Assembly: GCA_018304425.1 (NCBI GenBank)
Contig: JAGVWE010000005.1
Span: 62,001 to 126,000, forward strand
DNA: 64,000 nucleotides
From: Candidatus Iainarchaeum sp.
GTDB lineage: Archaea; Iainarchaeota; Iainarchaeia; Iainarchaeales; UBA10219
Reading direction: 5' to 3'
The translations under genes and the position numbers were made by a program. Positions 1-64,000 of this stretch are shown here, one piece after another. Positions within the stretch are counted from its first letter, which is position 1. Each line of letters opens with the position of its first letter. The notes beneath the pieces are model-generated. The model did not search any database, was not told the DNA's origin, and was given only the letters and a program-made list of their open reading frames with translations.

Positions 1-208
1 GCGCCAGCCGCTCGATGACTTCGTGGATGAACTGGGCGTGAGGGCGGTGGTGTTGCAGGGGCAGCTTTTCAAAGAAGCCCGGGTGCGTGGCAAAAAAGAG
101 GGAACGCAGCAGGCTCCGGGCAAGCTCGTTTCTCCCGGTGCCGAAGAGGGGCCGGAGCGCGTGCTTGGCGGCCAGCAAAAAAGCCATTCCCGTGGATGCA
201 GAACCCAT
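1..208 (-). CDS. Partial hypothetical protein (N-terminal part)
   Basis: An open frame on the minus strand starts with ATG at 208 and runs off the left edge, so only the first 69 residues are visible. The sequence opens MGSASTGMAF and continues with Leu/Ala-rich, His- and Phe-containing stretches such as LLRSLFFATHPGF. I do not recognise a family. It starts 26 bases after the stop of the glycosyltransferase gene upstream on the same strand, so it is probably the third gene of that transcription unit and may take part in the same surface-sugar pathway; this is inference from position only. Confidence 0.5.
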   Translation of the reverse strand, partial: MGSASTGMAFLLAAKHALRPLFGTGRNELARSLLRSLFFATHPGFFEKLPLQHHRPHAQFIHEVIERLA

Positions 209-234
209 TCAAGTACCTTCCGTGAATCATGCTT

Positions 235-1329
235 TTAAATTCGTTCCCGTGAACCGGAACCAGCCGCTTCCTCGTAGACGGCTTTCAGTTTCCGCCGGAT
301 TTCGTCGGGATTGAATTGCTGGTCAAACCGTTTCCGGCTTTCCCGGCCCATGCGCGTACACAAAGCCCTTGATTCAACGAGTTGCTTCAGGCCCACGTAA
401 ACGGATTCCGCGTCCCCGGGCCGGCAGACGAAACCGTTTCTTCCATCCGTGATTTTTTCACCCAGGCCCTGCACGTCCGAGACCACGAGGGGCAAGCCAT
501 AGAACAGGGCCTCCACGGCCGCCACCCCAAACCCCTCCCACCGCGAGGGCATGCAGTAGGCGTCCGCCTCCGCAAACAAGGAGTGCACGCGGGCCAAGTC
601 CACGTCAAAGTAGGCCTGGATGGCCGGGTTGGACTGGATGGCTTGCAGGGCTTGCAGGGGAACGTTGGCTTGGCGGGTGACCAGGGAGAGGCGCAGGCCA
701 CCCACTTCCCGGGAAAGCCGCTCAAAGGCCGCCAAGAGCTCCAACCCGCCCTTCCGCTCGAAGTCGCGGCCGACGAACAGGAGGTGGAAGCCCTCGTGTT
801 TTTTCCGGGGCAAGGGCATTGGCTCGAGGAGGCAGGGAATGACTGCAATCTTCGATTCCTCTACCTTCACCCGGCGCAACAGCGTCTGCTTGGAGTGCTC
901 GGAGTGCAAGACTATTTTCTTGCAGCGCGGCAAGGCCAGCAGCTTTTCCGCAATCCGTTTTCCCAGGGGGGTAAAGGGGGCGTCGCCCCACAACTGGTCC
1001 ACGTTGATGATGCCGGGTTTTTCCGCGAAAACGATGTGGTTGGATTCCACCAAGTCCATTTCCTTGAGTCGGGGAGAGAGGGTCACGAAGGCGCGGGGGA
1101 ACCGCCACCAAATCTCGCCGAACGGGCGGTGCAGCAGGCAAAACAAGTCCGTGGGGCTGAACTCCCACACGGGTAGGGCGTGTGCGGGGTCAACGCAGCC
1201 CTGCAGCCTTGGATGCGACAAATAGCTCTCCGGATAGAAGTATTCCACGTCCTTGGGCGGCTTGGAGAACATGGCGCGCAAGTAGGTGGGGGAGCCCATG
1301 GCCGCGGTGTTGGCCACGAAGACCTTCAT
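235..1329 (-). CDS. GT4-type glycosyltransferase
   Basis: This 364-residue protein has the two-lobed GT-B layout of family GT4 retaining glycosyltransferases, which move a sugar from a nucleotide-sugar donor to an acceptor. The C-terminal lobe has HLLFVGRDFERKGG, typical of the donor-binding half, and the EX7E pair is visible as E265 and E273 in SRWEGFGVAAVEAL. The frame stays open upstream to about 1626, but the start MKVFVAN at 1329 fits because it overlaps the upstream gene's stop by four bases (ATGA). No membrane segment is evident, so it probably works in the cytoplasm or at the membrane face. The substrate cannot be read from sequence. Together with the next gene it probably builds a surface glycan or glycolipid. 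Confidence 0.85.
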   Translation of the reverse strand: MKVFVANTAAMGSPTYLRAMFSKPPKDVEYFYPESYLSHPRLQGCVDPAHALPVWEFSPTDLFCLLHRPFGEIWWRFPRAFVTLSPRLKEMDLVESNHIVFAEKPGIINVDQLWGDAPFTPLGKRIAEKLLALPRCKKIVLHSEHSKQTLLRRVKVEESKIAVIPCLLEPMPLPRKKHEGFHLLFVGRDFERKGGLELLAAFERLSREVGGLRLSLVTRQANVPLQALQAIQSNPAIQAYFDVDLARVHSLFAEADAYCMPSRWEGFGVAAVEALFYGLPLVVSDVQGLGEKITDGRNGFVCRPGDAESVYVGLKQLVESRALCTRMGRESRKRFDQQFNPDEIRRKLKAVYEEAAGSGSRERI

Positions 1330-2393
1330 TGAACCGCCTCGGCGTAGACTCTTCGGAGGATGGGCTGGACGGCTTCCGGTGAATAGTTCGCCTGGATTTT
1401 TTCCAGCGCGGCCCTTCCCATGCGCCTCCGTTTCTGGGCATCGGCGAGCAGGGCTTCCAAGGCGTTTCGCAGGCCCGGAACATCCCCGGGTTCGGTCAAA
1501 AACCCTTCCCTGCCTTCTTCGACCATTTCCGGAATAGCGCACATCCGCGAGCTGATGACCGGCAAGCCAAAGGACAGGGCTTCGAGGACGGCATAGGGCC
1601 CGGCGTCGGCCAGGGTGGGCAGGCAAAAGAAATCGGCTTGCCGGTAGAGGCCGAGCAAGGCCGGACGGTCTTGCACGTAAGGGCGGAGTTCGAGGTTCTT
1701 CACGCCCGCAAACTCGTAACGAATTTTTTCCGCGTCATGCATTAAGCCGGCTACGACCAATTTAGCCCGGTTTTTTTCCCCAAACCCCTTGAAGGCTTCG
1801 AGGAGACAGCGGCCACCCTTGCGCTCGAAGTTGTTGCCCACGAAGAGGATGACCGGTACCGGGTTGTCGGGAATGGACTGGGGCTGGGGCCGGACCATCG
1901 GATGCACGAGCGTCATTTTTTCTTCGGGATACGGCAAGCGGTTCGCCAGTTCCTTGAACGCCCACTTGGTGTGCGGCATCAACTGCTTGACGTTGGGGCT
2001 GCGCGCCAACAACCCCTGTATCCGCTGGACCAAACCATGAAAGGGGCTCTGGGCCCAGGCCAGGGAGAGGATGTCATAGCCGTCCATGCTGAGCACGGTG
2101 GGAATTGCGCTCACGATGAAGCGGCTGCTGGCATGAATCAAGTCCACGTCGGGACAGGAAACCCACTCGGTGTGGGGAAACACTTTGATGGAGCGGGGCT
2201 GCGCTGGCTGGCCGGGAAAGGAGAAACCCGAAAACCGGTAGAAGTCCTTCCAACCAGCTGGAAAGTGGTAGGTTACCTGCTTGGGCGGGTTTTCCAGGAG
2301 GGCTTGCTGGTAGGTCGCGTTGCCGGCGCCCACCGCGCCAAACAACAAGACGTCCAACGTGTTATCGGCCGAATCCAGGCGTTTCCCAGGCAT
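1326..2393 (-). CDS. GT4-like glycosyltransferase
   Basis: This 355-residue protein is another GT-B glycosyltransferase. The C-terminal half has VILFVGNNFERKGGR, the sugar-nucleotide-binding loop seen in the neighbouring gene, followed by DAGPYAVLEALSFGLPV. The usual first Glu of the EX7E motif is Asp here (D263, with E271 intact), so donor handling may differ. It is the first gene of a minus-strand unit and overlaps the second by four bases. ATG at 2393 lies 27 bases from a TATA-like element that also serves guaB in the opposite direction, so the message is probably leaderless. Acceptor and donor are unknown. Confidence 0.82.
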   Translation of the reverse strand: MPGKRLDSADNTLDVLLFGAVGAGNATYQQALLENPPKQVTYHFPAGWKDFYRFSGFSFPGQPAQPRSIKVFPHTEWVSCPDVDLIHASSRFIVSAIPTVLSMDGYDILSLAWAQSPFHGLVQRIQGLLARSPNVKQLMPHTKWAFKELANRLPYPEEKMTLVHPMVRPQPQSIPDNPVPVILFVGNNFERKGGRCLLEAFKGFGEKNRAKLVVAGLMHDAEKIRYEFAGVKNLELRPYVQDRPALLGLYRQADFFCLPTLADAGPYAVLEALSFGLPVISSRMCAIPEMVEEGREGFLTEPGDVPGLRNALEALLADAQKRRRMGRAALEKIQANYSPEAVQPILRRVYAEAVQ

Positions 2394-2415
2394 TAAACTA
2401 CCTGCTTTTGATTAC

Positions 2416-2426
2416 GTTTTTAAATT
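2416..2426. promoter_or_regulatory. Shared symmetric TATA element of a divergent promoter
   Basis: The element TTTTTAAATTC reads as a TATA box on both strands. Its centre is about 26 bases from the guaB start (2446, plus) and about 27 bases from the glycosyltransferase start (2393, minus). No second AT-rich box lies between the two genes. One TBP site may therefore set two leaderless transcripts. This is inferred from spacing alone. Confidence 0.6.
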
Positions 2427-2445
2427 CATGCCCCACTAATATAGT

Positions 2446-3909
2446 ATGGTAAAAGCCTCTTCTTCTGATAAATTGCGTCAAGCCCTGGGGTTGACGTTTG
2501 ACGATGTCCTGTTGGAGCCCGCTGCCTCTGAAATCCTGCCCAGCCAGGCGGACGTGCGCACCAGGCTCACCAAGCGCCTTTCCCTGAACATCCCCATTCT
2601 GTCCGCGGCCATGGACACGGTTACCGAGTCGCGGATGGCCATTGCCATGGCGCGGCAGGGCGGAATCGGCATCATCCACCGCAACCTCTCCATTGAACGA
2701 CAGGCCCAGGAAGCTGACAAAGTCAAGCGCGCGGAATTCTATGTGATTGCCGAACCCATCACGGTCTCGCCCAAGGACTCGCTGAAAACAATCTTTGCCT
2801 TGCGCAAGCAGCACGGCATCAACTCCTTCCCGGTCGTGCAGAACAACAAGCTGGTGGGCTTGGTGACTTCCAGGGATTTGATGTTCGAGGAAAACCCGGA
2901 AACCCTGGTCGAGGAAATCATGACCACCAAGCTCATCACCTGCAACCAGGTGCTGGGCATGGCGGAAGCCAAGGACATCATGCACCAGAACCGCATCGAA
3001 AAGCTGCCTATCGTGGATGCCAAGGGAAGGCTGACTGGCCTGGTCACCGTGAAAGACATTTACAACCGGCAACTGCACCCCGAAGCCAACAAGGACAAGA
3101 AAGGCAGGCTAGTGGTTGGAGCGGCCGTTGGGCCGAACGACGACGAACGGGTGCGGAAGTTGTTGGACGTGGAAGTCGACGTGCTGGTGCTGGACACCTC
3201 GCATGGGCACTCGAAGAACGTGGTCGAGGCCACGCGACGTTACAAGAAGAATTACAAGTGCGAGCTCATTGCAGGCAACGTGGCCACGGAAGCCGCTGCC
3301 CATGACCTCATTGCGGCGGGAGCGGACTGCATCAAGGTGGGAGTCGGCCCCGGCGCGATTTGCACGACCCGCGTGGTTACAGGTGTTGGGGTGCCCCAGA
3401 TTTCGGCCGTGCTGGCCTGCAGCAAGGCGGCCGAGAAGTACCAGGTGCCGCTCATCTCGGATGGCGGGGCCAAGTACAGCGGGGACTTGACCAAGGCGAT
3501 TGCCGCCGGCGCGCATTCCGTGATGCTGGGCAGCCTCCTGGCCGGCTGTGACGAAACACCCGGCAAACTCATTTACTTGAACAACCGCAAGTACAAGCAG
3601 TACCGGGGCATGGGCTCGGTTTCGGCCATGGTGGAGGGTGGCAAGGAACGTTACTTCCAGGGCGACGTGGCGGAGAAGGCCAAGCTGGTTCCCCAGGGCA
3701 TTGAAGGCGTTGTTCCCTACAAGGGCTTGGTCGAGGAAACCATTTACCAGTTGGTGGGCGGGTTGCGGGCCGGCATGGGCTTGTGTGGCGCCAAAACCAT
3801 TGAAGAACTGCGCAGGAAGGGCGTGCTGTTCCGGGTAACCGAGGCCAGTCTCAAAGAATCCCATCCCCACGATGTGACCATCACGGAAGAGGCGCCGAAC
3901 TACTATTAA
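2446..3909 (+). CDS. guaB: IMP dehydrogenase
   Basis: This enzyme oxidises IMP to XMP with NAD, the first committed step of guanine nucleotide synthesis. The protein is 487 residues, the normal full length. It has the TIM-barrel core split by a CBS domain pair (about residues 95-210: ITVSPKDSL and [13 protein letters not shown]), then the catalytic loop GPGAICTTR with the thioimidate-forming Cys306 and the flap around RGMGSVSAM. The ATG lies about 25 bases after a TATA element, so the message should be leaderless. The gene stands alone and diverges from the glycosyltransferase genes. Identification is firm; the CBS pair suggests nucleotide control of activity, as in other IMPDHs. Confidence 0.97.
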
Positions 3910-3976
3910 GCGGGTTTCGTTTTTCGAAGCGCAAAGTATATTAATGGGGTAATCATTTACTTATATGGGATAAAGC

Positions 3977-5074
3977 GTGAAATACTATTGGCTGCTGGGC
4001 ATTGGGTTGCTGCTTTACTCGTTGACTGCTTCGGCGGCGGAAACAACCGATTTTTCCGGTGGCGTGTTTGACAGCCCGGATTCCCTGTCCAAGTTCACGG
4101 TGTGGTCCTTCAACTATACGGCCATTCCCACCAATAAATTCGATGAAACCAAGGTCTTTTTCGGCCCGGCCGGGGCAAAACTCGACGACGACAAGTATTT
4201 GGTGGGGGTATTGACCAATACCGGGGTTTTTAGCCCGAACCCGCTCACGGGAAAGGGCGTGGTAGCCTACTTTGTGCGGGACAATAGCCCAGGGGATGTT
4301 GATGGGTTGACCGTGTACGTGACCCACATGGGCTTGCAGGAAGGCGAGTATGCCTTGCTGGCCCTGGCCTATGACGATAAACTGTTGCGGGACACCAGCG
4401 AGACCAAGGTAAAGGTCATCAACCCGGTGGCAAAGCCGGAAGTGGACCAGACCACGCAGAAGTTGACCGAAGCAACCACGCAATTGGAGTCCTTGAAGGA
4501 GTCCAAGGAGCAAATCAGCAAGAAATTCAATGACTTGCTGGATGTCTCCAAGCAATCCTATGAGGAATTGAACCACAAACTGGACTCGCTGAGTGAAGCC
4601 ATTTCAGGGGTCCAGACCCAAACTGACGCCTTGGACGACCAGACCAAGACGGCGTTGACGGAAATGCAGTCCAACGTCAAAGGCATTCAATCGGAGGTCC
4701 AAGGCCTTCTTGCGGAAAACGTGAAGCAAAAAGAGGAAGCCACCAAGGCAGGTTTCCTTAACTTGAGCGCGTTAGGAGCGTATGGCTCCCAGGCCCTGGT
4801 GGGCATTGTGATTGCGGCCATCCTGGCAGGTGGCCTCCTGGCGTGGAAAACCCGGAAGTCGGACAGCAAGCTGTCGGACTCGGACTTTGAAAGCAGCTTG
4901 GGCGGCGGGCTGGCCAGCTGGGGCGGGTCTTCCAAGGAATCAAAGCCATCGCCTGGCCTCCAATCCAGTGGCGCGCACGGTAAGTGGGCCATGCCCGGCG
5001 CTGGTTTGTCTGCCCAAAGTTCTAGGGCTGGTTCAAGCCGGAAGTTCGGCATGGGTTCCCTGGTCCGCAAGTAA
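3977..5074 (+). CDS. Exported, membrane-anchored coiled-coil protein
   Basis: This 365-residue protein is predicted to sit at the cell surface. It has a signal peptide (LLGIGLLLYSLTASAAE), a beta-rich extracellular region to about residue 150, a Gln/Glu/Lys-rich coiled coil at about 155-260, one membrane helix (about 268-292, ALVGIVIAAILAGGLLAW) and a Ser/Gly-rich basic tail. GTG at 3977 is chosen because the in-frame region before it lacks an ATG and a TATA-like element (GTATATTAA, about 3937-3945) lies just upstream. No family is recognised. The last 42 bases overlap the convergent DUF192 gene. It could be a pilus-like or scaffold protein, but nothing in the sequence proves this. Confidence 0.75.
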   Translation: MKYYWLLGIGLLLYSLTASAAETTDFSGGVFDSPDSLSKFTVWSFNYTAIPTNKFDETKVFFGPAGAKLDDDKYLVGVLTNTGVFSPNPLTGKGVVAYFVRDNSPGDVDGLTVYVTHMGLQEGEYALLALAYDDKLLRDTSETKVKVINPVAKPEVDQTTQKLTEATTQLESLKESKEQISKKFNDLLDVSKQSYEELNHKLDSLSEAISGVQTQTDALDDQTKTALTEMQSNVKGIQSEVQGLLAENVKQKEEATKAGFLNLSALGAYGSQALVGIVIAAILAGGLLAWKTRKSDSKLSDSDFESSLGGGLASWGGSSKESKPSPGLQSSGAHGKWAMPGAGLSAQSSRAGSSRKFGMGSLVRK

Positions 5075-5521
5075 GGAAAGTTCAATCGTTTTCCCTGTTT
5101 TTAACCCGTTTTCCCGTGCATAGCCGGCCGGCACTTCCAAGGCATAGCGGGCAGGCGTGGATGGCGCGAATACCTCGCAGGGCTCTTGCCGGCAGGGGGG
5201 CAGGTTTTCCTCCAATGCCATGATTTTTCCCGTGGAATCCAGCCAGAGGATGTCAATCGGGAACCGCATGTCCTTCATCCAGATGGCGTGCTTGGCTTCT
5301 ACGGGGAAGACGAGGAGCAGGCCCGTGTTTTTTTCCAGGCCCGGGCGGTGCATGAGCCCCTCCCGGAGCCCGGCCGGAGTGGACACCACTTCCAAGCGAA
5401 TGCATTTGTCCATGGATGCGCAGGCGCGTGGCACGAATTCACCTGGTTCGCCGTTAAATGCGGGTTGCAGGCAACCGGACAGCAGTGCAAAAAAGGCCAG
5501 CAAGGCCAGGGTTTCGCGCAT
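5033..5521 (-). CDS. DUF192-family lipoprotein
   Basis: This 162-residue protein has a lipoprotein signal (LLAFFALLSGC) followed by a DUF192 domain, recognised by GLREGLMHRPGL, AIWMKDMRFPIDILWLD and a closing ALEVPAGYA segment. DUF192 proteins are small exported beta-barrel proteins of unknown biochemical role, common in bacteria and archaea. ATG at 5521 is preferred over a TTG at 5539 because it puts the hydrophobic signal directly at the N-terminus. The mature domain carries four extra Cys, which might form disulphides outside the cell. Its 3' end overlaps the convergent upstream gene by 42 bases, so the two messages would be antisense to each other at their ends. Confidence 0.85.
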   Translation of the reverse strand: MRETLALLAFFALLSGCLQPAFNGEPGEFVPRACASMDKCIRLEVVSTPAGLREGLMHRPGLEKNTGLLLVFPVEAKHAIWMKDMRFPIDILWLDSTGKIMALEENLPPCRQEPCEVFAPSTPARYALEVPAGYARENGLKTGKTIELSLLADQGTHAELPA

Positions 5522-5607
5522 GAAATTTTTGGGGGGCAAAAAGTTTTTACGCGCATGCTACATGAAAAAAGGCCTGTTTGCATCCCAAAAGAAAGGGAAC
5601 CTGGTTA

Positions 5608-5623
5608 GGTTCAAATCTGAACC
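5608..5623. repeat. 6-bp inverted repeat in divergent intergenic region
   Basis: GGTTCA-AATC-TGAACC is a perfect short dyad between the divergent DUF192 and nrdJ genes. It could be an operator or a small hairpin. It is not a tRNA T-arm, because the flanking bases do not make the rest of a cloverleaf. Confidence 0.3.
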
Positions 5624-5714
5624 GACTTCCTTTTGTGCGCAGCCAAAAGTTCGGATTACTGCGTTTATTCGGCCAAAAATTAGTTTATCGAATCACTAGA
5701 GGGCCATAATACAA

Positions 5715-5728
5715 GTTTTTAAATAAAG
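5715..5728 (+). promoter_or_regulatory. TATA-type promoter of nrdJ
   Basis: GTTTTTAAATAAAG is a good archaeal TATA box. It lies about 75 bases before the nrdJ start, so transcription should begin near 5745-5750 and leave a leader of roughly 50 bases, unlike the leaderless genes elsewhere in the window. No cobalamin riboswitch core was recognised in the leader. Confidence 0.5.
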
Positions 5729-5795
5729 CACGTAATAAGGATAGTGCAATTGTTTTGAATCCAAACTTAATCGGGGAAAAGAGAGTTTTCGGGGG

Positions 5796-8423
5796 ATGTC
5801 TATGAATGCGAAGCGAATCACGGTAGTCAAGAAACGCGATGGCAGGGTCATGCCCTTTACCCCGGAAAAAATCACCAAGGCCATCTATAAGGCTGCCAAA
5901 TCAGTGGGCGGCAGGGATTATGCCCTGGCCCAAAAGCTGTCCCAGAAGGTCATGGAAGAGCTTTCCCATGGCCTTGAAGAAAACGAAATCCCCGAAATCG
6001 AACGCATCCAGGACACGGTTGAAAAAGTGCTCATTGAGGCCGGGCACGCCCGCACGGCCAAGGCCTACATCCTTTACCGGCAGCAGCGCGCCGAACTCAG
6101 GAAGGAAAAGTCCCTGGTGCTGGAGAAAACCGAGATCGATGAAATCGACAAACGCTTTGACTTGAATGCCTTGCGCGTGCTGAAATCCCGTTACCTGCGC
6201 AAGGATGCCGCCGGGCACCTGCTGGAGACGCCGAAGCAATTGTTTTCCCGGGTGGCCATTCACGGCGCGTTGCCAGACCTCCTGGCCGACACCCGCGTCT
6301 ACGACTGGCACGGCAAGCAAAAAGCCCATCCCCTGGAGGCCTTTGACAACGAAAAATACGGGGGCAAGCTGTTCGTCGGCCCCTATGCCTTGAACGCCTA
6401 CCACTTGGAGGCCCTCAAACGGGTCTACGACCGCCACAACGCGGACAAGAAAATGAAGGTGGCCTGGGGCAAGTTCCTCGAGATGCTGAAAGGCGGGGAA
6501 TTCAATGACCACGCGAAGGACATCGATGCCTACTTCGATTTGATGACGGAAAGGAAGTTCGAGCCCAATACCCCGGCGATAGCCAATTTTGGCAACCCCC
6601 TGGGCATGGGTTCGGCCTGTTTTGTCATGGACGTGAAGGACTCCATTGAGGACATCATGGAGACCTTGAAGCAGACCTCCATCATCTTCAAGGCCGGCGG
6701 CGGCATGGGTTATAATTTTTCCAAGCTCCGGCCCGAAGGCGACTTCGTCAGTTCCACGACCGGCATTGCCTCTGGCCCCCTGAGTTTCATGCGGTTGTTT
6801 GACACCATGACGGAAGTTATCAAACAAGGGGGAATCCGGCGGGGCGCCAACATGGGCATCCTGAACTCCAACCATCCGGACATCGAGAAGTTCATCAAAG
6901 CCAAGGAAGGCAACAAGGCCTTGAGGAACTTCAACATCTCGGTCCTGGTCATGGCGGACTTCTGGGACCATTACAACCAGGACAAGCCCTATCCCTTGAC
7001 CAACCCGAGAAGCGGGGAAGTAGTGCGGACCGTGGACCCAAGGCGGCTGTTCGACATGATCGTCTACCAGGCCTGGGAATCCGCCGAGCCCGGAGTCATT
7101 TTCTTCGACCACGTCAACAAGTACAATCCCTTCTACGAGTACCTGGGCCCCATTGTCACGACCAACCCCTGTGGAGAGGTCCTGCTCTACCCCAATGAGT
7201 CCTGCAACCTGGGCAGCATCAATGTCTGGGCGTTTGCCCAGGAACACGAGGACGGCACCACAACCGTTGACTGGGATGGCATGAAGGACGTGGTGCTAAC
7301 CGCTTCCAAGTTCCTGGACAACGTCATCGAAGTCAACAAGTTTCCCTTGCCGGCCGTGGAGCGCATGGCCTTGGACACCCGCAAGATCGGCTTGGGCATC
7401 ATGGGCTTTGGCGACCTCTTGTACGAGTTAAAGCTCGGGTATGACACGGAAGAGGGCCGGAAGTTCGGCGAGCAATTGGCGGAGTTCGTCAACTATTACT
7501 CGAAAGTCGAGTCCATCGAGCTCGCGAAGACGCGGGGAAACCTGCCCTTCTACGACAAGAGCTTTTACCCGGAGGGAAAACTGCCTTTCTCGGCTTCCGA
7601 GGACAAGAGCAGTTGGCACTTTGACTGGGAACAGGTCGCGAAGGATGTCCAGAAATACGGGGTCCGCAACGGTTATACCACGGTCATCGCCCCCACCGGC
7701 AGCATTTCCATGATTGCGGGCTGCAGTTCCGGCATCGAGCCCGTGTTCAGCCTGGTCTTCGAGAAAAACGTGAAAGTCGGCAGCTTTTACTACGTGGACC
7801 CGGTCTTCGAACGCGTCATGAAGCAGGAAGGCTTGTACGACGAGCAGCTCATGGACGACATCTGCAAGAACGAGGGCAGCCTCCAAAACATTGCCTACAT
7901 GCCGCCCGAACTCAAGAAGACCTTTGTTACGGCACGTGACTTGAAACCCGAGGACCACATCCGCATGCTGGCAGCCTTCCAGCGGTGGGTGGACTCCAGC
8001 ATTTCCAAGACCAACAACTTCCCGACGGACGCGACCGTGGAAGACATGCGGAAGAGCTACCTGCTGGCCTACCAGTTGGGATGCAAGGACGTCACGGTTT
8101 ACCGCGACAACTCCATCAAGAACCAGGTCTTGAACGCACCCAAGAAAAAGGTGGAAACCGTGGAGGCCATGCCTGCACAACCATCGCATGGGCAGCCGAT
8201 GGCCGTAACGGCCCAAGCGGCTCCCAAGGGGATGCTCACCCAAGCCACGTACACGGGCAGCAGCACGTTGCTCTTGTCGAACCCTGCAGGCGGCCAGCTC
8301 CCCACCGTGCCATCCAACGGCAAGTTCGGGGACTTGAAGAACTGCCCGGAGTGCAGCACGAGCCTGAAGATTGCGGAGGGCTGCACGAGTTGCGTGGAAT
8401 GCGGTTGGGCGCTGTGCAAATAG
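5796..8423 (+). CDS. nrdJ: Adenosylcobalamin-dependent (class II) ribonucleotide reductase
   Basis: This 875-residue enzyme reduces ribonucleotides to deoxyribonucleotides using adenosylcobalamin as radical source. It has an N-terminal ATP-cone (KRDGRVMPFTPEKITKAIYKA), then the ten-stranded barrel with C275 in GSACFV, NPCGE (C459) and ESCNLGS (C470), and the APTGSISMIAGCSSG segment typical of the class II family. The C-terminus carries a CPEC...CVECGWALC zinc-type cluster, as in many class II enzymes where a Cys pair re-reduces the active site. No intein is present. The next genes encode a cobalamin adenosyltransferase and transport-like proteins, which fits its cofactor need. No other reductase class is seen in the window. 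Confidence 0.95.
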   Translation: MSMNAKRITVVKKRDGRVMPFTPEKITKAIYKAAKSVGGRDYALAQKLSQKVMEELSHGLEENEIPEIERIQDTVEKVLIEAGHARTAKAYILYRQQRAELRKEKSLVLEKTEIDEIDKRFDLNALRVLKSRYLRKDAAGHLLETPKQLFSRVAIHGALPDLLADTRVYDWHGKQKAHPLEAFDNEKYGGKLFVGPYALNAYHLEALKRVYDRHNADKKMKVAWGKFLEMLKGGEFNDHAKDIDAYFDLMTERKFEPNTPAIANFGNPLGMGSACFVMDVKDSIEDIMETLKQTSIIFKAGGGMGYNFSKLRPEGDFVSSTTGIASGPLSFMRLFDTMTEVIKQGGIRRGANMGILNSNHPDIEKFIKAKEGNKALRNFNISVLVMADFWDHYNQDKPYPLTNPRSGEVVRTVDPRRLFDMIVYQAWESAEPGVIFFDHVNKYNPFYEYLGPIVTTNPCGEVLLYPNESCNLGSINVWAFAQEHEDGTTTVDWDGMKDVVLTASKFLDNVIEVNKFPLPAVERMALDTRKIGLGIMGFGDLLYELKLGYDTEEGRKFGEQLAEFVNYYSKVESIELAKTRGNLPFYDKSFYPEGKLPFSASEDKSSWHFDWEQVAKDVQKYGVRNGYTTVIAPTGSISMIAGCSSGIEPVFSLVFEKNVKVGSFYYVDPVFERVMKQEGLYDEQLMDDICKNEGSLQNIAYMPPELKKTFVTARDLKPEDHIRMLAAFQRWVDSSISKTNNFPTDATVEDMRKSYLLAYQLGCKDVTVYRDNSIKNQVLNAPKKKVETVEAMPAQPSHGQPMAVTAQAAPKGMLTQATYTGSSTLLLSNPAGGQLPTVPSNGKFGDLKNCPECSTSLKIAEGCTSCVECGWALCK

Positions 8424-8443
8424 GAACCGCCAGCGGGTTCCTA
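8421..8443 (+). terminator. Hairpin at the nrdJ stop codon
   Basis: A perfect 8-bp stem, TAGGAACC and GGTTCCTA, with a 7-base loop begins on the nrdJ stop codon. A T-rich tract follows at about 8467-8480. It may end or process the nrdJ message before cobO. Confidence 0.45.
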
Positions 8444-8506
8444 TTACCTCCCGCAACCACCGCGGCCTTTTTCTTTCTTTTCGTGGGAGAAGAGGTAGGG
8501 GAATAC

Positions 8507-9061
8507 ATGCCATCCAAACCCAGTTTTGGCCTGGTGCAAGTGTTTTGGGGGAACGGCAAGGGCAAGACCACGGCAGCCATTGGAGAGGGTTTAAGGGCAT
8601 TGGGAAGGGGTTTCAAGGTGCATCTCTTGCAGTTCATGAAGTGCGGAATCGAGGGCAACCAGGATTTTCAAGAGTACGGGGAACTCCTGGCCTTGAAGCA
8701 ATTTCCGGGGTTCACGCTGGAGCGGTATGGCAGCCCCTCCTGGGTCATCGGAAAACCCAAACCCGCGCACCTGAAAGCAGCGGCCGAGGCACTGGCGGCC
8801 ACAAAAAAAGCGGTTGCCTCTGGAGAATTCGATATGGTTATCATTGATGAAATCTTGTACGCGGTACAGTTAGGGCTAATCCGGGAAAGCGACGTACTCG
8901 ACGTCATCCAAGCCAAGGCCAAGGACACCGAGCTCCTCTTGACCGGCAGCCACCAGGAACTGAAGGCCGTCAACGACGCTGCTGACCTGGTTACCCACCT
9001 CCAAAAAATGAAGCATCCCTTCGACCAAGGCATCCTGGCACGCGTCGGCACCGAGTTCTGA
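8507..9061 (+). CDS. cobO: Cob(I)alamin adenosyltransferase, CobA/CobO type
   Basis: This 184-residue P-loop protein transfers the adenosyl group of ATP to cob(I)alamin, making coenzyme B12. The Walker A motif GNGKGKTT is at residues 15-22, near the N-terminus as in the CobA/CobO/BtuR family, followed by the family segments HLLQFMK, DMVIIDEI and LLLTGSH. ATG at 8507 is preceded by a purine-rich GAGGTAGGGG and gives the family's usual start; the longer open frame upstream runs through nrdJ and is a shadow. It lies between the B12-dependent reductase and ECF-type membrane proteins, so it probably activates salvaged corrinoid for NrdJ. Confidence 0.93.
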   Translation: MPSKPSFGLVQVFWGNGKGKTTAAIGEGLRALGRGFKVHLLQFMKCGIEGNQDFQEYGELLALKQFPGFTLERYGSPSWVIGKPKPAHLKAAAEALAATKKAVASGEFDMVIIDEILYAVQLGLIRESDVLDVIQAKAKDTELLLTGSHQELKAVNDAADLVTHLQKMKHPFDQGILARVGTEF

Positions 9062-9070
9062 GGCAAAACC

Positions 9071-9772
9071 ATGCACGCACAACAAATCCAACTCCAAGAA
9101 GAGAAACCGTTGAGGCCTGCAGTCACGAAAAAAATCGAGGCGCTGGGCAAGGAAATAGAGGGCGTTAAAACCGAGCGGGAACTAAAGGACTTTGCCTTGT
9201 TCTTCGGCCTCTTGGCTGCCTCGGTCCTTGGCCGCGTGGCCTTGAAGTACGTTCCCTCCGGCCTCCCCTCCGTGGAACCCATCATCCCCTTCGCGGTGCT
9301 GGCCGGCCTCCTCTTCGGCGTCAAGGAAGGCTTCGTCTTGGGCAGTTCCGCTTACGTGGTCTCCAATTTCTTCGTGCCCGGCCTCCAAGGCCCTTGGACG
9401 GTCTTCCAAGCCCTGGGAGCCGGTTTGGCTGGCTTGTTTGGCGGCGTGCACCGGGGTTTCGGAAAGCCCACCGGCAAAGCCCTGATAGCGTTAACGGTTT
9501 TCGGAACCCTCGTGTTCGAGTTAATCGTGAACGTGTCCGGCGGCCTGCTCGGCATCGGATGGTTTACGGGCCTGATGGGGTTGCCCCTTTACTTCCTGAC
9601 TTCGCTGCCCTTTTCCGCCGTGCACACCCTGACTAACGCGGGCTTTGCTGCGTTCTTGAAGCCCCTGCTTTCGCTGAGGAAAAACGATGAACAAAAATTC
9701 AGCCTGGTCAGCCTTACTCGTGCTGTTAACGGTAAGCGCCTTACTGTCCGGATGCTTAAGTCAAACGAATGA
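9071..9772 (+). CDS. ECF transporter S-component-like membrane protein
   Basis: This 233-residue protein has about 5-6 hydrophobic helices after a charged 40-residue N-terminus and resembles substrate-binding S components of ECF vitamin transporters. It shares W-T-x-F/Y-Q-x-L-G and GTLVFEL with the gene at 10085, so the two are paralogues. Position after cobO suggests cobalamin or a precursor as substrate; this is inference. No ECF ATPase or T component lies in the window. The C-terminal 86 bases overlap the start of the lipoprotein gene in another frame, an unusually long same-strand overlap. A frameshift that extended this gene is possible, since its last ~28 residues look non-conserved and hydrophilic. 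Confidence 0.78.
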   Translation: MHAQQIQLQEEKPLRPAVTKKIEALGKEIEGVKTERELKDFALFFGLLAASVLGRVALKYVPSGLPSVEPIIPFAVLAGLLFGVKEGFVLGSSAYVVSNFFVPGLQGPWTVFQALGAGLAGLFGGVHRGFGKPTGKALIALTVFGTLVFELIVNVSGGLLGIGWFTGLMGLPLYFLTSLPFSAVHTLTNAGFAAFLKPLLSLRKNDEQKFSLVSLTRAVNGKRLTVRMLKSNE

Positions 9773-10085
9773 CGGCACCCAACCGGTTTCGGTCTCCGTT
9801 TCCGTGGTGGCGGACGGGCAAGTGCTGGCCCAGGCAAGCGGTTCCTTTCCTGCGGGCACCACGGCCTTGGATGCCTTGAAGCCACTCATTCCCTTGGCCT
9901 ACACGGACTCCCCCCTGGGAGCCTTTGTGACTTCGGTGGCAGGCAAGCCCGCGCCCGACGATTACTATTGGGCGCTCTACGTGGACGACGAGTACGCGAA
10001 GGTCGGCGTGAGCATGCTTCGACTGGAAAAAGAAACGCGCCTCGAGTGGCGGCTGGAAAAAATCGTAGACGCGCAGGTGAGCTGA
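9687..10085 (+). CDS. DUF4430 (transcobalamin-like domain) lipoprotein
   Basis: This 132-residue protein has a clear lipoprotein signal (LLVLLTVSALLSGC, lipid Cys at 23) and a single DUF4430 domain, the fold related to the C-terminal domain of eukaryotic transcobalamin and intrinsic factor. The signature is YYWALYVDDEYAKVGV followed by a closing LEWRLE strand. Proteins with this domain are often found with ECF or cobalamin uptake genes. It is placed between two paralogous ECF S-like genes, overlapping the first by 86 bases and the second by one (TGATG). It probably holds a corrinoid outside the cell and hands it to the membrane component. Direct cobalamin binding is inferred, not shown. Confidence 0.82.
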   Translation: MNKNSAWSALLVLLTVSALLSGCLSQTNDGTQPVSVSVSVVADGQVLAQASGSFPAGTTALDALKPLIPLAYTDSPLGAFVTSVAGKPAPDDYYWALYVDDEYAKVGVSMLRLEKETRLEWRLEKIVDAQVS

Positions 10086-10570
10086 TGGCCAAGCCCAGCG
10101 AGGACCGCTTTTTCTTGCTGCTCCTGGTAGCCGTGTTGGGCCGGCTCCTCCTCCTGCCCCTGCCCTCCATCAAGCCCATCCTTCCGATCATCGTCTTCAC
10201 GGCCCTCTCCCTGGGCCTGGACCAGGGCCTCTTGATGGCGTTCCTAGGGTTTTTCCTCTCCAACCTGGTCATTGACGGCATCTCCGGCTATGGCTTTGGG
10301 AGTTGGACGATTTACCAGGTCCTGGGCGGGGCCTTGGCTGCCTACACCGCCACCCTGGTCGCTGGGCGCAGGCCCGTGACTTCCATGGACCTCGTCAACG
10401 CCACCCTGGCCGGCACCCTGGTCTTCGAGCTCACCATCAACTTCGGCAGCGCAGGAGGCCTGGACATCGAATACTTTTTGGGCTCGCTGCCCTTTGCTTT
10501 GGCCCACCTGGCGGGAAACCTGGTGTTCGCCGTCCTCTTGAGCGGGTTTTTGCCGAAGACTTCACATTAG
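10085..10570 (+). CDS. ECF transporter S-component-like membrane protein, second copy
   Basis: This 161-residue membrane protein has about five hydrophobic helices and is the short paralogue of the protein at 9071. Shared motifs are SWTIYQVLGG and GTLVFELTIN. The start ATG shares one base with the upstream stop, so it is translationally coupled to the DUF4430 lipoprotein. A two-protein arrangement around one extracellular lipoprotein suggests either a heteromeric S unit or two related substrates. The last nine bases overlap the convergent DUF554 gene. The upstream in-frame extension back to 9968 lies inside the DUF4430 gene and is ignored. Confidence 0.76.
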   Translation: MAKPSEDRFFLLLLVAVLGRLLLLPLPSIKPILPIIVFTALSLGLDQGLLMAFLGFFLSNLVIDGISGYGFGSWTIYQVLGGALAAYTATLVAGRRPVTSMDLVNATLAGTLVFELTINFGSAGGLDIEYFLGSLPFALAHLAGNLVFAVLLSGFLPKTSH

Positions 10571-11212
10571 TTGGCTGAACGCAACGGCCAGCACCAACGC
10601 AGGCAGGTAGTTCGCGACTTTCACGGGCTTGAGTTCCAGGAGGTTCAGGGCCAGGCCCAGCAGGAGGATGCTGCTGACACCGGTCAGGTTGGCGAGGGCG
10701 TGCGGGGAGAAAAATGGTTTGAGCGTGCCAGCGAGCAACGTCAATCCCCCTTGGAACAACAGAAGCGGTACGGCGGTCAAGGCGATGATCGGGCCCGCGG
10801 TGGCGGCGAAGGCCACCGCGGAAAAGAAGTCCAGAGCCGACTTGGAGTACAGCAGGCTGGCGTCTCCCTTCAAGCCGTCGTTGAGCGCACCCAGAATGGT
10901 GAGGGGGCCGACGCAGAACAAGAGAAAGGTGTTGAGCACCAGGCTCATGCCTTGCTCGCCGGTCGCGGGCGCGTGCCTGGTCAAGGACTGCAAGCGCGCA
11001 TCAATTCGCAGGCGCTCGCCGAGCGCGTGGCCGCCCAAAAGGCTGACCAGGACCACCAACGGGTTTTGGGCGGCGGACACGCCTTGGATGGCCAGGTACA
11101 AGGTCAACAATCCGATTGCGGCGAACTGGGCCTGACTAGTTTTCAGCCGCAGCCTAGCCCCCAACAAGCCCCCGGCGGCGACAGCGATGGTGTTTACCAC
11201 GGTTCCGAGCAT
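10562..11212 (-). CDS. DUF554 (YdfK-like) membrane protein
   Basis: This 216-residue protein has about six hydrophobic segments and the DUF554 opening GTVVNTIAVAAGGLLGARL, plus the conserved FCVGPLTILGALNDGLKGD block. The DUF554 family is widespread but its function is unknown; a transport role is usually guessed. ATG at 11212 lies about 25 bases from a CTAATTAG box (11234-11241) reading in this direction, so it is probably leaderless. It converges on the ECF S-like gene with a nine-base overlap and diverges from the Lrp regulator. Confidence 0.85.
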   Translation of the reverse strand: MLGTVVNTIAVAAGGLLGARLRLKTSQAQFAAIGLLTLYLAIQGVSAAQNPLVVLVSLLGGHALGERLRIDARLQSLTRHAPATGEQGMSLVLNTFLLFCVGPLTILGALNDGLKGDASLLYSKSALDFFSAVAFAATAGPIIALTAVPLLLFQGGLTLLAGTLKPFFSPHALANLTGVSSILLLGLALNLLELKPVKVANYLPALVLAVAFSQLM

Positions 11213-11264
11213 ACAATACTAGGGTTCGACCAACTAATTAGTCCTGCGCCTGGAGAAAACCCAG

Positions 11265-11274
11265 CTATTTATCA
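11265..11274 (+). promoter_or_regulatory. TATA box of the Lrp-family gene
   Basis: CTATTTATCA lies about 26-30 bases before the ATG at 11299 and predicts a leaderless message. It is separate from the CTATTAG-like box of the divergent DUF554 gene some 30 bases away. Confidence 0.45.
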
Positions 11275-11298
11275 TCCTTTTGCTGGAAAAACAATAAT

Positions 11299-11733
11299 AT
11301 GGATGAATTGGACCAGAAATTGGTGGAATTGCTTGCCCTAGACAGCCGCATCAAGGTGGCTGGGTTGGCCAAGAAGCTGAAAATACCGGCTTCCACGGCT
11401 GCCGCGCGGGTGGTGAAGCTCGTCAAGAGCGGGTTCCTCAAGCGGTTCACCATCGAATTGGATTACGAGAAGGCCGGCAAACCGTTGTTGGCCTTGTGCC
11501 AGGTGAGCGTGAGGCACTCCAAGAACGATCCCGACCAGACCATCCAAGCGCTGCTCAAGCTGGCGGACGTCCAGGAAATCTATTCCACGACCGGGGAATG
11601 GGATTTCACCATCGTCATCCGCACCCAAGACATCAAGTCCCTGAAGAAGCTGGTCACGTACGACCTCAAGGCCTCGCTGCCCGACATCGTGCGCTCGAAC
11701 ACGCTGATTGCGTTGGAATACGGGAAGAAATGA
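11299..11733 (+). CDS. Lrp/AsnC-family transcription regulator
   Basis: This 144-residue DNA-binding protein has the normal length of a single-unit Lrp/AsnC (feast/famine) regulator. Residues 2-60 form the winged helix (LDQKLVELLALDSRIKVAGLAKKL), and the rest is the RAM ligand domain with VQEIYSTTGEWDFTIVIR. Such proteins form octamers or dimers that sense amino acids or other small molecules. It sits between the B12-related block and a BtuF-like gene, so local control of those genes is possible but unproved. Its stop is two bases from the convergent stop of the BtuF-like gene. Confidence 0.9.
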   Translation: MDELDQKLVELLALDSRIKVAGLAKKLKIPASTAAARVVKLVKSGFLKRFTIELDYEKAGKPLLALCQVSVRHSKNDPDQTIQALLKLADVQEIYSTTGEWDFTIVIRTQDIKSLKKLVTYDLKASLPDIVRSNTLIALEYGKK

Positions 11734-11734
11734 G

Positions 11735-12505
11735 TTAGAAAATATCTGGATGAAATAGCGCGGCCAACCGCTTCGCCCCTTCGCCGAGGCGGGGGTCCGG
11801 GCTGTTGAGATAATTGTCGTCCAGCGAGTGCACGCGCCCGGTCTTGATGGCCGTGATGCCCTGCCAGCCTTCGCGGTTGCGAATCACACCCAAATCTTCC
11901 TTGCCACAGAACCCGCACCAGGCCGCAACGATGACCTCGGGGTCGAATTGCTGGACTTGTTCGGTGGACACCGGAGCCGAACGCATGCCGGGCCCGGCCA
12001 GCCCCGAGATGCCGCCCGCGGTTTCCACGATTTCGGGCACCCAGTTGCCGGAAGCGGTGGGCGGCTTGTGCCATTCCTCGACGTAGACGCGTTTCCTGGG
12101 CAGGCCCCGGGTCTGCTGCTGGATCCCCCTTAACTGCCTTTGAACCAGGTGCTGCAAGTCTTTGCCTGTTTGTGGCTCGCCCAAGGCCTTGCCGAGGTCG
12201 GCAAACGACTGCAAGACGTCTGACAAATCTTTCGGGTCGACGTGGAACACTTTCAACCCCCTTTCTTCCAAGACATCGGCAATGCGTTCCTGCAAGAACG
12301 TCGAGGTCAACACCAGGTCGGGCTTCAAGGCCGCGACCTTGTCGTAGTCCACGTCCAGCCAGCCCCCGACGATTACGGGCGGTTTCTTGGCGTCGAACTT
12401 CGGACAGAACCGCGTGCAGCCGACGATTTTGTCCTGCAAGCCCAGGCCCAAAACGATTTGCGTGTTGCTCGGCGCAAGCGAAACGATTTTCTTCGGTTCA
12501 GCCAA
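11735..12505 (-). CDS. BtuF-like corrinoid/metal-binding protein without signal peptide
   Basis: This 256-residue protein belongs to the helical-backbone substrate-binding family of BtuF and iron-complex receptors. The N-terminal lobe opens IVSLAPSNTQIVLGLGLQDKIVGCTRFCP and continues VDYDKVAALKPDLVLTST; the C-terminal lobe has PEVIVAAWCGFCGK. I chose TTG at 12505 because it starts the family domain and overlaps the DUF309 stop by eight bases; the frame further upstream is a shadow of DUF309. No signal peptide or lipid Cys is visible, so this copy seems cytoplasmic, and no BtuCD genes are nearby. It may bind corrinoid inside the cell. A missed N-terminal signal is unlikely given the tight overlap. 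Confidence 0.8.
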   Translation of the reverse strand: MAEPKKIVSLAPSNTQIVLGLGLQDKIVGCTRFCPKFDAKKPPVIVGGWLDVDYDKVAALKPDLVLTSTFLQERIADVLEERGLKVFHVDPKDLSDVLQSFADLGKALGEPQTGKDLQHLVQRQLRGIQQQTRGLPRKRVYVEEWHKPPTASGNWVPEIVETAGGISGLAGPGMRSAPVSTEQVQQFDPEVIVAAWCGFCGKEDLGVIRNREGWQGITAIKTGRVHSLDDNYLNSPDPRLGEGAKRLAALFHPDIF

Positions 12506-12860
12506 GTATAATCCCCTGGGTGAACTCGATGTGGGGGAAGCCTGGTGTGGTCTTTGAACGACCGATGGCATAATCCCACCAGCCCTCGAGGTCATCCCGC
12601 AGCTTCTGCAACTTGATTCCCTGGTACGGCGTGGGATACCCTTCCAACGACTGCCGCGCGTCCTGCAAGACCTTGAAGAACCCGCCCGCATTGCCGCGCT
12701 TGTGGTGTTCGAGCGCGACCGCAAATTGCAGGATGCCCTGGTAGAAGCGCTTGTCCTTTCCCTTCTCGACACGCCAAAGGACTTCCAAGACTTCATGGCA
12801 CTCGAAAAACTTTTGCTCGTTGAACAAGGCCACGGCCTCGCGAAGTTTCCCGCTTTCCAT
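12498..12860 (-). CDS. DUF309 protein
   Basis: This 120-residue helical protein has the DUF309 signature FFECHEVLEVLW, then FYQGILQFAVALEHHKRGN. The family is small and soluble with an unknown function; conserved Glu/His residues suggest metal binding. ATG at 12860 is preferred over upstream ATGs at 12884 and 12905 because it lies about 26 bases from a symmetric TATA-like box. It overlaps the downstream BtuF-like gene by eight bases and is probably co-transcribed with it. Confidence 0.82.
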   Translation of the reverse strand: MESGKLREAVALFNEQKFFECHEVLEVLWRVEKGKDKRFYQGILQFAVALEHHKRGNAGGFFKVLQDARQSLEGYPTPYQGIKLQKLRDDLEGWWDYAIGRSKTTPGFPHIEFTQGIILG

Positions 12861-12881
12861 GCCCAATGGAAAGGCCAAAAC

Positions 12882-12891
12882 CATTAAAATG
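12882..12891. promoter_or_regulatory. Second shared TATA element of a divergent promoter
   Basis: CATTAAAATG reads as a TATA-like box in both directions. It is about 26 bases from the DUF309 start (12860, minus) and about 33 from the YyaL-type start (12920, plus). It is the only AT-rich block between the two genes. Confidence 0.45.
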
Positions 12892-12919
12892 CGTTGCCAT
12901 CCCATCGCTTACGGGGAGC

Positions 12920-14608
12920 ATGACAGAACTCATTGAGTGGAACGAGTGGAAGCCCGAAACCTTCGAAAGGGCCCGGAAAGCCGATAAACTCGTGTTATTG
13001 GACCTTTCGGCCGTGTGGTGCCATTGGTGCCACGTCATGGACGAGACCAGTTACTCGGACAAAGGCTGTGCCCAGGTCATCAACGAGCAGTTCGTGCCAG
13101 TCAAGGTCTGGCTCGACCAGCGCCCGGACATCGGCGAGCGCTACAACCTGGGCGGTTACCCGACCACGGCCCTCCTGACGCCGGATGGAAAAATGGTGGG
13201 CGGCGGAACGTATATTCCGCCACGACAGCTCGCACCCTACCTTGCCAGCGTGAACGAGGAGTGGAAGAACAACCGCGCCGAGTTGCTGGCGCGCGCGGCC
13301 ACGCGCGTCGAAGAGCCCATCCCCTTCCGGGAACTGCCCGGGCAACTCGAGAAAAGCGCGCCCGAGCAAATCGCGAACCTGCTGAAAGCCGACTTCGACG
13401 AAGCCCATGGCGGCTTCGGCGACCAGCCCAAGTTTCCCGTGCCGGAAACCATCCAGTTTTGTTTGCTGCACTACCACGTCGCGAAAGACCGGCAGGCGCT
13501 GGCCATGGCCGAGAAGACCCTGCAAGGCATCACCGGCATCTTCGACGAAACCGCGGGTGGGTTCTACCGCTACTCGATGAACCGCGAGTGGTCGGTTCCG
13601 CATTTTGAGAAACTGCTGGAGCTGAACGCGGAGTTGCTGCACTGCTACCTGGACGCGCACCTGGTTACCCAGCGGCCGGACTTCAAGGCCATCGCCGAGC
13701 GCACGGTTGCCTATGTGGACAAGACCTTGTCCGACCCCCAGGGCTTTTTCTATGGTTCCCAGGACGCGGACGAAGCCTATTACCACGCCGCGCCGGATGA
13801 CCGGGCCAGGCACAAAGCGCCCTTCGTGGACCGAACCCTCTACGTGGACGCAAACGCCGCTATGGCCTCGTCTTACCTCAAGGCGGGGGTTTTACTGGAC
13901 CGGAAGGAACTCGTGGACCGGGGCTTGCGTTGCCTGGACTTCCTGCTGGCGCACTGCTTCGACCTCAAGAAAGGGGCCTGCCACTATGTTGATAGCCTGC
14001 GACCGCAAAAATACGGGTTGCTGATGGACAACGCCGCGCTGGCGAATGCGCTCATCGAGGGCTATGAGTATTCGGGCAACCCGCTTTACCTTTACAAGGC
14101 CCGGGAGGCCCTGGAATTTTTGGTTCAGAACTTCTGGAACGCCAAACGCAACGCCTTCAACGACGCATTGCCGGAAAAAAAGGCCATTGGCTTCCTCAAC
14201 GAGTCCCTTGCCCCCATCAAAGAGAACCTGTTGGCGGCCACGGCGTTGACGCGGCATGCGGCCATCCTGGGCGAGACCAAGTACAAGGAGATCGCCGAGC
14301 GCGTGTTGAAGACGTTCTCGCTTACCTACCACGAGCATGGGTTGTATGCTTCCCTGTATGGCCTGGCGCTGTACAAGTTCTTGAACCCGGTGGTCGTCAG
14401 TTTCTACTCGGCGAAGGTGGACGAGCAGGCCCTCGCCGACGCGCGCGCCTGCATGAAAGTGTTTGAGCCCCGCCGCTGCGTCAAATACGGGTCGGAAGTC
14501 CGGCACGGCCAACGCGCCTACCTGGCGTGTTCGAACAAGAAGTGCACGCCGATGCTGGCAAGCCTGGAGGAAGTGCTGGGGGAATTACGGGACGACGACC
14601 ACCGATAG
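12920..14608 (+). CDS. YyaL/DUF255-type protein: thioredoxin-like plus (alpha/alpha)6 domains
   Basis: This 562-residue protein matches the YyaL family. Residues 1-110 are thioredoxin-like, with AVWCHWCHVMDETSYSD carrying a CxxC pair; the rest is an all-helical barrel related to N-acylglucosamine 2-epimerases (GGFGDQPKFP, GGFYRYSMNREWSVPHFEKLL). The substrate is unknown. The family is normally about 650-700 residues, so this copy is somewhat short. A C-terminal Cys pair (ACSNKKC) is present. ATG at 12920 follows a GGGGAG purine tract and is chosen over an upstream in-frame ATG at 12866, which would run across the promoter. Confidence 0.85.
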   Translation: MTELIEWNEWKPETFERARKADKLVLLDLSAVWCHWCHVMDETSYSDKGCAQVINEQFVPVKVWLDQRPDIGERYNLGGYPTTALLTPDGKMVGGGTYIPPRQLAPYLASVNEEWKNNRAELLARAATRVEEPIPFRELPGQLEKSAPEQIANLLKADFDEAHGGFGDQPKFPVPETIQFCLLHYHVAKDRQALAMAEKTLQGITGIFDETAGGFYRYSMNREWSVPHFEKLLELNAELLHCYLDAHLVTQRPDFKAIAERTVAYVDKTLSDPQGFFYGSQDADEAYYHAAPDDRARHKAPFVDRTLYVDANAAMASSYLKAGVLLDRKELVDRGLRCLDFLLAHCFDLKKGACHYVDSLRPQKYGLLMDNAALANALIEGYEYSGNPLYLYKAREALEFLVQNFWNAKRNAFNDALPEKKAIGFLNESLAPIKENLLAATALTRHAAILGETKYKEIAERVLKTFSLTYHEHGLYASLYGLALYKFLNPVVVSFYSAKVDEQALADARACMKVFEPRRCVKYGSEVRHGQRAYLACSNKKCTPMLASLEEVLGELRDDDHR

Positions 14609-14654
14609 AACCAAAACAATAGCCTAATATAGTCCTTTAGTGCAATTTATTGCC

Positions 14655-15368
14655 ATGCGCTTTGCGTGGTGCCTCGCTGCCTTGCTCGTGCTTTTACTGC
14701 TTTTACTCGGCTGTACGAACCCGGCTCCGGCCACGCCCGGCCCCCTTCGGGGAAAAAGCCCACCCACGAATGGGGTTCCTTTGTTGCAAACACAAAGCTA
14801 CGCCTATTGTGAGGCGATGGACAACTACGATGACCAGGACGCGTGTTACCGGGGCTTGAACCTGGCGGCCTGTGACCTGCTGCCGAAAGACAAGGTGTCG
14901 TTCGCGGACGTTACCCAAGAAGACTGCTATTTCGCGGTGGCGCGTACCAGGGAAGACGCCTCGCTGTGTGGCAAAATGAAAGAAGGGGACGGCTGTTATG
15001 ACCGCATGGCCTTTGAACTGATGGATGAAAGCCTCTGTGACAAGATAAAGGACGCCTCAGAATGGCGATCGTTAAGGGGAAGCTGCTATATCGCGCTCGC
15101 GGCTGCCAAGAAAGACTTCGGACTGTGCACTAGGGCTGGATTCCCCGAGGAGAAACTCCGCTGGGGGGAATTCCTGTTTAAGAAATCCAGTTGCTATGGG
15201 CTGTTAGTACATGACGCTGACACCTGCCGGGGCCTCAAGGAAGTAGTCGAACAAGAAGCCTGCTTGGCCGGGTTGGTCCCAAGCACTCGGGACGTTTCCC
15301 TCTGCGAGGGACTCACGAACGCAGAAATCAGAGACTTCTGTTTCCTGGTGTGCCTAGACTGCAAGTAA
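14655..15368 (+). CDS. Lipoprotein with repeated Cys-pair motifs
   Basis: This 237-residue protein starts with a lipoprotein signal (LLVLLLLLLGC) and is then built of about five repeats of roughly 35 residues with the pattern D-x-SLC ... C-Y/F. Examples are EDASLCGKMKEGDGCYDRMA and DESLCDKIK...GSCYIALA. Each repeat has two Cys, which probably form one disulphide outside the cell. A similar unit occurs once in the protein at 49615. The family is not named to me. ATG at 14655 lies about 25 bases after a CCTAATATAG TATA element; GTG at 14640 is an alternative. Function is unknown; such repeats may bind partners at the surface. Confidence 0.75.
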   Translation: MRFAWCLAALLVLLLLLLGCTNPAPATPGPLRGKSPPTNGVPLLQTQSYAYCEAMDNYDDQDACYRGLNLAACDLLPKDKVSFADVTQEDCYFAVARTREDASLCGKMKEGDGCYDRMAFELMDESLCDKIKDASEWRSLRGSCYIALAAAKKDFGLCTRAGFPEEKLRWGEFLFKKSSCYGLLVHDADTCRGLKEVVEQEACLAGLVPSTRDVSLCEGLTNAEIRDFCFLVCLDCK

Positions 15369-15427
15369 TCAACCAAGTTGGATTTCCTCGTTCCCACAAT
15401 AGATGCATAGGCCAGAATGATGAACCC

Positions 15428-15499
15428 ATGCTTAAACCCGGCGACCAAGCCCCCGACTTCGAGGCCCTGGACACGAAGGACGAGAAGATAGAAGAATGA
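15428..15499 (+). pseudogene. Peroxiredoxin (Bcp/AhpC-like) N-terminal remnant
   Basis: A 23-codon open frame encodes MLKPGDQAPDFEALDTKDEK, which matches the first residues of Bcp-type peroxiredoxins (the usual LxxGDxAPDF start). It stops at 15499, two bases before the 3' end of the tRNA-Leu gene on the other strand. The peroxidatic Cys region and everything beyond is missing. The gene was probably cut by a recombination event at the tRNA 3' end. No remainder of it is seen in the window. Confidence 0.65.
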
Positions 15500-15500
15500 A

Positions 15501-15642
15501 TGCACGGGGGCGGATTCGAACCGCCGGAGGCACTAAGCCACGGGATCTCTCAAACCTTTTCCCTGGTTTTTCCCAAGGCTTTTTTGCCGCAGCAAAAAAG
15601 GCTTCTTGAGTCCCGCCCATTTAGCCACTTTGGTACCCGTGC
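15501..15642 (-). tRNA. tRNA-Leu(CAA) with anticodon-loop intron
   Basis: The acceptor stem GCACGGG/CCCGTGC closes the gene, with discriminator A at 15501. A long variable arm (GTGGCTTAGTGCCTC region) and the T-arm CGGCGGTTCGAATCCGCC follow. The anticodon CAA is at 15606-15608. The anticodon stem CGGGA/TCCCG is split by a 58-base intron (15547-15604) after position 37, the canonical archaeal site. A TATA element AATTTAAACC lies at 15667-15676, about 28 bases upstream of the 5' end. Confidence 0.9.
15547..15604 (-). other. tRNA-Leu intron
   Basis: The 58-base intron lies between positions 37 and 38. The exon bases CTCAA can pair with TTGAG near the intron 3' end, giving a bulge-helix-bulge-like context for the splicing endonuclease. 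The intron itself folds into a strong hairpin built from GCTTTTTTGC and GCAAAAAAGG. A near copy of that hairpin is in the 16S-tRNA-Ala spacer at about 62221-62252. Confidence 0.75.
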
Positions 15643-15700
15643 AGGCATAAATCTAACCGGAATAGCAATTTAAACCTACTTCTAGGCCACCCAAGAACGT

Positions 15701-15734
15701 CTTACGTTTTCTTTATCGATAGATAAAGCGTAAG
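15701..15734. promoter_or_regulatory. Palindromic operator candidate upstream of vapBC
   Basis: CTTACG and CTTTATC (15701-15717) pair with GATAAAG and CGTAAG (15722-15734), a 13-bp dyad interrupted by a 4-base bulge. It directly abuts a TATA-like GTTATTTATA (15735-15744). The placement fits autoregulation by the VapB/VapC complex. Confidence 0.5.
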
Positions 15735-15775
15735 TTATTTATAGGGGTTTGGGTATTATTCTGTAAGGTGATTTA

Positions 15776-15988
15776 ATGGGGTCTATGACCGTTTCATCGA
15801 AATTTCAAATCGTGATACCGAAAGAGGATCGGCGGGATCTTGAGATAAAGGTGGGGGACAAACTAGTCACCCTGAAAAAAGGAAATATCCTGTATGTGAT
15901 TAAAGTAGGCGCCCTAAAAGACGCGCGGGGTTCTCTTAAGGGTTTAGACATCAAGGATTTGAGGGAAAAACATGAACGCTTTGATTGA
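15776..15988 (+). CDS. vapB: AbrB/MazE-type antitoxin
   Basis: This 70-residue protein has the swapped-hairpin AbrB fold: MTVSSKFQIVIPKEDRRDLEIKVGD is the classic DNA-binding start. The C-terminal part (KGLDIKDLREKHERFD) should wrap the toxin. ATG at 15776 is used; ATG at 15785 would begin at MTVSS and is equally plausible. It overlaps the PIN-domain toxin gene by 17 bases, the usual antitoxin-first order. It would neutralise VapC and repress the pair through the palindrome upstream. Confidence 0.9.
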   Translation: MGSMTVSSKFQIVIPKEDRRDLEIKVGDKLVTLKKGNILYVIKVGALKDARGSLKGLDIKDLREKHERFD

Positions 15989-16352
15989 CTCGTCCGCATG
16001 GGTATCCTTCTTCGCCAAAGGACCGTTAGCCGATAAGGTCGCCAAATACGTGGAGAACGCCAATCCAAAAAATCACTTTACGCCGACCGTGGTGCTTTAC
16101 GAAGTGTACAAAAAGATAAAGAAAACGTTCGACGACCAGACTGCGGCCGATAACGTAGCCAAGATTGTGGCGTGGACGACCATCGTCGACCTCACCCAAG
16201 AACTCTCGCTGCTGGCTGCCGACAAAAGCCTGGAAACAGGGCTCGGCATGGCTGACGCCATTGTCTTGGTCACGGCCGAAAAAAAGCGCGCCACCCTCAT
16301 CACGGCCGACAACGACTTTCGGGGACAGTCGAACGTCGTGCTCATCGAATGA
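15972..16352 (+). CDS. vapC: VapC-type PIN-domain ribonuclease toxin
   Basis: This 126-residue PIN-domain protein has the four acidic residues expected at the metal site: D6 (LIDSSAW), the Glu of VLYEVYK, the Asp of GMADAIVLVTA and the Asp in TADNDF. VapC toxins cleave RNA, often tRNA or rRNA, when freed from their antitoxin. The length is normal and no residue is missing, so it should be active. It ends one base before the convergent stop of the EF-Tu domain-2-like gene. Confidence 0.92.
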   Translation: MNALIDSSAWVSFFAKGPLADKVAKYVENANPKNHFTPTVVLYEVYKKIKKTFDDQTAADNVAKIVAWTTIVDLTQELSLLAADKSLETGLGMADAIVLVTAEKKRATLITADNDFRGQSNVVLIE

Positions 16353-16697
16353 CTACTTACCGCTGCCGAACGCCAACACATCCCCATGGCGGACGAAGCT
16401 TCCGATGGCACGGTCCAAGAGCACGGAGACCCTTTCGCCGGCCTTTGCGGCCTTGATGGAGCGCAGGCCCAGGTTGATCTCCAGGACCTTGCCTTTCCGC
16501 CCTTGTAAGGTGAGGGACATGCCCTTGCGCAGCGTTCCTTCCACGACTTCCCCTGACAGCACCACGCCTTGGCCGGTCATATAGGAGCCGGAGACCTCGA
16601 AGGCCGCACTTTTGCCTGTAGGGGCAGCCGCAGGGGCCGCTTCCGGTTCCAGCTGCTTCCAGGTCTTGGTCTCGCCTTGGCGGAATTCGATGCCCAT
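16353..16697 (-). CDS. Free-standing EF-Tu domain-2-like protein (copy A)
   Basis: This 114-residue protein has a 35-residue Ala/Pro-rich N-terminus and then a beta-barrel like domain 2 of translation GTPases: VVLSGEVVEGTLRKGMSLTL, a middle RSIKAAKAGERVSVLLD and a closing GDVLAFG. There is no GTPase domain. Similar stand-alone domains are known as 'translation elongation factor-like' proteins, with unknown role. A related copy lies at 17421 on the same strand, with one unrelated gene between them. The stop is directly beside the vapC stop. Confidence 0.75.
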   Translation of the reverse strand: MGIEFRQGETKTWKQLEPEAAPAAAPTGKSAAFEVSGSYMTGQGVVLSGEVVEGTLRKGMSLTLQGRKGKVLEINLGLRSIKAAKAGERVSVLLDRAIGSFVRHGDVLAFGSGK

Positions 16698-16828
16698 ACA
16701 CCCTATCTGGGAGCCGCAAGGTAAAAAAAGGTATTTTTCGGGGAGGCAAGGCTTTTATTTACCTAAAGGCCTATTTCTGTGCCCTGCCCGGACCTGACAA
16801 GAGTCGGTGGGGAATCAGTCTCAATGCC

Positions 16829-17392
16829 ATGGAAAACGCCACCCTGGTAACCAAATATGGCCGCGATGGATTGATCTACAACGTCGTCGCCGGACTGCAA
16901 GCTCGCGACCGTTCGAAACCCTTCGTCACGAACCCGGCCATACGGCAAGCGATCGGGCGCATGGGCTTAGAAATGCCGTACTCCATCGGCCGCATCGCAG
17001 TGAACATCGACAGGAGCAAGGCGAGGACCCTCCTGCACACCGTGAGCTTTTTCCCGTTCGACGAGGAAGCGGCATACCGGCACCTCCGGGGAAAAGGGGT
17101 GGGCAGCCTCATCGAACTGGCCATGGAGGGTGACCTGATGAAGCGGTTCCCCGGGGCATTGATCCGTGCGACCTCCTTCAGGAGCCTGTCACGCACTTGG
17201 CAACTGGTGGCACGCGACCGCAGGCCGGGAAAGGCCATCCCGATCGAAGAGGCCTATGCGCTCACGAAGAAGCATGTCCTGGAAGAGCGCCGGAGAATCA
17301 GGTCTGAACGCAAGATGACCCCCTGGAAGCGCCGCCTCGCACGCGGCAAACGCTTCGTCAAGAAGGTGGGTAGGCTCCTCCGCTATGGTTGA
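16829..17392 (+). CDS. Hypothetical basic protein, possibly GNAT-like
   Basis: This 187-residue protein is not firmly recognised. A central block, EEAAYRHLRGKGVGSLIELA, resembles the acetyl-CoA binding loop (R/Q-x-x-G-x-G/A) of GNAT acetyltransferases, with beta-like stretches on each side. The C-terminal 45 residues are very Arg/Lys-rich and could bind nucleic acid. ATG at 16829 is chosen; no SD-like sequence is near. It lies between the two EF-Tu domain-2-like genes and points the opposite way. The assignment to GNAT is tentative. Confidence 0.55.
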   Translation: MENATLVTKYGRDGLIYNVVAGLQARDRSKPFVTNPAIRQAIGRMGLEMPYSIGRIAVNIDRSKARTLLHTVSFFPFDEEAAYRHLRGKGVGSLIELAMEGDLMKRFPGALIRATSFRSLSRTWQLVARDRRPGKAIPIEEAYALTKKHVLEERRRIRSERKMTPWKRRLARGKRFVKKVGRLLRYG

Positions 17393-17420
17393 GCCTGGGG
17401 ATGGCAACGCGTCGGAGCGT

Positions 17421-17801
17421 TCACCCGAACGAGATGACGCTTCCGGTGAGGAGGCTCTCGAAGTCGTTGGTGCGGAGGAGGATGCTGCCTTCCTCGCCCC
17501 TGCGGAGCAGGTTCACGCCCAAATAGCGTGACTTGACGTCCTTGACTTCGAGGAACGAGGTGCCGTAGTCGAGTTTCAGTCCGCGGCGGAGTTCGCCTGA
17601 CAAGAGCCGGCCGGAAACGTAGGCCTGGTCTTTGAGGACTTCCGCTCGGTGAACCCGAAATACTGGGACCTTATCTTGTTCCACGAGCTTGGCAACCCGC
17701 CGGAGCCGAACATGCTCTGGGACGCAGACATCCTCCGGGTGTGGAGAACGAAGTTCATTTTGTAATGCCTTCTTGGGAGTTAAGAATGGAATCATGTCCA
17801 T
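17421..17801 (-). CDS. Free-standing EF-Tu domain-2-like protein (copy B)
   Basis: This 126-residue protein has a different, partly basic 50-residue N-terminus and then the same translation-factor beta-barrel as copy A: YVSGRLLSGELRRGLKLDYG, a middle LGVNLLRRGEEGSILLR and a closing GSVISFG. No GTP-binding motif is present. ATG at 17801 is preferred over TTG at 17819; a TATA-like GATAAAT lies about 30 bases upstream. The two copies differ greatly in sequence, so the duplication is old or they came in separately. Confidence 0.68.
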   Translation of the reverse strand: MDMIPFLTPKKALQNELRSPHPEDVCVPEHVRLRRVAKLVEQDKVPVFRVHRAEVLKDQAYVSGRLLSGELRRGLKLDYGTSFLEVKDVKSRYLGVNLLRRGEEGSILLRTNDFESLLTGSVISFG

Positions 17802-17912
17802 CACGTTGAATAAGCGCAAGGCTGCATTTATCTGTTGCGGGTTCGGAAAGCGAAAGCCGCCGGACCGTAATCGAGGAAAATCTTAAATTCCAGGGCGGCT
17901 TCTATCTATGAT

Positions 17913-18329
17913 ATGCCGAAGCCAGGGCCCCATAAACCGATGCCTGACCCGTTCAGGAGGCATAAGCGTGGCCCGCTCACCGGGCTCTGGGCCAGAAATC
18001 CGACCGTGTTCTCCGAAGCGACCCAGCGGGCAATAGCGGAGGCTGGGCGCGACCTTGACGAGATGGGCCGCAAGGCCGACGTCGAGAGATGGGGGGTGCA
18101 TGCCCGCCAAAGGCAGTACGCCAATTTCCGGCACCAGGAGACTTTCGCGAGAAGCCCCTCCAAGCGGCTGCTGCCGCGGAAGGTCAACCATAACACCCTG
18201 AAAGTCATCCTGAAATATCTGGAAAGCGGCAACAAGATCGCCGTTTCCCTGAAAGGCCTCACCTGGATTTACAACAACGAAAACCCGCACCTGCGGGAAG
18301 CCGTTGCCAGCACGCACCCAATTACTTAA
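17913..18329 (+). CDS. Hypothetical protein with C-terminal helical (HTH-like) segment
   Basis: This 138-residue protein has a Pro/Arg-rich N-terminus and a C-terminal block, NTLKVILKYLESGNKIAVSL, followed by GLTWIYNNENPHLREAV, that looks like two or three helices and could be a DNA-binding fold. I recognise no family. The antisense frame over the same region is longer, but its composition is typical of a shadow. The gene is in the accessory stretch between two tRNA genes. Confidence 0.5.
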   Translation: MPKPGPHKPMPDPFRRHKRGPLTGLWARNPTVFSEATQRAIAEAGRDLDEMGRKADVERWGVHARQRQYANFRHQETFARSPSKRLLPRKVNHNTLKVILKYLESGNKIAVSLKGLTWIYNNENPHLREAVASTHPIT

Positions 18330-18385
18330 ACATAACCAGAAGGACAACCTTTAAATAAAAGTTCCATGCAAGTGATTAGTATTGC

Positions 18386-18416
18386 AGCCCCGGGATTGCT
18401 TCGGCAAGCCCGGGCT
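18386..18416 (+). other. GC-rich stem-loop with TTCG loop
   Basis: AGCCCCGGGATTGC and GCAAGCCCGGGCT pair around a TTCG loop with one bulge and one mismatch. The element lies between a TATA-like TTTAAATAAAAG (about 18351-18362) and the start of the broken NYN gene. It would be in that gene's leader. Confidence 0.4.
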
Positions 18417-18427
18417 TACTCTTATTC

Positions 18428-18767
18428 ATGCCCGCTAAAAAGGCCTACCTCTTCATCGATGGTTCCAACTTCTACCATGCCATCAAGAACAACGGGTTTG
18501 CGGAATCGTTCGCCTATGAATCGTTTTACCGCGAACTCGGCAAATGTGTCCGATATGCTGCGCAGCGCCTATCTCGACATGTATGACGTGGCTTTGCTTG
18601 CCAGCGGCGATGCGGATTTCGTGCCCGCGGCAGAATTGGTTCAGACCCTGAAGAAGGAAGTGGTTAACGTCCATTTCTATGCGGGCAGTTCATCTGAACT
18701 GCGGACCACCTGCAACGCCCACAAACTGGTTCAGGTGGATGCCACAGGAAATTGTTACTTCAGGTAA
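18428..18767 (+). pseudogene. NYN-domain (LabA/DUF88-like) ribonuclease, broken
   Basis: The first frame from ATG at 18428 encodes AKKAYLFIDGSNFYHAIKNN, the usual start of NYN-domain RNases with its first catalytic Asp. It soon reaches a stop after RLSRHV. The second half continues in another frame as SDMLRSAYLDMYDVALLASGDADFVPA, the other conserved acidic block, through to 18767. The middle ~40 residues expected between the two blocks are also missing. A deletion plus frameshift is the simplest reading. A sequencing error alone would not restore the missing segment. Confidence 0.7.
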
Positions 18768-18777
18768 AGAAAAAAAG

Positions 18778-18861
18778 CGCGGGGGGCGCGATTTGAACGC
18801 GCGCTTCCTTTCGGAAAACAGCTTAGCAGGCTGCCGCATTAGACCACTCTGCCACCCCCGC
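18778..18861 (-). tRNA. tRNA-Ser(GCT)
   Basis: The acceptor stem GCGGGGG/CCCCCGC, discriminator G at 18778, a T-arm GCGCG-TTCAAAT-CGCGC and a variable arm with TTTCCGAAAGGAA make a serine tRNA. The anticodon GCT is at 18825-18827. No intron is present. A small perfect hairpin (GCCATAC/GTATGGC, 18892-18908) lies in the spacer upstream. Confidence 0.92.
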
Positions 18862-19051
18862 AGCCTTTTTACAAAAGGTTGGCGAAAAGGCGCCATACTT
18901 CGTATGGCACAGCTCGCCGATAAGATTAAGCGCAAATGGATTGCAGCCTGCTGGCTAAATTGACCCCTGACACTATTATAAAGGTAATTATTGGGCGTCA
19001 ACGGCCTTGAGAAGGGGAAAGCTATTTATTCCAGGCAACAGGTATTAATTC

Positions 19052-19648
19052 ATGGAACGGCCGCAAAAACCAGCGCTCCGGTACCGGGTGCGCGAATGGA
19101 TTCGGCGAAAGAAGAAACTCCTGCCCTGGTTCCGGCCACCGAAGCCCATCGAGAAAAAACCGTTGCCGCCGAACGGGTTGCGGATACTTTTCTACTGTAA
19201 TGCAGGCGTAACCTCGGCCGAAGTCGCTGGCAATTTATACCTGTACTGGCAAAGGCATCCCCCCGGGTTTCCCGTTACCGTGGATGCGGCCGGTCACATA
19301 ACGGGGAACCCCAGGGCAGGCGATTTCATGTACCATGTGCGGCGAGCGGATATCGTGGTGCCCATCATTGGCCACGACGAATTTGGCATCAAAATGGGCG
19401 TTCAGGAACGAGGGTGGAGGCGGAACCGACGCAGAAAAGACGCAAGAGAAATCCGGCGCAAGCGGCTGGAATGGTACTCCGGCTCGGCTCCCAAGCTGAG
19501 TTTGAACCTGGGGCAGCACCAGCCGGCGGAATTGGCCCAGCGAATTGAGGCCTGGGTGGGCGCGCGCTATATATTATCGGGCGAGACCTTTCCCCCAACC
19601 GCGGTAGACCTTGACCGGCTCCGGCAAGTGTGGGAGCGAAGTGAGTAG
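19052..19648 (+). CDS. Hypothetical protein with phosphatase-like loop
   Basis: This 198-residue protein is not recognised. After a very basic N-terminal 45 residues it has LRILFYCNAGVTSAEVAGNL, a beta-strand followed by a Cys loop like those of low-molecular-weight phosphatases or PTS EIIB domains, but the loop is CX5S rather than CX5R. Further blocks are RRADIVVPIIGHDEFGIKM and a basic RRNRRRKDAREIRRKR. It may be a degenerate or divergent member of that fold. A TATA element GCTATTTATTCC lies about 26 bases upstream, so it should be leaderless. Confidence 0.55.
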   Translation: MERPQKPALRYRVREWIRRKKKLLPWFRPPKPIEKKPLPPNGLRILFYCNAGVTSAEVAGNLYLYWQRHPPGFPVTVDAAGHITGNPRAGDFMYHVRRADIVVPIIGHDEFGIKMGVQERGWRRNRRRKDAREIRRKRLEWYSGSAPKLSLNLGQHQPAELAQRIEAWVGARYILSGETFPPTAVDLDRLRQVWERSE

Positions 19649-19693
19649 CTCACCGGATGCCCTATTAAGACTAATTATTGAGTCATATATAAC

Positions 19694-20002
19694 ATGGCCA
19701 AACGAAAGCCGCGGAAGCAGGCGAGGAGGCGGGCGAGGAAACCGCGGAAGCGGGCCGTGCGGAAAAAGGCGTCAAAAGCCGTGAAACTCGGGCAGAGGTA
19801 TGTTTGGGCGTTGGGGCTAATGGTGTCCCTTCCTTTACTGTTGATGGCGGTTTTCGTTCATGTTTTGGGGTGGAAGCTGCATTATTGGGGGGTGGAGGCT
19901 TGGCCGCCCTTTGTTTTTGGCGCGCTGGTTGCAGGGTTTTTGGCTACGGAGGCCATCATTGATTTATTGACCGCGAAAAGCCCTGAGAAAGCTTTAAAAT
20001 GA
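19694..20002 (+). CDS. Small membrane protein with highly basic N-terminus
   Basis: This 102-residue protein begins with about 32 residues almost entirely Lys, Arg, Pro and Ala, then has two hydrophobic segments (VWALGLMVSLPLLLMAVFVHV and PPFVFGALVAGFLATEAII). The basic tail would face the cytoplasm and could bind nucleic acid or ribosomes. I recognise no family. It is the last gene of the accessory stretch before the ATP synthase operon. Confidence 0.6.
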   Translation: MAKRKPRKQARRRARKPRKRAVRKKASKAVKLGQRYVWALGLMVSLPLLLMAVFVHVLGWKLHYWGVEAWPPFVFGALVAGFLATEAIIDLLTAKSPEKALK

Positions 20003-20077
20003 TTTCAGTGTTTGAATGCATTGAATCCTCTAATTCAGCGAAAAAGACAGGGGTATCCTTTTAGAGGGGCATTTTGG

Positions 20078-20087
20078 GATAAAAATG
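20078..20087 (+). promoter_or_regulatory. TATA box of the ATP synthase operon
   Basis: GATAAAAATG is centred about 25 bases before the atpH ATG at 20107. The first gene should therefore be leaderless, and the eight genes after it have short gaps or overlaps, consistent with one transcript. Confidence 0.5.
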
Positions 20088-20106
20088 GGTTTTTGTTGGT
20101 GAGTCG

Positions 20107-20421
20107 ATGGAATCAGAACTAGCCTCGAACATCGCCGGGCTGAGAAAAGCCGAGGACGAAAAAACCAGGCTCCTGGAAGCCGCCAGCCAACAAAAAGAGC
20201 AAATCCTGAAAAAGGCCGCCGAGGAAGCCAAGCGCATCCAGGAAAAAGCGGGCGAGGAAGCCAACCAACTCAAGAACCAGTTGCTTTCAAAGGCCCGACG
20301 GGAAATCGAGGCCGAGGCCGAGCGGATAACCAAGCAAGCCCAGAAAGAGGCGGAAAGGCTTTCAGCCAAAACCCTTGCCCCGGAAGCCGTGCAACGGATG
20401 GCCAAGCAAGTCCTAGGATGA
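20107..20421 (+). CDS. atpH: A1A0 ATP synthase subunit H (peripheral stalk)
   Basis: This 104-residue protein is almost wholly a Glu/Lys/Ala-rich coiled coil (EEAKRIQEKAGEEANQLKNQ), as expected for AhaH, which pairs with subunit E to form the peripheral stalk that holds the catalytic head still. It is the first gene of the operon, as in many archaea. Its stop is four bases before the start of the subunit I gene. Sequence identity of coiled coils is weak evidence, but position and length agree. Confidence 0.85.
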   Translation: MESELASNIAGLRKAEDEKTRLLEAASQQKEQILKKAAEEAKRIQEKAGEEANQLKNQLLSKARREIEAEAERITKQAQKEAERLSAKTLAPEAVQRMAKQVLG

Positions 20422-20425
20422 TGCC

Positions 20426-22291
20426 ATGTTCAAGCCCGTGAAAATGCTTAAAATCCAGGTGCTGGGCCTCAAAAGAGACCGCCCCCAAATCGTGGAAGCC
20501 CTGCACGAACTGGGCTTGGTCCACGTCGAAGAATGCAGGGACCAGGGCCTCGAAACCGGGCAAACCACAGAGGAAGCCAACGCCGTCAACGAAGAACTGG
20601 TCAGGCTTTATGCCGTGAAAAAACTCCTCTCACCTCAACCCACTACCCGATTACAGGCCAAGCCCCTGCCCCAGGTTCTGCGCGAAGCCAAAGGCCTGGG
20701 CATCGACGTCCGACTCGGCGAACTCAAGACCGAACTCGAACGCTTGGACGCCGAGAGAACTTCCATCGCGGACGCAAGGGGCCAGCTCAAGTACTTCGCC
20801 CATTTCCATGTGGACTTGGCCAGCCTCCAGGCGAACTCGGCAACAGTCTTGGCAGGGCTCGTGGCCACGCAAAAAATGCATCCCCTGCGGAACGCCCTTT
20901 CCGTCGTCAGCTCCAAGCACTTGCTTGCCGCCAAACCCCTTGACAAAACCCGCACCGTGTTCCTGCTGGCCATCGAAAAAGGAAGGGAGGCCCAGGCCCG
21001 GGACGCCCTGGAAAAGGCGGGAACCATCCGGCTGCGGCTTCCCACCGAGCGGGGAACCCCTTCCGAGCTCTTGGCCAACCTCGAAAAACGAGTCGAGGCC
21101 CTCAAAAAACGCCGGGAACTAGTGGAACAGGAAATCGGCCTGCATTCAAGGAAGCACTGGAATCACATCGAGTTCCTCATCGAATCCCTTGAAATCGAGA
21201 AGCAACGGCTGGACATCCTGCAGAAGTTCGGCCGGACCCGGGACGCCTTTGTATTGGAGGGCTTTGTGCCCCTGCCCCAGGCAGCCAAGCTCAAGGAAGC
21301 CCTGGCCCAGCGATTCGGCCAGAACCTGGTGGTGCTGGAGCACGAAGCCGAGGAAAGCCCCACGCTCTTGGACAACCCCCAACCGTTTGCGCCCTTCCAG
21401 TTCCTCATGGAATTCGTGTCCATTCCCAAAAGCCACGAAATCGATCCCACCATCGTGTTCACGTTCGCGCTCGCCGTCTTTTATGGCGCCATGCTGGGAG
21501 ACGCGGGATACGGCCTGCTCTCCTTGGCCTTGGCGCACCTGATTGTCAAGAAAACCGAGGCCGGGGGCCTGCTCAACAACGTGGGCAAGATATGGTTCGT
21601 CTTCAGCATCCCCTCCATCGCGTTCGGTGCAATCTACGACGAGTTCTTCGGCTTTTCCCACCACAAACTCCTGGGGGTTGAACTCTACCATGGCTTGGAG
21701 CGCATGGAGTCCGTGCCCACCCTCATCCTGTTGACGGTGTTGATGGGTTTGGCCACCATGGTGCTGGGCTACTTCCTGGGCTTCCTCACCGAGTGCATGG
21801 AAAAGAACTACAAGCACGCCGTGGGCAAGCTGGGCTGGATTGGAACCATTGTGGCCGGTGCCCTGCTGGTTGCCACTCTGTTGTTCAACGTGTTTGGCCC
21901 GGGCATGCTGCTGGCGGCAGGCGGGGTTCTGGGGGTTTCCGTGCTCGCCATCGTGTACGCGGAGGGCCCCATGGGCTTGATTGAGATTCCCGGAGTCGCG
22001 GGCAACATCCTCTCCTACTCGAGAATCGCGGCGGTTGGCTTGAGCTCGGTCATCGTGGCCATGATATTGAATGACCTGGTGCTGCCCAAGCCCGAGCAGG
22101 GCCTCTGGCTTATAATAACTTTGCCCTTGTTCCTTTTCGGGCACCTCTTCAATGCCGTGCTCGGCATGTTTGAGAGCCTGGTACAGGGGTCAAGGCTTAA
22201 TTTCGTTGAATTCTTCTCCAAGTTTCATCACGGTGGGGGGGAAAAGTTCGCGCCATTCAGGTGCGAGAGAAAACACACACTCGGAGGTTGA
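20426..22291 (+). CDS. atpI: A1A0 ATP synthase subunit I (a-like)
   Basis: This 621-residue protein is the membrane subunit that forms the ion half-channels. The N-terminal half (about 1-330) is a soluble, partly coiled-coil arm opening KMLKIQVLGLKRDRPQIVEALHELG. The C-terminal half has about seven membrane helices, with MLGDAGYGLLSL and the late helix LSYSRIAAVGLSSVIVAMI, which carries the essential Arg facing the c-ring. Length is a little below the typical 650. Subunit H precedes it by four bases and the c subunit follows by six. Confidence 0.95.
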   Translation: MFKPVKMLKIQVLGLKRDRPQIVEALHELGLVHVEECRDQGLETGQTTEEANAVNEELVRLYAVKKLLSPQPTTRLQAKPLPQVLREAKGLGIDVRLGELKTELERLDAERTSIADARGQLKYFAHFHVDLASLQANSATVLAGLVATQKMHPLRNALSVVSSKHLLAAKPLDKTRTVFLLAIEKGREAQARDALEKAGTIRLRLPTERGTPSELLANLEKRVEALKKRRELVEQEIGLHSRKHWNHIEFLIESLEIEKQRLDILQKFGRTRDAFVLEGFVPLPQAAKLKEALAQRFGQNLVVLEHEAEESPTLLDNPQPFAPFQFLMEFVSIPKSHEIDPTIVFTFALAVFYGAMLGDAGYGLLSLALAHLIVKKTEAGGLLNNVGKIWFVFSIPSIAFGAIYDEFFGFSHHKLLGVELYHGLERMESVPTLILLTVLMGLATMVLGYFLGFLTECMEKNYKHAVGKLGWIGTIVAGALLVATLLFNVFGPGMLLAAGGVLGVSVLAIVYAEGPMGLIEIPGVAGNILSYSRIAAVGLSSVIVAMILNDLVLPKPEQGLWLIITLPLFLFGHLFNAVLGMFESLVQGSRLNFVEFFSKFHHGGGEKFAPFRCERKHTLGG

Positions 22292-22297
22292 TAGAAA

Positions 22298-22531
22298 ATG
22301 CCATTATTCGAAACAACAGCAGGAATCGCGATGGCAGCCGGCCTTTCCATCATCGGCGGGGCTTTGGGAACTGCCTGGGTGCAGAGCGCTATCGGCTCAT
22401 CGGCGATGGGCGTCATAGCGGAGAAACCCGAGGAAGCCAGCAAATTGCTTATCTGGCTGGTCATCCCCGAAACCATTGTCATCTTCGGTTTCGTCATCGC
22501 CATCATGCTGACCCTGAAGATTGCGGGGTAA
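22298..22531 (+). CDS. atpK: A1A0 ATP synthase subunit K (c-ring)
   Basis: This 77-residue protein is a single two-helix hairpin, the 8-kDa form of the rotor subunit. The ion-carrying Glu is in the second helix, in IPETIVIFGFVIAIM. The first helix is Gly/Ala-rich (AAGLSIIGGALGTAW). One carboxylate per hairpin means the ring should support ATP synthesis. Whether it carries protons or sodium cannot be decided by eye. Confidence 0.95.
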   Translation: MPLFETTAGIAMAAGLSIIGGALGTAWVQSAIGSSAMGVIAEKPEEASKLLIWLVIPETIVIFGFVIAIMLTLKIAG

Positions 22532-22541
22532 AGGGATTCAC

Positions 22542-23123
22542 GTGGGCTTGGATACGCTGCAGAAGGAAATACTGCTGGACGCCAAAAAGGAGGCCGACGC
22601 CCTACTGGCGGGAGCCGACCAGGAGAGGCGTCGCATCCTAGCGGCAGCCAACACGGAACGCGAGAAAGTGTTGACTATCGCCAGGGAAAGCATAGCCAAA
22701 GTCGTTGAAGCCGAGAAAAACGAGCGACTGACCTCGGCCAGGCTGGCCGCCAACCGGCTGGTAAACGATGCCAAGTCCCGGCAGGTGGACCAGGCGATTG
22801 ACCGGGTGTGGGAGGCGTTCAAGGAAGCCGGGAACGGCGCCTCCTACTACAAGCGCCTCGGCCAGTTAGTCGAGGCCGGCTTGCAGGAGTTCGGCGGCAA
22901 AGCCGTTGTCCACCTCAATTCCCAGGACCTGAAGTCCGAGGTCGGCAAGAAACACAAGAACTTGCTGGCCAAGGAGCCGCTGAAGGCAGTGGGCGGCGCC
23001 ATCATAACTTCCGCAGACGGCAAGATACGCATGGACTGCACGTTGGAACAGCTTTTCGCGGAAAACCGGGAAGGCATCCGGAAAACGGCTTACGCTGAAT
23101 TGTTTGGCAGGGGTGTCCAGTAA
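22542..23123 (+). CDS. atpE: A1A0 ATP synthase subunit E
   Basis: This 193-residue peripheral stalk subunit starts with a coiled coil (LDTLQKEILLDAKKEADALL) and ends with a small globular head (VGGAIITSADGKIRMDCTLEQLFAE), the AhaE signature. GTG at 22542, preceded by AAAGGGA, gives the family start; a TTG at 22521 would overlap the atpK stop. The stop shares a base with the atpC ATG (TAATG). Confidence 0.93.
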   Translation: MGLDTLQKEILLDAKKEADALLAGADQERRRILAAANTEREKVLTIARESIAKVVEAEKNERLTSARLAANRLVNDAKSRQVDQAIDRVWEAFKEAGNGASYYKRLGQLVEAGLQEFGGKAVVHLNSQDLKSEVGKKHKNLLAKEPLKAVGGAIITSADGKIRMDCTLEQLFAENREGIRKTAYAELFGRGVQ

Positions 23124-24223
23124 TGGTTTACGGACTCGAGGGTTCCACGGCGGCCAGGGCCCTGACGTATGGCTACTCCAATGCCAGGGTCAAGGCCATG
23201 CAGGCCCTGCTGTTCAAGGGCAAGGACCTGGAAGCCCTGGTCGGAGCCAGTGACTTGAAGGAAGTCATTGGCTTCCTGGAGCGAACCAGTTACCGGGAGG
23301 ACCTGGTGGCAACCTCCCTGAATTACAGCGGCATCAACCGCGTGGAATTGGCGCTGGGCCTCAACTATGCGCGGGCCGCCAGCAAGCTATTGAAAATCGC
23401 GCCCAAGGCCGCGTTGCCGGTGCTTGCCGCCATCCTGCGGAAATGGGACGTGCACAACCTCAAAACCATTTTGCTGGGAAAATACGAGAAAAAGCCGCGA
23501 GCCGAGATTGAGCCCTACTTGGTCAGGTGCGGGAGCCTCTCCAAGGCAACCCTCGCCCGGCTGCTGGAAGAAGACAGCATCCAGGAACTCGTTGGATTGC
23601 TGGCCGGCACGGAGTACGGTTGGGTCCTGGAAAGGGCCTGGAAAAAATTCGGGGAAAGCAAGGACATGAATGCGTTCCTGGAAGCCCTGGACCTCCATTA
23701 TTACGCCAAACTTGCGGTCGAAGTAAGCGATACCGGTGGCAGTGAACGCGTCATCCGCCAGCTCGTGGAAGCCGAAGTGGATGCCAAGAACCTGGTGAAC
23801 GCGTTGCGGCTTAGAAGGGAAGGCAAGACCGATGAATACATTGGCTCGCTGTTCGTTCCAGGCGGAAGCCTGGACAGGGAAGAACTGCAGGCTTTGCTGA
23901 AGGCGCACCCCCAAGGGGAGAAGGGCTTCGAGGCCCTCCTCCTGGCGGCACAGAAACGCATGGGGCTGGCCCCCTCGGAGGGCGGCATCGTCCCCTCCAA
24001 GGGCGCGGGCAAGTCCTTGGCAGCCCTTGAAACCCGGCTCGCGCACCGGATCGTCGAGCAAAGCCTCCGAACCCTGCGGCGCAGCATCCTGTCCTTGGGC
24101 GCCTTGGTGGGCTTCCTCTATCTCAAGGAAAACGAAGTGAACAACGTGCGAAAAGTCATCCGGGCCAAGGAATACCGCCTGCCTCCCGCGATGGCAAAGG
24201 AGATGTTGATTATACCGTCATAG
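23123..24223 (+). CDS. atpC: A1A0 ATP synthase subunit C
   Basis: This 366-residue helical protein is the central-shaft socket that sits on the c-ring and binds subunits D and F. It opens with YGYSNARVKAMQALLF and ends with FLYLKENEVNNVRKVIRAKEY, the typical AhaC close. It starts on the last base of the subunit E stop codon. Length is normal. Confidence 0.93.
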   Translation: MVYGLEGSTAARALTYGYSNARVKAMQALLFKGKDLEALVGASDLKEVIGFLERTSYREDLVATSLNYSGINRVELALGLNYARAASKLLKIAPKAALPVLAAILRKWDVHNLKTILLGKYEKKPRAEIEPYLVRCGSLSKATLARLLEEDSIQELVGLLAGTEYGWVLERAWKKFGESKDMNAFLEALDLHYYAKLAVEVSDTGGSERVIRQLVEAEVDAKNLVNALRLRREGKTDEYIGSLFVPGGSLDREELQALLKAHPQGEKGFEALLLAAQKRMGLAPSEGGIVPSKGAGKSLAALETRLAHRIVEQSLRTLRRSILSLGALVGFLYLKENEVNNVRKVIRAKEYRLPPAMAKEMLIIPS

Positions 24224-24235
24224 AGGTTTTGAAGC

Positions 24236-24565
24236 ATGGAAGAATTCCCACACAACATTGCGGTGATTGGCGACCGGGCCACGTCAACCGGCTTCAGGCT
24301 GGCGGGCATCCGGGAGGTCCACGTTTACGAGGACAAGACGGCGGAAAAAAAGCTGGCCGAACTCCTGGAACGCGAGAACCTGGGCCTGATAATCATTAAC
24401 GAAACCCTTTTGCAGAAATTCGACTGGCGGATGAAGAAAAGAATCGAGCGAATCGCCAAACCCGTGATCATTACCGTGCCGGACCGGCTCGGAACCGTGG
24501 TCGAGGAAGCCGAATCGCTTCGCTCGCTGGTGCGAAGGGCGTTGGGCGTTGACTTAATCAAATGA
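24236..24565 (+). CDS. atpF: A1A0 ATP synthase subunit F
   Basis: This 109-residue Rossmann-like subunit of the rotor opens with IAVIGDRATSTGFRLAGI and has LIIINETLLQK, both family hallmarks. It sits on the D shaft in the head. Normal length and position between C and A. Confidence 0.93.
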   Translation: MEEFPHNIAVIGDRATSTGFRLAGIREVHVYEDKTAEKKLAELLERENLGLIIINETLLQKFDWRMKKRIERIAKPVIITVPDRLGTVVEEAESLRSLVRRALGVDLIK

Positions 24566-24574
24566 GGTGGATGG

Positions 24575-26338
24575 ATGGGCGTAATCAAGCGAATCATTGG
24601 ACCCGTTGTTACGGCGGAAAAAATGCAGGGCGCACGCATGTTTGACGTGGTAAAGGTGGGCGAGGAAGGCCTGATTGGCGAGGTCATCAAGCTCAGCGGG
24701 GAAGAAGCCATTTTACAGGTGTACGAGGACACGTCCGGCCTGCAGCCCGGCAAGAAAGTGGAGAACACGGCGCTGCCGCTCAGCGTGGAACTCGGCCCAG
24801 GACTCCTGACGTCCATCTATGACGGCATCCAACGGCCACTTGAAATCATCCGCGCCCAGCACGGCACGTTCATCGCCAGGGGCGCCAAAACAGATGCCTT
24901 GGACCGCAAGAAGAAATGGGAATTCAAGGCCACGGCCAAGGCGGGAGACGTGGTCGAGGGCGGCAACATCCTGGGCGAAGTCCAGGAAACCGAGCTCATC
25001 CAGCACCGGGTCATGGTGCCGCCGGACGTGCACGGAAAGATTGCCAGCATCAGCAGCGGCAAGTTTTCCTTGGAGGAAACCATTGCCGTCATCGAGGACC
25101 AGGGCAAGAAAACCAGGGTCTCGCTGCTCCAGAAGTGGCCGGTGAGGAAACCCAGGCCCTACAAGGCCAGGCTGATGCCGGATACGCCGCTTGCCACGGG
25201 CATGCGCATCATTGACACGTTTTTCCCGGTGTCAAAGGGGGGAACGGCCTGCATTCCCGGCCCCTTCGGCTCCGGTAAAACGGTTTGCCAGCAGTCCCTG
25301 GCCAAGTGGAGTGACGCCCAAATCGTGGTCTACGTGGGCTGTGGAGAGCGCGGCAACGAAATGACGGAAGTGCTGACCGAGTTCCCGGAATTGCAGGACC
25401 CCCGCAGCAAGAAGCCCTTGATGCAGCGCACCATCCTGATTGCCAACACCTCCAACATGCCGGTGGCGGCCAGGGAGGCAAGCATTTACACGGGCATCAC
25501 CATCGCCGAGTATTACCGGGACATGGGCTATGACGTCGCATTAATGGCGGACTCCACTTCCCGGTGGGCGGAAGCCATGCGTGAAATCTCCGGCCGGCTC
25601 GAGGAAATGCCGGGCGAAGAAGGCTACCCCCCTTACCTGGCCAGGCGGCTCGCTGAATTCTATGAGCGCGCGGGCAGGGTCGAATGCCTGGGAGGCAAGC
25701 AAAAAAATGGCAGCGTCACCATCATCGGCGCGGTAAGCCCGCCGGGCGGCGACATCTCGGAACCGGTTTCCCAGAACACGTTGCGCGTAACCAAAGTGTT
25801 TTGGGCGCTGGACGCCAAGCTCGCGCAACGCAGGCACTTCCCGGCCATCAACTGGCTGAAGAGCTATTCGCTGTACCTGGATTTGCTGGAACCCACCTAC
25901 CTGAACACGCTTTCCGCGGAGTGGGTGGATTTGAGGACGAATGCCATGGCCATGCTCCAGAAGGAGTCCGAATTACAGCAGATCGTGCAACTGGTTGGAA
26001 CGGATGCCTTGCCTGAAAAGGAGCAAGCCATCCTGGACGCGGCAAGGATGCTGCGTGAGGACTTCCTCCAGCAAAGCGCGTACGACGAAATTGACGCGTA
26101 TGTCTCGCTCCAAAAGCAGTACCTCATGCTGAAGACCATCATGAAATTCCATGAAAAGGCCGTGCACGCCCTCGAGTTGGGCGCCCAGCTCAAGTCCATC
26201 GTGGAGATGCCGGTCCGGGCCCAGATTGCCCGAATGAAGGAAATCAGGGAAGAGGACGCTGATAAGAAGGTCAACGCCATCCTCTCCGAAATAGAGAATG
26301 CGTTCGGCAAGCTGGCCAGGAGCGTCGGCCCCCTGTAA
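24575..26338 (+). CDS. atpA: A1A0 ATP synthase catalytic subunit A
   Basis: This 587-residue catalytic subunit has Walker A GPFGSGKT at residues 229-236, the non-homologous insertion before it (about 110-190) that marks A rather than F-type beta chains, and the arginine-finger-facing segment [18 protein letters not shown]. No intein is present, although archaeal atpA genes often carry one at the P-loop. Length is typical. Confidence 0.97.
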
Positions 26339-26365
26339 GGGGGTTAGCACAGGATAGGTGAAAAC

Positions 26366-27751
26366 ATGGCGATAAAGGAATACCAGACCGTTACCGACGT
26401 TGCCGGCCCCCTCGTCTTCGTGGACCGGGTGGAAGCCATTGGCTACAACGAGCTCGTGGAAGTCATCCTGCCCAACGGCGAGCGCAGGAAAGGCCAGGTA
26501 TTGGACACGGCCAAGGGAAGGGCCGTGGTGCAGATTTTCGGGAGCACGACAGGCGTTGACACCCAGCACACAAGGGTCCGGTTCCTGGGCGAAACCATGC
26601 GCATCAGCGTTTCGGATGAAATGCTGGGCCGTGTGTTCAATGGCTTGGGCGAGCCCCGCGACAACGGCCCCACCATCATTGCCGACGAAAAAATCGACAT
26701 CATTGGTTCGTCCATCAACCCGACCGCGCGGCGGAAGCCCGAGGACTTCATCCAGACCGGCATCAGCACCATTGACGTCATGAACACCCTGGTGCGGGGT
26801 CAGAAGCTGCCTATTTTTTCGGGCGCTGGCATGCCGCACAACGATGTCGCGGTCCAAATCGCGAGGCAGGCCAAGGTGCTGAAGGGAACCGACAAGTTCG
26901 CGGTGGTGTTTGCCGCCATCGGAATAACCCACGAGGAAGCAGCGTTCTTCATGCGGGACTTTGAGATGACAGGAGCCCTGGAAAGGGCCGTGCTGTTCCT
27001 CAACCTCGCGGACGACCCCTCGGTGGAAAGGCTGATTACGCCAAGAATGGCGCTTACAACCGCTGAATACCTGGCGTATGAAAAGGACATGCACATCCTC
27101 GTCATCCTCACGGACATGACCAACTACTGCGAGTCCCTCCGCGAGATTGCCGGGGCAAGGGAAGAGGTTCCAGGGCGAAGGGGCTATCCGGGCTACATGT
27201 ACACGGACCTGGCCTCCATTTACGAGCGGGCCGGCATCGTCAAGGGAAAAAAGGGCTCCATCACGCAGTTGTCTATTCTCTCCATGCCTGGTGGGGACAT
27301 CACGCACCCCATTCCGGATCTCACGGGCTACATCACGGAAGGCCAGATTGTGCTGAACAACGACTTGCACCGGAAGGGCATTTTTCCCCCCATTGACGTG
27401 CTGCCCAGCTTGTCGAGGCTCATGAACCTCGGCATTGGCGGCGAGAAAACGCGGGAAGACCACCGGGGGGTGGCAGACCAGTTGTACGCCGCGTATGCCA
27501 CGGGACGCGACTTGCGAAGCCTCTCGGCCGTGGTGGGCGAGGAAGCCCTCACCGAAAACGACCGGAAGTACTTGAAGTTCGCGGACGCCTTTGAGAACCG
27601 GTTCGTGCGGCAGGGCAAGCACGAGAACCGGGAAATCCATCAGTCGCTGGACTTGGGCTGGGAACTGTTGTCGGGCCTGCCTGAAACCGAGTTGAAGAGG
27701 ATCAAGAAGGACTACATCGCCAAGTATGGCAAGCGCTTCCGGAAGGAGTGA
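26366..27751 (+). CDS. atpB: A1A0 ATP synthase regulatory subunit B
   Basis: This 461-residue subunit alternates with A in the head. It keeps the overall fold but its P-loop position reads FSGAGMPHN instead of a Walker A, as expected for the non-catalytic B chain. The family blocks [15 protein letters not shown] and [19 protein letters not shown] are clear. It lies 27 bases after atpA. Confidence 0.97.
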
Positions 27752-27755
27752 GGGC

Positions 27756-28397
27756 ATGGCCGAGGAAGACATCAAGACCACTCGCCTGGAACTCATCGAA
27801 ACCCGGGGCCGGGTGGTTTTGGCCGAGAAAGGGCATAACCTGCTGAAACAAAAGCAGGACGTCCTCATCCTCGAGTTCTTCAAGATACTAGGCAAGGCCA
27901 AGGACTTGCGGAACGAGCTCAACACGCAGATGACTGCTGCCTTCCAGGGGCTGGCCGTGGCCGAAGCCTACCACGGCATCCACGAGCTGGAGGCGGTCGC
28001 CTTAGCGGTCAAAACCGCTTCCGGCATCAACGTGCAGGTGAAGAACGTGATGGGCGTCAAAATCCCGGAAATCCGGGGAAGGGATGTCAAGAAAACCCTG
28101 ACCGAGCGCGGCTACAGCGTGGTGGGCACGTCCGCCAAAATCGACGAGGCCGCTTCCGCCTTTGAGGGCGCGCTGGAAATGGTCATCAAGCTGGGGGAAA
28201 CCGAGAATGCCTTGAAGCGGCTGGTGCGCGAAATCGAGAAAACCAAGCGCAGGGTCAATTCATTGGAATTCATCCTCATCCCACGGCTCAAGGAAAAAGT
28301 GAAGATTATCAGCATGCGCTTGGAGGGCCTGGAAAGAGACCAGTTCATCGCCCTCAAAATCGTGAAGAAAAAAATTGCGGCGAAGAAGGCGGCGTGA
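27756..28397 (+). CDS. atpD: A1A0 ATP synthase subunit D (central shaft)
   Basis: This 213-residue coiled-coil rotor subunit couples ring rotation to catalysis. It starts DIKTTRLELIETRGRVVLAE and ends with a second long helix (KRRVNSLEFILIPRLKEKVK), the pair of helices of the shaft. ATG at 27756 is chosen with the upstream AGGAGTGAGGG; the frame is open before it but lies in atpB. It is the last gene of the operon. Confidence 0.95.
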   Translation: MAEEDIKTTRLELIETRGRVVLAEKGHNLLKQKQDVLILEFFKILGKAKDLRNELNTQMTAAFQGLAVAEAYHGIHELEAVALAVKTASGINVQVKNVMGVKIPEIRGRDVKKTLTERGYSVVGTSAKIDEAASAFEGALEMVIKLGETENALKRLVREIEKTKRRVNSLEFILIPRLKEKVKIISMRLEGLERDQFIALKIVKKKIAAKKAA

Positions 28398-28566
28398 TGG
28401 CGGCAAGTAGCAACTGAACGCCGTTTACGTAAATGACTAGGTTTCCTTATTGCACGCGCGCAAACGCGTGATTTTCACGGCGGAACACTCAATTCACGCG
28501 GCCCTGAACTCATCGCGCCCCCGGCACTGGCCCTTGAGCCGCGGTTCCTGGGCCCACCCAAGCCGT

Positions 28567-28692
28567 TCAACACCCAGTCTCACAGTCGAAGTCCCTTTCA
28601 TAGAAATCCGTCTCATCGTAGGGAATCAACTCACCCCCGCAGAGCATGCCGCAAGCCAACTGCACGCACTTGCCCGTTTGTCGCTTTTTCAT
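28567..28692 (-). CDS. Small Cys-rich protein (41 residues)
   Basis: A short minus-strand frame encodes 41 residues opening MKKRQTGKCVQLACGMLCGG and ending DFDCETGC. Five Cys fall at 9, 14, 18, 37 and 41 (C-x4-C-x3-C and C-x3-C). The middle is acidic and aromatic. An SD-like GGGGTGGTGG precedes the ATG, and a TATA-like CTATTTAGATATG lies about 30-40 bases upstream. It is likely a real gene, perhaps a metal-binding peptide. No family is recognised. The rest of the 28398-28966 spacer shows only AT-rich promoter sequence and a direct repeat. Confidence 0.5.
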   Translation of the reverse strand: MKKRQTGKCVQLACGMLCGGELIPYDETDFYERDFDCETGC

Positions 28693-28752
28693 GCCACCAC
28701 CCCGTATATCTACCTACATCCATATCTAAATAGCCAATACGCTTAATTATTA

Positions 28753-28933
28753 TGTTTTCATGGAAAAAATTTACTACTTATCCAGTTATAACGCATTTTT
28801 CTTCTACTTGTTCATGAGGTATTCCCAGGGCCCGAACAACCATCGGAGAAGGAAAACAACGTCGGTAATAGCCAAGCAGACAAGTAAAAATAAAATAAAT
28901 GGCGTAGTTTTTCATGTTTACATGGAAAAAAAT
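28753..28933 (+). repeat. Pair of TGTTTNCATGGAAAAAA direct repeats
   Basis: TGTTTTCATGGAAAAAAT (28753-28770) and TGTTTACATGGAAAAAAAT (28915-28933) match except for one base and the A-run length, with centres about 162 bases apart, just upstream of the duplicated Lrp gene at 28967. Paired sites at this distance could be operator copies for a looping regulator. Confidence 0.4.
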
Positions 28934-28966
28934 AGGTTTAAATTCATATTTAACGAATGATGGATC

Positions 28967-29995
28967 ATGCGTGCTGCTGTTGAATCCCTGGATGCCAGGG
29001 ACCGAAAACTTGCCTTCCTCCTGTCCAAGAACTGCCGGACCAGCTACCGGAACCTGGGAAAATTGCTGGGGCTTTCCCCGGACAGCGTGCGCTACCGCCT
29101 GGCGAAACTCGAAAAACAAGGCGTGATCAGGGGCTATGTTGTGGTGCCGAACTCGTTCGCGCTGGGCAAAATGATTACCTCGGTTTTTGTCTCCTTCCAC
29201 AACCTTCCCAGGGAAAGCGGCAGCCGAATCGTTGAACTCCTGAACCGGCAGAAGGAAATCGTTTTCGCGTACAAGACCCAGGGTGCCTGGGACCTGGTCT
29301 TCCAGGTCGAGCACAAGGGGATGTTCGAATTGAACAAAACCTTGGAAGAATTCAGGGCCGTGTGCGGCGAAGAAAAAATCGACCAGCTCTTCTACCAAGC
29401 CCACGTGGGCGAATACAAGTTCAGGCAAGCGCCCGAAGCGATTTTAGGCGGGCAAAAAGTTTCCGAAATCCTCTCCATCCGCGCGGATGCATCCTTCGCC
29501 AAGGACTTCCTCGACGCGCCCCCCACGGAACTCGTGGAACAGGCGCCGGCCAAAATGAGCGAAGCCGATGGGCTGGTGCTGAACCGGTTGTCCGACGACG
29601 CAAGGATAAGCCTCACCGAGCTGGCCCTGAAGACCGGCTTAAGCGTCGACCAGGTTCGGTACAAAATAAGGCGCCTGGTCAGGCAGGGAATCATCCAGGC
29701 GTTCTGGGCCGTCCTGGACCTCCAGAAGTTCGGCCTCCACCGCTTTGACCTCCTGGTCAAGCTGAAAAACCTGGACTCCAAGGCCAGGGCACGGATGAAA
29801 ACCTACTTCCTCAACCACCCGAAGGTCGTCCGAGCCATTCTCACCTGCGGTCCCTACGGCTTATGGGTCAACCTCACCTGCGAGGACCTCTCCAAATGCC
29901 GTGAAACCGTGGAAGAATTCAGCGAACGCTTCCATGACTACCTACTGGATGCGGACATGCTGATGGTGTTCGAGGAACTGAAGTTCAGGTTCTAA
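28967..29995 (+). CDS. Tandem (duplicated) Lrp/AsnC-type regulator
   Basis: This 342-residue protein is two Lrp/AsnC-like halves in one chain. The first winged helix is at about residues 8-60 (RTSYRNLGKLLGLSPDSVRYRL), with its ligand domain around GAWDLVFQVEH. The second begins near 197 (DDARISLTELALKTGLSVDQVRYKI), with its own domain around GPYGLWVNLTC. A TATA-like GTTTAAATTCATATTT lies just upstream, so it may be leaderless. Its gene sits in front of the Met/Thr pathway genes, with a palindrome between them, and it probably controls them and itself. The covalent dimer could bind DNA asymmetrically. Confidence 0.85.
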   Translation: MRAAVESLDARDRKLAFLLSKNCRTSYRNLGKLLGLSPDSVRYRLAKLEKQGVIRGYVVVPNSFALGKMITSVFVSFHNLPRESGSRIVELLNRQKEIVFAYKTQGAWDLVFQVEHKGMFELNKTLEEFRAVCGEEKIDQLFYQAHVGEYKFRQAPEAILGGQKVSEILSIRADASFAKDFLDAPPTELVEQAPAKMSEADGLVLNRLSDDARISLTELALKTGLSVDQVRYKIRRLVRQGIIQAFWAVLDLQKFGLHRFDLLVKLKNLDSKARARMKTYFLNHPKVVRAILTCGPYGLWVNLTCEDLSKCRETVEEFSERFHDYLLDADMLMVFEELKFRF

Positions 29996-30007
29996 AAAAT
30001 TATCTTT

Positions 30008-30032
30008 GGAATAATTCTTTTCATAATTATTC
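30008..30032. promoter_or_regulatory. Perfect dyad operator candidate before the methionine/threonine genes
   Basis: GAATAATT-N8-AATTATTC is an exact 8-bp inverted repeat in an AT-rich 90-base gap between the regulator gene and the PLP enzyme gene. TTATCTTT occurs on both sides of it. The downstream TATA (CTTATTTAAGC, 30060-30070) is about 25 bases before the ATG at 30089. The dyad lies upstream of that box, a place for an activator or repressor such as the Lrp-type protein. Confidence 0.45.
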
Positions 30033-30088
30033 TTCCTAGGAATTTATCTTTCAAGAAGCCTTATTTAAGCGGACGCCAAGAGTATGTG

Positions 30089-31237
30089 ATGAGCCAACGC
30101 TTCGACACCTTGTGCGTGCATTCCGGCAGCCAGCAGGACCCCGTCACGGGGGCGGTAGTGTCGGCAATCCAGCCAGCCGTGACCTTCCGGCAGCTTGGAA
30201 TAGGAAAACCATTGGGCTTCGAGTATTCCCGTGCCGCCAACCCCTCACGCCGGGTGCTAGAGCGAAGCATCTCCGAACTGGAGGGATACAAGCACTCGGT
30301 CTGCTTCGGATCCGGCATCGCCGCCGAACTGGCGCTGTTCCAAACCCTCAAACAGTATGACCACGTCCTCTTTTGCGAGGAAACCTATGGGGGAACGTTC
30401 CGCTTGATGAAGACCGTGCTCAACAAGTTCGGCCTCCGCAGTGATTTCGTGCAAATGGATTCCCCTGACCGCATCACGGACTACGTCACAAAGGACACGA
30501 AAATGGTGTTCGTGGAGTCCCCAACCAATCCACTGCTGGACGTCATCGACCTCCAGGGGGTTGGGGAAGTCGCAAAAAAGCACGGCCTGCTTTACGTGGT
30601 CGACAACACCCTCCTGAGCCCTGCATTCCAGCAACCCAAGAAGTTCGGGGCCGACGTGGTCGTGCACAGCTTGACGAAATACCTGGCAGGGCACAACGAC
30701 GTCGTCGGGGGCTCGTTGTCCTTCGACGACGCATCCCTCCAAGAGAAACTCGGCCACCTGATTAAGGCCACGGGCGCGGTCCTCTCGCCATTCGAGTGCT
30801 ATCTGACCCTGCGCGGCATCAAGACGCTTTACTTGAGGATGCAGAAACACGAGGCCAACCACGAAAAAATCGCCGCCTTCCTTGAACGCCATCCAAAGGT
30901 GAAGAGAGTGTACTCCACTACGCTGTCCTCCCACCCGAAACGAGAGCGCTTCCTGGCACAGGCCACGGGACACGGCGGCACGTTCTCCTTCGAGTTGAAA
31001 GGCGGACTGGCGAGCGCCAAAAAGTTCGTGCGGGGGCTCAGCCTATGGACCTTTGGGGAAAGCCTGGGCGGCGTTGAATCCCTGGTTTCGCATCCCCCCA
31101 CCATGAGCCATTCCTCCCTTTCCCGCGAAGAACGATTGAAGCGAGGCATCCACGACGGCTTGCTCAGGCTCTCCTGCGGCATCGAGAACGCGGACGACCT
31201 GATCTCCGACTTGGAGGAGGCGCTTGCCGGCGTTTGA
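30089..31237 (+). CDS. Cys/Met-metabolism PLP enzyme (cystathionine gamma-synthase-like)
   Basis: This 382-residue enzyme is in the Cys/Met PLP-dependent family that includes cystathionine gamma-synthase, O-acetylhomoserine sulfhydrylase and gamma-lyases. The PLP lysine is K197 in HSLTKYLAGH, and the cofactor-binding FGSGIAAELAL and VFVESPTNPLLDV blocks are normal. ATG at 30089 is preferred to the GTG one codon earlier. It precedes homoserine kinase, homoserine dehydrogenase and aspartokinase on one strand with short gaps. With phosphohomoserine or another homoserine ester as likely input, a role in methionine synthesis is plausible; a lyase cannot be excluded. Confidence 0.87.
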   Translation: MSQRFDTLCVHSGSQQDPVTGAVVSAIQPAVTFRQLGIGKPLGFEYSRAANPSRRVLERSISELEGYKHSVCFGSGIAAELALFQTLKQYDHVLFCEETYGGTFRLMKTVLNKFGLRSDFVQMDSPDRITDYVTKDTKMVFVESPTNPLLDVIDLQGVGEVAKKHGLLYVVDNTLLSPAFQQPKKFGADVVVHSLTKYLAGHNDVVGGSLSFDDASLQEKLGHLIKATGAVLSPFECYLTLRGIKTLYLRMQKHEANHEKIAAFLERHPKVKRVYSTTLSSHPKRERFLAQATGHGGTFSFELKGGLASAKKFVRGLSLWTFGESLGGVESLVSHPPTMSHSSLSREERLKRGIHDGLLRLSCGIENADDLISDLEEALAGV

Positions 31238-31246
31238 GGTGCATGC

Positions 31247-32173
31247 ATGGACGACGTAAAGATTTTCGCGCCAGCCAGCGTCGCCAACGTCGGACCTGGT
31301 TTCGACGTGCTCGGGTTCGCCTTGGAAGGGATTGGGGACATTGTGAAGGCACGCCGCGTAACCGGAAAAGGCGTCCGCCTCACGCACATCCACAACGACG
31401 GTGGACGCCTCCCGCTGGACCCGGCCAAGAACACGGCCTCGGTCGCCGCACAGCAGGTGCTCGAAAAGCTCGGCATACGAGGGGAAGGCATCGAACTGGA
31501 ACTCGAAAAAGGGCTTCCCTTGAATTCGGGCCTGGGCAGCAGCGGAGCAAGCGCGGCCGCCGGCGCCTACGCTGCCCTTAAACTGTTTGGAAACGGCCAG
31601 AACAAGGAAGAAGCCCTTGAAGCCTGCGTAAAAGCCGAGGGCGTGGCCAGCGGTTTCCACGCCGACAACGTGGCACCTGCCCTGCTGGGCGGCGTCGTGC
31701 TGATAAGGAGCTATACCCCCCTTGACTTCATTCGCATCCCGTTCTCTGCCAGTGTCTACGTCACCCTGGTGAAGCCGGACATCGAAATACGGACCCGGCA
31801 GGCAAGAGAAGCCCTTCCCCGCAAAGTGCCGTTGGCGGGTTTGGTGAAAAACACGGGAAACGTGGCGGCGCTTGTATCCGGTTTCTTCCTCAACGACCCT
31901 GCCACCATAGGAAAGGCCATCGACGACTGTCTGATTGAACCGGTGCGGCAGAAACTCATCCCGGGATTCAGGGAAGCAAAACAAGCCGCCATCGAAGCAG
32001 GCTGCCTTGGATGCAGCATCGCCGGTTCGGGGCCGAGCGTCTTCGCCCTCTCCGAATCCAAGAAAACCGCCAAGGCCATTGGCGAAGCCATGCGTTCGGC
32101 GTTCACGGCGAAGGGGCTGGGTGCCACGAAAATCGTCTCGTGCATCAGCAGCTTCGGTGCGCGCAGCATGTAA
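31247..32173 (+). CDS. thrB: Homoserine kinase
   Basis: This 308-residue GHMP kinase phosphorylates homoserine for threonine synthesis. The ATP-binding motif GLPLNSGLGSSGASAAAG is at about residues 88-105, with the opening KIFAPASVANVGPGFDVLGFA that marks ThrB within the GHMP group. It follows the PLP enzyme by nine bases. No threonine synthase is in the window, so that step must be encoded elsewhere. Confidence 0.93.
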   Translation: MDDVKIFAPASVANVGPGFDVLGFALEGIGDIVKARRVTGKGVRLTHIHNDGGRLPLDPAKNTASVAAQQVLEKLGIRGEGIELELEKGLPLNSGLGSSGASAAAGAYAALKLFGNGQNKEEALEACVKAEGVASGFHADNVAPALLGGVVLIRSYTPLDFIRIPFSASVYVTLVKPDIEIRTRQAREALPRKVPLAGLVKNTGNVAALVSGFFLNDPATIGKAIDDCLIEPVRQKLIPGFREAKQAAIEAGCLGCSIAGSGPSVFALSESKKTAKAIGEAMRSAFTAKGLGATKIVSCISSFGARSM

Positions 32174-32189
32174 AGGGGAGGCAACAGGC

Positions 32190-33173
32190 ATGCAAACGAC
32201 CAGACTGGGTTTGATTGGTTTCGGCACGGTGGGCACGGGCGTGGTAAGATTGCTGCAGAAAAACGCTGGCCTCATCCGCGAGCGGACTGGGATGTGCCTC
32301 GAACTAAAGAGAATCGTCGACTGCCACATTGACCGGGAAAGGCCGGTCAAGGTAGCGAAGGAAATCCTGTCGACCGATGTCAACGAAATACTCGAAGACC
32401 CAACTATCGACGTCGTCATTGAACTCATTGGCGGCTATTCCCCGGCAAGGGAATACATCCTGCAGGCGCTGAGGAACGGCAAACACGTGGTGACGGCAAA
32501 CAAGGCCTTGCTGGCAAGGGACGGCCCAGAGATTTTTGCCGAGGCGGAAAAAGCACGCAGAAGGGTGTTCTATGAGGCAAGCGTGGGGGGCGGCATCCCC
32601 ATCCTGCTCGCGCTGGAAAGGGGCCTGGTCGGAAACAAAATCGAAAGCATCCGCGGCATATTGAATGGCACCTGCAACTTCATCCTCACCAAAATGGAGG
32701 GCGGAGTGTTAGAGTACGCAGATGCATTGAAGCTCGCGCAGGAAAAAGGGTTTGCCGAAGCGAATCCACGGCTCGACGTTGAAGGCAGTGACGCAATGCA
32801 CAAGCTCGTCATCCTTTCACGGCTGGCGTTCGGAGGGGAAAGCGATGAAATGACTGTGGAACTTAAGGGCATAACGCACGTTACTCAAGCAGACGTACGT
32901 GCAGCCCGGGCAGCGGGCAAGAAAATAAAGCTGGTGGCGGAGGCAACAACAAGGAAAGGAGAGGCAAGCCTGCGCGTTTCGCCGAAAGAGCTGCCGCTGG
33001 ATGACCCGCTGGCAAGGGTCGACGACGAAATGAACGCGATAGTGGTGAAAGGCGATTTCGCAGGCGAATTGTTTTTCGCCGGCAGGGGGGCGGGAATGGA
33101 TGCAACGGCCAGCGCGGTGGTCGCAGACCTCGTCGAGGCAGCGAAACAATTAAACCGCTCCCGAGCAGAGTGA
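32190..33173 (+). CDS. hom: Homoserine dehydrogenase (no ACT domain)
   Basis: This 327-residue NAD(P)-dependent enzyme reduces aspartate semialdehyde to homoserine. The nucleotide loop is LGLIGFGTVGTGVV, and the substrate domain has GGGIPILLALERGL and GILNGTCNFILTKM. ATG at 32190 follows GGGGAGG; the longer open frame before it is in thrB. The protein ends after the catalytic domain, so the C-terminal ACT regulatory domain of bacterial forms is absent. Feedback control would have to come from elsewhere. Confidence 0.93.
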   Translation: MQTTRLGLIGFGTVGTGVVRLLQKNAGLIRERTGMCLELKRIVDCHIDRERPVKVAKEILSTDVNEILEDPTIDVVIELIGGYSPAREYILQALRNGKHVVTANKALLARDGPEIFAEAEKARRRVFYEASVGGGIPILLALERGLVGNKIESIRGILNGTCNFILTKMEGGVLEYADALKLAQEKGFAEANPRLDVEGSDAMHKLVILSRLAFGGESDEMTVELKGITHVTQADVRAARAAGKKIKLVAEATTRKGEASLRVSPKELPLDDPLARVDDEMNAIVVKGDFAGELFFAGRGAGMDATASAVVADLVEAAKQLNRSRAE

Positions 33174-33192
33174 AGTAGTCATATGGTTTTGG

Positions 33193-34149
33193 ATGATTTT
33201 CATGCGCACGGTGATGAAGTTCGGTGGCAGCGTCCTCCGCACCTCCGCAGACCTCCGGCGGCTGGCAACCATCCTAGAGCCAAGGCTGGCGTGCGGCGAG
33301 CAGATAATCCTTGTCAACAGCGCCCTACAAGGCGTGACCGACCAGCTCATTGCAACCGCCGAGAGAGCCGGCAAGGACCGGCTGGGGATCCTGGAGTCCA
33401 TGAAGAGCTTGCAGGCAAGGCACCTTTCCGCCCTTGAAGGCGTGGAAGCCGGGAAAGCACGGGAATGGTGCCTGCATGAACTCAGGCAAGGGTTTCAGCG
33501 GCTGGAGTGCGCACTCCACAACGTGCACGCCATGCATGGCCTTTTACCACGGGCAGCCGACCCCATCTATGCGTTTGGGGAGCGGTTCGCGGCCAGGCTC
33601 ATCGTTGCACACCTGCAGGAAGCCGGTATCCAAGCAAAAGCGTACGATGCCGACGAAGCCGGTCTGATGGTGGAAGACCATGTGGAGGGGGCCCGCCCAA
33701 TAATGCCTTTAACCTGCAAGAACTTCCGCAAAATCGTGGCCCGGCTCCGGCACGGGGAGGTGCCGGTCATCACGGGCTACTTCGGCATGGACGGGAACGG
33801 TAACGTGGTCTGCTTGGGCCGCGGCGGAACCGACTACTCGGCCGCCATCGTCGCCAACGCCGTGGACGCGAACCGGCTCGAACTGTGGAAGGACGTGGGC
33901 GGCCTCTACAGCGCCGACCCCAAGCGCGTGTGGAAGGCACGGCCCCTACGTGAGCTCAACTACGACGAGGCAGAGGAACTGAGCAGATTCGGCGCCAAAA
34001 TCCTGCACCCAAAAACCATCAGCCCACTGCGCGAGAAAGGCATCGAAGCCTGGATTCGCAGCGTGCACGAGCCATGCAGGACAGGCACCCGCATCCACGC
34101 CAAGCCCTTTCAGTTTGGGCGGGCGGCGGAAGCATTTTATACCCCCTAA
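33193..34149 (+). CDS. Aspartokinase (catalytic domain only)
   Basis: This 318-residue amino-acid kinase phosphorylates aspartate at the head of the Thr/Met/Lys pathway. It begins MKFGGSVL, has VITGYFGMDGNGNVVCLGRGGTD and LELWKDVGGLYSADPK, the aspartokinase blocks. ATG at 33193 is used; ATG at 33202 (MRTVMKFGGS) is as likely. It ends soon after LHPKTISPLREKGI, so both C-terminal ACT domains are missing. Aspartate semialdehyde dehydrogenase is not in the window. As in hom, there is no visible allosteric domain. Confidence 0.88.
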   Translation: MIFMRTVMKFGGSVLRTSADLRRLATILEPRLACGEQIILVNSALQGVTDQLIATAERAGKDRLGILESMKSLQARHLSALEGVEAGKAREWCLHELRQGFQRLECALHNVHAMHGLLPRAADPIYAFGERFAARLIVAHLQEAGIQAKAYDADEAGLMVEDHVEGARPIMPLTCKNFRKIVARLRHGEVPVITGYFGMDGNGNVVCLGRGGTDYSAAIVANAVDANRLELWKDVGGLYSADPKRVWKARPLRELNYDEAEELSRFGAKILHPKTISPLREKGIEAWIRSVHEPCRTGTRIHAKPFQFGRAAEAFYTP

Positions 34150-34225
34150 AGGGGCAAGGGTTCTCTCGGGACAGGTCCCTAACCCAGCGAAAACGCTTTA
34201 AACACCCCCCGAACACAAGATATGC

Positions 34226-36637
34226 ATGCATATGGGGCAAAGAGGCGCCATCCCGGTTTGGCTTATCCTCCTGGTCTTGGTCGGCAGCTTCCTCGGGGTG
34301 AGCCTGCTTACCTCCCTTGACCCCCTGGGCCTCAAGGAAAAACTCGGTCTGGACAAGGAATCCGTGAAACCGCCTTCCACCGGCGCGGACGCCGGAACCA
34401 ATGCACCGGGCAGCGGGGGGGCCACACCCGAACAAGTCCAGGAAAGCCTGCTGGCCAATCTCTCCAAGGAATGGATGGGCGTGGACCAGGAACAGATGAG
34501 CCACCGGTTCCCCTGGCCCCGGCAAATCGAGTTCACCGTGACCCCGGAAAGCACTGGCTTCGTCCTCCGCGCGCCGCTGTTCAGGCCCGAAAAGCATTCG
34601 GTGGATGGACAGGAAACCCTGGACTGGTTGCAACCCCCTGATATTCAGGTCCTGGACAACCAGGTGCCGGGCCAGCAACGGGAAACCAATCAATTGTTTT
34701 ACGTGTACTTGCCCCAAGATGATGAATTCAATGGAGTGGTGAATGCAGAGGGGTTCAGCCACTATTTTGATGCAACCCTGGAAGACCCTGAACTGGACGG
34801 CAGCCAATTCGGCGAATTGCCCTACCAGCTGACCCTGTACTCAAAGGAAGGGGCCTTCGAGCAGGCGTTCAAGGACATGAGAGGCCTGGGCCTCCGCGAG
34901 CGCACGCTGTACGCCACGCTTGGCATCGATTATGGCTTGTGGCAAAACGGTTTGTACGCCGACCATCCCGTGGGCCTGAAAATCCACCTCCGCGATTTGG
35001 AGGCACGACCCACACAGCCCCTGGAATTGTTCGCCTACTACCAGGGGGAAGTGGACGACTACCCGAATGTTCCGGGCGTCATCAACCCCAAGGCCTATGA
35101 GCGGGTGGTGGAAGTCTATGCGCCCCGCTACCCCAACCTGGACGCAGCAGCCCCCCTGGAAACGCGTAGCATCCGAGTCGTGCAATTCTACCGCCGCCTC
35201 CAGGAGGGAACCACTGGGCCCTTGTTCCTGCCCCTGGCAGGTGGTGGCGTGCTTGCCTTCAAATCCAAGGGCAAGGGCATGGCTGCGCGAACGCCTCCGG
35301 TGCTGGGCGAGTTGATTCCTGGCAGCCCACCCAGAGTGGAATGGAGTTTCGAATTTCCACGACAGGCCTTGACGCCAACGGAAGCCTATGGACTCGAACT
35401 CACCCTCAACAACAAGAAGGCAGACCTGCGCTTTGCAAGGAACGAGTCCTCCTTGAGTGAAAGCACGTTCCAGCCCGACGCGTTTTACCCGGTGTCCTAC
35501 GCAGTTGCCTTTGGCGAGGCCTTTGACCCGGAGAAGATTCGAGCCGAACAGCTGGCCAGGCTGGCTTTCCTGAAAGTAAACCACCAGCGATTGGCCGAAG
35601 GCCTGCCGCCCTTGCAGTGGGATTCAAGGCTGGCCATCGCTGCCCAGGCCCATAGCCAGGCCATGGCGGAAAACGCCGAACTCAGCCACACGGTTTCAGG
35701 GGAAAGGGAATTGGCCGGCCGCTTGCTGGACGCGGGCCTGGGCGGGAAAGCAAAGGGGTGGGCGGAAAACATTGCCTCGATTCCCCTCAATGGCCGAAGC
35801 CTTTCCATGGATGCCCTTGCCTTGGCCGAGGAAGCAGTGAGTTTGTGGATGCACAGCAGCGGGCACGAAACCAATATCTTGAACCCGGCTTACACCCATG
35901 CCGGGATGGGCATCGCCATCGAGCGAGGCTATGCCTACTTCACCCAAGACTTTGCAGGCCTTCCACTGCCAGTCAAGCAAAAAAAAGAGGCCCTGCCCGT
36001 ACCCCTGCCAGCGCCAACGGCGCCTCTCCTGCCGGAACCCCCTACATGTGGTTGCCAGAGCATCCAGTTGGTGACGCAGGGACCCATCGACCCCGCTTTC
36101 GGTGACCTCAAGGTCACGCAACTGGGCGCCTACGCCATCACGAACAAGCCACCCCACGGAGTGCTCGCCAAATTCGCGCACGTCGTGGACGCCAGTCTGG
36201 CCCCAGGCAGCGATGCAGCTCAGTGCAGGGTGGAACAAAAGTCGAAGGGCACCACGCTCTACAGGGCGGGCACAAGCAATGAATTAGCAGTGCATCATGA
36301 AATGTTTGGCGCGCAAGCGCCCTACAAGGGCGAGACCCTTATATCGGATGACTCGGAAGAAAACATCGTGAGAAAAGACAATCGCATCCTCGTGCTCAAC
36401 GTGCCCCGCTTTGAAACAAACACCTCCGACACCTTGCCAGCGAAGGTGCAGCAGCTTACCCTCATCCGGGTCGCGCCGCCGGGAAATGCGGCGAACGACG
36501 GCACAGCAAATGCCTGTGAGTGCCGCATCGAGCAGGCACTGGACATTGGCCTCAATGCGGGCGGGGAATGGGAGCCCAAATGGAGTGTTTCAGCGGACTG
36601 CGCGCCTTCCGCTGTCGCTTCCACGAGCAGCAGATGA
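34226..36637 (+). CDS. Large exported CAP (SCP/PR-1-like) domain protein
   Basis: This 803-residue protein has an N-terminal membrane anchor (VWLILLVLVGSFLGVSLL), an ~420-residue beta-rich region of unknown family, and a CAP domain at about residues 445-575: LAFLKVNHQRLAEGLPPLQWD, AQAHSQAMAENAELSH, then WMHSSGHETNILNPAYTHAG. The usual CAP His/Glu residues are present. A Pro-rich linker and a ~200-residue C-terminal region with a few Cys follow. CAP proteins of this YkwD-like kind are secreted, with unclear role. A TATA GCTTTAAACA lies about 25 bases before the ATG. It is the only gene of its kind in the window and may serve contact with other cells; that is a guess. Confidence 0.8.
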   Translation: MHMGQRGAIPVWLILLVLVGSFLGVSLLTSLDPLGLKEKLGLDKESVKPPSTGADAGTNAPGSGGATPEQVQESLLANLSKEWMGVDQEQMSHRFPWPRQIEFTVTPESTGFVLRAPLFRPEKHSVDGQETLDWLQPPDIQVLDNQVPGQQRETNQLFYVYLPQDDEFNGVVNAEGFSHYFDATLEDPELDGSQFGELPYQLTLYSKEGAFEQAFKDMRGLGLRERTLYATLGIDYGLWQNGLYADHPVGLKIHLRDLEARPTQPLELFAYYQGEVDDYPNVPGVINPKAYERVVEVYAPRYPNLDAAAPLETRSIRVVQFYRRLQEGTTGPLFLPLAGGGVLAFKSKGKGMAARTPPVLGELIPGSPPRVEWSFEFPRQALTPTEAYGLELTLNNKKADLRFARNESSLSESTFQPDAFYPVSYAVAFGEAFDPEKIRAEQLARLAFLKVNHQRLAEGLPPLQWDSRLAIAAQAHSQAMAENAELSHTVSGERELAGRLLDAGLGGKAKGWAENIASIPLNGRSLSMDALALAEEAVSLWMHSSGHETNILNPAYTHAGMGIAIERGYAYFTQDFAGLPLPVKQKKEALPVPLPAPTAPLLPEPPTCGCQSIQLVTQGPIDPAFGDLKVTQLGAYAITNKPPHGVLAKFAHVVDASLAPGSDAAQCRVEQKSKGTTLYRAGTSNELAVHHEMFGAQAPYKGETLISDDSEENIVRKDNRILVLNVPRFETNTSDTLPAKVQQLTLIRVAPPGNAANDGTANACECRIEQALDIGLNAGGEWEPKWSVSADCAPSAVASTSSR

Positions 36638-36648
36638 AAAAATGAGAG

Positions 36649-36723
36649 CGCCCCAGAGCGGATTCGAACCGCTGACCTGTCGGTTAACAGCCGACCGCTC
36701 TAACCGGACTGAGCTACCGGGGC
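36649..36723 (-). tRNA. tRNA-Asn(GTT)
   Basis: Acceptor GCCCCGG/CTGGGGC (one G-T pair), discriminator G at 36649, T-arm AGCGGTTCGAATCCGCT, and anticodon GTT at 36686-36688 in the loop CTGTTAA. No intron. TATAAAG (about 36738-36745) lies upstream. Confidence 0.95.
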
Positions 36724-36773
36724 AAAGCGAAAAACAGCTTTATAGGAGTGACCTGATTAGGTAATAAAAACGT

Positions 36774-36831
36774 TTGCCACCGGCTGGCAGTCAAACCCAA
36801 AGACGCATTAACAGCCTAGCCAGACCGGCAA
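36774..36831. repeat. Imperfect inverted repeat, possible small RNA hairpin
   Basis: TTGCCACCGGCTGGC and GCCAGACCGGCAA pair with a small internal loop around a 31-base loop. It lies in the spacer between tRNA-Asn and the SRP RNA, where I see no gene. A run of A follows on the plus strand. Confidence 0.35.
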
Positions 36832-36992
36832 AAAACGGACAAGTTCATGGTTTTCTGCGACCTTAATTGGCGGCAAATCAATTTATTACACTTCAAATCG
36901 TTCAATTCGCCCTAATTAACGTTCTTTTTTTGCTTATTTTCTTCGTTAATCGTGGAAGTAGGGGTTCCACAATCGCCGGCCGGTGGAGGAAA

Positions 36993-37268
36993 GCGTAAAA
37001 GTGGGCGCACCCGATAGTGGATTGCGTCAAGAAACAAGGGTTTGGCATTGCGCGTGCTCGCTTCCGTAGCCCTCTGAGCATCAGCCGTTTAAGCTACCCC
37101 TTCCGGGCCTGGCGGGGTTCACTTAAGCGGTTAACCTCACAGGACAGAAGGTCAATGCCGTGGCAATGAGCCCAATGCTGCCTGGACAACCGCCTCTCGG
37201 GTTTCGGTCCCGGCTGAAGTGGATGTCCGGTCACAGGGAACCACTAGCTCCCCAACCTAGCCCAAGCA
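36993..37268 (-). ncRNA. Signal recognition particle (7S) RNA
   Basis: The minus strand has the helix-8 core CCAGGCCCGGAAGGGGTAGC, the conserved SRP54-binding element, in the middle of a ~275-base GC-rich, ORF-free segment. Flanks fit Alu-type hairpins (GTGG...CCAC) and a long helix 5 (GGCAGCATTG with CAATGCC). A TATA box TTTATAAAC at 37285-37293 predicts a 5' end near 37262-37268. The 3' end is uncertain: it may lie anywhere from about 37035 to 36990. SRP RNA guides secretory and membrane proteins to the membrane. Confidence 0.8.
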
Positions 37269-37426
37269 ATTAAAGCGGGCTTTGTTTATAAAGGCATATG
37301 CTTTACCCTGAAAAGAGTGTTAATTTGGTTTATTTTCCGAAACAAAACGTATATAAAGGAGTTTACGCACAATATAAGCAATTTTTATGATATTGCAGGG
37401 CCTTTGCCTTTTCGCCGGGGTTTTGC

Positions 37427-37438
37427 AATTATAAAGTC
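37427..37438 (+). promoter_or_regulatory. Promoter candidates of ftsZ
   Basis: CAATTATAAAGT is a TATA-type box giving a leader of about 60 bases before the ftsZ ATG at 37521. A stronger-looking box, CGTATATAAAGG, lies at about 37349-37360 and would give a leader of about 140 bases. The leader has repeated ATGCGTTAAC/ATACGTTAGC motifs. Confidence 0.4.
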
Positions 37439-37520
37439 ATAAAAAGCCAAAAAAGACTCCCGATGCGTTAACTCCCAATACGTTAGCGAATTGTGGCAGT
37501 TTTTAGTGAGGGGTGATGTA

Positions 37521-38609
37521 ATGAAGTCGTTAATTGAAGGCGCCCGCGAAACCAGTACCGCGAGCGTTGAAGACAAGTTAGAAGAATTCGGTGCACCAAA
37601 GATCATGGTCATCGGAGCCGGCGGAGCGGGCTGTAACGCCATCAACCGGTTGGCCACCATGGGCATTTCAGGCGCGCAGCTGTGTGCCATCAACACGGAC
37701 AAGCAGCACCTGGCCATCGTCAACGACGAAGTAACCAAGATACTGATTGGAAAGAGCGTCACGAGGGGACTCGGAGCCGGCGGCTACCCAGAAATCGGGG
37801 CCAAGGCAGCCGAAGTCTCGCGCGCAGCCCTCGAAGAAGTCCTGAGCGGCGTGGACATGCTCTTCATCTCGGCCGGAATGGGCGGCGGAACCGGAACCGG
37901 CTCAGCCCCAATCGTCGCCGAGATAGCCAAAGAACAGGGCGCCATTGTGATTGCAATGGTCACCTACCCCTTCGCGCTTGAAAAGGCGAGGCTCATCAAG
38001 GCCGAAGAAGGAATCGACACTTTGAGGAACGTCTGCGACACGGTAGTCGTAATCGACAACAACCGCTTGGTGGAGCTGGTGCCCAACCTGCCCATCCAGG
38101 ACGCGTTCAAGGTGGCAGACGAAGTCGTGGCGCGCACCGTGCGCGGCATCACCGAGACCATCACGCAGCCAAGCCTGATTAACTTGGACTACGCGGATGT
38201 GCGCAGCGTGATGAGCAGCCACGGGCTGTCCGTCATCGCGGTCGGCGAGTCCAAGAGCGTGGACAAGGTCAACGAAGTCGTTGAAGACACCCTGAAGAAC
38301 GCCTTGCTCGACGTCGACATTGCGGGCGCCAGCGGTGCCTTGATTCACATCACGGGCGGACCCGAGTTGACCCTGGGAGAAGCCAACGACGTCGGCGAGT
38401 TGCTGACCGAGCGGATTGACCCCAAGGCAACGGTCATCTGGGGCGCGAGAGTCGACCCCACCTTCGAGAACCGAATGGAAGTCATCTCCATCTTCACCGG
38501 CGTCCACAGCCCCTACATCAAGGGCAGGGACGAGGAAGTCGTTGAAGCGAGGAGCAGCAGCCGCAGCGCGAACCGCAAGAGCGGCCTCGACATCGACTAC
38601 ATCCGGTAA
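37521..38609 (+). CDS. ftsZ: Cell division GTPase FtsZ
   Basis: This 362-residue tubulin homologue forms the division ring. The tubulin signature [10 protein letters not shown] starts at residue 121; the N-terminal [13 protein letters not shown] and the T7-loop area [11 protein letters not shown] are intact. ATG at 37521 follows GAGGGGTGAT, a good SD, and skips an upstream GTG-type extension. The C-terminal tail is basic and Ser-rich ([18 protein letters not shown]) and may bind partners. It stands alone between the SRP RNA and a convergent protease gene. It is a full-length, apparently active archaeal FtsZ1-like protein. Confidence 0.97.
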
Positions 38610-38622
38610 AGAAAGGAATCCA

Positions 38623-38669
38623 TCCCCCGGCCCCTTTTACAAGCCGGGGGACACCCCTCATTTTCTATT
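38623..38669. terminator. Hairpin with T-rich tail after ftsZ
   Basis: TCCCCCGGC and GCCGGGGGA form a perfect 9-bp stem with an 11-base loop, followed by a T-rich stretch (ATTTTCTATTT). It lies between convergent ftsZ and the M50 protease gene and could end both messages. Confidence 0.65.
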
Positions 38670-38684
38670 TCTCGCTTCGTTTCC

Positions 38685-40097
38685 TCAAAAAAACAGCGGC
38701 AGCGCGTTGAGCAGGAACAGGGCCGCGAGGGGGACGAGGAATAGCCTTCCAATCAGTTTCATGGTGGCCTTGCGGGGCATGCGTAGGAAGCCGAGGTAGG
38801 GGAGGAAGAGGAGTTGCGCGATTCTGCCTCCGTCGAAGACTCCCAAGGGAAGGAAGTTGACGGTTGCCACCAGGAAGTTCAGGATGAACAGCCAGTTGAG
38901 GAAGCTGAACACCATGCCAATGGCCAGGCGGTAGAAGGTGTAGGCCGGGGGCACCTCAAAGCCCGGGTTGCCGACTTCCCGGACGACGAAGCCGAACAAA
39001 CCGAGTTCGTTGGGGGAAATGGTTTTCTGGACCAACGTACCATCCGCCAGGCCCAGGGAAAAGGAAACCGGCTTGAACTTGTTCAAGGCAATCTCGCTGG
39101 AAACATCGCTGGCCCGTTTCACGGGCTTGCCGTTGATGGCCTGAATGACCATCCCCTTTTCAAGGGCCCGGTGGGCGGGGCTGTCATAGGTGTCGCCACA
39201 GAACGAGAAGTTCTCGGAAACGCTTTCGACCACCACCTGGCTGACGCTGGCCTCGTGGATTTGAGTGGCCCAGGGGTTCACGAAGGCAGCCAAGCCGGCT
39301 GCCAAGACCAACACCAGCACCTGGATGACGACCAGGGAAAACAGGTTGGCGGTAGGCCCGGCGGCGTACAAGCGCAGCTGGCTCCGGTCCCTGGCTGCCT
39401 TGAGTTCCTTGTCATCCGGTTCCACGAATGCTCCGATGGGTAGGAACCCCAACAGCAAGAGGCCGGCCGACTTGACCTTTATTTTTTCGCGGCGGGCCAG
39501 GATGCCGTGCATGCCTTCGTGGATGAGCAGGATGAGGAGCAGGGAGAGCCAGGCGTGCACGGGCACGACAATGGGCACGTTCGGGATTTCCACTCCCGGA
39601 ATCAGGGGCGCGACGCCGGGGCAAGCCTTTTTGCCCAACAAGAACTTGGAAACGATGTCGGCTGCCTGTACAATCAGGGCCAGGATGGTGAAGCCGGCAA
39701 AGCCCAACAGGCCATAGGCCAGCGAGAAAACCCAGAACAGGGGTTTCATGAGTGGGTTGCCGGACATCAGGCCGGCCAAGGCAAAGTCAAGGCCGTAGAA
39801 GACCGCATAGAGCCCGGCAATGGCTGCCGCGAACAAGGCCAGGCGCTGGGCGAGGGGCTTGTGTCGCAAGTACAGGTAGTCCACGGCGAAGGCCCCAAAG
39901 CCAAGGACCAGGCCGGCTTCCGCGAACCAGTCCAGGGGTCTTCCAATCCGTGCCAACTGGTCGAACAAGGGCAGGGGCTTCTTGGTGCGGATGAGCGTAA
40001 TAACGTAGTGGGTTTGGAACCGCGTGAATTTCTTGAACAACCAGGTTACGGCCAAGGCGACCAATAGAAAGGCGGCCAACAGCAAACCGAAATTCAT
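38685..40097 (-). CDS. Site-2 protease (M50 family) with PDZ-like domain
   Basis: This 470-residue membrane metalloprotease has about eight hydrophobic segments. The zinc motif is H193-E-G-M-H197 in LLIHEGMHGILARRE, and the third ligand region is NFLPLGVFDGGR near the C-terminus (usual NPDG-like Asp). A PDZ-like domain (about 275-360, RALEKGMVIQAINGKPVKRASD) lies between. Such proteases cut membrane-bound substrates. ATG at 40097 is preferred to a TTG at 40103. The gene converges on ftsZ across a hairpin. Confidence 0.9.
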   Translation of the reverse strand: MNFGLLLAAFLLVALAVTWLFKKFTRFQTHYVITLIRTKKPLPLFDQLARIGRPLDWFAEAGLVLGFGAFAVDYLYLRHKPLAQRLALFAAAIAGLYAVFYGLDFALAGLMSGNPLMKPLFWVFSLAYGLLGFAGFTILALIVQAADIVSKFLLGKKACPGVAPLIPGVEIPNVPIVVPVHAWLSLLLILLIHEGMHGILARREKIKVKSAGLLLLGFLPIGAFVEPDDKELKAARDRSQLRLYAAGPTANLFSLVVIQVLVLVLAAGLAAFVNPWATQIHEASVSQVVVESVSENFSFCGDTYDSPAHRALEKGMVIQAINGKPVKRASDVSSEIALNKFKPVSFSLGLADGTLVQKTISPNELGLFGFVVREVGNPGFEVPPAYTFYRLAIGMVFSFLNWLFILNFLVATVNFLPLGVFDGGRIAQLLFLPYLGFLRMPRKATMKLIGRLFLVPLAALFLLNALPLFF

Positions 40098-40584
40098 GGA
40101 CAAAGTTGTGGGGCCATACGTTTAAGAACGTTGATTGCAGGCCCCCAAGAAAAGGATTGCGACAGGCAGGGCACCTGTACTATTCGGGTTGTGCGTTTGC
40201 CCAAATTTGGCAGGGCCAAGAAAGGGGAAAAAGTAGGGAGAAAGAAGCGTTGCCGCTTCTTCTCCAGCTGCTAAGAGAGTTCTGCAAAGACCTAGATATG
40301 CGAATCGGGTTAGCTCACCAACACTAAGTCTTTGGCCCTTTTCAGGGCCAATACCATTGGGCCCTACCTTGTATATAAACGTTATCTTGGCACAGTAAAA
40401 AGGGCGGAATGTTTAAATACATCCAAGGCTTTTTGGATTTTGTCTGCCGCTCAAGGCAATTAATTCGTCTCCTGCCGTTAAAAAAAATTTAAAACTGTGC
40501 GTTTTAGTACATTTTCCGGTTCTTTTGTGGGGGAAGTTGGACGGGCTTCATTGGATTAAGTAATTTTCGCCCCTACTTGTTCGC
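40098..40584. other. 487-base intergenic region with hairpins and several TATA boxes
   Basis: No convincing gene was found. It holds TATA-like boxes (TGTATATAAACG near 40371-40382, GTTTAAATAC near 40410, TTAAAAAAAATTTAAAAC near 40480), and a perfect 8-bp hairpin TTGGCCCT-TTTC-AGGGCCAA (40332-40351). A second hairpin, GAAGCG...CGCTTC, is near 40244-40260. A transcribed small RNA is possible. The box nearest FEN1 (about 40553-40565) is probably the fen promoter. Confidence 0.35.
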
Positions 40585-41610
40585 ATGGGCACGGCCATTG
40601 GCGAGCTGCTGGTCAGGGAAGAGATTTCCCTGGACTATTTGAAGGGCCGGCGCGTCGGCATTGACTCCCACAACATCCTGTACCAGTTCCTCTCCAGCAT
40701 CCGCAGCTATGACGGCACGCCCTTGATGGACTCCCATGGAAATGTCACCAGCCATTTGACTGGCTTGCTGTATCGGACGGTAAACTTGCTGGAAAAAGAC
40801 GTCAAGCCGGTCTTTGTCTTTGACGGGGTGCCCAGCAAACTCAAAAAAGAGACCCTCGAGGAACGAAAAAGGATTCGAACCGAGGCCCTGGCCAGGCACG
40901 AAGAGGCCTTGAAGGCCGGGGACTTGGAGGAGGCGCGGAAGATGGGGGCCAGGTCGGTGCGGTTGACGCCTGAGATGATTGCCGAAGCGAAGAAACTCAT
41001 CGAGGCCCTGGGCCTGCCCCTGGTTCAAGCGCTCGACGAAGGCGAAGCCCAAATCGCGGGCATGGTTTCCAGGGGCACATTGTTCGGCTGCGTGAGCCAG
41101 GACTATGACTCCCTGCTGTTTGGCGCTAGCCGCGTGCTGCGGAACATTGCCGTGACCGGCAAGCGGAAGATGCCTGGCCGAAACCTCTTCATTGACGTGA
41201 GCCCGGAACTCATCGAGTTGCAGAAGTGCCTGGAAACCCTGAAGATTGACCGCCGCAAGCTGGTGTGGATCGGCCTGCTCATCGGAACGGACTTCAACGA
41301 GAAGTTCCCCAACATCGGCCCCAAGAAAGCGCTGAAACTGGTGCAAGACAACGATTCCTTCGAGAAAATCGTGGAGGCGACCGGGTACACGCCGGGCTTC
41401 GATTACCGCGAAATCGAGGAAATCTTCTTGAACCCGAAGTTCAACGAGGTGCCCTTGCCCGAGTTCAGGAAACCCGACCGCGAGCGCGTCAAGGAACTCC
41501 TGTGCGAACAACACGACTTCTCCCTGGAACGAGTCATGAACGCCTTGGACAAGCTCGAGAAAAAAACCGAGGAAAAGGGCGCCCAGGCAAGCCTCAGCAA
41601 GTGGTTTTAG
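40585..41610 (+). CDS. fen: Flap endonuclease 1
   Basis: This 341-residue nuclease removes 5' flaps during lagging-strand DNA synthesis and repair. It has the N region (GRRVGIDSHNILYQFLSSIR, FVFDGVP), the I region (LDEGEAQIAGMV, VSQDYDSLLFG) with the metal-binding acids, and the helix-hairpin-helix near NIGPKKALKL. The C-terminal QASLSKWF (334-341) is a PIP box for the PCNA clamp. Length is normal. It converges on the FolC-like gene. Confidence 0.96.
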   Translation: MGTAIGELLVREEISLDYLKGRRVGIDSHNILYQFLSSIRSYDGTPLMDSHGNVTSHLTGLLYRTVNLLEKDVKPVFVFDGVPSKLKKETLEERKRIRTEALARHEEALKAGDLEEARKMGARSVRLTPEMIAEAKKLIEALGLPLVQALDEGEAQIAGMVSRGTLFGCVSQDYDSLLFGASRVLRNIAVTGKRKMPGRNLFIDVSPELIELQKCLETLKIDRRKLVWIGLLIGTDFNEKFPNIGPKKALKLVQDNDSFEKIVEATGYTPGFDYREIEEIFLNPKFNEVPLPEFRKPDRERVKELLCEQHDFSLERVMNALDKLEKKTEEKGAQASLSKWF

Positions 41611-41628
41611 CTAGTCGACGGTGCCGGG

Positions 41629-42903
41629 TCAGCAGACGGCCCTGATTTTCAGCTTCCAATGCTTCATGGCCTCGCGCGCCACCGAAAGCGAGCCGCAGAC
41701 CAGGAGGAGGTCGTCTCTTCCGGCGAGTTTCTCGGCTTGCTCGATGGCGGCCGAGACCGTGGCTTCCTGCAGGGTCTGGCGGGCACGCGAAAAAGGCCGC
41801 AACTCCGCTGTTTCGGCGGCGCGCCAGCTCTTCGGTTTCGCCAGGATGAGGGTGTCGGCTTTGGGGGAAAGATAGTCCAGCATTTCCCGGAAGTCCTTGT
41901 CCCGGTAACAGCCGAACACCACGAACAACTGTTTGAAGGAAAAGAGCTTGAGGGATTGGGACAAGCGCTTCAAGCAGTCCGGGTTGTGGCCGGCGTCAAT
42001 GAGGGTCAAGGGCCGCCTTCGGCGGGAGATGACCTGCAGGCGGCAGGGCCAAAAGGTCTTTTCCAGTCCCAGGCGGATGGCGCGGTCGGAGACCGGGAAG
42101 CCGCGCTTGCGGAGGAGATAGGCCGCAGAAGCCGCGAGGGCCGCGTTCTCGACCTGGTGAAAGCCCAGCAGGGAAACCCTGAGGCCGGAAAGCTTGCAGG
42201 GATACAACAAGTCGAACGTGCTGCCCCGGTCGGTTGACTCCGCCAACTCATAGCGGGGCCGGATGACGGCCGCGTTCTTCGCGCGCGCCATCCGCTGGAT
42301 GGTGGCAAGGGCCTCGCCTTCGGCGTTCGTCACCGCCAATGAATTGAATTTGATGATGCCGGCTTTCTCGGACGCGATTTGCCGGAGGGTGTCGCCGAGG
42401 ATTTGCGTGTGCTCCAGGGAAATGTTGGTGATGACGTTGACCAGGCCGTTCAAGACATTCGTCGCGTCGAGGCGGCCGCCCAGGCCGACCTCGCACACCA
42501 GGAAATCCACTTTTTCATCCAAGAAATGCTTGAGCGCAGCGCAGGTCAGGACCTCGAAGTGCATGGGCCTTTCCTCCATCAGGTCCACGATTTTCCGGGC
42601 CCACGACATCAGGGAGGCAAACGCTTTCTTCGTGCAAGGCCGGCAGTTGACCGCGATTCGCTCGGGGTAGTCCAGCAGATGGGGACTGGTGTAGAGGCCG
42701 ACCTTGTAGCCTTCCACGCGCAGGATGCGCGCCAGCATCGAGGCCACGCTGCCCTTGCCGTTCGAGCCCGCCACGTGGATGACTTTCAAGTCAGCGAAAT
42801 CGAGTTTGGCCATGCGGAGGAAACGCTCCACGCGCTCCAGGCCCAGCTTCATCGAGAACTCGTCAAAGGAATCCAGCCAGGCCACGGCTTCCCGATAGTT
42901 CAT
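41629..42903 (-). CDS. folC: Mur ligase-family protein (FolC-like)
   Basis: This 424-residue ATP-dependent ligase resembles folylpolyglutamate/dihydrofolate synthase. It has the P-loop HVAGSNGKGSVASM at about residues 42-55, TSPHLLDYPERI, CEVGLGGRLDATN and the C-terminal IDAGHNPDCL. It would add glutamate to a folate or pterin-like substrate. The archaeal substrate may be a modified pterin or another cofactor, so the symbol is by similarity only. ATG at 42903 overlaps the pcm stop by four bases, in a minus-strand operon. Confidence 0.85.
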   Translation of the reverse strand: MNYREAVAWLDSFDEFSMKLGLERVERFLRMAKLDFADLKVIHVAGSNGKGSVASMLARILRVEGYKVGLYTSPHLLDYPERIAVNCRPCTKKAFASLMSWARKIVDLMEERPMHFEVLTCAALKHFLDEKVDFLVCEVGLGGRLDATNVLNGLVNVITNISLEHTQILGDTLRQIASEKAGIIKFNSLAVTNAEGEALATIQRMARAKNAAVIRPRYELAESTDRGSTFDLLYPCKLSGLRVSLLGFHQVENAALAASAAYLLRKRGFPVSDRAIRLGLEKTFWPCRLQVISRRRRPLTLIDAGHNPDCLKRLSQSLKLFSFKQLFVVFGCYRDKDFREMLDYLSPKADTLILAKPKSWRAAETAELRPFSRARQTLQEATVSAAIEQAEKLAGRDDLLLVCGSLSVAREAMKHWKLKIRAVC

Positions 42904-43574
42904 GCCATCCCGCCCCCGAAGCCATGCCTGCCCTTTAAGGGCACGAAAACGTAATAGTTTTCCGAGAACTCTTCTTTGAGGAGCTGGCCCCTTTTTTTGT
43001 GTAAACTGGTCAGGGTCTGGGTGTGTGCGTCCCCGACCGGCCCGACCACCCTCCCGCCGTCCGCCAACTGGTCGAACAAGGGCTTGGGGATGAAGGGGCA
43101 GGCGGCCGAGACCAGGATGCGGTCGAAGGGCGCGTGTTCCGGGAGGCCCTGGGAGCCGTCTCCCTGCACGGATTCCGCGTTCCTGCAACCCATCGCTGCC
43201 AGGTTCTTCTTGGATTGCCCGGCGAGTTCCTCCAACAACTCGACACCAAACACCTTTCCCGCTGCGCCCACGAGATGCGCGAGCAAAGCAAGGACGTAAC
43301 CACAGCCCGAGCCCACTTCCAGGACTTTCTGGCCGGGCCGCACCTGCAGCAGTTCCAGCATGGAGGCAAGGGTGGAGGGCTGGGAAATGGTTTGGCCGTG
43401 GCCAATGGGAAAGGCCGCGTCCACATAGGCTTGTTCCCGCGCGCCCACGGGAAAAAAGGCTTCGCGGGGCACGGCGAGAAAGGCTTCCCGGACTTCCCGG
43501 GAGCGGATGGCCTGGGATTGCTCCAGGAAGGCGACGAGTTGCTCGCGTTTGAGCCGGAAAACGTCTGCTGGCAT
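42900..43574 (-). CDS. pcm: Protein-L-isoaspartate O-methyltransferase
   Basis: This 224-residue SAM-dependent enzyme methylates isoaspartyl residues in aged proteins so they can be repaired. It has the family start VREAFLAVPREAFFPVG, the loop DAAFPIGHGQTISQPS, the SAM motif VLEVGSGCGYVLALLAH and DRILVSAACPFIP. Length is typical. It overlaps the FolC-like gene by four bases and follows the HTH gene by five. Confidence 0.94.
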   Translation of the reverse strand: MPADVFRLKREQLVAFLEQSQAIRSREVREAFLAVPREAFFPVGAREQAYVDAAFPIGHGQTISQPSTLASMLELLQVRPGQKVLEVGSGCGYVLALLAHLVGAAGKVFGVELLEELAGQSKKNLAAMGCRNAESVQGDGSQGLPEHAPFDRILVSAACPFIPKPLFDQLADGGRVVGPVGDAHTQTLTSLHKKRGQLLKEEFSENYYVFVPLKGRHGFGGGMA

Positions 43575-43579
43575 CTGCC

Positions 43580-44509
43580 CTACCTCAGTTTCTCCCGTTC
43601 CCGTATCAACTTGAGCAGGTCCTTGGCCTTGTGGAGGGTTTCGAGGTCTTCTTCGCCGATGACCGGGATGTCCTCGACTTTCCGTGCCTTGAATTCCTTG
43701 GCGAGGATGACGGCGTGTGCAGCCAGCGTTTCCCCGGACTTGCCGAGGTCCAACGCCTTTCTCTGGATGTCCGCCTTCTTGTGTCCCAGGCTGATGAGCA
43801 GCCCCTCCGAGGGCTGGGTGAATGCGTCAAAGGGCGCGCGGTGGAATTCCGCGAGTTTCAGGCCCAGGTCATGGATTTTCTGCAAGAGCTCGTCTTCAAA
43901 GTGCTCGGAGAACAGTTCCCGTTCCGGGATGGGCTCGTGCCCGGTTTCCCCCAAGAAATTGGCTTGCTTGATGAGCGTGCACTTGAAGTAGGCTTCCAGC
44001 TTGCGCGCCGTGTCCAGGGAAGTCGAGGCCCCGGCCTCAAAGCGGTGGAGGCTCTCCTTGGCGAGGCCCACCTGCTCCGCCACCTCGGAGAGTGGTTTGC
44101 CGGCTTCCTCCCGTTTCCGGCGCATGGCATCCGCATCGAGTTCGACGATGGACTTGCCCTTGTAGTATTTGATGTAGGGCGCGCGCTCGTCCAAGAGGTC
44201 GGCGAAGGAGCCCAGGTTCAGCACCGGGATGTCGTGGCGCTCGTAAACCATGCCCCGCTGCAGGGAAAAGGCCTTGGTTTTTTCGCCGAGGATGAGGGCT
44301 TCGGCGTTGAAAATCTTTTCCAGTTTCCGGAGCTCGGTGGCGTGCTCCGGCCGCAGCGCATCGATGTTGCCGAACACCTTCACCAAGAGGGTGAGGTTCG
44401 GGCTCCGCGCGATCAAGTCAAAGCAGCTGTTGGTGTGGTAGAAGGTCGCGACCCGGAAGCCATGCCGTTCAAGGAGGGAGAGGGCCCTGGCCAGGAGTTC
44501 CTGCCGCAT
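43580..44509 (-). CDS. Archaeal HTH-type (XRE-like) regulator, UPF-type family
   Basis: This 309-residue protein matches a broadly conserved archaeal family of putative HTH regulators. The first ~120 residues resemble a nuclease-like fold found in these proteins (CFDLIARSPNLTLLVKVFGNID). The helix-turn-helix is at about residues 130-180 (MRRKREEAGKPLSEVAEQVG, RFEAGASTSLDTARKLE). The C-terminal part has an EVIP-like KVEDIPVIGEEDLETL end. Target genes are unknown. It is the second gene of the minus-strand group, touching the DGGGP synthase stop. Confidence 0.88.
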   Translation of the reverse strand: MRQELLARALSLLERHGFRVATFYHTNSCFDLIARSPNLTLLVKVFGNIDALRPEHATELRKLEKIFNAEALILGEKTKAFSLQRGMVYERHDIPVLNLGSFADLLDERAPYIKYYKGKSIVELDADAMRRKREEAGKPLSEVAEQVGLAKESLHRFEAGASTSLDTARKLEAYFKCTLIKQANFLGETGHEPIPERELFSEHFEDELLQKIHDLGLKLAEFHRAPFDAFTQPSEGLLISLGHKKADIQRKALDLGKSGETLAAHAVILAKEFKARKVEDIPVIGEEDLETLHKAKDLLKLIREREKLR

Positions 44510-45331
44510 TCACAGCACCACCGAGGCGAAGGCCAACAGCGCGAGCATCATGGCCTGCTTGGAGAGGCCCTGGGCTTTCCTGAACTCGTCGCTCAGGGCC
44601 TGGAATCCGGCATAGGCGAAGACGATGCCGGAGAAGACGATGAGGGGAAAGAACCAGGCCTTCTCATAATAGTAGCGGGTTCCCGCGAACAAGGCCACGG
44701 CCACGGCAAAGGCGTAGCAGAACAGGATGAGGCTCTTCACCGGGGAATGGCCGATGAGCATGGGCAGGCTCACCTTGTGGCCCTGGTCTCCTTCCAGGTC
44801 TTCGAGGTCCTTTGTGAGTTCCCGGCCGAGGTTGGCGAGCATGGCGCTGAAGGCAAGGAATATCACGGGAAAATAGCTGCCAGAAACCGAGGCCCCGAAC
44901 AAGAGCGTTACCGCCGTTCCCGAGGCGACAATCCAGTTGCCCACGTACTTCATTTTCTTGAGCAGCGAGGAATAGGCCAGGAGCAGTCCGGTGAAGACCA
45001 GGGAAATCAGGAAAGCCGCGGCATTGACTTGGTAGGCCAAGGCATTGCCGGCCACGAACAGGAACAGGGACTCGGCTAACACGAAGCGCGCGGAAAGCTT
45101 TCCGCTGGGGATGGGCCGGTGGGGCTTCGTTTTCCGGTCAATGGAGCGGTCAAAGTAGTCGTTGATGGCCTGGCCCGCGCCGCACACCAGGAAAGCCGCC
45201 AGCATGGCAGTGAAAAGGTCGACCGTTACCAGGAACCGGGAAAGGGAAGCCCAATAGCCTATCGCGGTGGCCAACGCGGCCATGAAGCAATTAGTGGGCC
45301 GCAAGACTTTGATGGCTGCCAGTGGCTTCAT
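44510..45331 (-). CDS. Digeranylgeranylglyceryl phosphate synthase (UbiA family)
   Basis: This 273-residue membrane prenyltransferase adds the second geranylgeranyl chain in archaeal ether-lipid synthesis. The two Asp-rich motifs are NDYFDRSIDRKTKPHRP and KDLEDLEGDQGHKVSLP, and about eight helices are seen. It starts at ATG 45331, about 27 bases from a TATA box (CAATTTAAAGT on the minus strand), so it is probably leaderless. It leads the group with the HTH, Pcm and FolC-like genes. Confidence 0.9.
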   Translation of the reverse strand: MKPLAAIKVLRPTNCFMAALATAIGYWASLSRFLVTVDLFTAMLAAFLVCGAGQAINDYFDRSIDRKTKPHRPIPSGKLSARFVLAESLFLFVAGNALAYQVNAAAFLISLVFTGLLLAYSSLLKKMKYVGNWIVASGTAVTLLFGASVSGSYFPVIFLAFSAMLANLGRELTKDLEDLEGDQGHKVSLPMLIGHSPVKSLILFCYAFAVAVALFAGTRYYYEKAWFFPLIVFSGIVFAYAGFQALSDEFRKAQGLSKQAMMLALLAFASVVL

Positions 45332-45404
45332 TCAACCCCTAGGGTGTAGGGCCAAAGACTTTAAATTGAAAGCAGACGGGGGGCAGAGGGTCGGGCTGAA
45401 GGGT

Positions 45405-45566
45405 TTACGCCTTCTTCTGCTTGTTCTTTTGGCGGAACCGCTTGGAACCGCATTTCCGGCACTTGGGTGGGGAAGTCCCGGGACTGGACCGCATCTTGGC
45501 ATTGCAGGACATGCACACCCATACATTGGTGAACAGCCTGTTCATGGAGACCGGAAACGATGCCAT
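45405..45566 (-). CDS. rpl40e: Ribosomal protein eL40
   Basis: This 53-residue zinc-ribbon protein of the large subunit has CMSCNAKMRSSPGTSPPKCRKCG with four Cys as zinc ligands and a basic KRFRQKNKQKKA tail. ATG at 45566 gives MASFPVSMNRLF, which matches the family start M-A-x-F-P; ATG at 45545 and further upstream starts are less good. A TATA box GGTTTTTAAAGG lies about 30 bases upstream. UbiA lies 73 bases after its stop. Confidence 0.9.
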   Translation of the reverse strand: MASFPVSMNRLFTNVWVCMSCNAKMRSSPGTSPPKCRKCGSKRFRQKNKQKKA

Positions 45567-45681
45567 GCAATCACACCAAAAAACGCTGCAAACCTTTAAA
45601 AACCATTTTAACGCCAATTGAATGGGTTTGCAGATAACCTATTTTAGAATGAATTAATTTATAAACCAGCCACCCCCTTTT

Positions 45682-45754
45682 GCCTCGATAGTGCAGCGGT
45701 CAAGCACATGGGCCTTTCAAGCCCGTAACCCGGGTTCAAATCCCGGTCGGGGCA
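45682..45754 (+). tRNA. tRNA-Glu(TTC)
   Basis: Acceptor GCCTCGA/TCGGGGC, discriminator A at 45754, anticodon TTC in the loop CTTTCAA, and T-arm CCGGGTTCAAATCCCGG. The TATA ATTTATAAACC at 45657-45667 is about 20 bases upstream. No intron. Confidence 0.93.
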
Positions 45755-45837
45755 CTTTTCTAATTTGGGGGGAGATGCGAAGTCGATCGCCGAGGGCGCC
45801 GGTGTTGGTGTGATGTCGGCCGGGAAAGTACGCGTAG

Positions 45838-48213
45838 TCACCGCTGGCCCAACGCTTGTTCTTTGGCCAGGGAAAGCGTCAGGGCCCTGATGGTTTCCAC
45901 CGCGTCGATGTTGGCGGAAACCGAGTCGATGCCGTAGCCGATGAGCGTTTTCACCATTTCCGGGTTGCTGGCGGCCTGTCCGCAGATGCTGGTCTTGACT
46001 CCCGCCTTCTTACAGGCCGCGATGACGTGCTCGATTTCGCGCAGCACCGCGGGATGCATCTCGCTGAACTGTTTCTGGATGCGCTCGTTGTTGCGGTCGA
46101 TGCCCAGCGTCAACTGGGTCAAGTCGTTGGTGCCGAAGGAGATGAAGCGGATTTTTTCGGCGAGGAGCTCGTCGATGACCCAGCAGGCGGCCGGGGTTTC
46201 CACCATGACGCCGAACTCGAAGAAGGGGTCGTTCAAGTCAAAACCGCATTCCACCATCAGGGCCTTGGCCTTCCGCACTTCGTCGACGGAAATAACGAAG
46301 GGCAGCATGACGCCGATGTTCGTGTAACCTTCTTTGCGCAATTGGAAGATGGCCCGCAACTGGGCCTTGAACAATTCGGGTTCGTCGAGGTCGCGTCGGA
46401 TGCCGTGCCAGCCAATCATGGGGTTTTCCTCGTGGGGTTCTTTCTCGCCCCCGGCCAGCTCACGGAACTCGTCCGTGCGCGCGTCAAAGGTCCGATACCA
46501 TACCGGCTTGCCCTTGAAGTGGGAAGCCACTTTCCGGATGTCCTCCCGCACCACCTCAACGAGTTTCTTGGCTTCGCCGCGCCGCAGGAACTCCGCCGGG
46601 TGCTCGCCGGAAGCCGTAATCATGTGCTCGGCGCGCAGCAAGCCAACCCCGTCCGCGCCGGTTTTCTCGGCGTTCTCGGCGGCCTCGGGCAGGGCCACGT
46701 TGACCTTGACTTTGATGGCGCGCGACCGCAAGGCATTGAGTACGGCTTGCTTGCGCAGGACATCCGTTACCTGGCCTGGAAGCCGCAAGGCCTTTTCGAG
46801 GACGGGAACCTCGGCATCCGAAACCACTTCCACCGCCGCGTTTTCCTGGCTGGCCGCCTTTTTCAGGGGCGGCGTGCCGGCGTAGACCAGGCCCTTGAAG
46901 CCGTCCACCGTAATCGTCATGCCGTCCTTCAAGACCCGGGTGGCCTGTTCCGAGCCCACCACGCAGGGAATCTGGAGTTCGCGGGAAACAATGGCGGCGT
47001 GGCTGGTCCTCCCCCCCTCGTCCGTGACAATGGCCGCGCACTTTTTCATGATGGGCACCCAGCTGGGGTTGGTCATCACGGTTACGAGGACGTGGCCAGG
47101 CTGCACCTTGGCGATGTCCTTGACATCCGGCACCACGCTGACCACGCCGGACACCACGCCTGGAGAGGCCGCAAGCCCTTTAAGCAGGGGCTGCACGTCT
47201 CCCGCCACCTCCACTTTTTCCTTCAACTTGTGGAGCGTGGTAATGGCACGCGTTTGAACCAAAAACATCTTGCCGCCTTCCACGGCGAACTCCACGTCCT
47301 GGGGCTTGCCATAATGTTGTTCGAGTTTCAGGCCCAGACGCGCGACCTCCAAAATGAGTTTGTCGGAAATCTTCTGCTTTTCCCTGAGTTCGGGTTTCAG
47401 GTTGACCTGCTTGTTTCCCTTGGAGGCCCGGGCCAGCATCCAGTCCTGTTTGGCGAGTTCCTTGTGGACAATCTGCAGGCTTTCCTTGTCCACGACATAG
47501 TTGTCGGGCTTGAGGGTTCCGCCCACCACGACTTCCCCGAGGCCGAAAGCGGCTTCGACAACGATCTTGTCCAAGTCCCCGCCCGGGTCAGCCGTGAACA
47601 TGACACCTGAGGCCTCGGAGTTCACCATTTTCTGGACGACTACCGCAATCCCCACTCTTTCCGTGCCAAAGCCCTGCTTCTTGCGGTAGAAGACCGCGCG
47701 CGGCGTGAACAGCGAGGCCCAGCAGTTTTGCACGGCTTTGACCACTTCCGGCCGGCCGATGACGTTCAAATAGGTCTCCTGCTGGCCGGCAAAGCTGGCC
47801 TCGGGCAGGTCCTCGGCCGTCGCCGAACTCCGGACCGCGACATAGGGCTGCTCGCTGCTGGAGAGGTTGCCCCAACCCACCTTTTTTTGTTCGATGCGCT
47901 GGTAGGCTTTCTGGATTTCGACCCCGATTTCTTCGGGCATCCGGGCGGAGAGGATGAGTTCCCGCACCTGTTCGGTCACGGCTTCCAGGGCTGCGGTGTC
48001 ATCGACGTCCAGGGGCTCTAAGAGGGCCAGGATTTTTTGCTTGATGCCCGTGCGTTCGAGGAAATGGTAATAGGCCTGCGTGGTCACGATGAAGCCGTTG
48101 GGAATCGGGAAGCGGTTGTTGGCCATCTCGCCCAGATTCGCGCCCTTGCCGCCCACCGTGGGAATGTCGTCCTTGCCCACGTCGTCAAACCAGACAATGA
48201 ACTTCACCGGCAT
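45838..48213 (-). CDS. ppsA: Phosphoenolpyruvate synthase
   Basis: This 791-residue enzyme makes PEP from pyruvate and ATP for gluconeogenesis. It has an N-terminal ATP-grasp domain (VGGKGANLGEM, RSSATAEDLPEASFAGQQ), the phosphohistidine domain with TSHAAIVSRELQIPCVVG and a C-terminal PEP-binding barrel (ISFGTNDLTQLTLGIDR, SICGQAASNP). ATG at 48213 is preferred; GTG at 48225 is possible and would overlap pyruvate kinase's stop. It lies immediately downstream of pyruvate kinase, the enzyme catalysing the reverse direction. Length is normal. Confidence 0.94.
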   Translation of the reverse strand: MPVKFIVWFDDVGKDDIPTVGGKGANLGEMANNRFPIPNGFIVTTQAYYHFLERTGIKQKILALLEPLDVDDTAALEAVTEQVRELILSARMPEEIGVEIQKAYQRIEQKKVGWGNLSSSEQPYVAVRSSATAEDLPEASFAGQQETYLNVIGRPEVVKAVQNCWASLFTPRAVFYRKKQGFGTERVGIAVVVQKMVNSEASGVMFTADPGGDLDKIVVEAAFGLGEVVVGGTLKPDNYVVDKESLQIVHKELAKQDWMLARASKGNKQVNLKPELREKQKISDKLILEVARLGLKLEQHYGKPQDVEFAVEGGKMFLVQTRAITTLHKLKEKVEVAGDVQPLLKGLAASPGVVSGVVSVVPDVKDIAKVQPGHVLVTVMTNPSWVPIMKKCAAIVTDEGGRTSHAAIVSRELQIPCVVGSEQATRVLKDGMTITVDGFKGLVYAGTPPLKKAASQENAAVEVVSDAEVPVLEKALRLPGQVTDVLRKQAVLNALRSRAIKVKVNVALPEAAENAEKTGADGVGLLRAEHMITASGEHPAEFLRRGEAKKLVEVVREDIRKVASHFKGKPVWYRTFDARTDEFRELAGGEKEPHEENPMIGWHGIRRDLDEPELFKAQLRAIFQLRKEGYTNIGVMLPFVISVDEVRKAKALMVECGFDLNDPFFEFGVMVETPAACWVIDELLAEKIRFISFGTNDLTQLTLGIDRNNERIQKQFSEMHPAVLREIEHVIAACKKAGVKTSICGQAASNPEMVKTLIGYGIDSVSANIDAVETIRALTLSLAKEQALGQR

Positions 48214-48227
48214 GCGCTTGTTCACCC

Positions 48228-49610
48228 TTACCCGCTTCGCTCGCTTGCGTTTATGACTTCCTTGGCCCAATTGATTTGAATCATGTTGGTCGCGGGCTGC
48301 GTGGCAAACCTTCCCGCCGTGAACAACAACAAGTCGCTTCCCTCAATTAAACCTTTCGCATGCAGCCACTTGGCCACCGGGATGATCCGGTTCTTTTCCG
48401 CCTGGCCAGGGTAGTGGCAGGGCTGCACGCCATAGTAGAGCATGAGTTGCCGTTTGACGGCAGGCGAGGCCGTGACTGCCAGGATGGGCTGCTGGAGCCG
48501 ATACCTTGAAATGAGGCGGGCGGTATAGCCTGACCTCGTCATGACAATGACCTTGCTGACGTGCAGCATGGTGCAGGAGGCCGCGGCGGCCGAGGCAATG
48601 GCTTTGGACACGTTGCGGCCCGCGCCTTCGGCAAACGTGCTCTTGGCCATGTGCTCGGTGGCCCGGGCAATCGAGGCCAGGGTTTTCACGGCTTCCACGG
48701 GAAACTCGCCTTTCGCGGTTTCCCCGCTCAACATGAGGGCATCGGCCCCGTCCAGGATGGCGTTGGCTGCGTCGCTGGTCTCCGCACGGGTGGCCCGCGG
48801 CCGGTGAATCATGGACTCCAAAACCTGCGTGGCCACGATGACGAATTTCCCGGCTGCATTGCATTTGCGGATGAACTCCTTTTGCAGGAGGGGCACGCGT
48901 TCCTGGGGCAGTTCAACGCCCAAATCGCCTCTCGCCACCATGATGCCGTCGCTGGCCTCAAGGATTTTGTCGAAGTGCTTCACGCCCTGGCGGTTCTCGA
49001 TTTTGGCGATGACCTGGATGTCGGTTCCCTTGAGCGCTTTTTTCACGGCGAGGACGTCGCGCTCGGTTTGGGCGAAGGACAAGGCCACGAAGTCCACGTT
49101 GTGTTTCCGGGCAAAGGCCAGGTTCTCGTAATCCTTTTTCTGGAGGGCCGGCACGTTGAATTTCACGCCCAAGACGTTCACGCCCACGTGGTCGTAGAGT
49201 TCCCCAGCAGAGACAAACCGCAGCCTCACGGCAGTGGCCTGCTTCTCGATGATCTTGGCCTCGATGAGGCCATCGGAGAAGAACACGCTGTGGCCGACCT
49301 TGGCCTGCCGAAAAAAGTCGTGGTTGAACCAGTAGGCGTGGCCCGGGTGGAAGCCGAAGGAAAGCTCGTCCCCCTTCTTCACTTCGATGGGCGCCTTCAT
49401 GCCTGCCCTCAAATCCAGCCCCTTGGTGTCAATCAGGACCGGCACGTCGGCCACGCTTCGGACTTGCCGGATGGCCTGGCTCCATTGCCTGGGGTCCCCG
49501 TGCGCGCAGTTGATGCGCACGCAGTCCATGCCGGCGGCAGCCATTTGCCGGAGGACATTTGGCTCCAGGCAGGCCGGTCCGACCGTGCAAACAATCTTGG
49601 TTTTTTTCAT
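48228..49610 (-). CDS. pyk: Pyruvate kinase
   Basis: This 460-residue glycolytic enzyme makes ATP and pyruvate from PEP. The barrel has IVCTVGPA, IENRQGVKHFDKILEASDGIMVARGDLGVELP and ATQVLESMI followed by TRAETSDAANAILDGADALMLSGETA. Two motifs are unusual: VRINCAHGD instead of N-x-SHG, and IDTKGLDLR instead of DTKGPEIR. These sit near the active site and may alter metal or allosteric behaviour. It is followed after 14 bases by PEP synthase and preceded by a Cys-motif membrane protein with a four-base gap. Confidence 0.9.
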   Translation of the reverse strand: MKKTKIVCTVGPACLEPNVLRQMAAAGMDCVRINCAHGDPRQWSQAIRQVRSVADVPVLIDTKGLDLRAGMKAPIEVKKGDELSFGFHPGHAYWFNHDFFRQAKVGHSVFFSDGLIEAKIIEKQATAVRLRFVSAGELYDHVGVNVLGVKFNVPALQKKDYENLAFARKHNVDFVALSFAQTERDVLAVKKALKGTDIQVIAKIENRQGVKHFDKILEASDGIMVARGDLGVELPQERVPLLQKEFIRKCNAAGKFVIVATQVLESMIHRPRATRAETSDAANAILDGADALMLSGETAKGEFPVEAVKTLASIARATEHMAKSTFAEGAGRNVSKAIASAAAASCTMLHVSKVIVMTRSGYTARLISRYRLQQPILAVTASPAVKRQLMLYYGVQPCHYPGQAEKNRIIPVAKWLHAKGLIEGSDLLLFTAGRFATQPATNMIQINWAKEVINASERSG

Positions 49611-49614
49611 GGCA

Positions 49615-50439
49615 TCACTTCACGGCCTGGTCGAGCCTGGCCTCGATGGCTTGCCCGAACAGTTTCACGTAGCCGTCCGGGCTCTTGCTGGTGTCCTTGT
49701 TTTCAACGAACACCGTGAACGCGATTTCGTCCCGGCGGCAGAGCACTCTCGCGGTCTTCTGGATGACGCCTCCCTCGAACTTGATGGAAAAGCAGGTCGA
49801 GCCCAACCCCTCGTCAAAGGCTTTCGTGGTCTCATCGGTTTTCATGGTGCCCTTTTCCTTGCTGAAATAGTCTTTAGCATTGGACTTGGACTGGAACCGG
49901 ATGACCTTCACTTCAATGGCCGTGCTGCCGCCGGACTCCTCGGCCTTCTTGAGGGCCAACAGCCTTCCCTCCGCATACCCGGTTTCCCCCGAACCAAACT
50001 CCTCGTCCCTTTCAACCGAGTAATCCGAGCCATACTCGGCTTTGGCCGGCATCAAGTCGATTACTTTGGCTTCGGCCAGGGTCTTGGGCACGGGCTTGGC
50101 TTCCGGCTTCGAACCGCCTGCCGGCACAGGGGTTTCACCCGATGCAGGCTGCTGACCTTCCGTGCCCGTGGAAGGGCTTGCCACCGAACCAGGTGTTGTG
50201 GACTTGAACTGGGCCAGGCACTTCTTTTTGGCGGCCTCCGAGTAAACGCTATTGCACCAGTCCGCGTTCTTCTCGTTCCGGGCCTTCAAGGAATAGCACA
50301 CGTCCTTCAACAGGCTGCCCGGCTGGTCCTCGCATTCCTGGACCGTTTTCTTGGAGAGGCCCGGCAAGAGGTTGAAGAAACCCAACGCAATCAAGGCCAC
50401 CAGCACAACGGCCAGAACGGCAACGACCTTTAACTCCAT
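49615..50439 (-). CDS. Anchored exported protein with Cys-pair unit
   Basis: This 274-residue protein has an N-terminal membrane anchor (VVAVLAVVLVALIALGFF), then QECEDQPGSLLKDVCYSLKA followed by NEKNADWCNSVYSEAAKKKC, a Cys-pair unit like the repeats in the lipoprotein at 14655. A Pro/Gly/Thr-rich linker leads to a ~150-residue globular C-terminal domain I do not recognise (AYGEGRLLALKK-like region, IEVKVIRFQSKSNAKDYF). It is the first gene of the minus-strand unit with pyk and ppsA and diverges from the T4SS-like genes. It probably faces the outside. Function is unknown. Confidence 0.7.
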   Translation of the reverse strand: MELKVVAVLAVVLVALIALGFFNLLPGLSKKTVQECEDQPGSLLKDVCYSLKARNEKNADWCNSVYSEAAKKKCLAQFKSTTPGSVASPSTGTEGQQPASGETPVPAGGSKPEAKPVPKTLAEAKVIDLMPAKAEYGSDYSVERDEEFGSGETGYAEGRLLALKKAEESGGSTAIEVKVIRFQSKSNAKDYFSKEKGTMKTDETTKAFDEGLGSTCFSIKFEGGVIQKTARVLCRRDEIAFTVFVENKDTSKSPDGYVKLFGQAIEARLDQAVK

Positions 50440-50545
50440 GACTTTATTGGCCTTTAACGTTTTTTATGCCTATGTGCTCGCTACGGCTCGCAGCGGCTCG
50501 CAGCCAAACCCGTCGACAGATAGGTTTTTATTCGGGTTCGGCGTA

Positions 50546-50866
50546 ATGGATGGCATGGAACTCCGGAACCCACTCGCCCTGCTTGCTTTCCTGTTGCTGA
50601 ACGCGGTGGTGGTGGCGGCCGACACCAATGCCTCGGACGCGCAGTCCCTGGCCAACATCCTGGCCCCCTTGAACAAGGTCAAAAACCTGGTGCTGAGCGT
50701 TGCGGGAGTCATCGCCGTCATCTTCTTGGTCATCAACGGCGTGAAGTGGATGTTCGCGGACTCGCCACAGGCCAAGGAAGAAGCCAAGCGCGGCCTCCAA
50801 GGCGCCATCATCGGCCTGGTCATCATTGCCGCGGCCTTCCCGTTGACCGACTACCTGCTCCCCTAA
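50546..50866 (+). CDS. VirB2/TrbC-like pilin
   Basis: This 106-residue protein has an N-terminal signal (LLAFLLLNAVVVAADTN) and two membrane helices (LSVAGVIAVIFLVINGVKWM and LQGAIIGLVIIAAAFPLTDY) joined by a short charged loop, the layout of TrbC/VirB2 pilins. The middle segment is SPQAKEEAKRGLQGAIIG, which is typical of the family. ATG at 50546 is used; ATG at 50555 is possible. The TATA-like GTTTTTATTC lies just upstream, so it may be leaderless. Its neighbours are VirB6- and VirB4-like genes, so it probably is the pilus or channel subunit. Confidence 0.8.
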   Translation: MDGMELRNPLALLAFLLLNAVVVAADTNASDAQSLANILAPLNKVKNLVLSVAGVIAVIFLVINGVKWMFADSPQAKEEAKRGLQGAIIGLVIIAAAFPLTDYLLP

Positions 50867-50921
50867 TTGGGGCCCATAGCGTTAAATCCTGTTTGTGCTT
50901 CCAGTGCATGGGTTTTCGGGG

Positions 50922-52424
50922 ATGAGGCCAAGCCGGGTAGCAGCCATTCTTTTCCTGCTGGTGGGGGGCACGGTTTCCACCCAGGCACTGCCCCTGATTC
51001 CCGCGGATTGCCAGGGCTTCCCGGGAGACGTGGAAGCCTGCCAGCTGGTGCTCGACGAAAACAACCTCTCGCTGGGGGAAAAAAAGGAGTTGTTCGCCGA
51101 GCTCTGGATCGGAAACGACCTGCTGCCCAACCACGCGGCCATCCTGGAATGGGATGACAACATCCTGGTGGGCAGCCCACCGAGCGGCACCCTGCCGCAA
51201 AGCAACCTGGTCATAAAGAATGCCTGGATCCGGTTCCTCTACGTGCTGCCCGCGGTGTACGACAAAACGGACGGCCAGTGGCTGCTGCCCAAAAACATGA
51301 CGGCCAAGCTGCGGTACAACTATGGCGTGGTGGCGCCGTTTGGCACCGAGCCAGGGGATTGCCTGACGAATTACTCGGTGGCCGATGAGGACTCCTCCCT
51401 CCGCGTCACCCGGAATGGCTCCTACCTTGGTTCCAGCCTGAACCCCAGCATCCAAACCGTGCCAGGCACGAACACCCTGGCCGCGGAACTGCAAGTGGTG
51501 GCCAGCATCCTGGTCCTTCATTATGACTACCAAACCGTGTGCACGGCCCATGACCCGGTTACCGGCGCCTGCACGCAGACCGCGCAAGTGTGCCAGCAGT
51601 CCTCCAGCGAGGTCAGGGACTATTACCTCACGGTGAGCGATTCGTTCACCGGCATCCGGCAGGACTTCGATTACGCGCTGCAGTTCCGGTACGAGGACCT
51701 CAACGGCTTGCGGCAGGCCCACCTGGAATGGTCCACCACAGCTCCGATGAACGAGCTCTTGTTGGACCTGGATGGTGCCACCTATTCCCTGAGCGAGGCC
51801 GCGTATGGCGTCAAGCGGAGGCTCTCCCCGTATGACTTCCTCTACCTGGAGCGGACCCGCAAGGAAAGCAGGAAGAAATCCGGTTTGGTCGAGCTGGCCT
51901 ACGAGCGAAGGCTCTCCAGCGGCGTGTACGCCTATAACCTCACGCTGGGCCTGGACCAGAAACCCGAGCAATGCGCCCTCAGACTCCTCAGCGACTTCAA
52001 CGAATTCAATGAAAGCAGCCAATGCGTGTTCTTGGACCTGAACGCAACCGCCCTGACCCTGGCACTGGACAAGGCCGACTATGACTTCCAGGAACCCATG
52101 GCCATCCAGGTGAACCTCTCACGGCCGGGAGGCGTGCCCTTGCCGGGAAAAAACATTTCCATCAAGTACGGCGAAAAAACCGCTTACGGGATTACTAACA
52201 ACGACGGCAATGCGTCCTTTGCCATCACGGCCAGGGAGTCGTATGGGCTGGTGCAGGCCTTCTTCGAATCGGATGGCAGCTTTGCCTCGGCCAAGGCCGC
52301 AAAGCGGGCCGTGCTGCGCACGAAAGCCAACTGGGACTTGATGGTCCTCGTGACAGGCTATTTCGCGGCCAACGTTTTCATTTTCCTGCTAATCCAGCGG
52401 TATCTCGGCAAGTGGCTGGATTAG
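50922..52424 (+). CDS. Large exported protein with Ig-like region and C-terminal anchor
   Basis: This 500-residue protein has a signal peptide (VAAILFLLVGGTVSTQA), a long beta-rich ectodomain with several Cys (ADCQGF, EACQL, QTVCTAHDPVTGACTQ), an Ig/transthyretin-like unit at about residues 375-460 (LALDKADYDFQEPMAIQVNL) and a C-terminal helix (LMVLVTGYFAANVFIFLLI) with a short positive end. I do not recognise the ectodomain. It lies between the VirB2-like and VirB6-like genes on the same strand. It may be the adhesin or outer subunit of that machine, an inference from position. Confidence 0.65.
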   Translation: MRPSRVAAILFLLVGGTVSTQALPLIPADCQGFPGDVEACQLVLDENNLSLGEKKELFAELWIGNDLLPNHAAILEWDDNILVGSPPSGTLPQSNLVIKNAWIRFLYVLPAVYDKTDGQWLLPKNMTAKLRYNYGVVAPFGTEPGDCLTNYSVADEDSSLRVTRNGSYLGSSLNPSIQTVPGTNTLAAELQVVASILVLHYDYQTVCTAHDPVTGACTQTAQVCQQSSSEVRDYYLTVSDSFTGIRQDFDYALQFRYEDLNGLRQAHLEWSTTAPMNELLLDLDGATYSLSEAAYGVKRRLSPYDFLYLERTRKESRKKSGLVELAYERRLSSGVYAYNLTLGLDQKPEQCALRLLSDFNEFNESSQCVFLDLNATALTLALDKADYDFQEPMAIQVNLSRPGGVPLPGKNISIKYGEKTAYGITNNDGNASFAITARESYGLVQAFFESDGSFASAKAAKRAVLRTKANWDLMVLVTGYFAANVFIFLLIQRYLGKWLD

Positions 52425-52486
52425 GTTTTAAATCACCTTTATAGAATGGAATTATATAATGGAATTCGCATAATTGGGTGGGTTTT

Positions 52487-53416
52487 ATGGGGCACAGAAC
52501 CTTGGCCGTCCTGGTTTTCCTCCTGCTCTTGTCGCAGGCCTCCGCCCAGTTTGTGGAAGAAATCCGGGACATCCCGCAGGGCACGGCCGATGCGATCGTC
52601 GCCAAGCAAAAACAGGAGCTGGTCCTGTTCATCAACCCGTTCCTGAGCGCGATAAAGACGTTCATCCTCTCCAACCCCAATCCCTTGGACCTGTTCGACC
52701 ACTGGAAGCTGATTGTCTCCGTAATTTCGGCCTTCTACATCCTGTTGTTCCTGGTGGCGGGGTTGAAGTTCGTGCTCGGTGCCTATGACGTTGGCCAACG
52801 CGAGGAGGCAAAGGTCTGGTTCAAGAACGCCTTGTTCCTGGTCATCGTCTTGAACGCCTCGTACCTGCTTTACTCCATCCTCCTGGACCTGGGCTCCGGG
52901 GTTTCCCTGGTGTTCTGGGACGCCAAGTTCGAGAGCCTCTTCAGCTTTGAAGCCATCGAGTCCCTGAACCTGTTCAGCCTCTACTACTTGGCGTTCAGTT
53001 CCTCGCTTTTGTGGTTCACGCTGTTCATGCGGTATGCCCTGCTGCTCATCGGCGTGGTCATTTTCCCGCTGGGCTTGTTCCTGTTCTTCATCCCGCCCAT
53101 GAAAACCTATGGTTCCGCCATCCTGAACATCTTCGGCTCCGCGGTCTTCATCCAGCTCATCGACACGATCACCCTGAAGGTCATGGACCTGACCCTGGCC
53201 GGGCTCTCCAGCCCGGACTTCAAGTTCCTCATCCCGAGCACGGCCTACTTCATCATCTTCTCCATCAACCTGGCCATCCTCTTGATTGCGGCGTTGCGCG
53301 GCGTGCACTCCGTCAAGGCGTACTCGCCGAACATCGCGAACGTCGTCAGCTACATCACCCCGCCGAGCTCCTACCTGAGCCCCGTGGAAAAGCCCCTGAG
53401 CTACGCCAAGGAGTAA
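52487..53416 (+). CDS. VirB6/TrbL-like membrane protein
   Basis: This 309-residue protein has a signal-like N-terminus and about six membrane helices with a central aromatic stretch (MRYALLLIGVVIFPLGLFLFF). VirB6/TrbL proteins form the inner-membrane channel of type IV secretion systems and have this size and layout, but sequence similarity between them is always weak. ATG at 52487 lies about 30 bases after a TATA ATTATATAATGG, so leaderless expression is likely; GTG at 52478 is possible. It ends six bases before the VirB4-like gene. Confidence 0.7.
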   Translation: MGHRTLAVLVFLLLLSQASAQFVEEIRDIPQGTADAIVAKQKQELVLFINPFLSAIKTFILSNPNPLDLFDHWKLIVSVISAFYILLFLVAGLKFVLGAYDVGQREEAKVWFKNALFLVIVLNASYLLYSILLDLGSGVSLVFWDAKFESLFSFEAIESLNLFSLYYLAFSSSLLWFTLFMRYALLLIGVVIFPLGLFLFFIPPMKTYGSAILNIFGSAVFIQLIDTITLKVMDLTLAGLSSPDFKFLIPSTAYFIIFSINLAILLIAALRGVHSVKAYSPNIANVVSYITPPSSYLSPVEKPLSYAKE

Positions 53417-53422
53417 CGCTTC

Positions 53423-56077
53423 ATGCCTGCCTATGAAATCCCGCAGAACCTCAAATATGAGGAAAAAATAATCGCGAACCTGAGCTTTGCCCAGTTGTTC
53501 TGGATTGCCTTGTTCTTCGGCACTGCCGCCTTCATCTTCCTCAGCGAGGGCATTGACTGGGGCTTCGAGGCCGAAATCGTCATCGGCAGCCTGCTGATGT
53601 TCATGGGCCTGGGCTTCGCCTTCTTCGACTTCATGGGCTACCTCCAGGCATTCTACACCTACGCCAAATCCGTTCACGAGACCAAGGGCAGCGAGGAAGA
53701 CAAGGCCCGGAAGCTCGAGAAGTTCATGGAAGTGGACCGGATTGAGGCGGACACGATTTACCTCAAGGACGGCAGCATGCGCGCCCTCCTCCAGGTGCTG
53801 CCCCTCAACTTCACGATTCTCTCGGAAATCGAGCAAGTGGCCATCATCTCGGCCTACAAGGCCTTCCTGAACTCCCTGGACTTCCCCGTGCAAATCGTGA
53901 TGCGGACCGTGAAAATGAACCTCGAAGACTACTTGTACAACCTCAAGAAGGGAGTGGAAGAACACGAGAACGACCAGCTGCTGGAACGGTTCTACTCCTT
54001 CCGCGGCTTCGTCCAGCAATTCATCGAGAAAAACAACGTCAAGAACCGCTTGTTCTACGTCGTGGTTCCATTCGATTCCCTTGCTTCCACGCCCCCCATC
54101 GACCGCCTGCTGGGCGGCAAGGACCGGGCAGGCAAAGGCGAAGAGGAAAAGGCGCTCAACAAGGAACACGCCGTCAACCAGCTGGACGCCCGGGTCAAGC
54201 TCTGCCAGGAAAAACTCCGCAAATGCGGCTTGACCGTGAAAAGACTCGCCACCGAGGAAATCAACCAGCTGCTGTCCAGTTACTTCGAGGACACGGGCAA
54301 GCGCAAGCGCGCGGACTGGCTCAAGCCCACCTACTTGAAAAACGAGTTCAACCGCATCCAAGTCAACGAGGAATTCAACCGAGTGGTGGCGGCCCACGCC
54401 TACCCCCGGCTGGTGCGGGAAGGCTGGCTGAACCCCATCATCCTCGCGGAAGGCAACTTCGACCTCGTCATGTACGTTACTCCCACGCCCCTGGAATACG
54501 TGTTGTCCAACCTCAACCGGGAACTCATCAAGCAGGAGTCCGACATGCTGGCAGCCGAGTCCAAGGGCCTGGTCAACCCCCTCCTCAAAGTCCAGTACAA
54601 CGACACCTACCGCACCCTGGAAAAGCTGCAGAAAGGCGAGGAAAAACTGTTCGACCTGGCCCTCTACGTGAACGTGAAGGCCAAGGGCAAACGCGAACTC
54701 GACCTGTTGACGCGCCGCATCACCGCGGACCTGAACTCCATCCTCGTCATCCCCCGCGTGCCCCTCATGAAGATGCAGCAGGCCATGCAGTCCATTTACC
54801 CCGTGTTCAGCGACAAGCTGCGCGTGAACCGCAACATCCCCAGCAACGCGCTCTCGGCCTGCTTCCCGTTCACGAGCAGCTTCCTCAACTTCGACGAAAC
54901 CGGCGTCATGTTCGCGGTCAACAAGGAAAACAAGGTGCCCATCATCCTGGACGTGTACAAGTTCGTGAACTACAACGGGCTCGTGCTCGGCACCTCGGGC
55001 GGGGGAAAGAGCTTTGCCGTCAAACTCTACATCCTGAGGAACTTCCTGAAAGGCATCAAGACCATGGTCATCGACCCCCAAGGGGAATACTCGGAGCTCA
55101 TCGGGGATTTGGGAGGGCAACTCGTCGAAATCAGCCGGGAAAGCGAGACCATCATCAACCCCTTCGACCTGATGGGCGGCGACTTCGGGGAGAAAACGCT
55201 TTCCCTGATGGACCTGTTCCGCCTCATGCTCGGCGAGCTCACCGAAGAACAGAAGAACCTCCTGGACAAGGCCGTGCTCTCGATTTACGAGGAAAAAGGC
55301 ATCATCCCCAACGACAAGGCCACGTGGTCGAAGACCCCGCCCACCCTCGGAGACCTGCACGCGTTCATCCAGCGGCACAAAAAGCACGCGGAACACAACG
55401 AGTTACGCGATTTGATTACCCTGGAGAACCGGGTGCGGCTGTACACGGAGGGCGCGTTCAGCTTCATGAACCGGCAGACCAAGCTGGACTTCGCGAGCGC
55501 GAACATCTCCTTCAACATCGAGAAGATGCCCAAGCAGGTCAAGCCCATCATGATGTTCCTCATCCTGGAATTCGTCGTCAACAAGATGCGCGAGGACAAG
55601 AGCCGGAAGCTGCTGGTCGTGGACGAGGCCTGGAGCCTCCTCCGACACGGCGAGCAAGCCGATTACCTGTTCGAGCTCATCAAGACCTCGAGGAAATACG
55701 CGTTGGGCATCGTCATCATCACGCAAGAGGTCACCGACCTGCTGGCCACCGAGGCAGGCAACACGATTCTGGCGAACACCTCTTGGAAGATACTGTTACG
55801 GCAGGAGCCTGCCGTCATCAAGACCCTGGCCGACAAGTTCAACCTGAACATCGAAGAAGAAAACTACCTGCTCACGGCGGACATCGGGGAAGGCCTGTTG
55901 TTCGCCATGAACGAGCACATCCCCATCAAAGTCATCGCCTCGGAAGAAGAACACGAACTCATCACGACCAACCCCGACGAGCTGGAGGCCCGGAAAAAGG
56001 CCCGCATGAACTGGGCCACCGGGAAAAAAGAGGGCCCCCTCCAGAAGGTCACGGGCAAGCACTGGGCAAAGGCCTGA
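53423..56077 (+). CDS. PrgI/VirB3-VirB4 fusion-type ATPase
   Basis: This 884-residue protein begins with about 75 residues containing two membrane helices (LFWIALFFGTAAFIFLS, IGSLLMFMGLGFAFFDF), like PrgI or VirB3, and continues as a VirB4-type AAA-like ATPase. Walker A GTSGGGKS is at residues 523-530, and Walker B LLVVDEAW has its Asp/Glu at 734-735. Later blocks include GIVIITQEVTDLL and ILANTSWKILLRQEP. VirB4 energises assembly of the type IV secretion pilus and channel. A HerA-like relative cannot be excluded, but the N-terminal helices and neighbours favour VirB4. No relaxase or VirD4 is nearby. Confidence 0.88.
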   Translation: MPAYEIPQNLKYEEKIIANLSFAQLFWIALFFGTAAFIFLSEGIDWGFEAEIVIGSLLMFMGLGFAFFDFMGYLQAFYTYAKSVHETKGSEEDKARKLEKFMEVDRIEADTIYLKDGSMRALLQVLPLNFTILSEIEQVAIISAYKAFLNSLDFPVQIVMRTVKMNLEDYLYNLKKGVEEHENDQLLERFYSFRGFVQQFIEKNNVKNRLFYVVVPFDSLASTPPIDRLLGGKDRAGKGEEEKALNKEHAVNQLDARVKLCQEKLRKCGLTVKRLATEEINQLLSSYFEDTGKRKRADWLKPTYLKNEFNRIQVNEEFNRVVAAHAYPRLVREGWLNPIILAEGNFDLVMYVTPTPLEYVLSNLNRELIKQESDMLAAESKGLVNPLLKVQYNDTYRTLEKLQKGEEKLFDLALYVNVKAKGKRELDLLTRRITADLNSILVIPRVPLMKMQQAMQSIYPVFSDKLRVNRNIPSNALSACFPFTSSFLNFDETGVMFAVNKENKVPIILDVYKFVNYNGLVLGTSGGGKSFAVKLYILRNFLKGIKTMVIDPQGEYSELIGDLGGQLVEISRESETIINPFDLMGGDFGEKTLSLMDLFRLMLGELTEEQKNLLDKAVLSIYEEKGIIPNDKATWSKTPPTLGDLHAFIQRHKKHAEHNELRDLITLENRVRLYTEGAFSFMNRQTKLDFASANISFNIEKMPKQVKPIMMFLILEFVVNKMREDKSRKLLVVDEAWSLLRHGEQADYLFELIKTSRKYALGIVIITQEVTDLLATEAGNTILANTSWKILLRQEPAVIKTLADKFNLNIEEENYLLTADIGEGLLFAMNEHIPIKVIASEEEHELITTNPDELEARKKARMNWATGKKEGPLQKVTGKHWAKA

Positions 56078-56138
56078 ACCCCAACCGCACCGGAAATGTG
56101 GTCTACTTTCGTTTTTAAACCCCTCAAAGAGTAGTCAT

Positions 56139-56291
56139 ATGGCTAGCTCCTTGCAAAAAAACAATTCCCACCCTGATGGGGGCGAGAAAAAAAAGCTGCC
56201 TGATGAGCAGCAGTGGGCTAACTGCCCTTCCCGGGTTCGCCCGTCCTGGCCGGGCCAGGGAATCCCGACCCCACCGCGTAGCCCCGCTTAA
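56139..56291 (+). other. Candidate structured RNA or 50-codon leaderless ORF
   Basis: An ATG at 56139 lies about 25 bases after TTTTTAAAC, a TATA box, and opens a 50-codon frame starting MASSLQKNNSHPDGGEKKK. The composition is not convincing for a protein. The same bases contain several hairpins: GCTGC/GCAGC (56195-56211), CCTGGC/GCCAGG (56245-56259) and smaller ones, in a GC-rich block. A small structured RNA is at least as likely. It matches no RNA family known to me. Confidence 0.35.
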
Positions 56292-56354
56292 GCGCCTTTA
56301 AAAACCTTTACGTCGTATGGTGCGTATTATTCTGCCTTATTCGAGGGAATTGGA

Positions 56355-57065
56355 TTGGATTGGAGGAAGATTTTCACGCCCCAGGGGCTGCTGTTCACCG
56401 TGCTCTTCCTAGCTATGGTCATGGCCTCCAACCAGCTGAATTTTTCGTCCCTGCTTGGCAAACCCAACCAGTTTTTCACGTTCTTCCAGTTCATCGGGCC
56501 CCTGGCCGGCGGCTTCCTCGGCCCCATTGCTGGTGCCCTGCTCGTGTTCGCCGCGCAACTGGTGGATGCCTTCCTCCACGGCAAGGCCCTCGACCTTTCC
56601 ACTATTGGCTGGCTGCTGCCCATGGTCTTCGCCAGCATCTACTTCGGCAGCAGGCGGAATTCCTCGAGCCGCATCATCTCGTTTGCGGCCATCCTCCTGT
56701 TCCTCCTGCACCCGGTGGGGCGAACGGCCTGGTTTTACTCGCTGTACTGGTTCATCCCCGTGCTGTGCTGGCTGTTCCGCAAGCACTTGTTCGCCCGCAG
56801 TCTGGGCGCAACCTTCACCGCGCACGCCATCGGCGGCGCGCTCTGGGTGTGGACCGTGCCCATGACCACCGAGCAATGGATGGCACTCATCCCCATCGTG
56901 GCCTACGAGCGGCTGTTGTTCGCGGCCGGCATCAGCGTTTCCTACATCGCGTTGAACACCCTGTTAAGCAAGGCGGCCTCGCTGCTGCCCTACGACCTCG
57001 TCGAAGTCAACCCAAAATACGTTTTGTCGAGAGAAATGCTGGGCAAAACATTCGGCATGGGATAA
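56355..57065 (+). CDS. ECF S-component-like membrane protein (third copy type)
   Basis: This 236-residue protein has about six membrane helices and the general layout of an ECF S component or related transport protein (FFQFIGPLAGGFLGPIAGALLVF). It does not share the motifs of the pair at 9071 and 10085. The only good start is TTG at 56355; a TATA-like GTATTATTC lies about 25 bases before it. The substrate is unknown. It stands alone. Confidence 0.65.
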   Translation: MDWRKIFTPQGLLFTVLFLAMVMASNQLNFSSLLGKPNQFFTFFQFIGPLAGGFLGPIAGALLVFAAQLVDAFLHGKALDLSTIGWLLPMVFASIYFGSRRNSSSRIISFAAILLFLLHPVGRTAWFYSLYWFIPVLCWLFRKHLFARSLGATFTAHAIGGALWVWTVPMTTEQWMALIPIVAYERLLFAAGISVSYIALNTLLSKAASLLPYDLVEVNPKYVLSREMLGKTFGMG

Positions 57066-57123
57066 GATGAACGTTATTATTCCTTTCGCCCAATGCTTTG
57101 TTACACTAAAGGAGTGAAAGCGA

Positions 57124-57255
57124 ATGGCTACCACCTCAAAGGACTCCAGCCGCTTCAAGAAGACGCACGCCCGCCAGCGATGGAAGTGGAAGAAGAAAAA
57201 GATGCGCCGCAAGAAGCGGAAGAAGAAGTACCTGCGATACCGCGCGAAGACGTAA
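57124..57255 (+). CDS. rpl41e: Ribosomal protein eL41-like, extended
   Basis: This 43-residue, extremely basic peptide ends RWKWKKKKMRRKKRKKKYLR, which resembles eL41 (about 25 residues in most species) but has a 15-20 residue N-terminal extension. A strong SD, AAAGGAGTGA, precedes the ATG at a good distance. A hairpin with T-run follows after about 30 bases. The identification rests on composition and on the R/K-rich core, since such a short protein has few other marks. Confidence 0.65.
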   Translation: MATTSKDSSRFKKTHARQRWKWKKKKMRRKKRKKKYLRYRAKT

Positions 57256-57288
57256 ACAGCCGCTTGCGTGCGGCTGCGACGCATACGT

Positions 57289-57325
57289 GCCCCACCATGC
57301 CCGTGGTGGGGCGGTAGTATTTTTT
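57289..57325 (+). terminator. Hairpin plus T-run terminator
   Basis: GCCCCACC and GGTGGGGC make an 8-9 bp stem with a six to eight-base loop, followed by TATTTTTT. It lies after the eL41-like gene and in front of the convergent 344-residue gene. Confidence 0.65.
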
Positions 57326-57350
57326 CCGCGGGTTTACCGGCTTTTTTCTT

Positions 57351-58385
57351 TTATTTTTTCCCCGCCCTGCCATTGGAATAGGCGCCTACCAGGGCGTCCA
57401 TGGTACGGGGGATGTCCACGAACGGCGTGGTCAAAGCCGTGTGAAGGGCTGCTGCATGCGGGACGCCCCGACGCAAGGCACCTTTGAGGGCGTGAAGGGT
57501 GTCGCGCGTGAGCCCAACCACGCGACGCGAGTCAAAGGCATCCCGGATGACCGGCCCCCAGGCACGGTGGCTGTCCTGCAGAAAGAAGTCTCGCCAGGGC
57601 AGGAGCATGGGGCTTGTCACCTGCCGCATGGGAATGACCCATTCTTTCGGTGCAGTGAAGCACGCGAGGATTTCATCTTTTAGGAGGTACTCGTGGATGA
57701 ACTGCCGGGACAATTTCCGGAAGCGCCGGACATTGGATGGAGTGAACTTCCGGCCAACCAGGGCCGAGAGCTGGTCCGCCACAGTCCCGGAACGGGTGTT
57801 CCCATGGTGTCCCTCCAAATTGAAGAAGCCGTGCAACTCCTCGTGGGGGATATTGGTCGCGGCCTTCTCCCAGTTGGGACCGGTGAGGGACACGACGGCA
57901 TTGTACAACTCCGTAGGCTTGATTGCGTGGTGCTCGTAGAAGATTTGCGCTGCCAATGCCTTATTGGCGATGTTGCGTTCCGTGTGCGGAACGTAAAAAA
58001 CGATGAGCCCGCCGTGCACGATGTAGTCTACGGGCCCTTTCGGCAGGCGGCCGAAGACGTGCAGGAAGAGCCTCGCCGGGTTCTTGCGGCCATCCCTTGT
58101 GTAACCATGGAGGGCGACCGCCTTCTGCACGGCGCGGTTGCGTGCCTCGAACCGGCGGGCGGCGCCACGAATGCGTTGCGCGAAACGGCTTCCCAGCCGC
58201 TGCTCATGGATGGACCTAATGTCTTCGGCGTGCCCCAGCGCCTGCCCCACTGCACGCGAAACCGGGAAAGCGTCCCGGCCGTTGGCGGTCACCAGCGCGC
58301 CGTGGAAAGCCGCGAGGGCCTCGCCGCGCAGGATGCGGCGCTCGGACAGGGAAACCCTGCTATGCCCATTGGTTGCTCGACGCAT
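57351..58385 (-). CDS. Hypothetical protein with HEELH metalloprotease-like motif
   Basis: This 344-residue soluble protein has HExxH (H181-E-E-L-H185) in NIPHEELHGFFNLEG, the minimal zinc metallopeptidase motif. A third ligand cannot be fixed by eye. The N-terminus is basic, rich in Arg and Ala (RGAARRFEARNRAVQKAV). No known family is recognised; a zincin fold is only a suggestion. A TATA-like GCTTTTATTC lies 40-50 bases upstream on the minus strand. Confidence 0.6.
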   Translation of the reverse strand: MRRATNGHSRVSLSERRILRGEALAAFHGALVTANGRDAFPVSRAVGQALGHAEDIRSIHEQRLGSRFAQRIRGAARRFEARNRAVQKAVALHGYTRDGRKNPARLFLHVFGRLPKGPVDYIVHGGLIVFYVPHTERNIANKALAAQIFYEHHAIKPTELYNAVVSLTGPNWEKAATNIPHEELHGFFNLEGHHGNTRSGTVADQLSALVGRKFTPSNVRRFRKLSRQFIHEYLLKDEILACFTAPKEWVIPMRQVTSPMLLPWRDFFLQDSHRAWGPVIRDAFDSRRVVGLTRDTLHALKGALRRGVPHAAALHTALTTPFVDIPRTMDALVGAYSNGRAGKK

Positions 58386-58431
58386 GAATGATAGATAAGC
58401 ACGACCGAAGAATAAAAGCCTTGCGTTGGGT

Positions 58432-59325
58432 TTACGCCCAGAACGCTAGGGCAAGGAAGCCGAGGATGAACCCAATCGCGTGCAGGTAGAGGACGCGGTA
58501 CATGTTTTTGACGTCCATGTGTTTGGGGTCGGCGAGGGTCTTCCAGTAGACGGGCGTCAACAACAGCGAGCCGATGCCCAGCCACACAAACTTCAGGGGC
58601 AGGATGCCGTGGTAGAGGGCAAGGAAGTAGGAGACGACGCCGACGAAGATGGCGAAGTGGGCAATCAACTTGATTTCCTGTTCGCCGAACAACACGATGC
58701 TTGACTTATACCCCACCGTCTTCTCGACCTTCTTGCTGCCGAGCTTGTACAGCGTGTAACCACCGAACTGGATGCCGACGAGGAAGGCGAGCAACAGCCA
58801 GGGCGCGTTGAACGCCGGGTTGGCGCCTTCTCCGAACAACACCCACCCCGAGTAGAAGCGCAGGACGGGGTTGACGGCGCTGCCGGAAACCAAATCAACC
58901 ACCGGCCGCTTCTTGAACTCGAAGGGCTTCACCGTGTAAAGGACTTGGTTGACGAGCATGCCCAGGAGGCAAACGGCGAACAACGGGTTTCGCAGGATGT
59001 AGACGGCGAGGTAGAACGCCAGGGCGATGAGGAAGGCAGCGAGGCCAAGCGCGGCGCGCGGCGAAATCTGCCCGGAAGGGATGGGCCTGCGGCGCTTGAC
59101 GGGGTGCAGGGTGTCCTTGTGCCGGTCGGTGAAGTCATTGAGCGCGTACAAGCCGCCCCACAAGCAGGGCCCGACCGCGATGAACGCGAGGGCAAAAGTG
59201 AAGGGGTCGAAGGGCTGGAAGCCGTTGGCCACGATGGCTGCCAAGAGCATGTTGGCCAGGCTCTTCGACCACTCCAGGGGGCGCATCAGGACAAGGCTGC
59301 CGATAAAGTGATTCGATGAAGGCAC
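58432..59325 (-). CDS. UbiA-family prenyltransferase (decaprenyl-phosphate phosphoribosyltransferase-like)
   Basis: This 297-residue membrane enzyme has about eight helices and the UbiA motif LNDFTDRHKDTLHPVKRRRPIPSG. That pattern (N-D-x-x-D-x-x-x-D-x-x-H-P-x-K-x-x-R) is closer to polyprenyl-phosphate phosphoribose synthases than to the DGGGP synthase at 44510. GTG at 59325 is chosen because a TATA box CAATTATAAAG lies about 28 bases upstream and the protein then starts where the family usually does; the frame stays open to 59415 within the methyltransferase. It may make a lipid-linked pentose for cell-surface glycans. Confidence 0.82.
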   Translation of the reverse strand: MPSSNHFIGSLVLMRPLEWSKSLANMLLAAIVANGFQPFDPFTFALAFIAVGPCLWGGLYALNDFTDRHKDTLHPVKRRRPIPSGQISPRAALGLAAFLIALAFYLAVYILRNPLFAVCLLGMLVNQVLYTVKPFEFKKRPVVDLVSGSAVNPVLRFYSGWVLFGEGANPAFNAPWLLLAFLVGIQFGGYTLYKLGSKKVEKTVGYKSSIVLFGEQEIKLIAHFAIFVGVVSYFLALYHGILPLKFVWLGIGSLLLTPVYWKTLADPKHMDVKNMYRVLYLHAIGFILGFLALAFWA

Positions 59326-59359
59326 GGTATCGACCTGATGGGCGATTTCTTTATAATTG

Positions 59360-60127
59360 CTAAGGTGATTCCAAAAGGGCAATGGGGCTAGTGAGGGTAA
59401 TCGGCCGCCTAACAAGCACTCGATGACCCCCCAGGTCGCTCACTTTGCAGCCTGCTCGCCGCATGCCTCGCACAGTACGGGTGAAAGCAGGGCGCGAACC
59501 ATGGGCGATTTTCTCCAGATTCAACAAAGCCGCCCCGCCCGGACTTAGATGATTAAGCAGATTTTCGACGGAATATAAAACGTACCTAGAATGCTTCAGC
59601 GCAAGGGTAGAAATAATCACATCAAATCTTTTGCCGCCGAAAGCATGCGTTTCCATGAGGCCCGCCCAATAATTGGCAAGCAACTTCCGGTTCGCATGGA
59701 ACTGTTCGACTAAACTTCTGGCCTGGAAGTAGTCCTTATCCTCGCCGAAGACTAAGCGCCCGCTCGAAAAGCGCCATTTGTGACGATTCTTTTCCAATTC
59801 CTCCCTGCTGGGAAGTCGCACCAAGCCGATACCCGAAACATTTACCCTATCGCCAAAATGCTGCTTGAGTTCAGCCGCTGCTTGGGCCGTGCCACAACCC
59901 CCATCCAGCACCTCAACCGGCCGACCTGAGCGGAAAAATTCCCGCACTAAGTCCTTGACAGGGTAATGAAGCTCTCTATCATACTCGGGCAAACCGGCGT
60001 TCAATCGCCAGCCGTAGCCCCCGAAAGAGCCCGTTCGCGCTCGCCGCAGAAATGCAGCTAACTCATGCCTTTTTTGGTGGGTGGAAATACGACTGCCTAA
60101 CAGGCGTATGCGCCTGGGTTCGCCCAT
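59360..60127 (-). CDS. Class I SAM-dependent methyltransferase
   Basis: This 255-residue protein has the SAM-binding motif VEVLDGGCGTAQAAAELK near residue 75 and a post-motif FDVIISTLALKHSRY. The N-terminal 50 residues and C-terminal end are basic. Substrate unknown. It is upstream of the UbiA-family gene on the same strand, with a gap of 34 bases. A TATA-like GTTAATTAATG lies about 30 bases upstream of ATG 60127. It may modify a lipid or a glycan precursor, an inference from its neighbour. Confidence 0.75.
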   Translation of the reverse strand: MGEPRRIRLLGSRISTHQKRHELAAFLRRARTGSFGGYGWRLNAGLPEYDRELHYPVKDLVREFFRSGRPVEVLDGGCGTAQAAAELKQHFGDRVNVSGIGLVRLPSREELEKNRHKWRFSSGRLVFGEDKDYFQARSLVEQFHANRKLLANYWAGLMETHAFGGKRFDVIISTLALKHSRYVLYSVENLLNHLSPGGAALLNLEKIAHGSRPAFTRTVRGMRRAGCKVSDLGGHRVLVRRPITLTSPIALLESP

Positions 60128-60208
60128 AACATTTCAAATGCCGCCTACATTAATTAACGTTTGCCCTGAACGCAATGGAAGGCGTTAAAGGGGTGGCAAC
60201 CCGATAGG

Positions 60209-60240
60209 TTTATAAATTTAGGACACTATATTATATAGAA
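60209..60240 (+). promoter_or_regulatory. Tandem TATA boxes of the rRNA operon
   Basis: TTTATAAATTTA (60209-60220) and the palindrome CTATATTATATAG (60227-60239) lie about 390-420 bases before the 16S gene. They probably start the precursor rRNA. A palindromic TATA cannot tell its own direction by itself. The rest of the leader (to 60628) has several stem-loops and no gene. Confidence 0.5.
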
Positions 60241-60471
60241 TTCAGTCATTCAGCGATAAGCTCGAATACCGGATCTCTGATACTGGCAGCCAGCGAGTCA
60301 GCAATTCCTGGCATTTAACCAGTTGCATTCAGTAGGTTCCCGCAAGGGGATTTCCCAATACTGAATTGGCCCAGCATGCTACCAGAGGCTTTATGGCCTC
60401 TGCCGTCGGCGTGCGTTGGGCCCCTGGCCCCGAAAGGGGCGCGTGAGCACCCAAGCTGTTTTGGGTGTGAA

Positions 60472-60521
60472 GTCGGTCAAACGAAACAATGTTTCGTTCG
60501 CCATGGGAAATTTGCAGGCAG
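60472..60521 (+). other. 16S processing stem, 5' arm
   Basis: The segments GTCGGTCAAACG and TTTGCAGGCAG pair with the trailer at 62118-62167 (CTGCCTGCAAA and CGTTTGACCGGCAAC), with GTTCGCCAT / ATGGCGAGCGAAC in the middle. The long helix with a bulged centre is the typical archaeal pre-16S excision site for the tRNA splicing endonuclease. Confidence 0.7.
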
Positions 60522-60628
60522 TAATGCCTGAAAACGTTTGGCGAATGAGCCTTTACGGGTTTGTTCTTGCCAAACGTTTTCACAAAATTTTCCATAGAGT
60601 TAAACCAATTCCATTGAGTTAGCAAACC

Positions 60629-62080
60629 AATTCCAGCTGATCCTGCTGGAGGATACTGCTATCGGAATTCGACTAAGCCATGCAAGTCTGAGAGGTTCGT
60701 ACGAGCCTCTGGCATACGGCTCAGTAACACGTAGTTAACCTACCCATTGGAGGGGCAAAACCCGGGAAACTGGGCATAATACCCCATAGGCAATCGGTGC
60801 TGGAAGGCTCTTTTGCCCAAACGAAAAACCCCTTACGGTGTATCGCCGGTGGATGGGACTGCGGGGGATTAGGCTGTTGGCGGGGTAACTGCCCACCAAA
60901 CCTACGATCCCTACGGGCAATGTAAGTTGGAGCCCGGAGAAGGGTACTGAGATAAGGACCCTAGCCCTACGGGGTGCAGCAGGCGCGAAAATTCTGCAAT
61001 GCGCGAAAGCGTGACAGAGGAATTCCGAGTGGTCCTCACGGACCTTTTATCAGGTCTAGAAAGCCTGATGAATAAGGGGGGGGCAACATGCGTGCCAGCC
61101 GCCGCGGTAATACGCAGCGCCCGAGTGGTATCCACTAATATTGGGCCTAAAGCGTCCGTAGCCGGCCCTGTAAGTCCTCGGTGAAATCGGCTCGCTTAAC
61201 GAGTCGAATGGCCAAGGATACTGCAAGGCTCGAGGTCGGAAGACGTAGAGGGAATTTCAGGGGTAGCGGTGAAATGCTGTGATCCTTGAAGGACCACCCG
61301 TAGCGAAGGCGCTCTACGAGGACGAACCTGACGGTGAGGGACGAAAGCTGAGGGAGCGACCCGGATTAGATACCCGGTTAGTCTCAGCCGTAAACGATGC
61401 GGACTAGGTGTACTAGCACTCACGAAGTGCGGGTGTGCCGAAGAGAAGTCATTAAGTCCGCCGCCTGGGAAGTACACTCGCAAGGGTGAAACTTAATGGA
61501 ATTGGCGGGAGCGCACTACAAGGGGTGGATGCTGCGGTTTAATCGGACTCAACGCCAAACAACTCACCAGGGGCGACAGCAGGATGATGGACAGTCTAAA
61601 GGGCTTTCCTGACACGCTGAGAGGTGTTGTATGGTCATCGTCAGCTCGTACTATGAAGCGTCCTGTCAACTCAGGCAACGGGGGATGGGAGCACTCTAGG
61701 GGGACAGCGAGAGCAATCTCGAGGAAGGAGTGGGCTACGGTAGATCTGTATGGCCCGAATCTCCTGGGCTACACGCGGCACACAATGGTTGGGACAATGG
61801 GTCCCTAACCCGAAAGGGCACGGTAATCCCCTAAACCCAACCTCAGTTCGGATTGAGGGTTGGAACTCACCCTCATGAAGTTGGAATCCCCAGTAATCGC
61901 GCGTCACTATCGCGCGGTGAATATGTCCCTGCGCTTTGCACACACCGCCCATCAAGCCATTCGAGTAGAGTCCAGATGAATTGCAATTCTTCACTGAGCT
62001 GCACTGATTCTGGGTTTTGCGAGAAGGGCTAAGTTGTAACAAGGTGTCCGTAGGGGAACCTGCGGACGGATCACCTCCTT
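60629..62080 (+). rRNA. 16S ribosomal RNA
   Basis: The gene begins AATTCCAGCTGATCCTGCTGG and ends with GGATCACCTCCTT. Universal blocks seen inside are GTGCCAGCCGCCGCGGTAA, GGATTAGATACCC, and TTGTACACACCGCCC-type TTTGCACACACCGCCC near the end. About 1450 bases with no intron. The ends are estimated. This gene is the best marker for the organism's lineage. Confidence 0.95.
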
Positions 62081-62117
62081 CCAATTTGCCCCCCTAACGG
62101 GGGGTAATAGGACATTG

Positions 62118-62167
62118 CTGCCTGCAAACCCAAAATGGCGAGCGAACAAAAGGCGTTTGACCGGCAA
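62118..62167 (+). other. 16S processing stem, 3' arm
   Basis: CTGCCTGCAAACC through ACCGGCAAC pairs with the 5' arm at 60472-60521. The pair closes the pre-16S loop. Confidence 0.7.
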
Positions 62168-62195
62168 CGTGGTCTCCACGTCAAATGAGGCGGTA

Positions 62196-62218
62196 GTGGG
62201 CTTCAGCCCACGTTTTTT
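62196..62218 (+). other. Hairpin with T-run in the 16S-tRNA spacer
   Basis: GTGGGC-TTCA-GCCCAC is a perfect 6-bp stem followed by a six-T run. Since rRNA must be transcribed through it, it may be a processing or attenuation element rather than a true terminator. A near copy of the tRNA-Leu intron hairpin lies just after it (62221-62252). Confidence 0.45.
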
Positions 62219-62343
62219 CCCCAGGCTTTTTGCCCCGGGCAAAAAGGCTGCTTAACGGTTGCAATGCGTTTCCCGAGTTCGGGGCGCAGTTAAGCTTTCG
62301 AACAACTAAAGATTAAGTGAACGGTGAACCAATGTTTGGTTCC

Positions 62344-62416
62344 GGGCTCTTAGCTCAGTTGGTAGAGCGCCTCGTTTGCAACGAGGAGGCCGGGGGTTCG
62401 AGTCCCCCAGAGTCCA
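62344..62416 (+). tRNA. tRNA-Ala(TGC)
   Basis: Acceptor GGGCTCT/AGAGTCC, discriminator A, D-arm AGCTCAGTTGGTAGAGC, anticodon TGC in the loop TTTGCAA, and T-arm GGGGGTTCGAGTCCCCC. It lies between 16S and 23S, the standard archaeal place. No intron. Confidence 0.96.
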
Positions 62417-62696
62417 TTAGCCGCACGAAAGCGGCGGCTGCGCGCTGTACGTCGGCCCATTTGCAATGGGCCATAAATAGACGCGCGCCAAAACGAGTGG
62501 ACGACTCGAGTTTATGCTTAATCATTAAGGTATTGATTAAGTCCGTGGGAAGCTTTTTTTCCACGGTTGGATGAGGCACTGAATCCGTTCTTCCCGTTCG
62601 GATAGGTTGCCAGCCAATGACGTTCCCCCCTGGGGGAGCCGAGGGCTGTGAACCGAAAAGGTGCCGATGAAGTCATGCATTGGTAGACGCATCGAG

Positions 62697-64000
<1,304 letters not shown>

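Follow-up and report, generated by a model that had tools for sequence, protein, structure and literature searches.

A probable archaeal counterpart of the bacterial nrdJ-cbrS-cbrT-pduO cluster with two S-component-like proteins and a transcobalamin-like lipoprotein

We examined a 64,000-nucleotide stretch of DNA (the window) from a Candidatus Diapherotrites-type archaeon and found nrdJ, cobO, a first S-component gene (S1), a DUF4430 lipoprotein gene and a second S-component gene (S2) in this order on the forward strand. It is probable (about 0.8) that these genes form an operon for the scavenging and use of cobamides, the archaeal counterpart of the nrdJ-cbrS-cbrT-pduO cluster of bacteria. 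Because the same gene set is found in Lactobacillales, we regard the locus as the archaeal version of a cobalamin locus already known from bacteria and not as a new kind of locus. The joint function is likewise not new, having been published for the bacterial cluster (PMC5997447).

All of the genes named in an initial annotation of this DNA were recovered at their places by profile matches and reading frames. The product of nrdJ (5796–8423, +) is an adenosylcobalamin-dependent class II ribonucleotide reductase with an ATP cone (TIGR02504, PF02867, PF03477, PF00317) that scored 696 bits against TIGR02504, where the cut-off is 400. It is the sole ribonucleotide reductase detected in the genome, and a profile search for NRDD found no NrdD there. 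The next gene, cobO (8507–9061, +), encodes a CobO/BtuR-type corrinoid adenosyltransferase that scored 166 bits against PF02572 (cut-off 25.7) and 140 bits against the equivalog TIGR00708, which is under the cut-off of 168. S1 (9071–9772, +) is an ECF S-component-like membrane protein with only a sub-threshold match to PF12822 (15 bits). The lipoprotein (9687–10085, +) has the lipobox LLSGC and matches PF14478, the transcobalamin beta domain, with 37 bits (cut-off 23.8; E 4e-9). S2 (10085–10570, +) is CbrT-like, with 26.6 bits to DUF6580 (cut-off 27) and 15.5 bits to ECF-riboflavin. S1 overlaps the lipoprotein gene by 86 bp and the lipoprotein stop and S2 start share TGATG; from these overlaps we read the five genes as one operon. 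An AT-rich TATA-like box (TTTTTAAATA; 5716–5725, +), read by eye about 70–80 bp before the nrdJ start, is a candidate promoter.

The initial annotation also counted a BtuF-like protein as a member of the chain, and this part did not stand. The gene for this BtuF/TroA-like protein (11735–12505, –; PF01497, 109 bits) is on the opposite strand, behind two unrelated genes that were omitted from that annotation, DUF554 (10562–11212, –) and an Lrp/AsnC regulator (11299–11733, +). Its reading frame opens directly in the domain with no signal peptide, and the genome has no BtuC permease. On these grounds we excluded it from the operon.

The top Foldseek matches (E 6e-7 to 5no0) of the predicted structure of the lipoprotein (pLDDT 84) were transcobalamin, haptocorrin, intrinsic factor and one bacterial DUF4430-like structure. 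With VIA-align, Z was 13.5–15.5 for the transcobalamin family compared with at most 7.5 for anything else. The beta domain of human transcobalamin is 27% identical to the lipoprotein over about 100 residues, and Trp95 and Tyr98 are conserved across the archaeal DUF4430 set. The protein thus combines a DUF4430 sequence with what is predicted to be the transcobalamin beta-domain fold. This fold is common to transcobalamin, haptocorrin, intrinsic factor and the archaeal protein, but the latter lacks the alpha toroid domain and is a small membrane-anchored lipoprotein.

In a phmmer search of the PDB, CbrT (6fnp_A, E 2.4e-10) was the one S component matched by S2, which scored 51 bits with an HMM of the CbrT group compared with 21 for the heme-type group. 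A histidine is conserved among S1, S2 and CbrT (His185 in S1). A profile built from S1, S2 and short S proteins matched CbrT with E 5.9e-12. The profile of S1 matched CbrT 6fnp with E 4.8e-5 compared with 3.4 for FolT, but when S1 was scored alone, the Latilactobacillus-type S group gave 45 bits and CbrT 25. The best VIA-align matches of the S1 AlphaFold2 model (pLDDT 88) were all ECF S components (Z 12–14.5, rmsd 3.1–4.5, 150–178 residues); CbrT 6fnp was absent from the structure rankings, which carries no weight in either direction. The model predicts a six-helix S-component fold with a long N-terminal helix and a C-terminal beta hairpin. Judged by homology, these proteins are closer to CbrT than to other S components and are putative CbrT-type S components, with a qualification for S1 taken alone.

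Reportedly, CbrT was first named by Rodionov in 2009. It is a proven vitamin B12 S component in Lactobacillus delbrueckii, where it is encoded in nrdJ-cbrS-cbrT-pduO and requires ECF, a shared module (PMC5997447). The order is nrdJ-ATR-DUF4430-CbrT on a Lactiplantibacillus plasmid and nrdJ-ATR-DUF4430-S on pLp900-2, and further Lactobacillales plasmid loci have nrdJ-DUF4430-S-ATR, an S component with nrdJ-ATR-DUF4430, or queG-DUF4430-S. Judging from the loci compared, cbrS would be the DUF4430 gene. The window locus shares with nrdJ-cbrS-cbrT-pduO the clustering of a class II ribonucleotide reductase, an adenosyltransferase, a DUF4430 lipoprotein and an S component, and S2 and the lipoprotein most resemble CbrT and its DUF4430 neighbour. 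By contrast, the window locus is archaeal, has two S components flanking the lipoprotein and an adenosyltransferase of the CobO type, and no ECF module was found for it. When plasmids were searched, neither an S1 orthologue nor S2 nor the lipoprotein gave matches as query; CbrT and an S protein from Thermoplasmatales did.

Absences were tested by family searches across the genome, which is 92.6% complete, and on the stretches surrounding the matches. These searches found no CbiQ/EcfT (PF02361), no FecCD/BtuC permease and no corrin methyltransferase in the genome, in which the lone TP_methylase is Dph5. The strong ABC ATPase matches could all be assigned to Liv, Opp, MacB-like, ABC-2, NitT-like, SufC, ABC-F and ABCE1 loci, and no ATPase pair was left over in the genome for ECF. 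An ECF transporter with EcfT and its pair of EcfA ATPases was therefore not found in this 92.6% of the genome, and neither was a BtuCDF importer. The lack of ECF A and T genes, previously noted for the window, and that of corrinoid synthesis genes both extend to the genome, and a search for a separate BtuCD transporter or for cobalamin synthesis found neither.

We compared 53 genomes of the order. Adenosyltransferases are restricted to NrdJ-bearing genomes (18 of 22 compared with 0 of 31, p 1e-10). All 26 genomes with DUF4430 have NrdJ or a B12-binding-domain protein compared with 20 of the 27 others (p 0.01), a difference that loses significance when only genomes of at least 1 Mb are counted. 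Taken with NrdJ only, DUF4430 shows no significant association in the order as a whole (p 0.098), and S1-lipoprotein pairs are present in NrdJ-less genomes, one of which is 99% complete; strict coupling of the pair to NrdJ was therefore rejected. NrdJ genomes G003, G019 and G029 lack DUF4430, which counts against our preferred explanation since cobamide uptake there is left unexplained. Orthologues of S1 within the order are 45–53% identical. In several relatives RpiA adjoins the S1-lipoprotein pair; we considered this as a hint about substrate, but the arrangement seems to be inherited. In family f14 of the order, S-Trx-NrdJ adjoins or lies near CobO on a single strand, and a neighbourhood of class II ribonucleotide reductase, adenosyltransferase and DUF4430 recurs in the window, the bacterial loci and, in part, the f14 relatives. 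The neighbourhood comparison suggested by the initial annotation thus recovers the set in Lactobacillales and partly in f14.

Together, these data are consistent with the following sequence of events. The surface lipoprotein would capture a cobamide and pass it to S1 and S2, which would let it cross the membrane with no ECF ATPase module, and cytosolic CobO would then adenosylate it, which may both activate it for NrdJ and trap it. Some BioY proteins, like BtuM, have been shown to transport in a host that lacks ECF. BtuM, a solitary B12 S component of proteobacteria, functions with no ECF module, adjoins btuR and binds cobalt through Cys80, and metabolic trapping has been proposed for it (PMC6072759). 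S1 and S2 resemble BtuM in S-component fold (as modelled for S1), in having no ECF module and in the adenosyltransferase alongside. However, they share no close sequence similarity with BtuM and their translations contain no cysteine, so that a BtuM-type axial cobalt ligand is missing. We noted no DUF4430 lipoprotein partner for BtuM in PMC6072759. The CbrT-type pair appears to work with no ECF module, and the route is probably facilitated passage combined with trapping by CobO. The homologies, folds, gene order, conserved neighbourhoods and genome-wide absences are results of the analysis, whereas we infer that the ligand is a cobamide, that the lipoprotein hands it over, that transport is ATP-free and that S1 and S2 act jointly or in parallel. 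A more specific proposal, which we make tentatively and which may well be wrong, is that the two S proteins together make up an ATP-free cobamide importer of two subunits, supplied by the lipoprotein and driven only by cytosolic adenosylation. S1 and S2 would then be a CbrT-lineage pair, from an order of reduced archaea, whose ECF motor has been lost, with relatives among other DPANN archaea and in Marine Group II.

A distant homologue occurs in a full DUF4430-EcfT-EcfAA'-S operon in the Thermoplasmatales archaeon L217, and L. curvatus has a DUF4430-T-A-S operon. These operons have, as in the window, a homologous S component adjoining a DUF4430 protein, but they carry full ECF machinery and neither nrdJ nor an adenosyltransferase is nearby. 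We take the L. curvatus operon to be the heme ECF system of L. sakei, and the Latilactobacillus-type S component to be one for heme uptake. An ECF system of Lactobacillus sakei is cited for heme uptake in PMC7872071 and PMC7299338. Since S1 is closer to the Latilactobacillus type and S1-lipoprotein pairs occur where NrdJ does not, S1 could carry another tetrapyrrole. S1 and the lipoprotein might then be an older importer of the order for heme or several tetrapyrroles, with only S2, encountered in the window genome alone among those compared, added beside nrdJ-cobO as a cobalamin carrier in this lineage. S1 also scores higher with ECF S components of Latilactobacillus and Lactiplantibacillus than with CbrT, and S2 the reverse. 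We consider such an older tetrapyrrole importer unlikely, because the lipoprotein is nearer to the DUF4430 genes beside CbrT (23 bits) than to the heme-type or Latilactobacillus-type one (–2 bits), S1 is placed between cobO and S2, every DUF4430 genome has NrdJ or B12-binding-domain proteins, and in a tree S1 groups with S2, apart from CbrT as well as from the heme-type pair.

The genome is 92.6% complete, so that an ECF module encoded in the remaining 7% may have been overlooked and could energise the S pair; a divergent, unrecognised EcfT/EcfA could do so too. The ECF requirement of L. delbrueckii CbrT, the Thermoplasmatales operon and an EcfT operon in family f8 of the order all point this way. 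This seems quite improbable, as EcfT is found in only 7 of the 53 genomes, there beside its own RibU-like S component, and is absent from 20 of the 26 DUF4430 genomes; the strong ABC ATPase matches also belong to other loci. Finally, receptor domains share the S-component fold (PMC11109136), and with a BtuF-like gene nearby it is conceivable that S1 and S2 act as receptors for cobalamin, as regulators or as surface anchors instead of transporting it, while uptake follows another route, such as one through the BtuF-like protein. That idea is very hard to sustain given that the BtuF-like protein has neither a signal peptide nor a FecCD partner, no signalling domain was detected on S1 or S2, and CbrT is a B12 transporter (PMC5997447).

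A cobamide scavenging operon thus remains our preferred reading. The chain of capture, import, adenosylation and use put forward earlier is upheld by the CbrT and transcobalamin matches, the Lactobacillales gene sets, in part by f14, and by the missing ECF A/T and corrinoid synthesis genes; it loses the BtuF-like member, and S1 is qualified by its closeness to the Latilactobacillus type and by the pairs lacking NrdJ. Few routes are known by which DPANN archaea acquire cofactors from partners, and this locus would offer a concrete one for B12: the only ribonucleotide reductase detected in this genome depends on it, and neither BtuC nor EcfT nor corrin synthesis was found there. Transcobalamin-type DUF4430 proteins paired with an S component, as in bacteria, are now also seen in DPANN archaea, in Marine Group II and in Thermoplasmatales. 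Natural S components of the CbrT lineage that appear to have no motor would bear on how solitary S components move their substrates.

nrdJ (5796-8423), cobO (8507-9061), S1 (9071-9772), a lipoprotein gene with a lipobox and a DUF4430 domain (9687-10085) and S2 (10085-10570) are five consecutive genes on the + strand, which confirms the cluster noticed in the initial annotation. Only 9 bp separate cobO from S1, S1 overlaps the lipoprotein gene by 86 bp, and the start of S2 overlaps the lipoprotein stop. A DUF554 gene and a BtuF-like gene run in the opposite direction, with a solitary Lrp-type regulator in between. The salvage chain proposed earlier is largely right for the lipoprotein, S1/S2, CobO and NrdJ, but not for the TroA/BtuF-like protein (11735-12505, - strand), which is encoded on the opposite strand and has neither a signal peptide nor a FecCD partner in the genome. 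It may bind a corrinoid or a metal in the cytosol.

The same gene set recurs in Lactobacillales. The order is nrdJ-ATR (adenosyltransferase)-DUF4430-S on Lactiplantibacillus pLp900-2 and nrdJ-DUF4430-S-ATR in Lactobacillus intestinalis; S adjoins nrdJ-ATR-DUF4430 in Enterococcus faecalis and Lactococcus, and Enterococcus gilvus has queG-DUF4430-S. The L. delbrueckii locus is nrdJ-cbrS-cbrT-pduO (PMC5997447). For Lacticaseibacillus, one paper puts a DUF4430 gene next to rtpR, which encodes the AdoCbl-dependent reductase, and its list includes an "additional lipoprotein component of putative cobalamin ECF transporter" (PMC9963975). Comparison with related genomes extends this neighborhood of S, NrdJ and adenosyltransferase to family f14 of the window's order, where the genes for a short S protein, a thioredoxin-like protein, NrdJ and CobO share a strand; CobO directly follows NrdJ in G013 and comes a few genes later in G033. 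The five-gene locus is thus a new archaeal variant of a locus already known in bacteria.

S1 and S2 match Pfam only under cut-offs. The sole relevant solved protein matched by a joint profile of S1, S2 and relatives was CbrT (6fnp; 5.9e-12), the S component in a transporter proven biochemically to carry B12 (PMC5997447); S2 alone matched it at 2.4e-10 and an S1 orthologue profile at 4.8e-5. The S1 structure model (pLDDT 88) has the S-component fold, with matches including FolT, ThiT, RibU, PanT, BioY and BtuM. S1, S2 and the order's short S proteins have thirteen invariant residues in common, and S1 His185 and Asn189, invariant across 31 archaeal sequences, align with His and Asn in CbrT. Because neither S1 nor S2 contains cysteine, the way BtuM holds cobalt is excluded for them. 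One scan of genome contigs placed the closest S1 relatives mostly in Candidatus Diapherotrites records, which, together with its archaeal rRNA genes, puts the window genome in or near that group. More S1 relatives, often adjoining a DUF4430 gene, came from other DPANN archaea, from Marine Group II and from a single Thermoplasmatales genome. In the latter, a DUF4430 gene, EcfT (PF02361, 3e-16) and a double EcfA precede the S gene; this arrangement suggests that, given a motor, members of the family are true ECF S components. That operon (L217:5088-9187) continues with a 227 aa protein without a Pfam match, and a toroid-like protein lies directly upstream.

The lipoprotein model is closest to transcobalamin, haptocorrin, intrinsic factor and one bacterial protein (3u7z), at Z 13.5-15.5 versus 7.5 for the next match; the human transcobalamin beta domain aligns with the lipoprotein over 100 residues at 27% identity. 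The ligand of S1 is less clear-cut. S2 scored 51 bits with CbrT versus 21 with the Latilactobacillus/Lactiplantibacillus S group, whereas S1 scored 25 versus 45. The corresponding L. sakei operon is one we take to function in heme uptake, and the substrate of S1 may therefore be a different tetrapyrrole, alone or along with a cobamide. An ECF heme system in L. sakei is confirmed by papers that cite it, though not the identity of its genes (PMC7872071, PMC7299338). The lipoprotein, however, sides with the CbrT-linked DUF4430 genes (23 versus -2). In the tree, S1 and S2 form a pair (support 92/89), S2 on a long branch, outside the group of CbrT, Marine Group II and Latilactobacillus-type S proteins.

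Other DUF4430 domains are fused to an ArsR-type HTH (L063, L064, L065, L067, L069, L083, L084, L085 and L087; for example L065:6032-6541 - and 6642-8189 +). In most of these loci the gene is divergent from a small partner and a secreted protein in which DUF4430 precedes an alpha/alpha toroid, the parts of transcobalamin in reversed order; in G018 (L085) it lies ~3.5 kb from pduO. The fusion would fit a candidate sensor for a cobamide or a tetrapyrrole, equipped with a binding protein of its own.

Genome-wide searches bore out the absences seen in the window. No CbiQ/EcfT, FecCD permease (BtuC) or NRDD was found in the genome (1.48 Mb, 92.6% complete), and its ABC ATPases belong to Liv, Opp, MacB-like, ABC-2, NitT-like and SufC loci or are ABC-F/ABCE1. 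Corrin synthesis requires several TP_methylases; the single one encoded is Dph5. EcfT occurs in only seven genomes of the order (L099-L105; family f8 and G010), in a compact operon with a RibU-like S protein and a fused double EcfA. A third S-component-like membrane protein (56355-57065, +; PF12822, E 0.0027), by profile unrelated to S1/S2, likewise has no EcfT in the window genome.

In the order (53 genomes), adenosyltransferases of the CobO or PduO type were present in 18/22 genomes with NrdJ versus 0/31 without it (p 1e-10). The tie to DUF4430 is looser, with NrdJ in 14/26 DUF4430 genomes (p 0.098). NrdJ or a B12-binding-domain protein occurred in 26/26 DUF4430 genomes versus 20/27 others (p 0.01); genome size and ancestry are confounders in this comparison. 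Two such proteins, both B12-binding radical SAM proteins, are encoded by the window genome. Four genomes (G003, G019, G029 and G038) have NrdJ and CobO, with no DUF4430, clear FecCD or EcfT found, and are B12-dependent without a recognizable B12 importer of the types searched. In G010, G013, G015, G027, G029, G033, G034, G036, G041 and G047, NrdJ reading frames are 1172-1909 aa long and match the family in pieces, with intein-like insertions at several positions.

The homology and gene order shown for the locus, with the absences shown for the genome, are best read as a chain in which the lipoprotein would capture the ligand and hand it over to S1/S2, passage through these would proceed without ATP, CobO would adenosylate and trap the ligand, and NrdJ would use the product. 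In this chain we infer the ligand, the hand-over and the ATP-free passage. BtuM, adjoining btuR, is a precedent for passage without ECF (PMC6072759). It is the missing motor that makes the archaeal locus of interest.

Follow-up and report, generated by a model that had tools for sequence, protein, structure and literature searches.

A type IV secretion operon of probable mobile-element origin in the chromosome of a Diapherotrites-order archaeon

The 64-kb stretch of DNA analysed here (the window) belongs to an uncultured DPANN archaeon of the Diapherotrites order, and its contig bears archaeal rRNA. Four open reading frames lie on the forward strand at 50546-50866, 50895-52424, 52478-53416 and 53423-56077, with intergenic gaps of 28, 53 and 6 bp in gene order, which agrees with the one-directional block described in the original prediction. 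The surroundings of this operon are made up of core genes, namely FtsZ, FEN1, UbiA, pyruvate kinase, PEP synthase and the 16S and 23S rRNA genes. The gene identities first proposed (a VirB2-like pilin, an Ig-like surface protein, a VirB6-like channel and a PrgI/VirB3-VirB4 fusion ATPase of a type IV secretion system, T4SS) were upheld by Pfam, NCBIfam and models, and in the case of VirB6 more indirectly by the operon slot, TM segments and profiles. An antisense ORF of 985 aa, considered in place of VirB6 and VirB4, was ruled out by homology and codon use. The RNA fold downstream of the VirB4 gene was no better than that of shuffled sequences.

The first gene (50546-50866, +) codes for a 106-aa pilin with signal and TM segments. 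It matches PF18895 (T4SS_pilin, 4.3e-15) and PF04956 (TrbC/VirB2, 2.7e-9), both above the Pfam cut-off, and was classified as VirB2-like on these grounds. It also matches a pilin-like NCBIfam family of mycoplasma ICEs at 3e-8, below the curated cut-off. In DPANN loci the operon opens with a pilin gene, and this position is conserved. On the opposite strand, a divergent gene adjoining the pilin (49615-50439, -) codes for a secreted or membrane-anchored protein without a Pfam family. The second gene of the operon (50895-52424, +) codes for a secreted Ig-like ectodomain of 509 aa, with an N-terminal signal segment and a C-terminal TM helix. The Pfam match of the window protein is weak; its relatives match Big_1 at 6e-4. 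The AlphaFold model (pLDDT 84) consists of beta structure apart from a single TM helix at the C terminus, and a Foldseek search with it returned adhesin and macroglobulin-type beta-sandwiches at a low TM-score. In relatives, this family is kept between the pilin and VirB6, and its Cys pattern is invariant there. The third gene (52478-53416, +) codes for a polytopic membrane protein of 312 aa that has no direct match in Pfam or NCBIfam. We call it VirB6/CedA-like because of its operon slot, its ~6 TM segments, the conservation of a family in the same operon position and the mutual profile matches of that family with the pilin family. A relation of this kind has been published between CedA and CedA1 and between VirB6 and VirB2 (PMC9905601).

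The fourth gene (53423-56077, +) codes for the 884-aa PrgI(VirB3)::VirB4 fusion ATPase, with matches to PF12666, PF19044 and PF01935. Its N-terminal membrane part (residues 1-75; 53423-53647, +) contains TM segments and is PrgI/VirB3-like, with a PF12666 match of 5.7e-4 over residues 6-73; in a relative, the same profile matches at 2e-7. The VirB4 part matches PF19044 at 3e-25 and the HerA-like PF01935 at 4e-13. The ATPase domain (residues 491-848; 54893-55966, +) was delimited by a phmmer match to 4ag5, a VirB4-type ATPase and the closest solved structure (5e-33). Both ATPase motifs are intact, with Walker A (GTSGGGKS) at residue 523 and Walker B (LLVVDE) at residue 730, as a VirB4 ATPase should have. 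Among NCBIfam profiles, that of the clostridial CD1110 family scored best (4e-85), followed by the mycoplasma-ICE VirB4 (4e-83), both below curated cut-offs. The N-terminal half matches TrsD (NF041427, 1.4e-6), which has been described as a remote homologue of the VirB4 N-terminus (PMC12102498). No VirB8/VirB10-type scaffold was found among the four genes of the block with Pfam and NCBIfam. Monoderm and archaeal systems do not all have such a scaffold.

The position of the operon in the chromosome was examined by tblastn synteny and a tRNA scan. The backbone common to the window and the relatives G026 and G033 consists of FEN1, a Mur-ligase-like gene, an HTH gene, UbiA, tRNA-Glu, an ECF-like gene, UbiA and 16S. 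The tRNA-Glu(TTC) gene (45682-45755, +; ARAGORN), which also occurs in the empty arrangement of locus L170 and in L171, forms the left edge of a lineage-specific slot of 10.6 kb (45756-56354) that holds ppsA, pyk, the secreted protein and the T4SS. The right edge is an ECF-transporter-like membrane protein (56355-57065, +) of the conserved chromosomal backbone upstream of the 16S rRNA. The edges are 0.7 kb apart in G026 and 2.4 kb apart in G033, against 10.6 kb in the window. This comparison places the T4SS, pyk and ppsA in a variable slot 3' of tRNA-Glu. The slot of G026 is empty, and its own T4SS sits elsewhere, beside an integrase. In G013 most of the backbone is present but not the tRNA, and other genes occupy the slot position. 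The housekeeping flanks of the original prediction thus hold for the chromosomal surroundings at large, but pyk and ppsA, the genes on the left, are part of the variable slot that also contains the T4SS. The order and strand of the tRNA followed by the T4SS are the same as in integrase-bearing relatives. Since tRNA genes are frequent, tRNA proximity alone was not counted as evidence for the window; the synteny comparison was. Two side observations concern this region. The PEP synthase and pyruvate kinase genes form a pair in the slot (45838-49610, -), and pyruvate kinase is patchy in relatives. The Mur-ligase-like gene (41629-43188, -; PF08245, PF02875) is found here in an archaeon, and its synteny with FEN1 and UbiA is kept in relatives.

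Genes for mobility were searched for at several scales. The prediction of no relaxase or VirD4 was borne out, for the profiles searched, beyond the neighbourhood of the operon: a VirD4-type coupling protein (PF02534) was found neither in the window's genome nor in 12 relatives, with positive controls, and a relaxase (PF03432) neither in that genome nor in 17 others, with a positive L. lactis control. The genome assembly of 1.48 Mb, which contains one VirB4, is 92.6% complete, and ~7% may be missing. The four-gene operon contains no DNA-processing gene. None of the integrase, restriction-modification, ArdC and reverse-transcriptase families of the relatives occurs within the 64-kb window, and there is no integrase along the 217-kb contig. 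No att repeat was found around tRNA-Glu, where the longest repeat in the window is 11 nt and shuffled sequences reach 13-14 nt. The relatives' loci yielded no att repeats either, so such repeats do not mark the borders of an element, which counts against the element-derived reading favoured below.

When GTDB species genomes were scanned with the VirB4 alignment as query, members of the family turned up in Diapherotrites, Woese-, Pace-, Nano-, Micr- and Altiarchaeota (31-61% identity); outside DPANN the identity drops to 22-30%. Viral contigs gave no match to the same alignment. The gene order pilin-(Ig)-VirB6-VirB3::VirB4, which had been proposed as a check in related genomes, is kept in 57 further DPANN loci and in 12 Diapherotrites genomes, two sets that share some records. 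In Woese-, Pace- and Nanoarchaeota, VirB3::VirB4 is mostly a single protein of ~1000 aa. Most Diapherotrites have two ORFs, VirB3-VirB4N (~300 aa) and VirB4C (~750 aa), and the split falls at about residues 291-297 of the window protein (54293-54313, +). Several loci depart from these arrangements. In G048 (L038, 8656-9804), the reading frame of VirB3-VirB4N runs on into a TrmB-type helix-turn-helix domain and not into VirB4C; no VirB4C was found in that genome, and the copy is rearranged or broken. G023 (L034, 9712-11022) has a 436-aa gene without a Pfam match between the two VirB4 halves. One Pacearchaeota contig carries three copies of the T4SS operon (L091, L108 and L129) and another single contig carries two (L104 and L106), in both cases with differing restriction-modification cargo. 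A contig labelled as a Babeliales bacterium (L115) has a DPANN-type VirB4 (50% identity) and is probably mis-binned. The DPANN T4SS family is previously little-noticed. In open-licence full texts we found no published description of it, or of a VirB4 with the nuclease-like domain described below; as the search covered open-licence papers only, this is weak evidence of novelty.

The surroundings of the homologous operons differ from those in the window. A tyrosine integrase family was found in 12 of the 57 further DPANN loci, and in 11 loci it lies 1-4 kb upstream of the operon. The matches were distributed as 12 upstream against 1 downstream (binomial p 9e-5 given the flank lengths), with more downstream than upstream DNA available. 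In seven loci the integrase adjoins a tRNA gene. In Diapherotrites, an integrase of ~400 aa lies 1-14 kb upstream of the pilin in five T4SS loci, one of which also has ArdC. A small N6/N4 DNA methyltransferase occurs in 18 loci (17 matches upstream vs 2 downstream), mostly 0.25-0.7 kb upstream, and HsdR/HsdS are mostly downstream of the operon. Restriction-modification genes are frequent, and the methyltransferase and HsdM counts are not independent because the searches overlap. Reverse-transcriptase-like genes were observed near the T4SS in L084, L087, L094 and L115, in three cases 35-101 bp downstream of VirB4. The upstream integrases, the tRNA genes and the restriction-modification genes around homologous operons indicate that the family is, at its root, an integrative-element machine. 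The suggestion that the block is simply a stable machine of the chromosome, with no ties to mobile elements, finds no support in these surroundings. Mobile-element genes nearby and absence of the block from most relatives had been named in advance as signs of a conjugative element remnant. The first was seen beside the relatives' blocks, with no integrase on the contig of the window; the second did turn up, as the block is present in 14 of 87 genomes of the Diapherotrites phylum, and it is present and absent within single genera.

In 50 loci, the VirB4 of relatives extends into a C-terminal domain of ~160 aa with invariant D84 and E97 and with E99 in at least 90%. The domain has no Pfam match, and a MOBC relaxase, considered as its identity, thus gained no support from Pfam. 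Its AlphaFold model (pLDDT 95) has an alpha-beta core in the PD-(D/E)xK core order. A Foldseek search returned Hjc (Holliday-junction resolvases) and Cdn1 with probabilities of 0.97-1.00 and E values of 2e-3 to 4e-3. Judged by the modelled fold and the D...ExE pattern, the domain is PD-(D/E)xK nuclease-like. The window VirB4 stops before this domain, and no copy was found elsewhere in the genome or in the six frames of the window. It is also absent or degraded in some relatives from the 16S sister family (f16) and in one altiarchaeal locus.

The closest known systems are those of the MPF_FATA type (CD1110, mycoplasma ICE Mbov_0395/0397, pGO1 Trs), with which the VirB4 and pilin of the window score best and which share the set of PrgI/VirB3, VirB6 and VirB4. 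Unlike them, the window has no detected relaxase or coupling protein, its VirB3 is fused to VirB4 and an Ig ectodomain is present; the VirB4 of relatives differs further by its nuclease-like domain, and all the profile matches are below curated cut-offs. The Ced/Ted systems for DNA import in Crenarchaeota have the same minimal, chromosomal and relaxase-free set of VirB2, VirB6 and VirB4 and a similar profile relation between pilin and VirB6, and the separate VirB4 N-half of relatives recalls the CedB/CedD split (PMC9905601, PMC11868833). However, the window VirB4 matches CedB at 5.6e-12 and CedD at 5.7e-12, far below cut-offs, as against 4e-85 for CD1110, and by these scores it is not classed as a CedB/CedD member. 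Also in contrast to Ced/Ted, the window has a VirB3 part and no HerA or Rad50 neighbours. VirB3 homologues have been stated to be absent in archaea (PMC11868833). The T4SS of Patescibacteria (CPR), according to its published description, is likewise relaxase-free and chromosomal, with PF18895 pilins, PrgI, VirB6 and VirB4, but no VirB3-VirB4 fusions were found there, a nuclease-like domain is unmentioned, and the system is very widespread in CPR, whereas the DPANN family is patchy (PMC12102498). Within DPANN, Ig repeats also occur together with a VirB4/TraG ATPase in the SPEARE-type proteins of nanohaloarchaea (PMC10266531); there they form one giant protein, whereas the window has separate genes, with a pilin and VirB6.

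The T4SS of the window is probably derived from a mobile element; it is also probably retained and working. The explanation that we favour, if by no great measure, starts from a DPANN conjugative element that became fixed and was stripped down; what is left probably still moves DNA in a Ced/Ted-like manner or serves cell contact. The machine would be a minimal T4SS of the Gram-positive/archaeal, MPF_FATA-like kind, descended from a family of integrative elements that target tRNA genes and are spread across DPANN. An ancestral element would have entered the tRNA-Glu slot; its integrase, cargo and VirB4 nuclease domain would then have been stripped. The host presumably kept the remaining pilin, Ig ectodomain, VirB6 and VirB3::VirB4 and expresses them.

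A possible but less probable use is that of a contact-dependent partner machine, in which proteins would be delivered, or material taken up from a host cell, by way of the pilus and channel. The organism is a DPANN archaeon, the Ig ectodomain conserved in the operon looks adhesin-like, and a VirB4 that has lost the nuclease-like domain would suit a shift away from DNA. Precedents are the nanohaloarchaeal giant proteins joining Ig and VirB4 (PMC10266531) and the T4SS of Saccharibacteria, which is relaxase-free and coupling-protein-free and is essential for epibiotic growth (PMC10633639). However, the operon contains no effector gene, homologous machines are found on integrative elements, for which DNA is the natural cargo, and with only 14 of 87 genomes carrying the block, the T4SS is no general requirement of the Diapherotrites lifestyle. 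DNA is the likelier substrate by analogy, since integrative elements are the home of the family and Ced/Ted use the same minimal set.

That the block is a dead or dying conjugative-element remnant, from which integrase and nuclease domain are gone and the rest is not yet deleted, appears improbable. Integrase, cargo, nuclease-like domain, coupling protein (PF02534) and relaxase (PF03432) are indeed missing, the copies in G048 and G027 are visibly broken or rearranged, and the VirB4 branch of the window is longer than those of nuclease-bearing relatives, which shows changed constraint. Against this, the window's four T4SS genes are all intact and form a compact operon. With codon scoring trained on neighbourhood genes, the T4SS genes left out, the pilin, VirB6 and VirB4 genes score 0.38-0.41, compared with a maximum of 0.32 among 32 other genes; the codon adaptation of these T4SS genes is the strongest among the genes of the window. 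Such host-like codon use argues for long residence and expression and, together with the intact genes and kept ATPase motifs, against a dying remnant.

In the VirB4 tree, clades mostly track DPANN phyla, with the DPANN clade well apart from the Firmicutes rows, and the GC of T4SS genes follows the host. The T4SS sequences reject a grouping of the window with f16 (p_AU 1.5e-6), where the host tree is based on 16S only with moderate support (88/97) and the long T4SS branches of the window and f16 could disturb the trees. An ancient, vertically inherited chromosomal pilus machine, never mobile in this lineage and borrowed by elements elsewhere, would suit the clades and the GC but is very unlikely given the patchiness within genera, the discordance with 16S, the lineage-specific slot and the stereotyped integrase position in relatives.

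For a stripped conjugative element kept by its host, the following mode of action can be proposed. The Ig ectodomain may make contact with a partner cell or with the surface layer of its own cell. Anchored by the fused VirB3 part, the VirB4 ring would pull VirB2-like pilins out of the membrane, and these would be assembled as a pilus, either on the VirB6 channel or through it. VirB4 would then push a polymer through this channel, and single-stranded DNA is the most likely one. As neither a relaxase nor a coupling protein was found, preparing the DNA would fall to nucleases and helicases of the cell, which is also what has been proposed for DNA exchange by Ced and Ted. Among relatives, the nuclease-like domain fused to VirB4 is a candidate for this preparation.

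DPANN archaea are mostly uncultured. A small, delimited machine consisting of a motor, a channel, a pilin and a surface protein makes two questions about them testable, how they exchange genes and how they handle partner cells. A bolder and less probable reading is that DPANN archaea have a lineage of integrative conjugative elements of their own, which dispense with relaxase and coupling protein and transfer DNA by a VirB4 motor with a built-in PD-(D/E)xK nuclease, and that the window contains a nuclease-free cellular descendant domesticated independently of Ced/Ted. If transferred DNA is processed without a relaxase, the nuclease-like domain of relatives is a concrete candidate for the task. 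The window T4SS seems to be kept by the cell without mobility genes and may serve the cell itself, for example in exchanging DNA or in contacts with a partner. Lacking mobility genes and the nuclease domain, this copy would be another conjugation machine captured by its host, beside Ced and Ted, which are those described so far.
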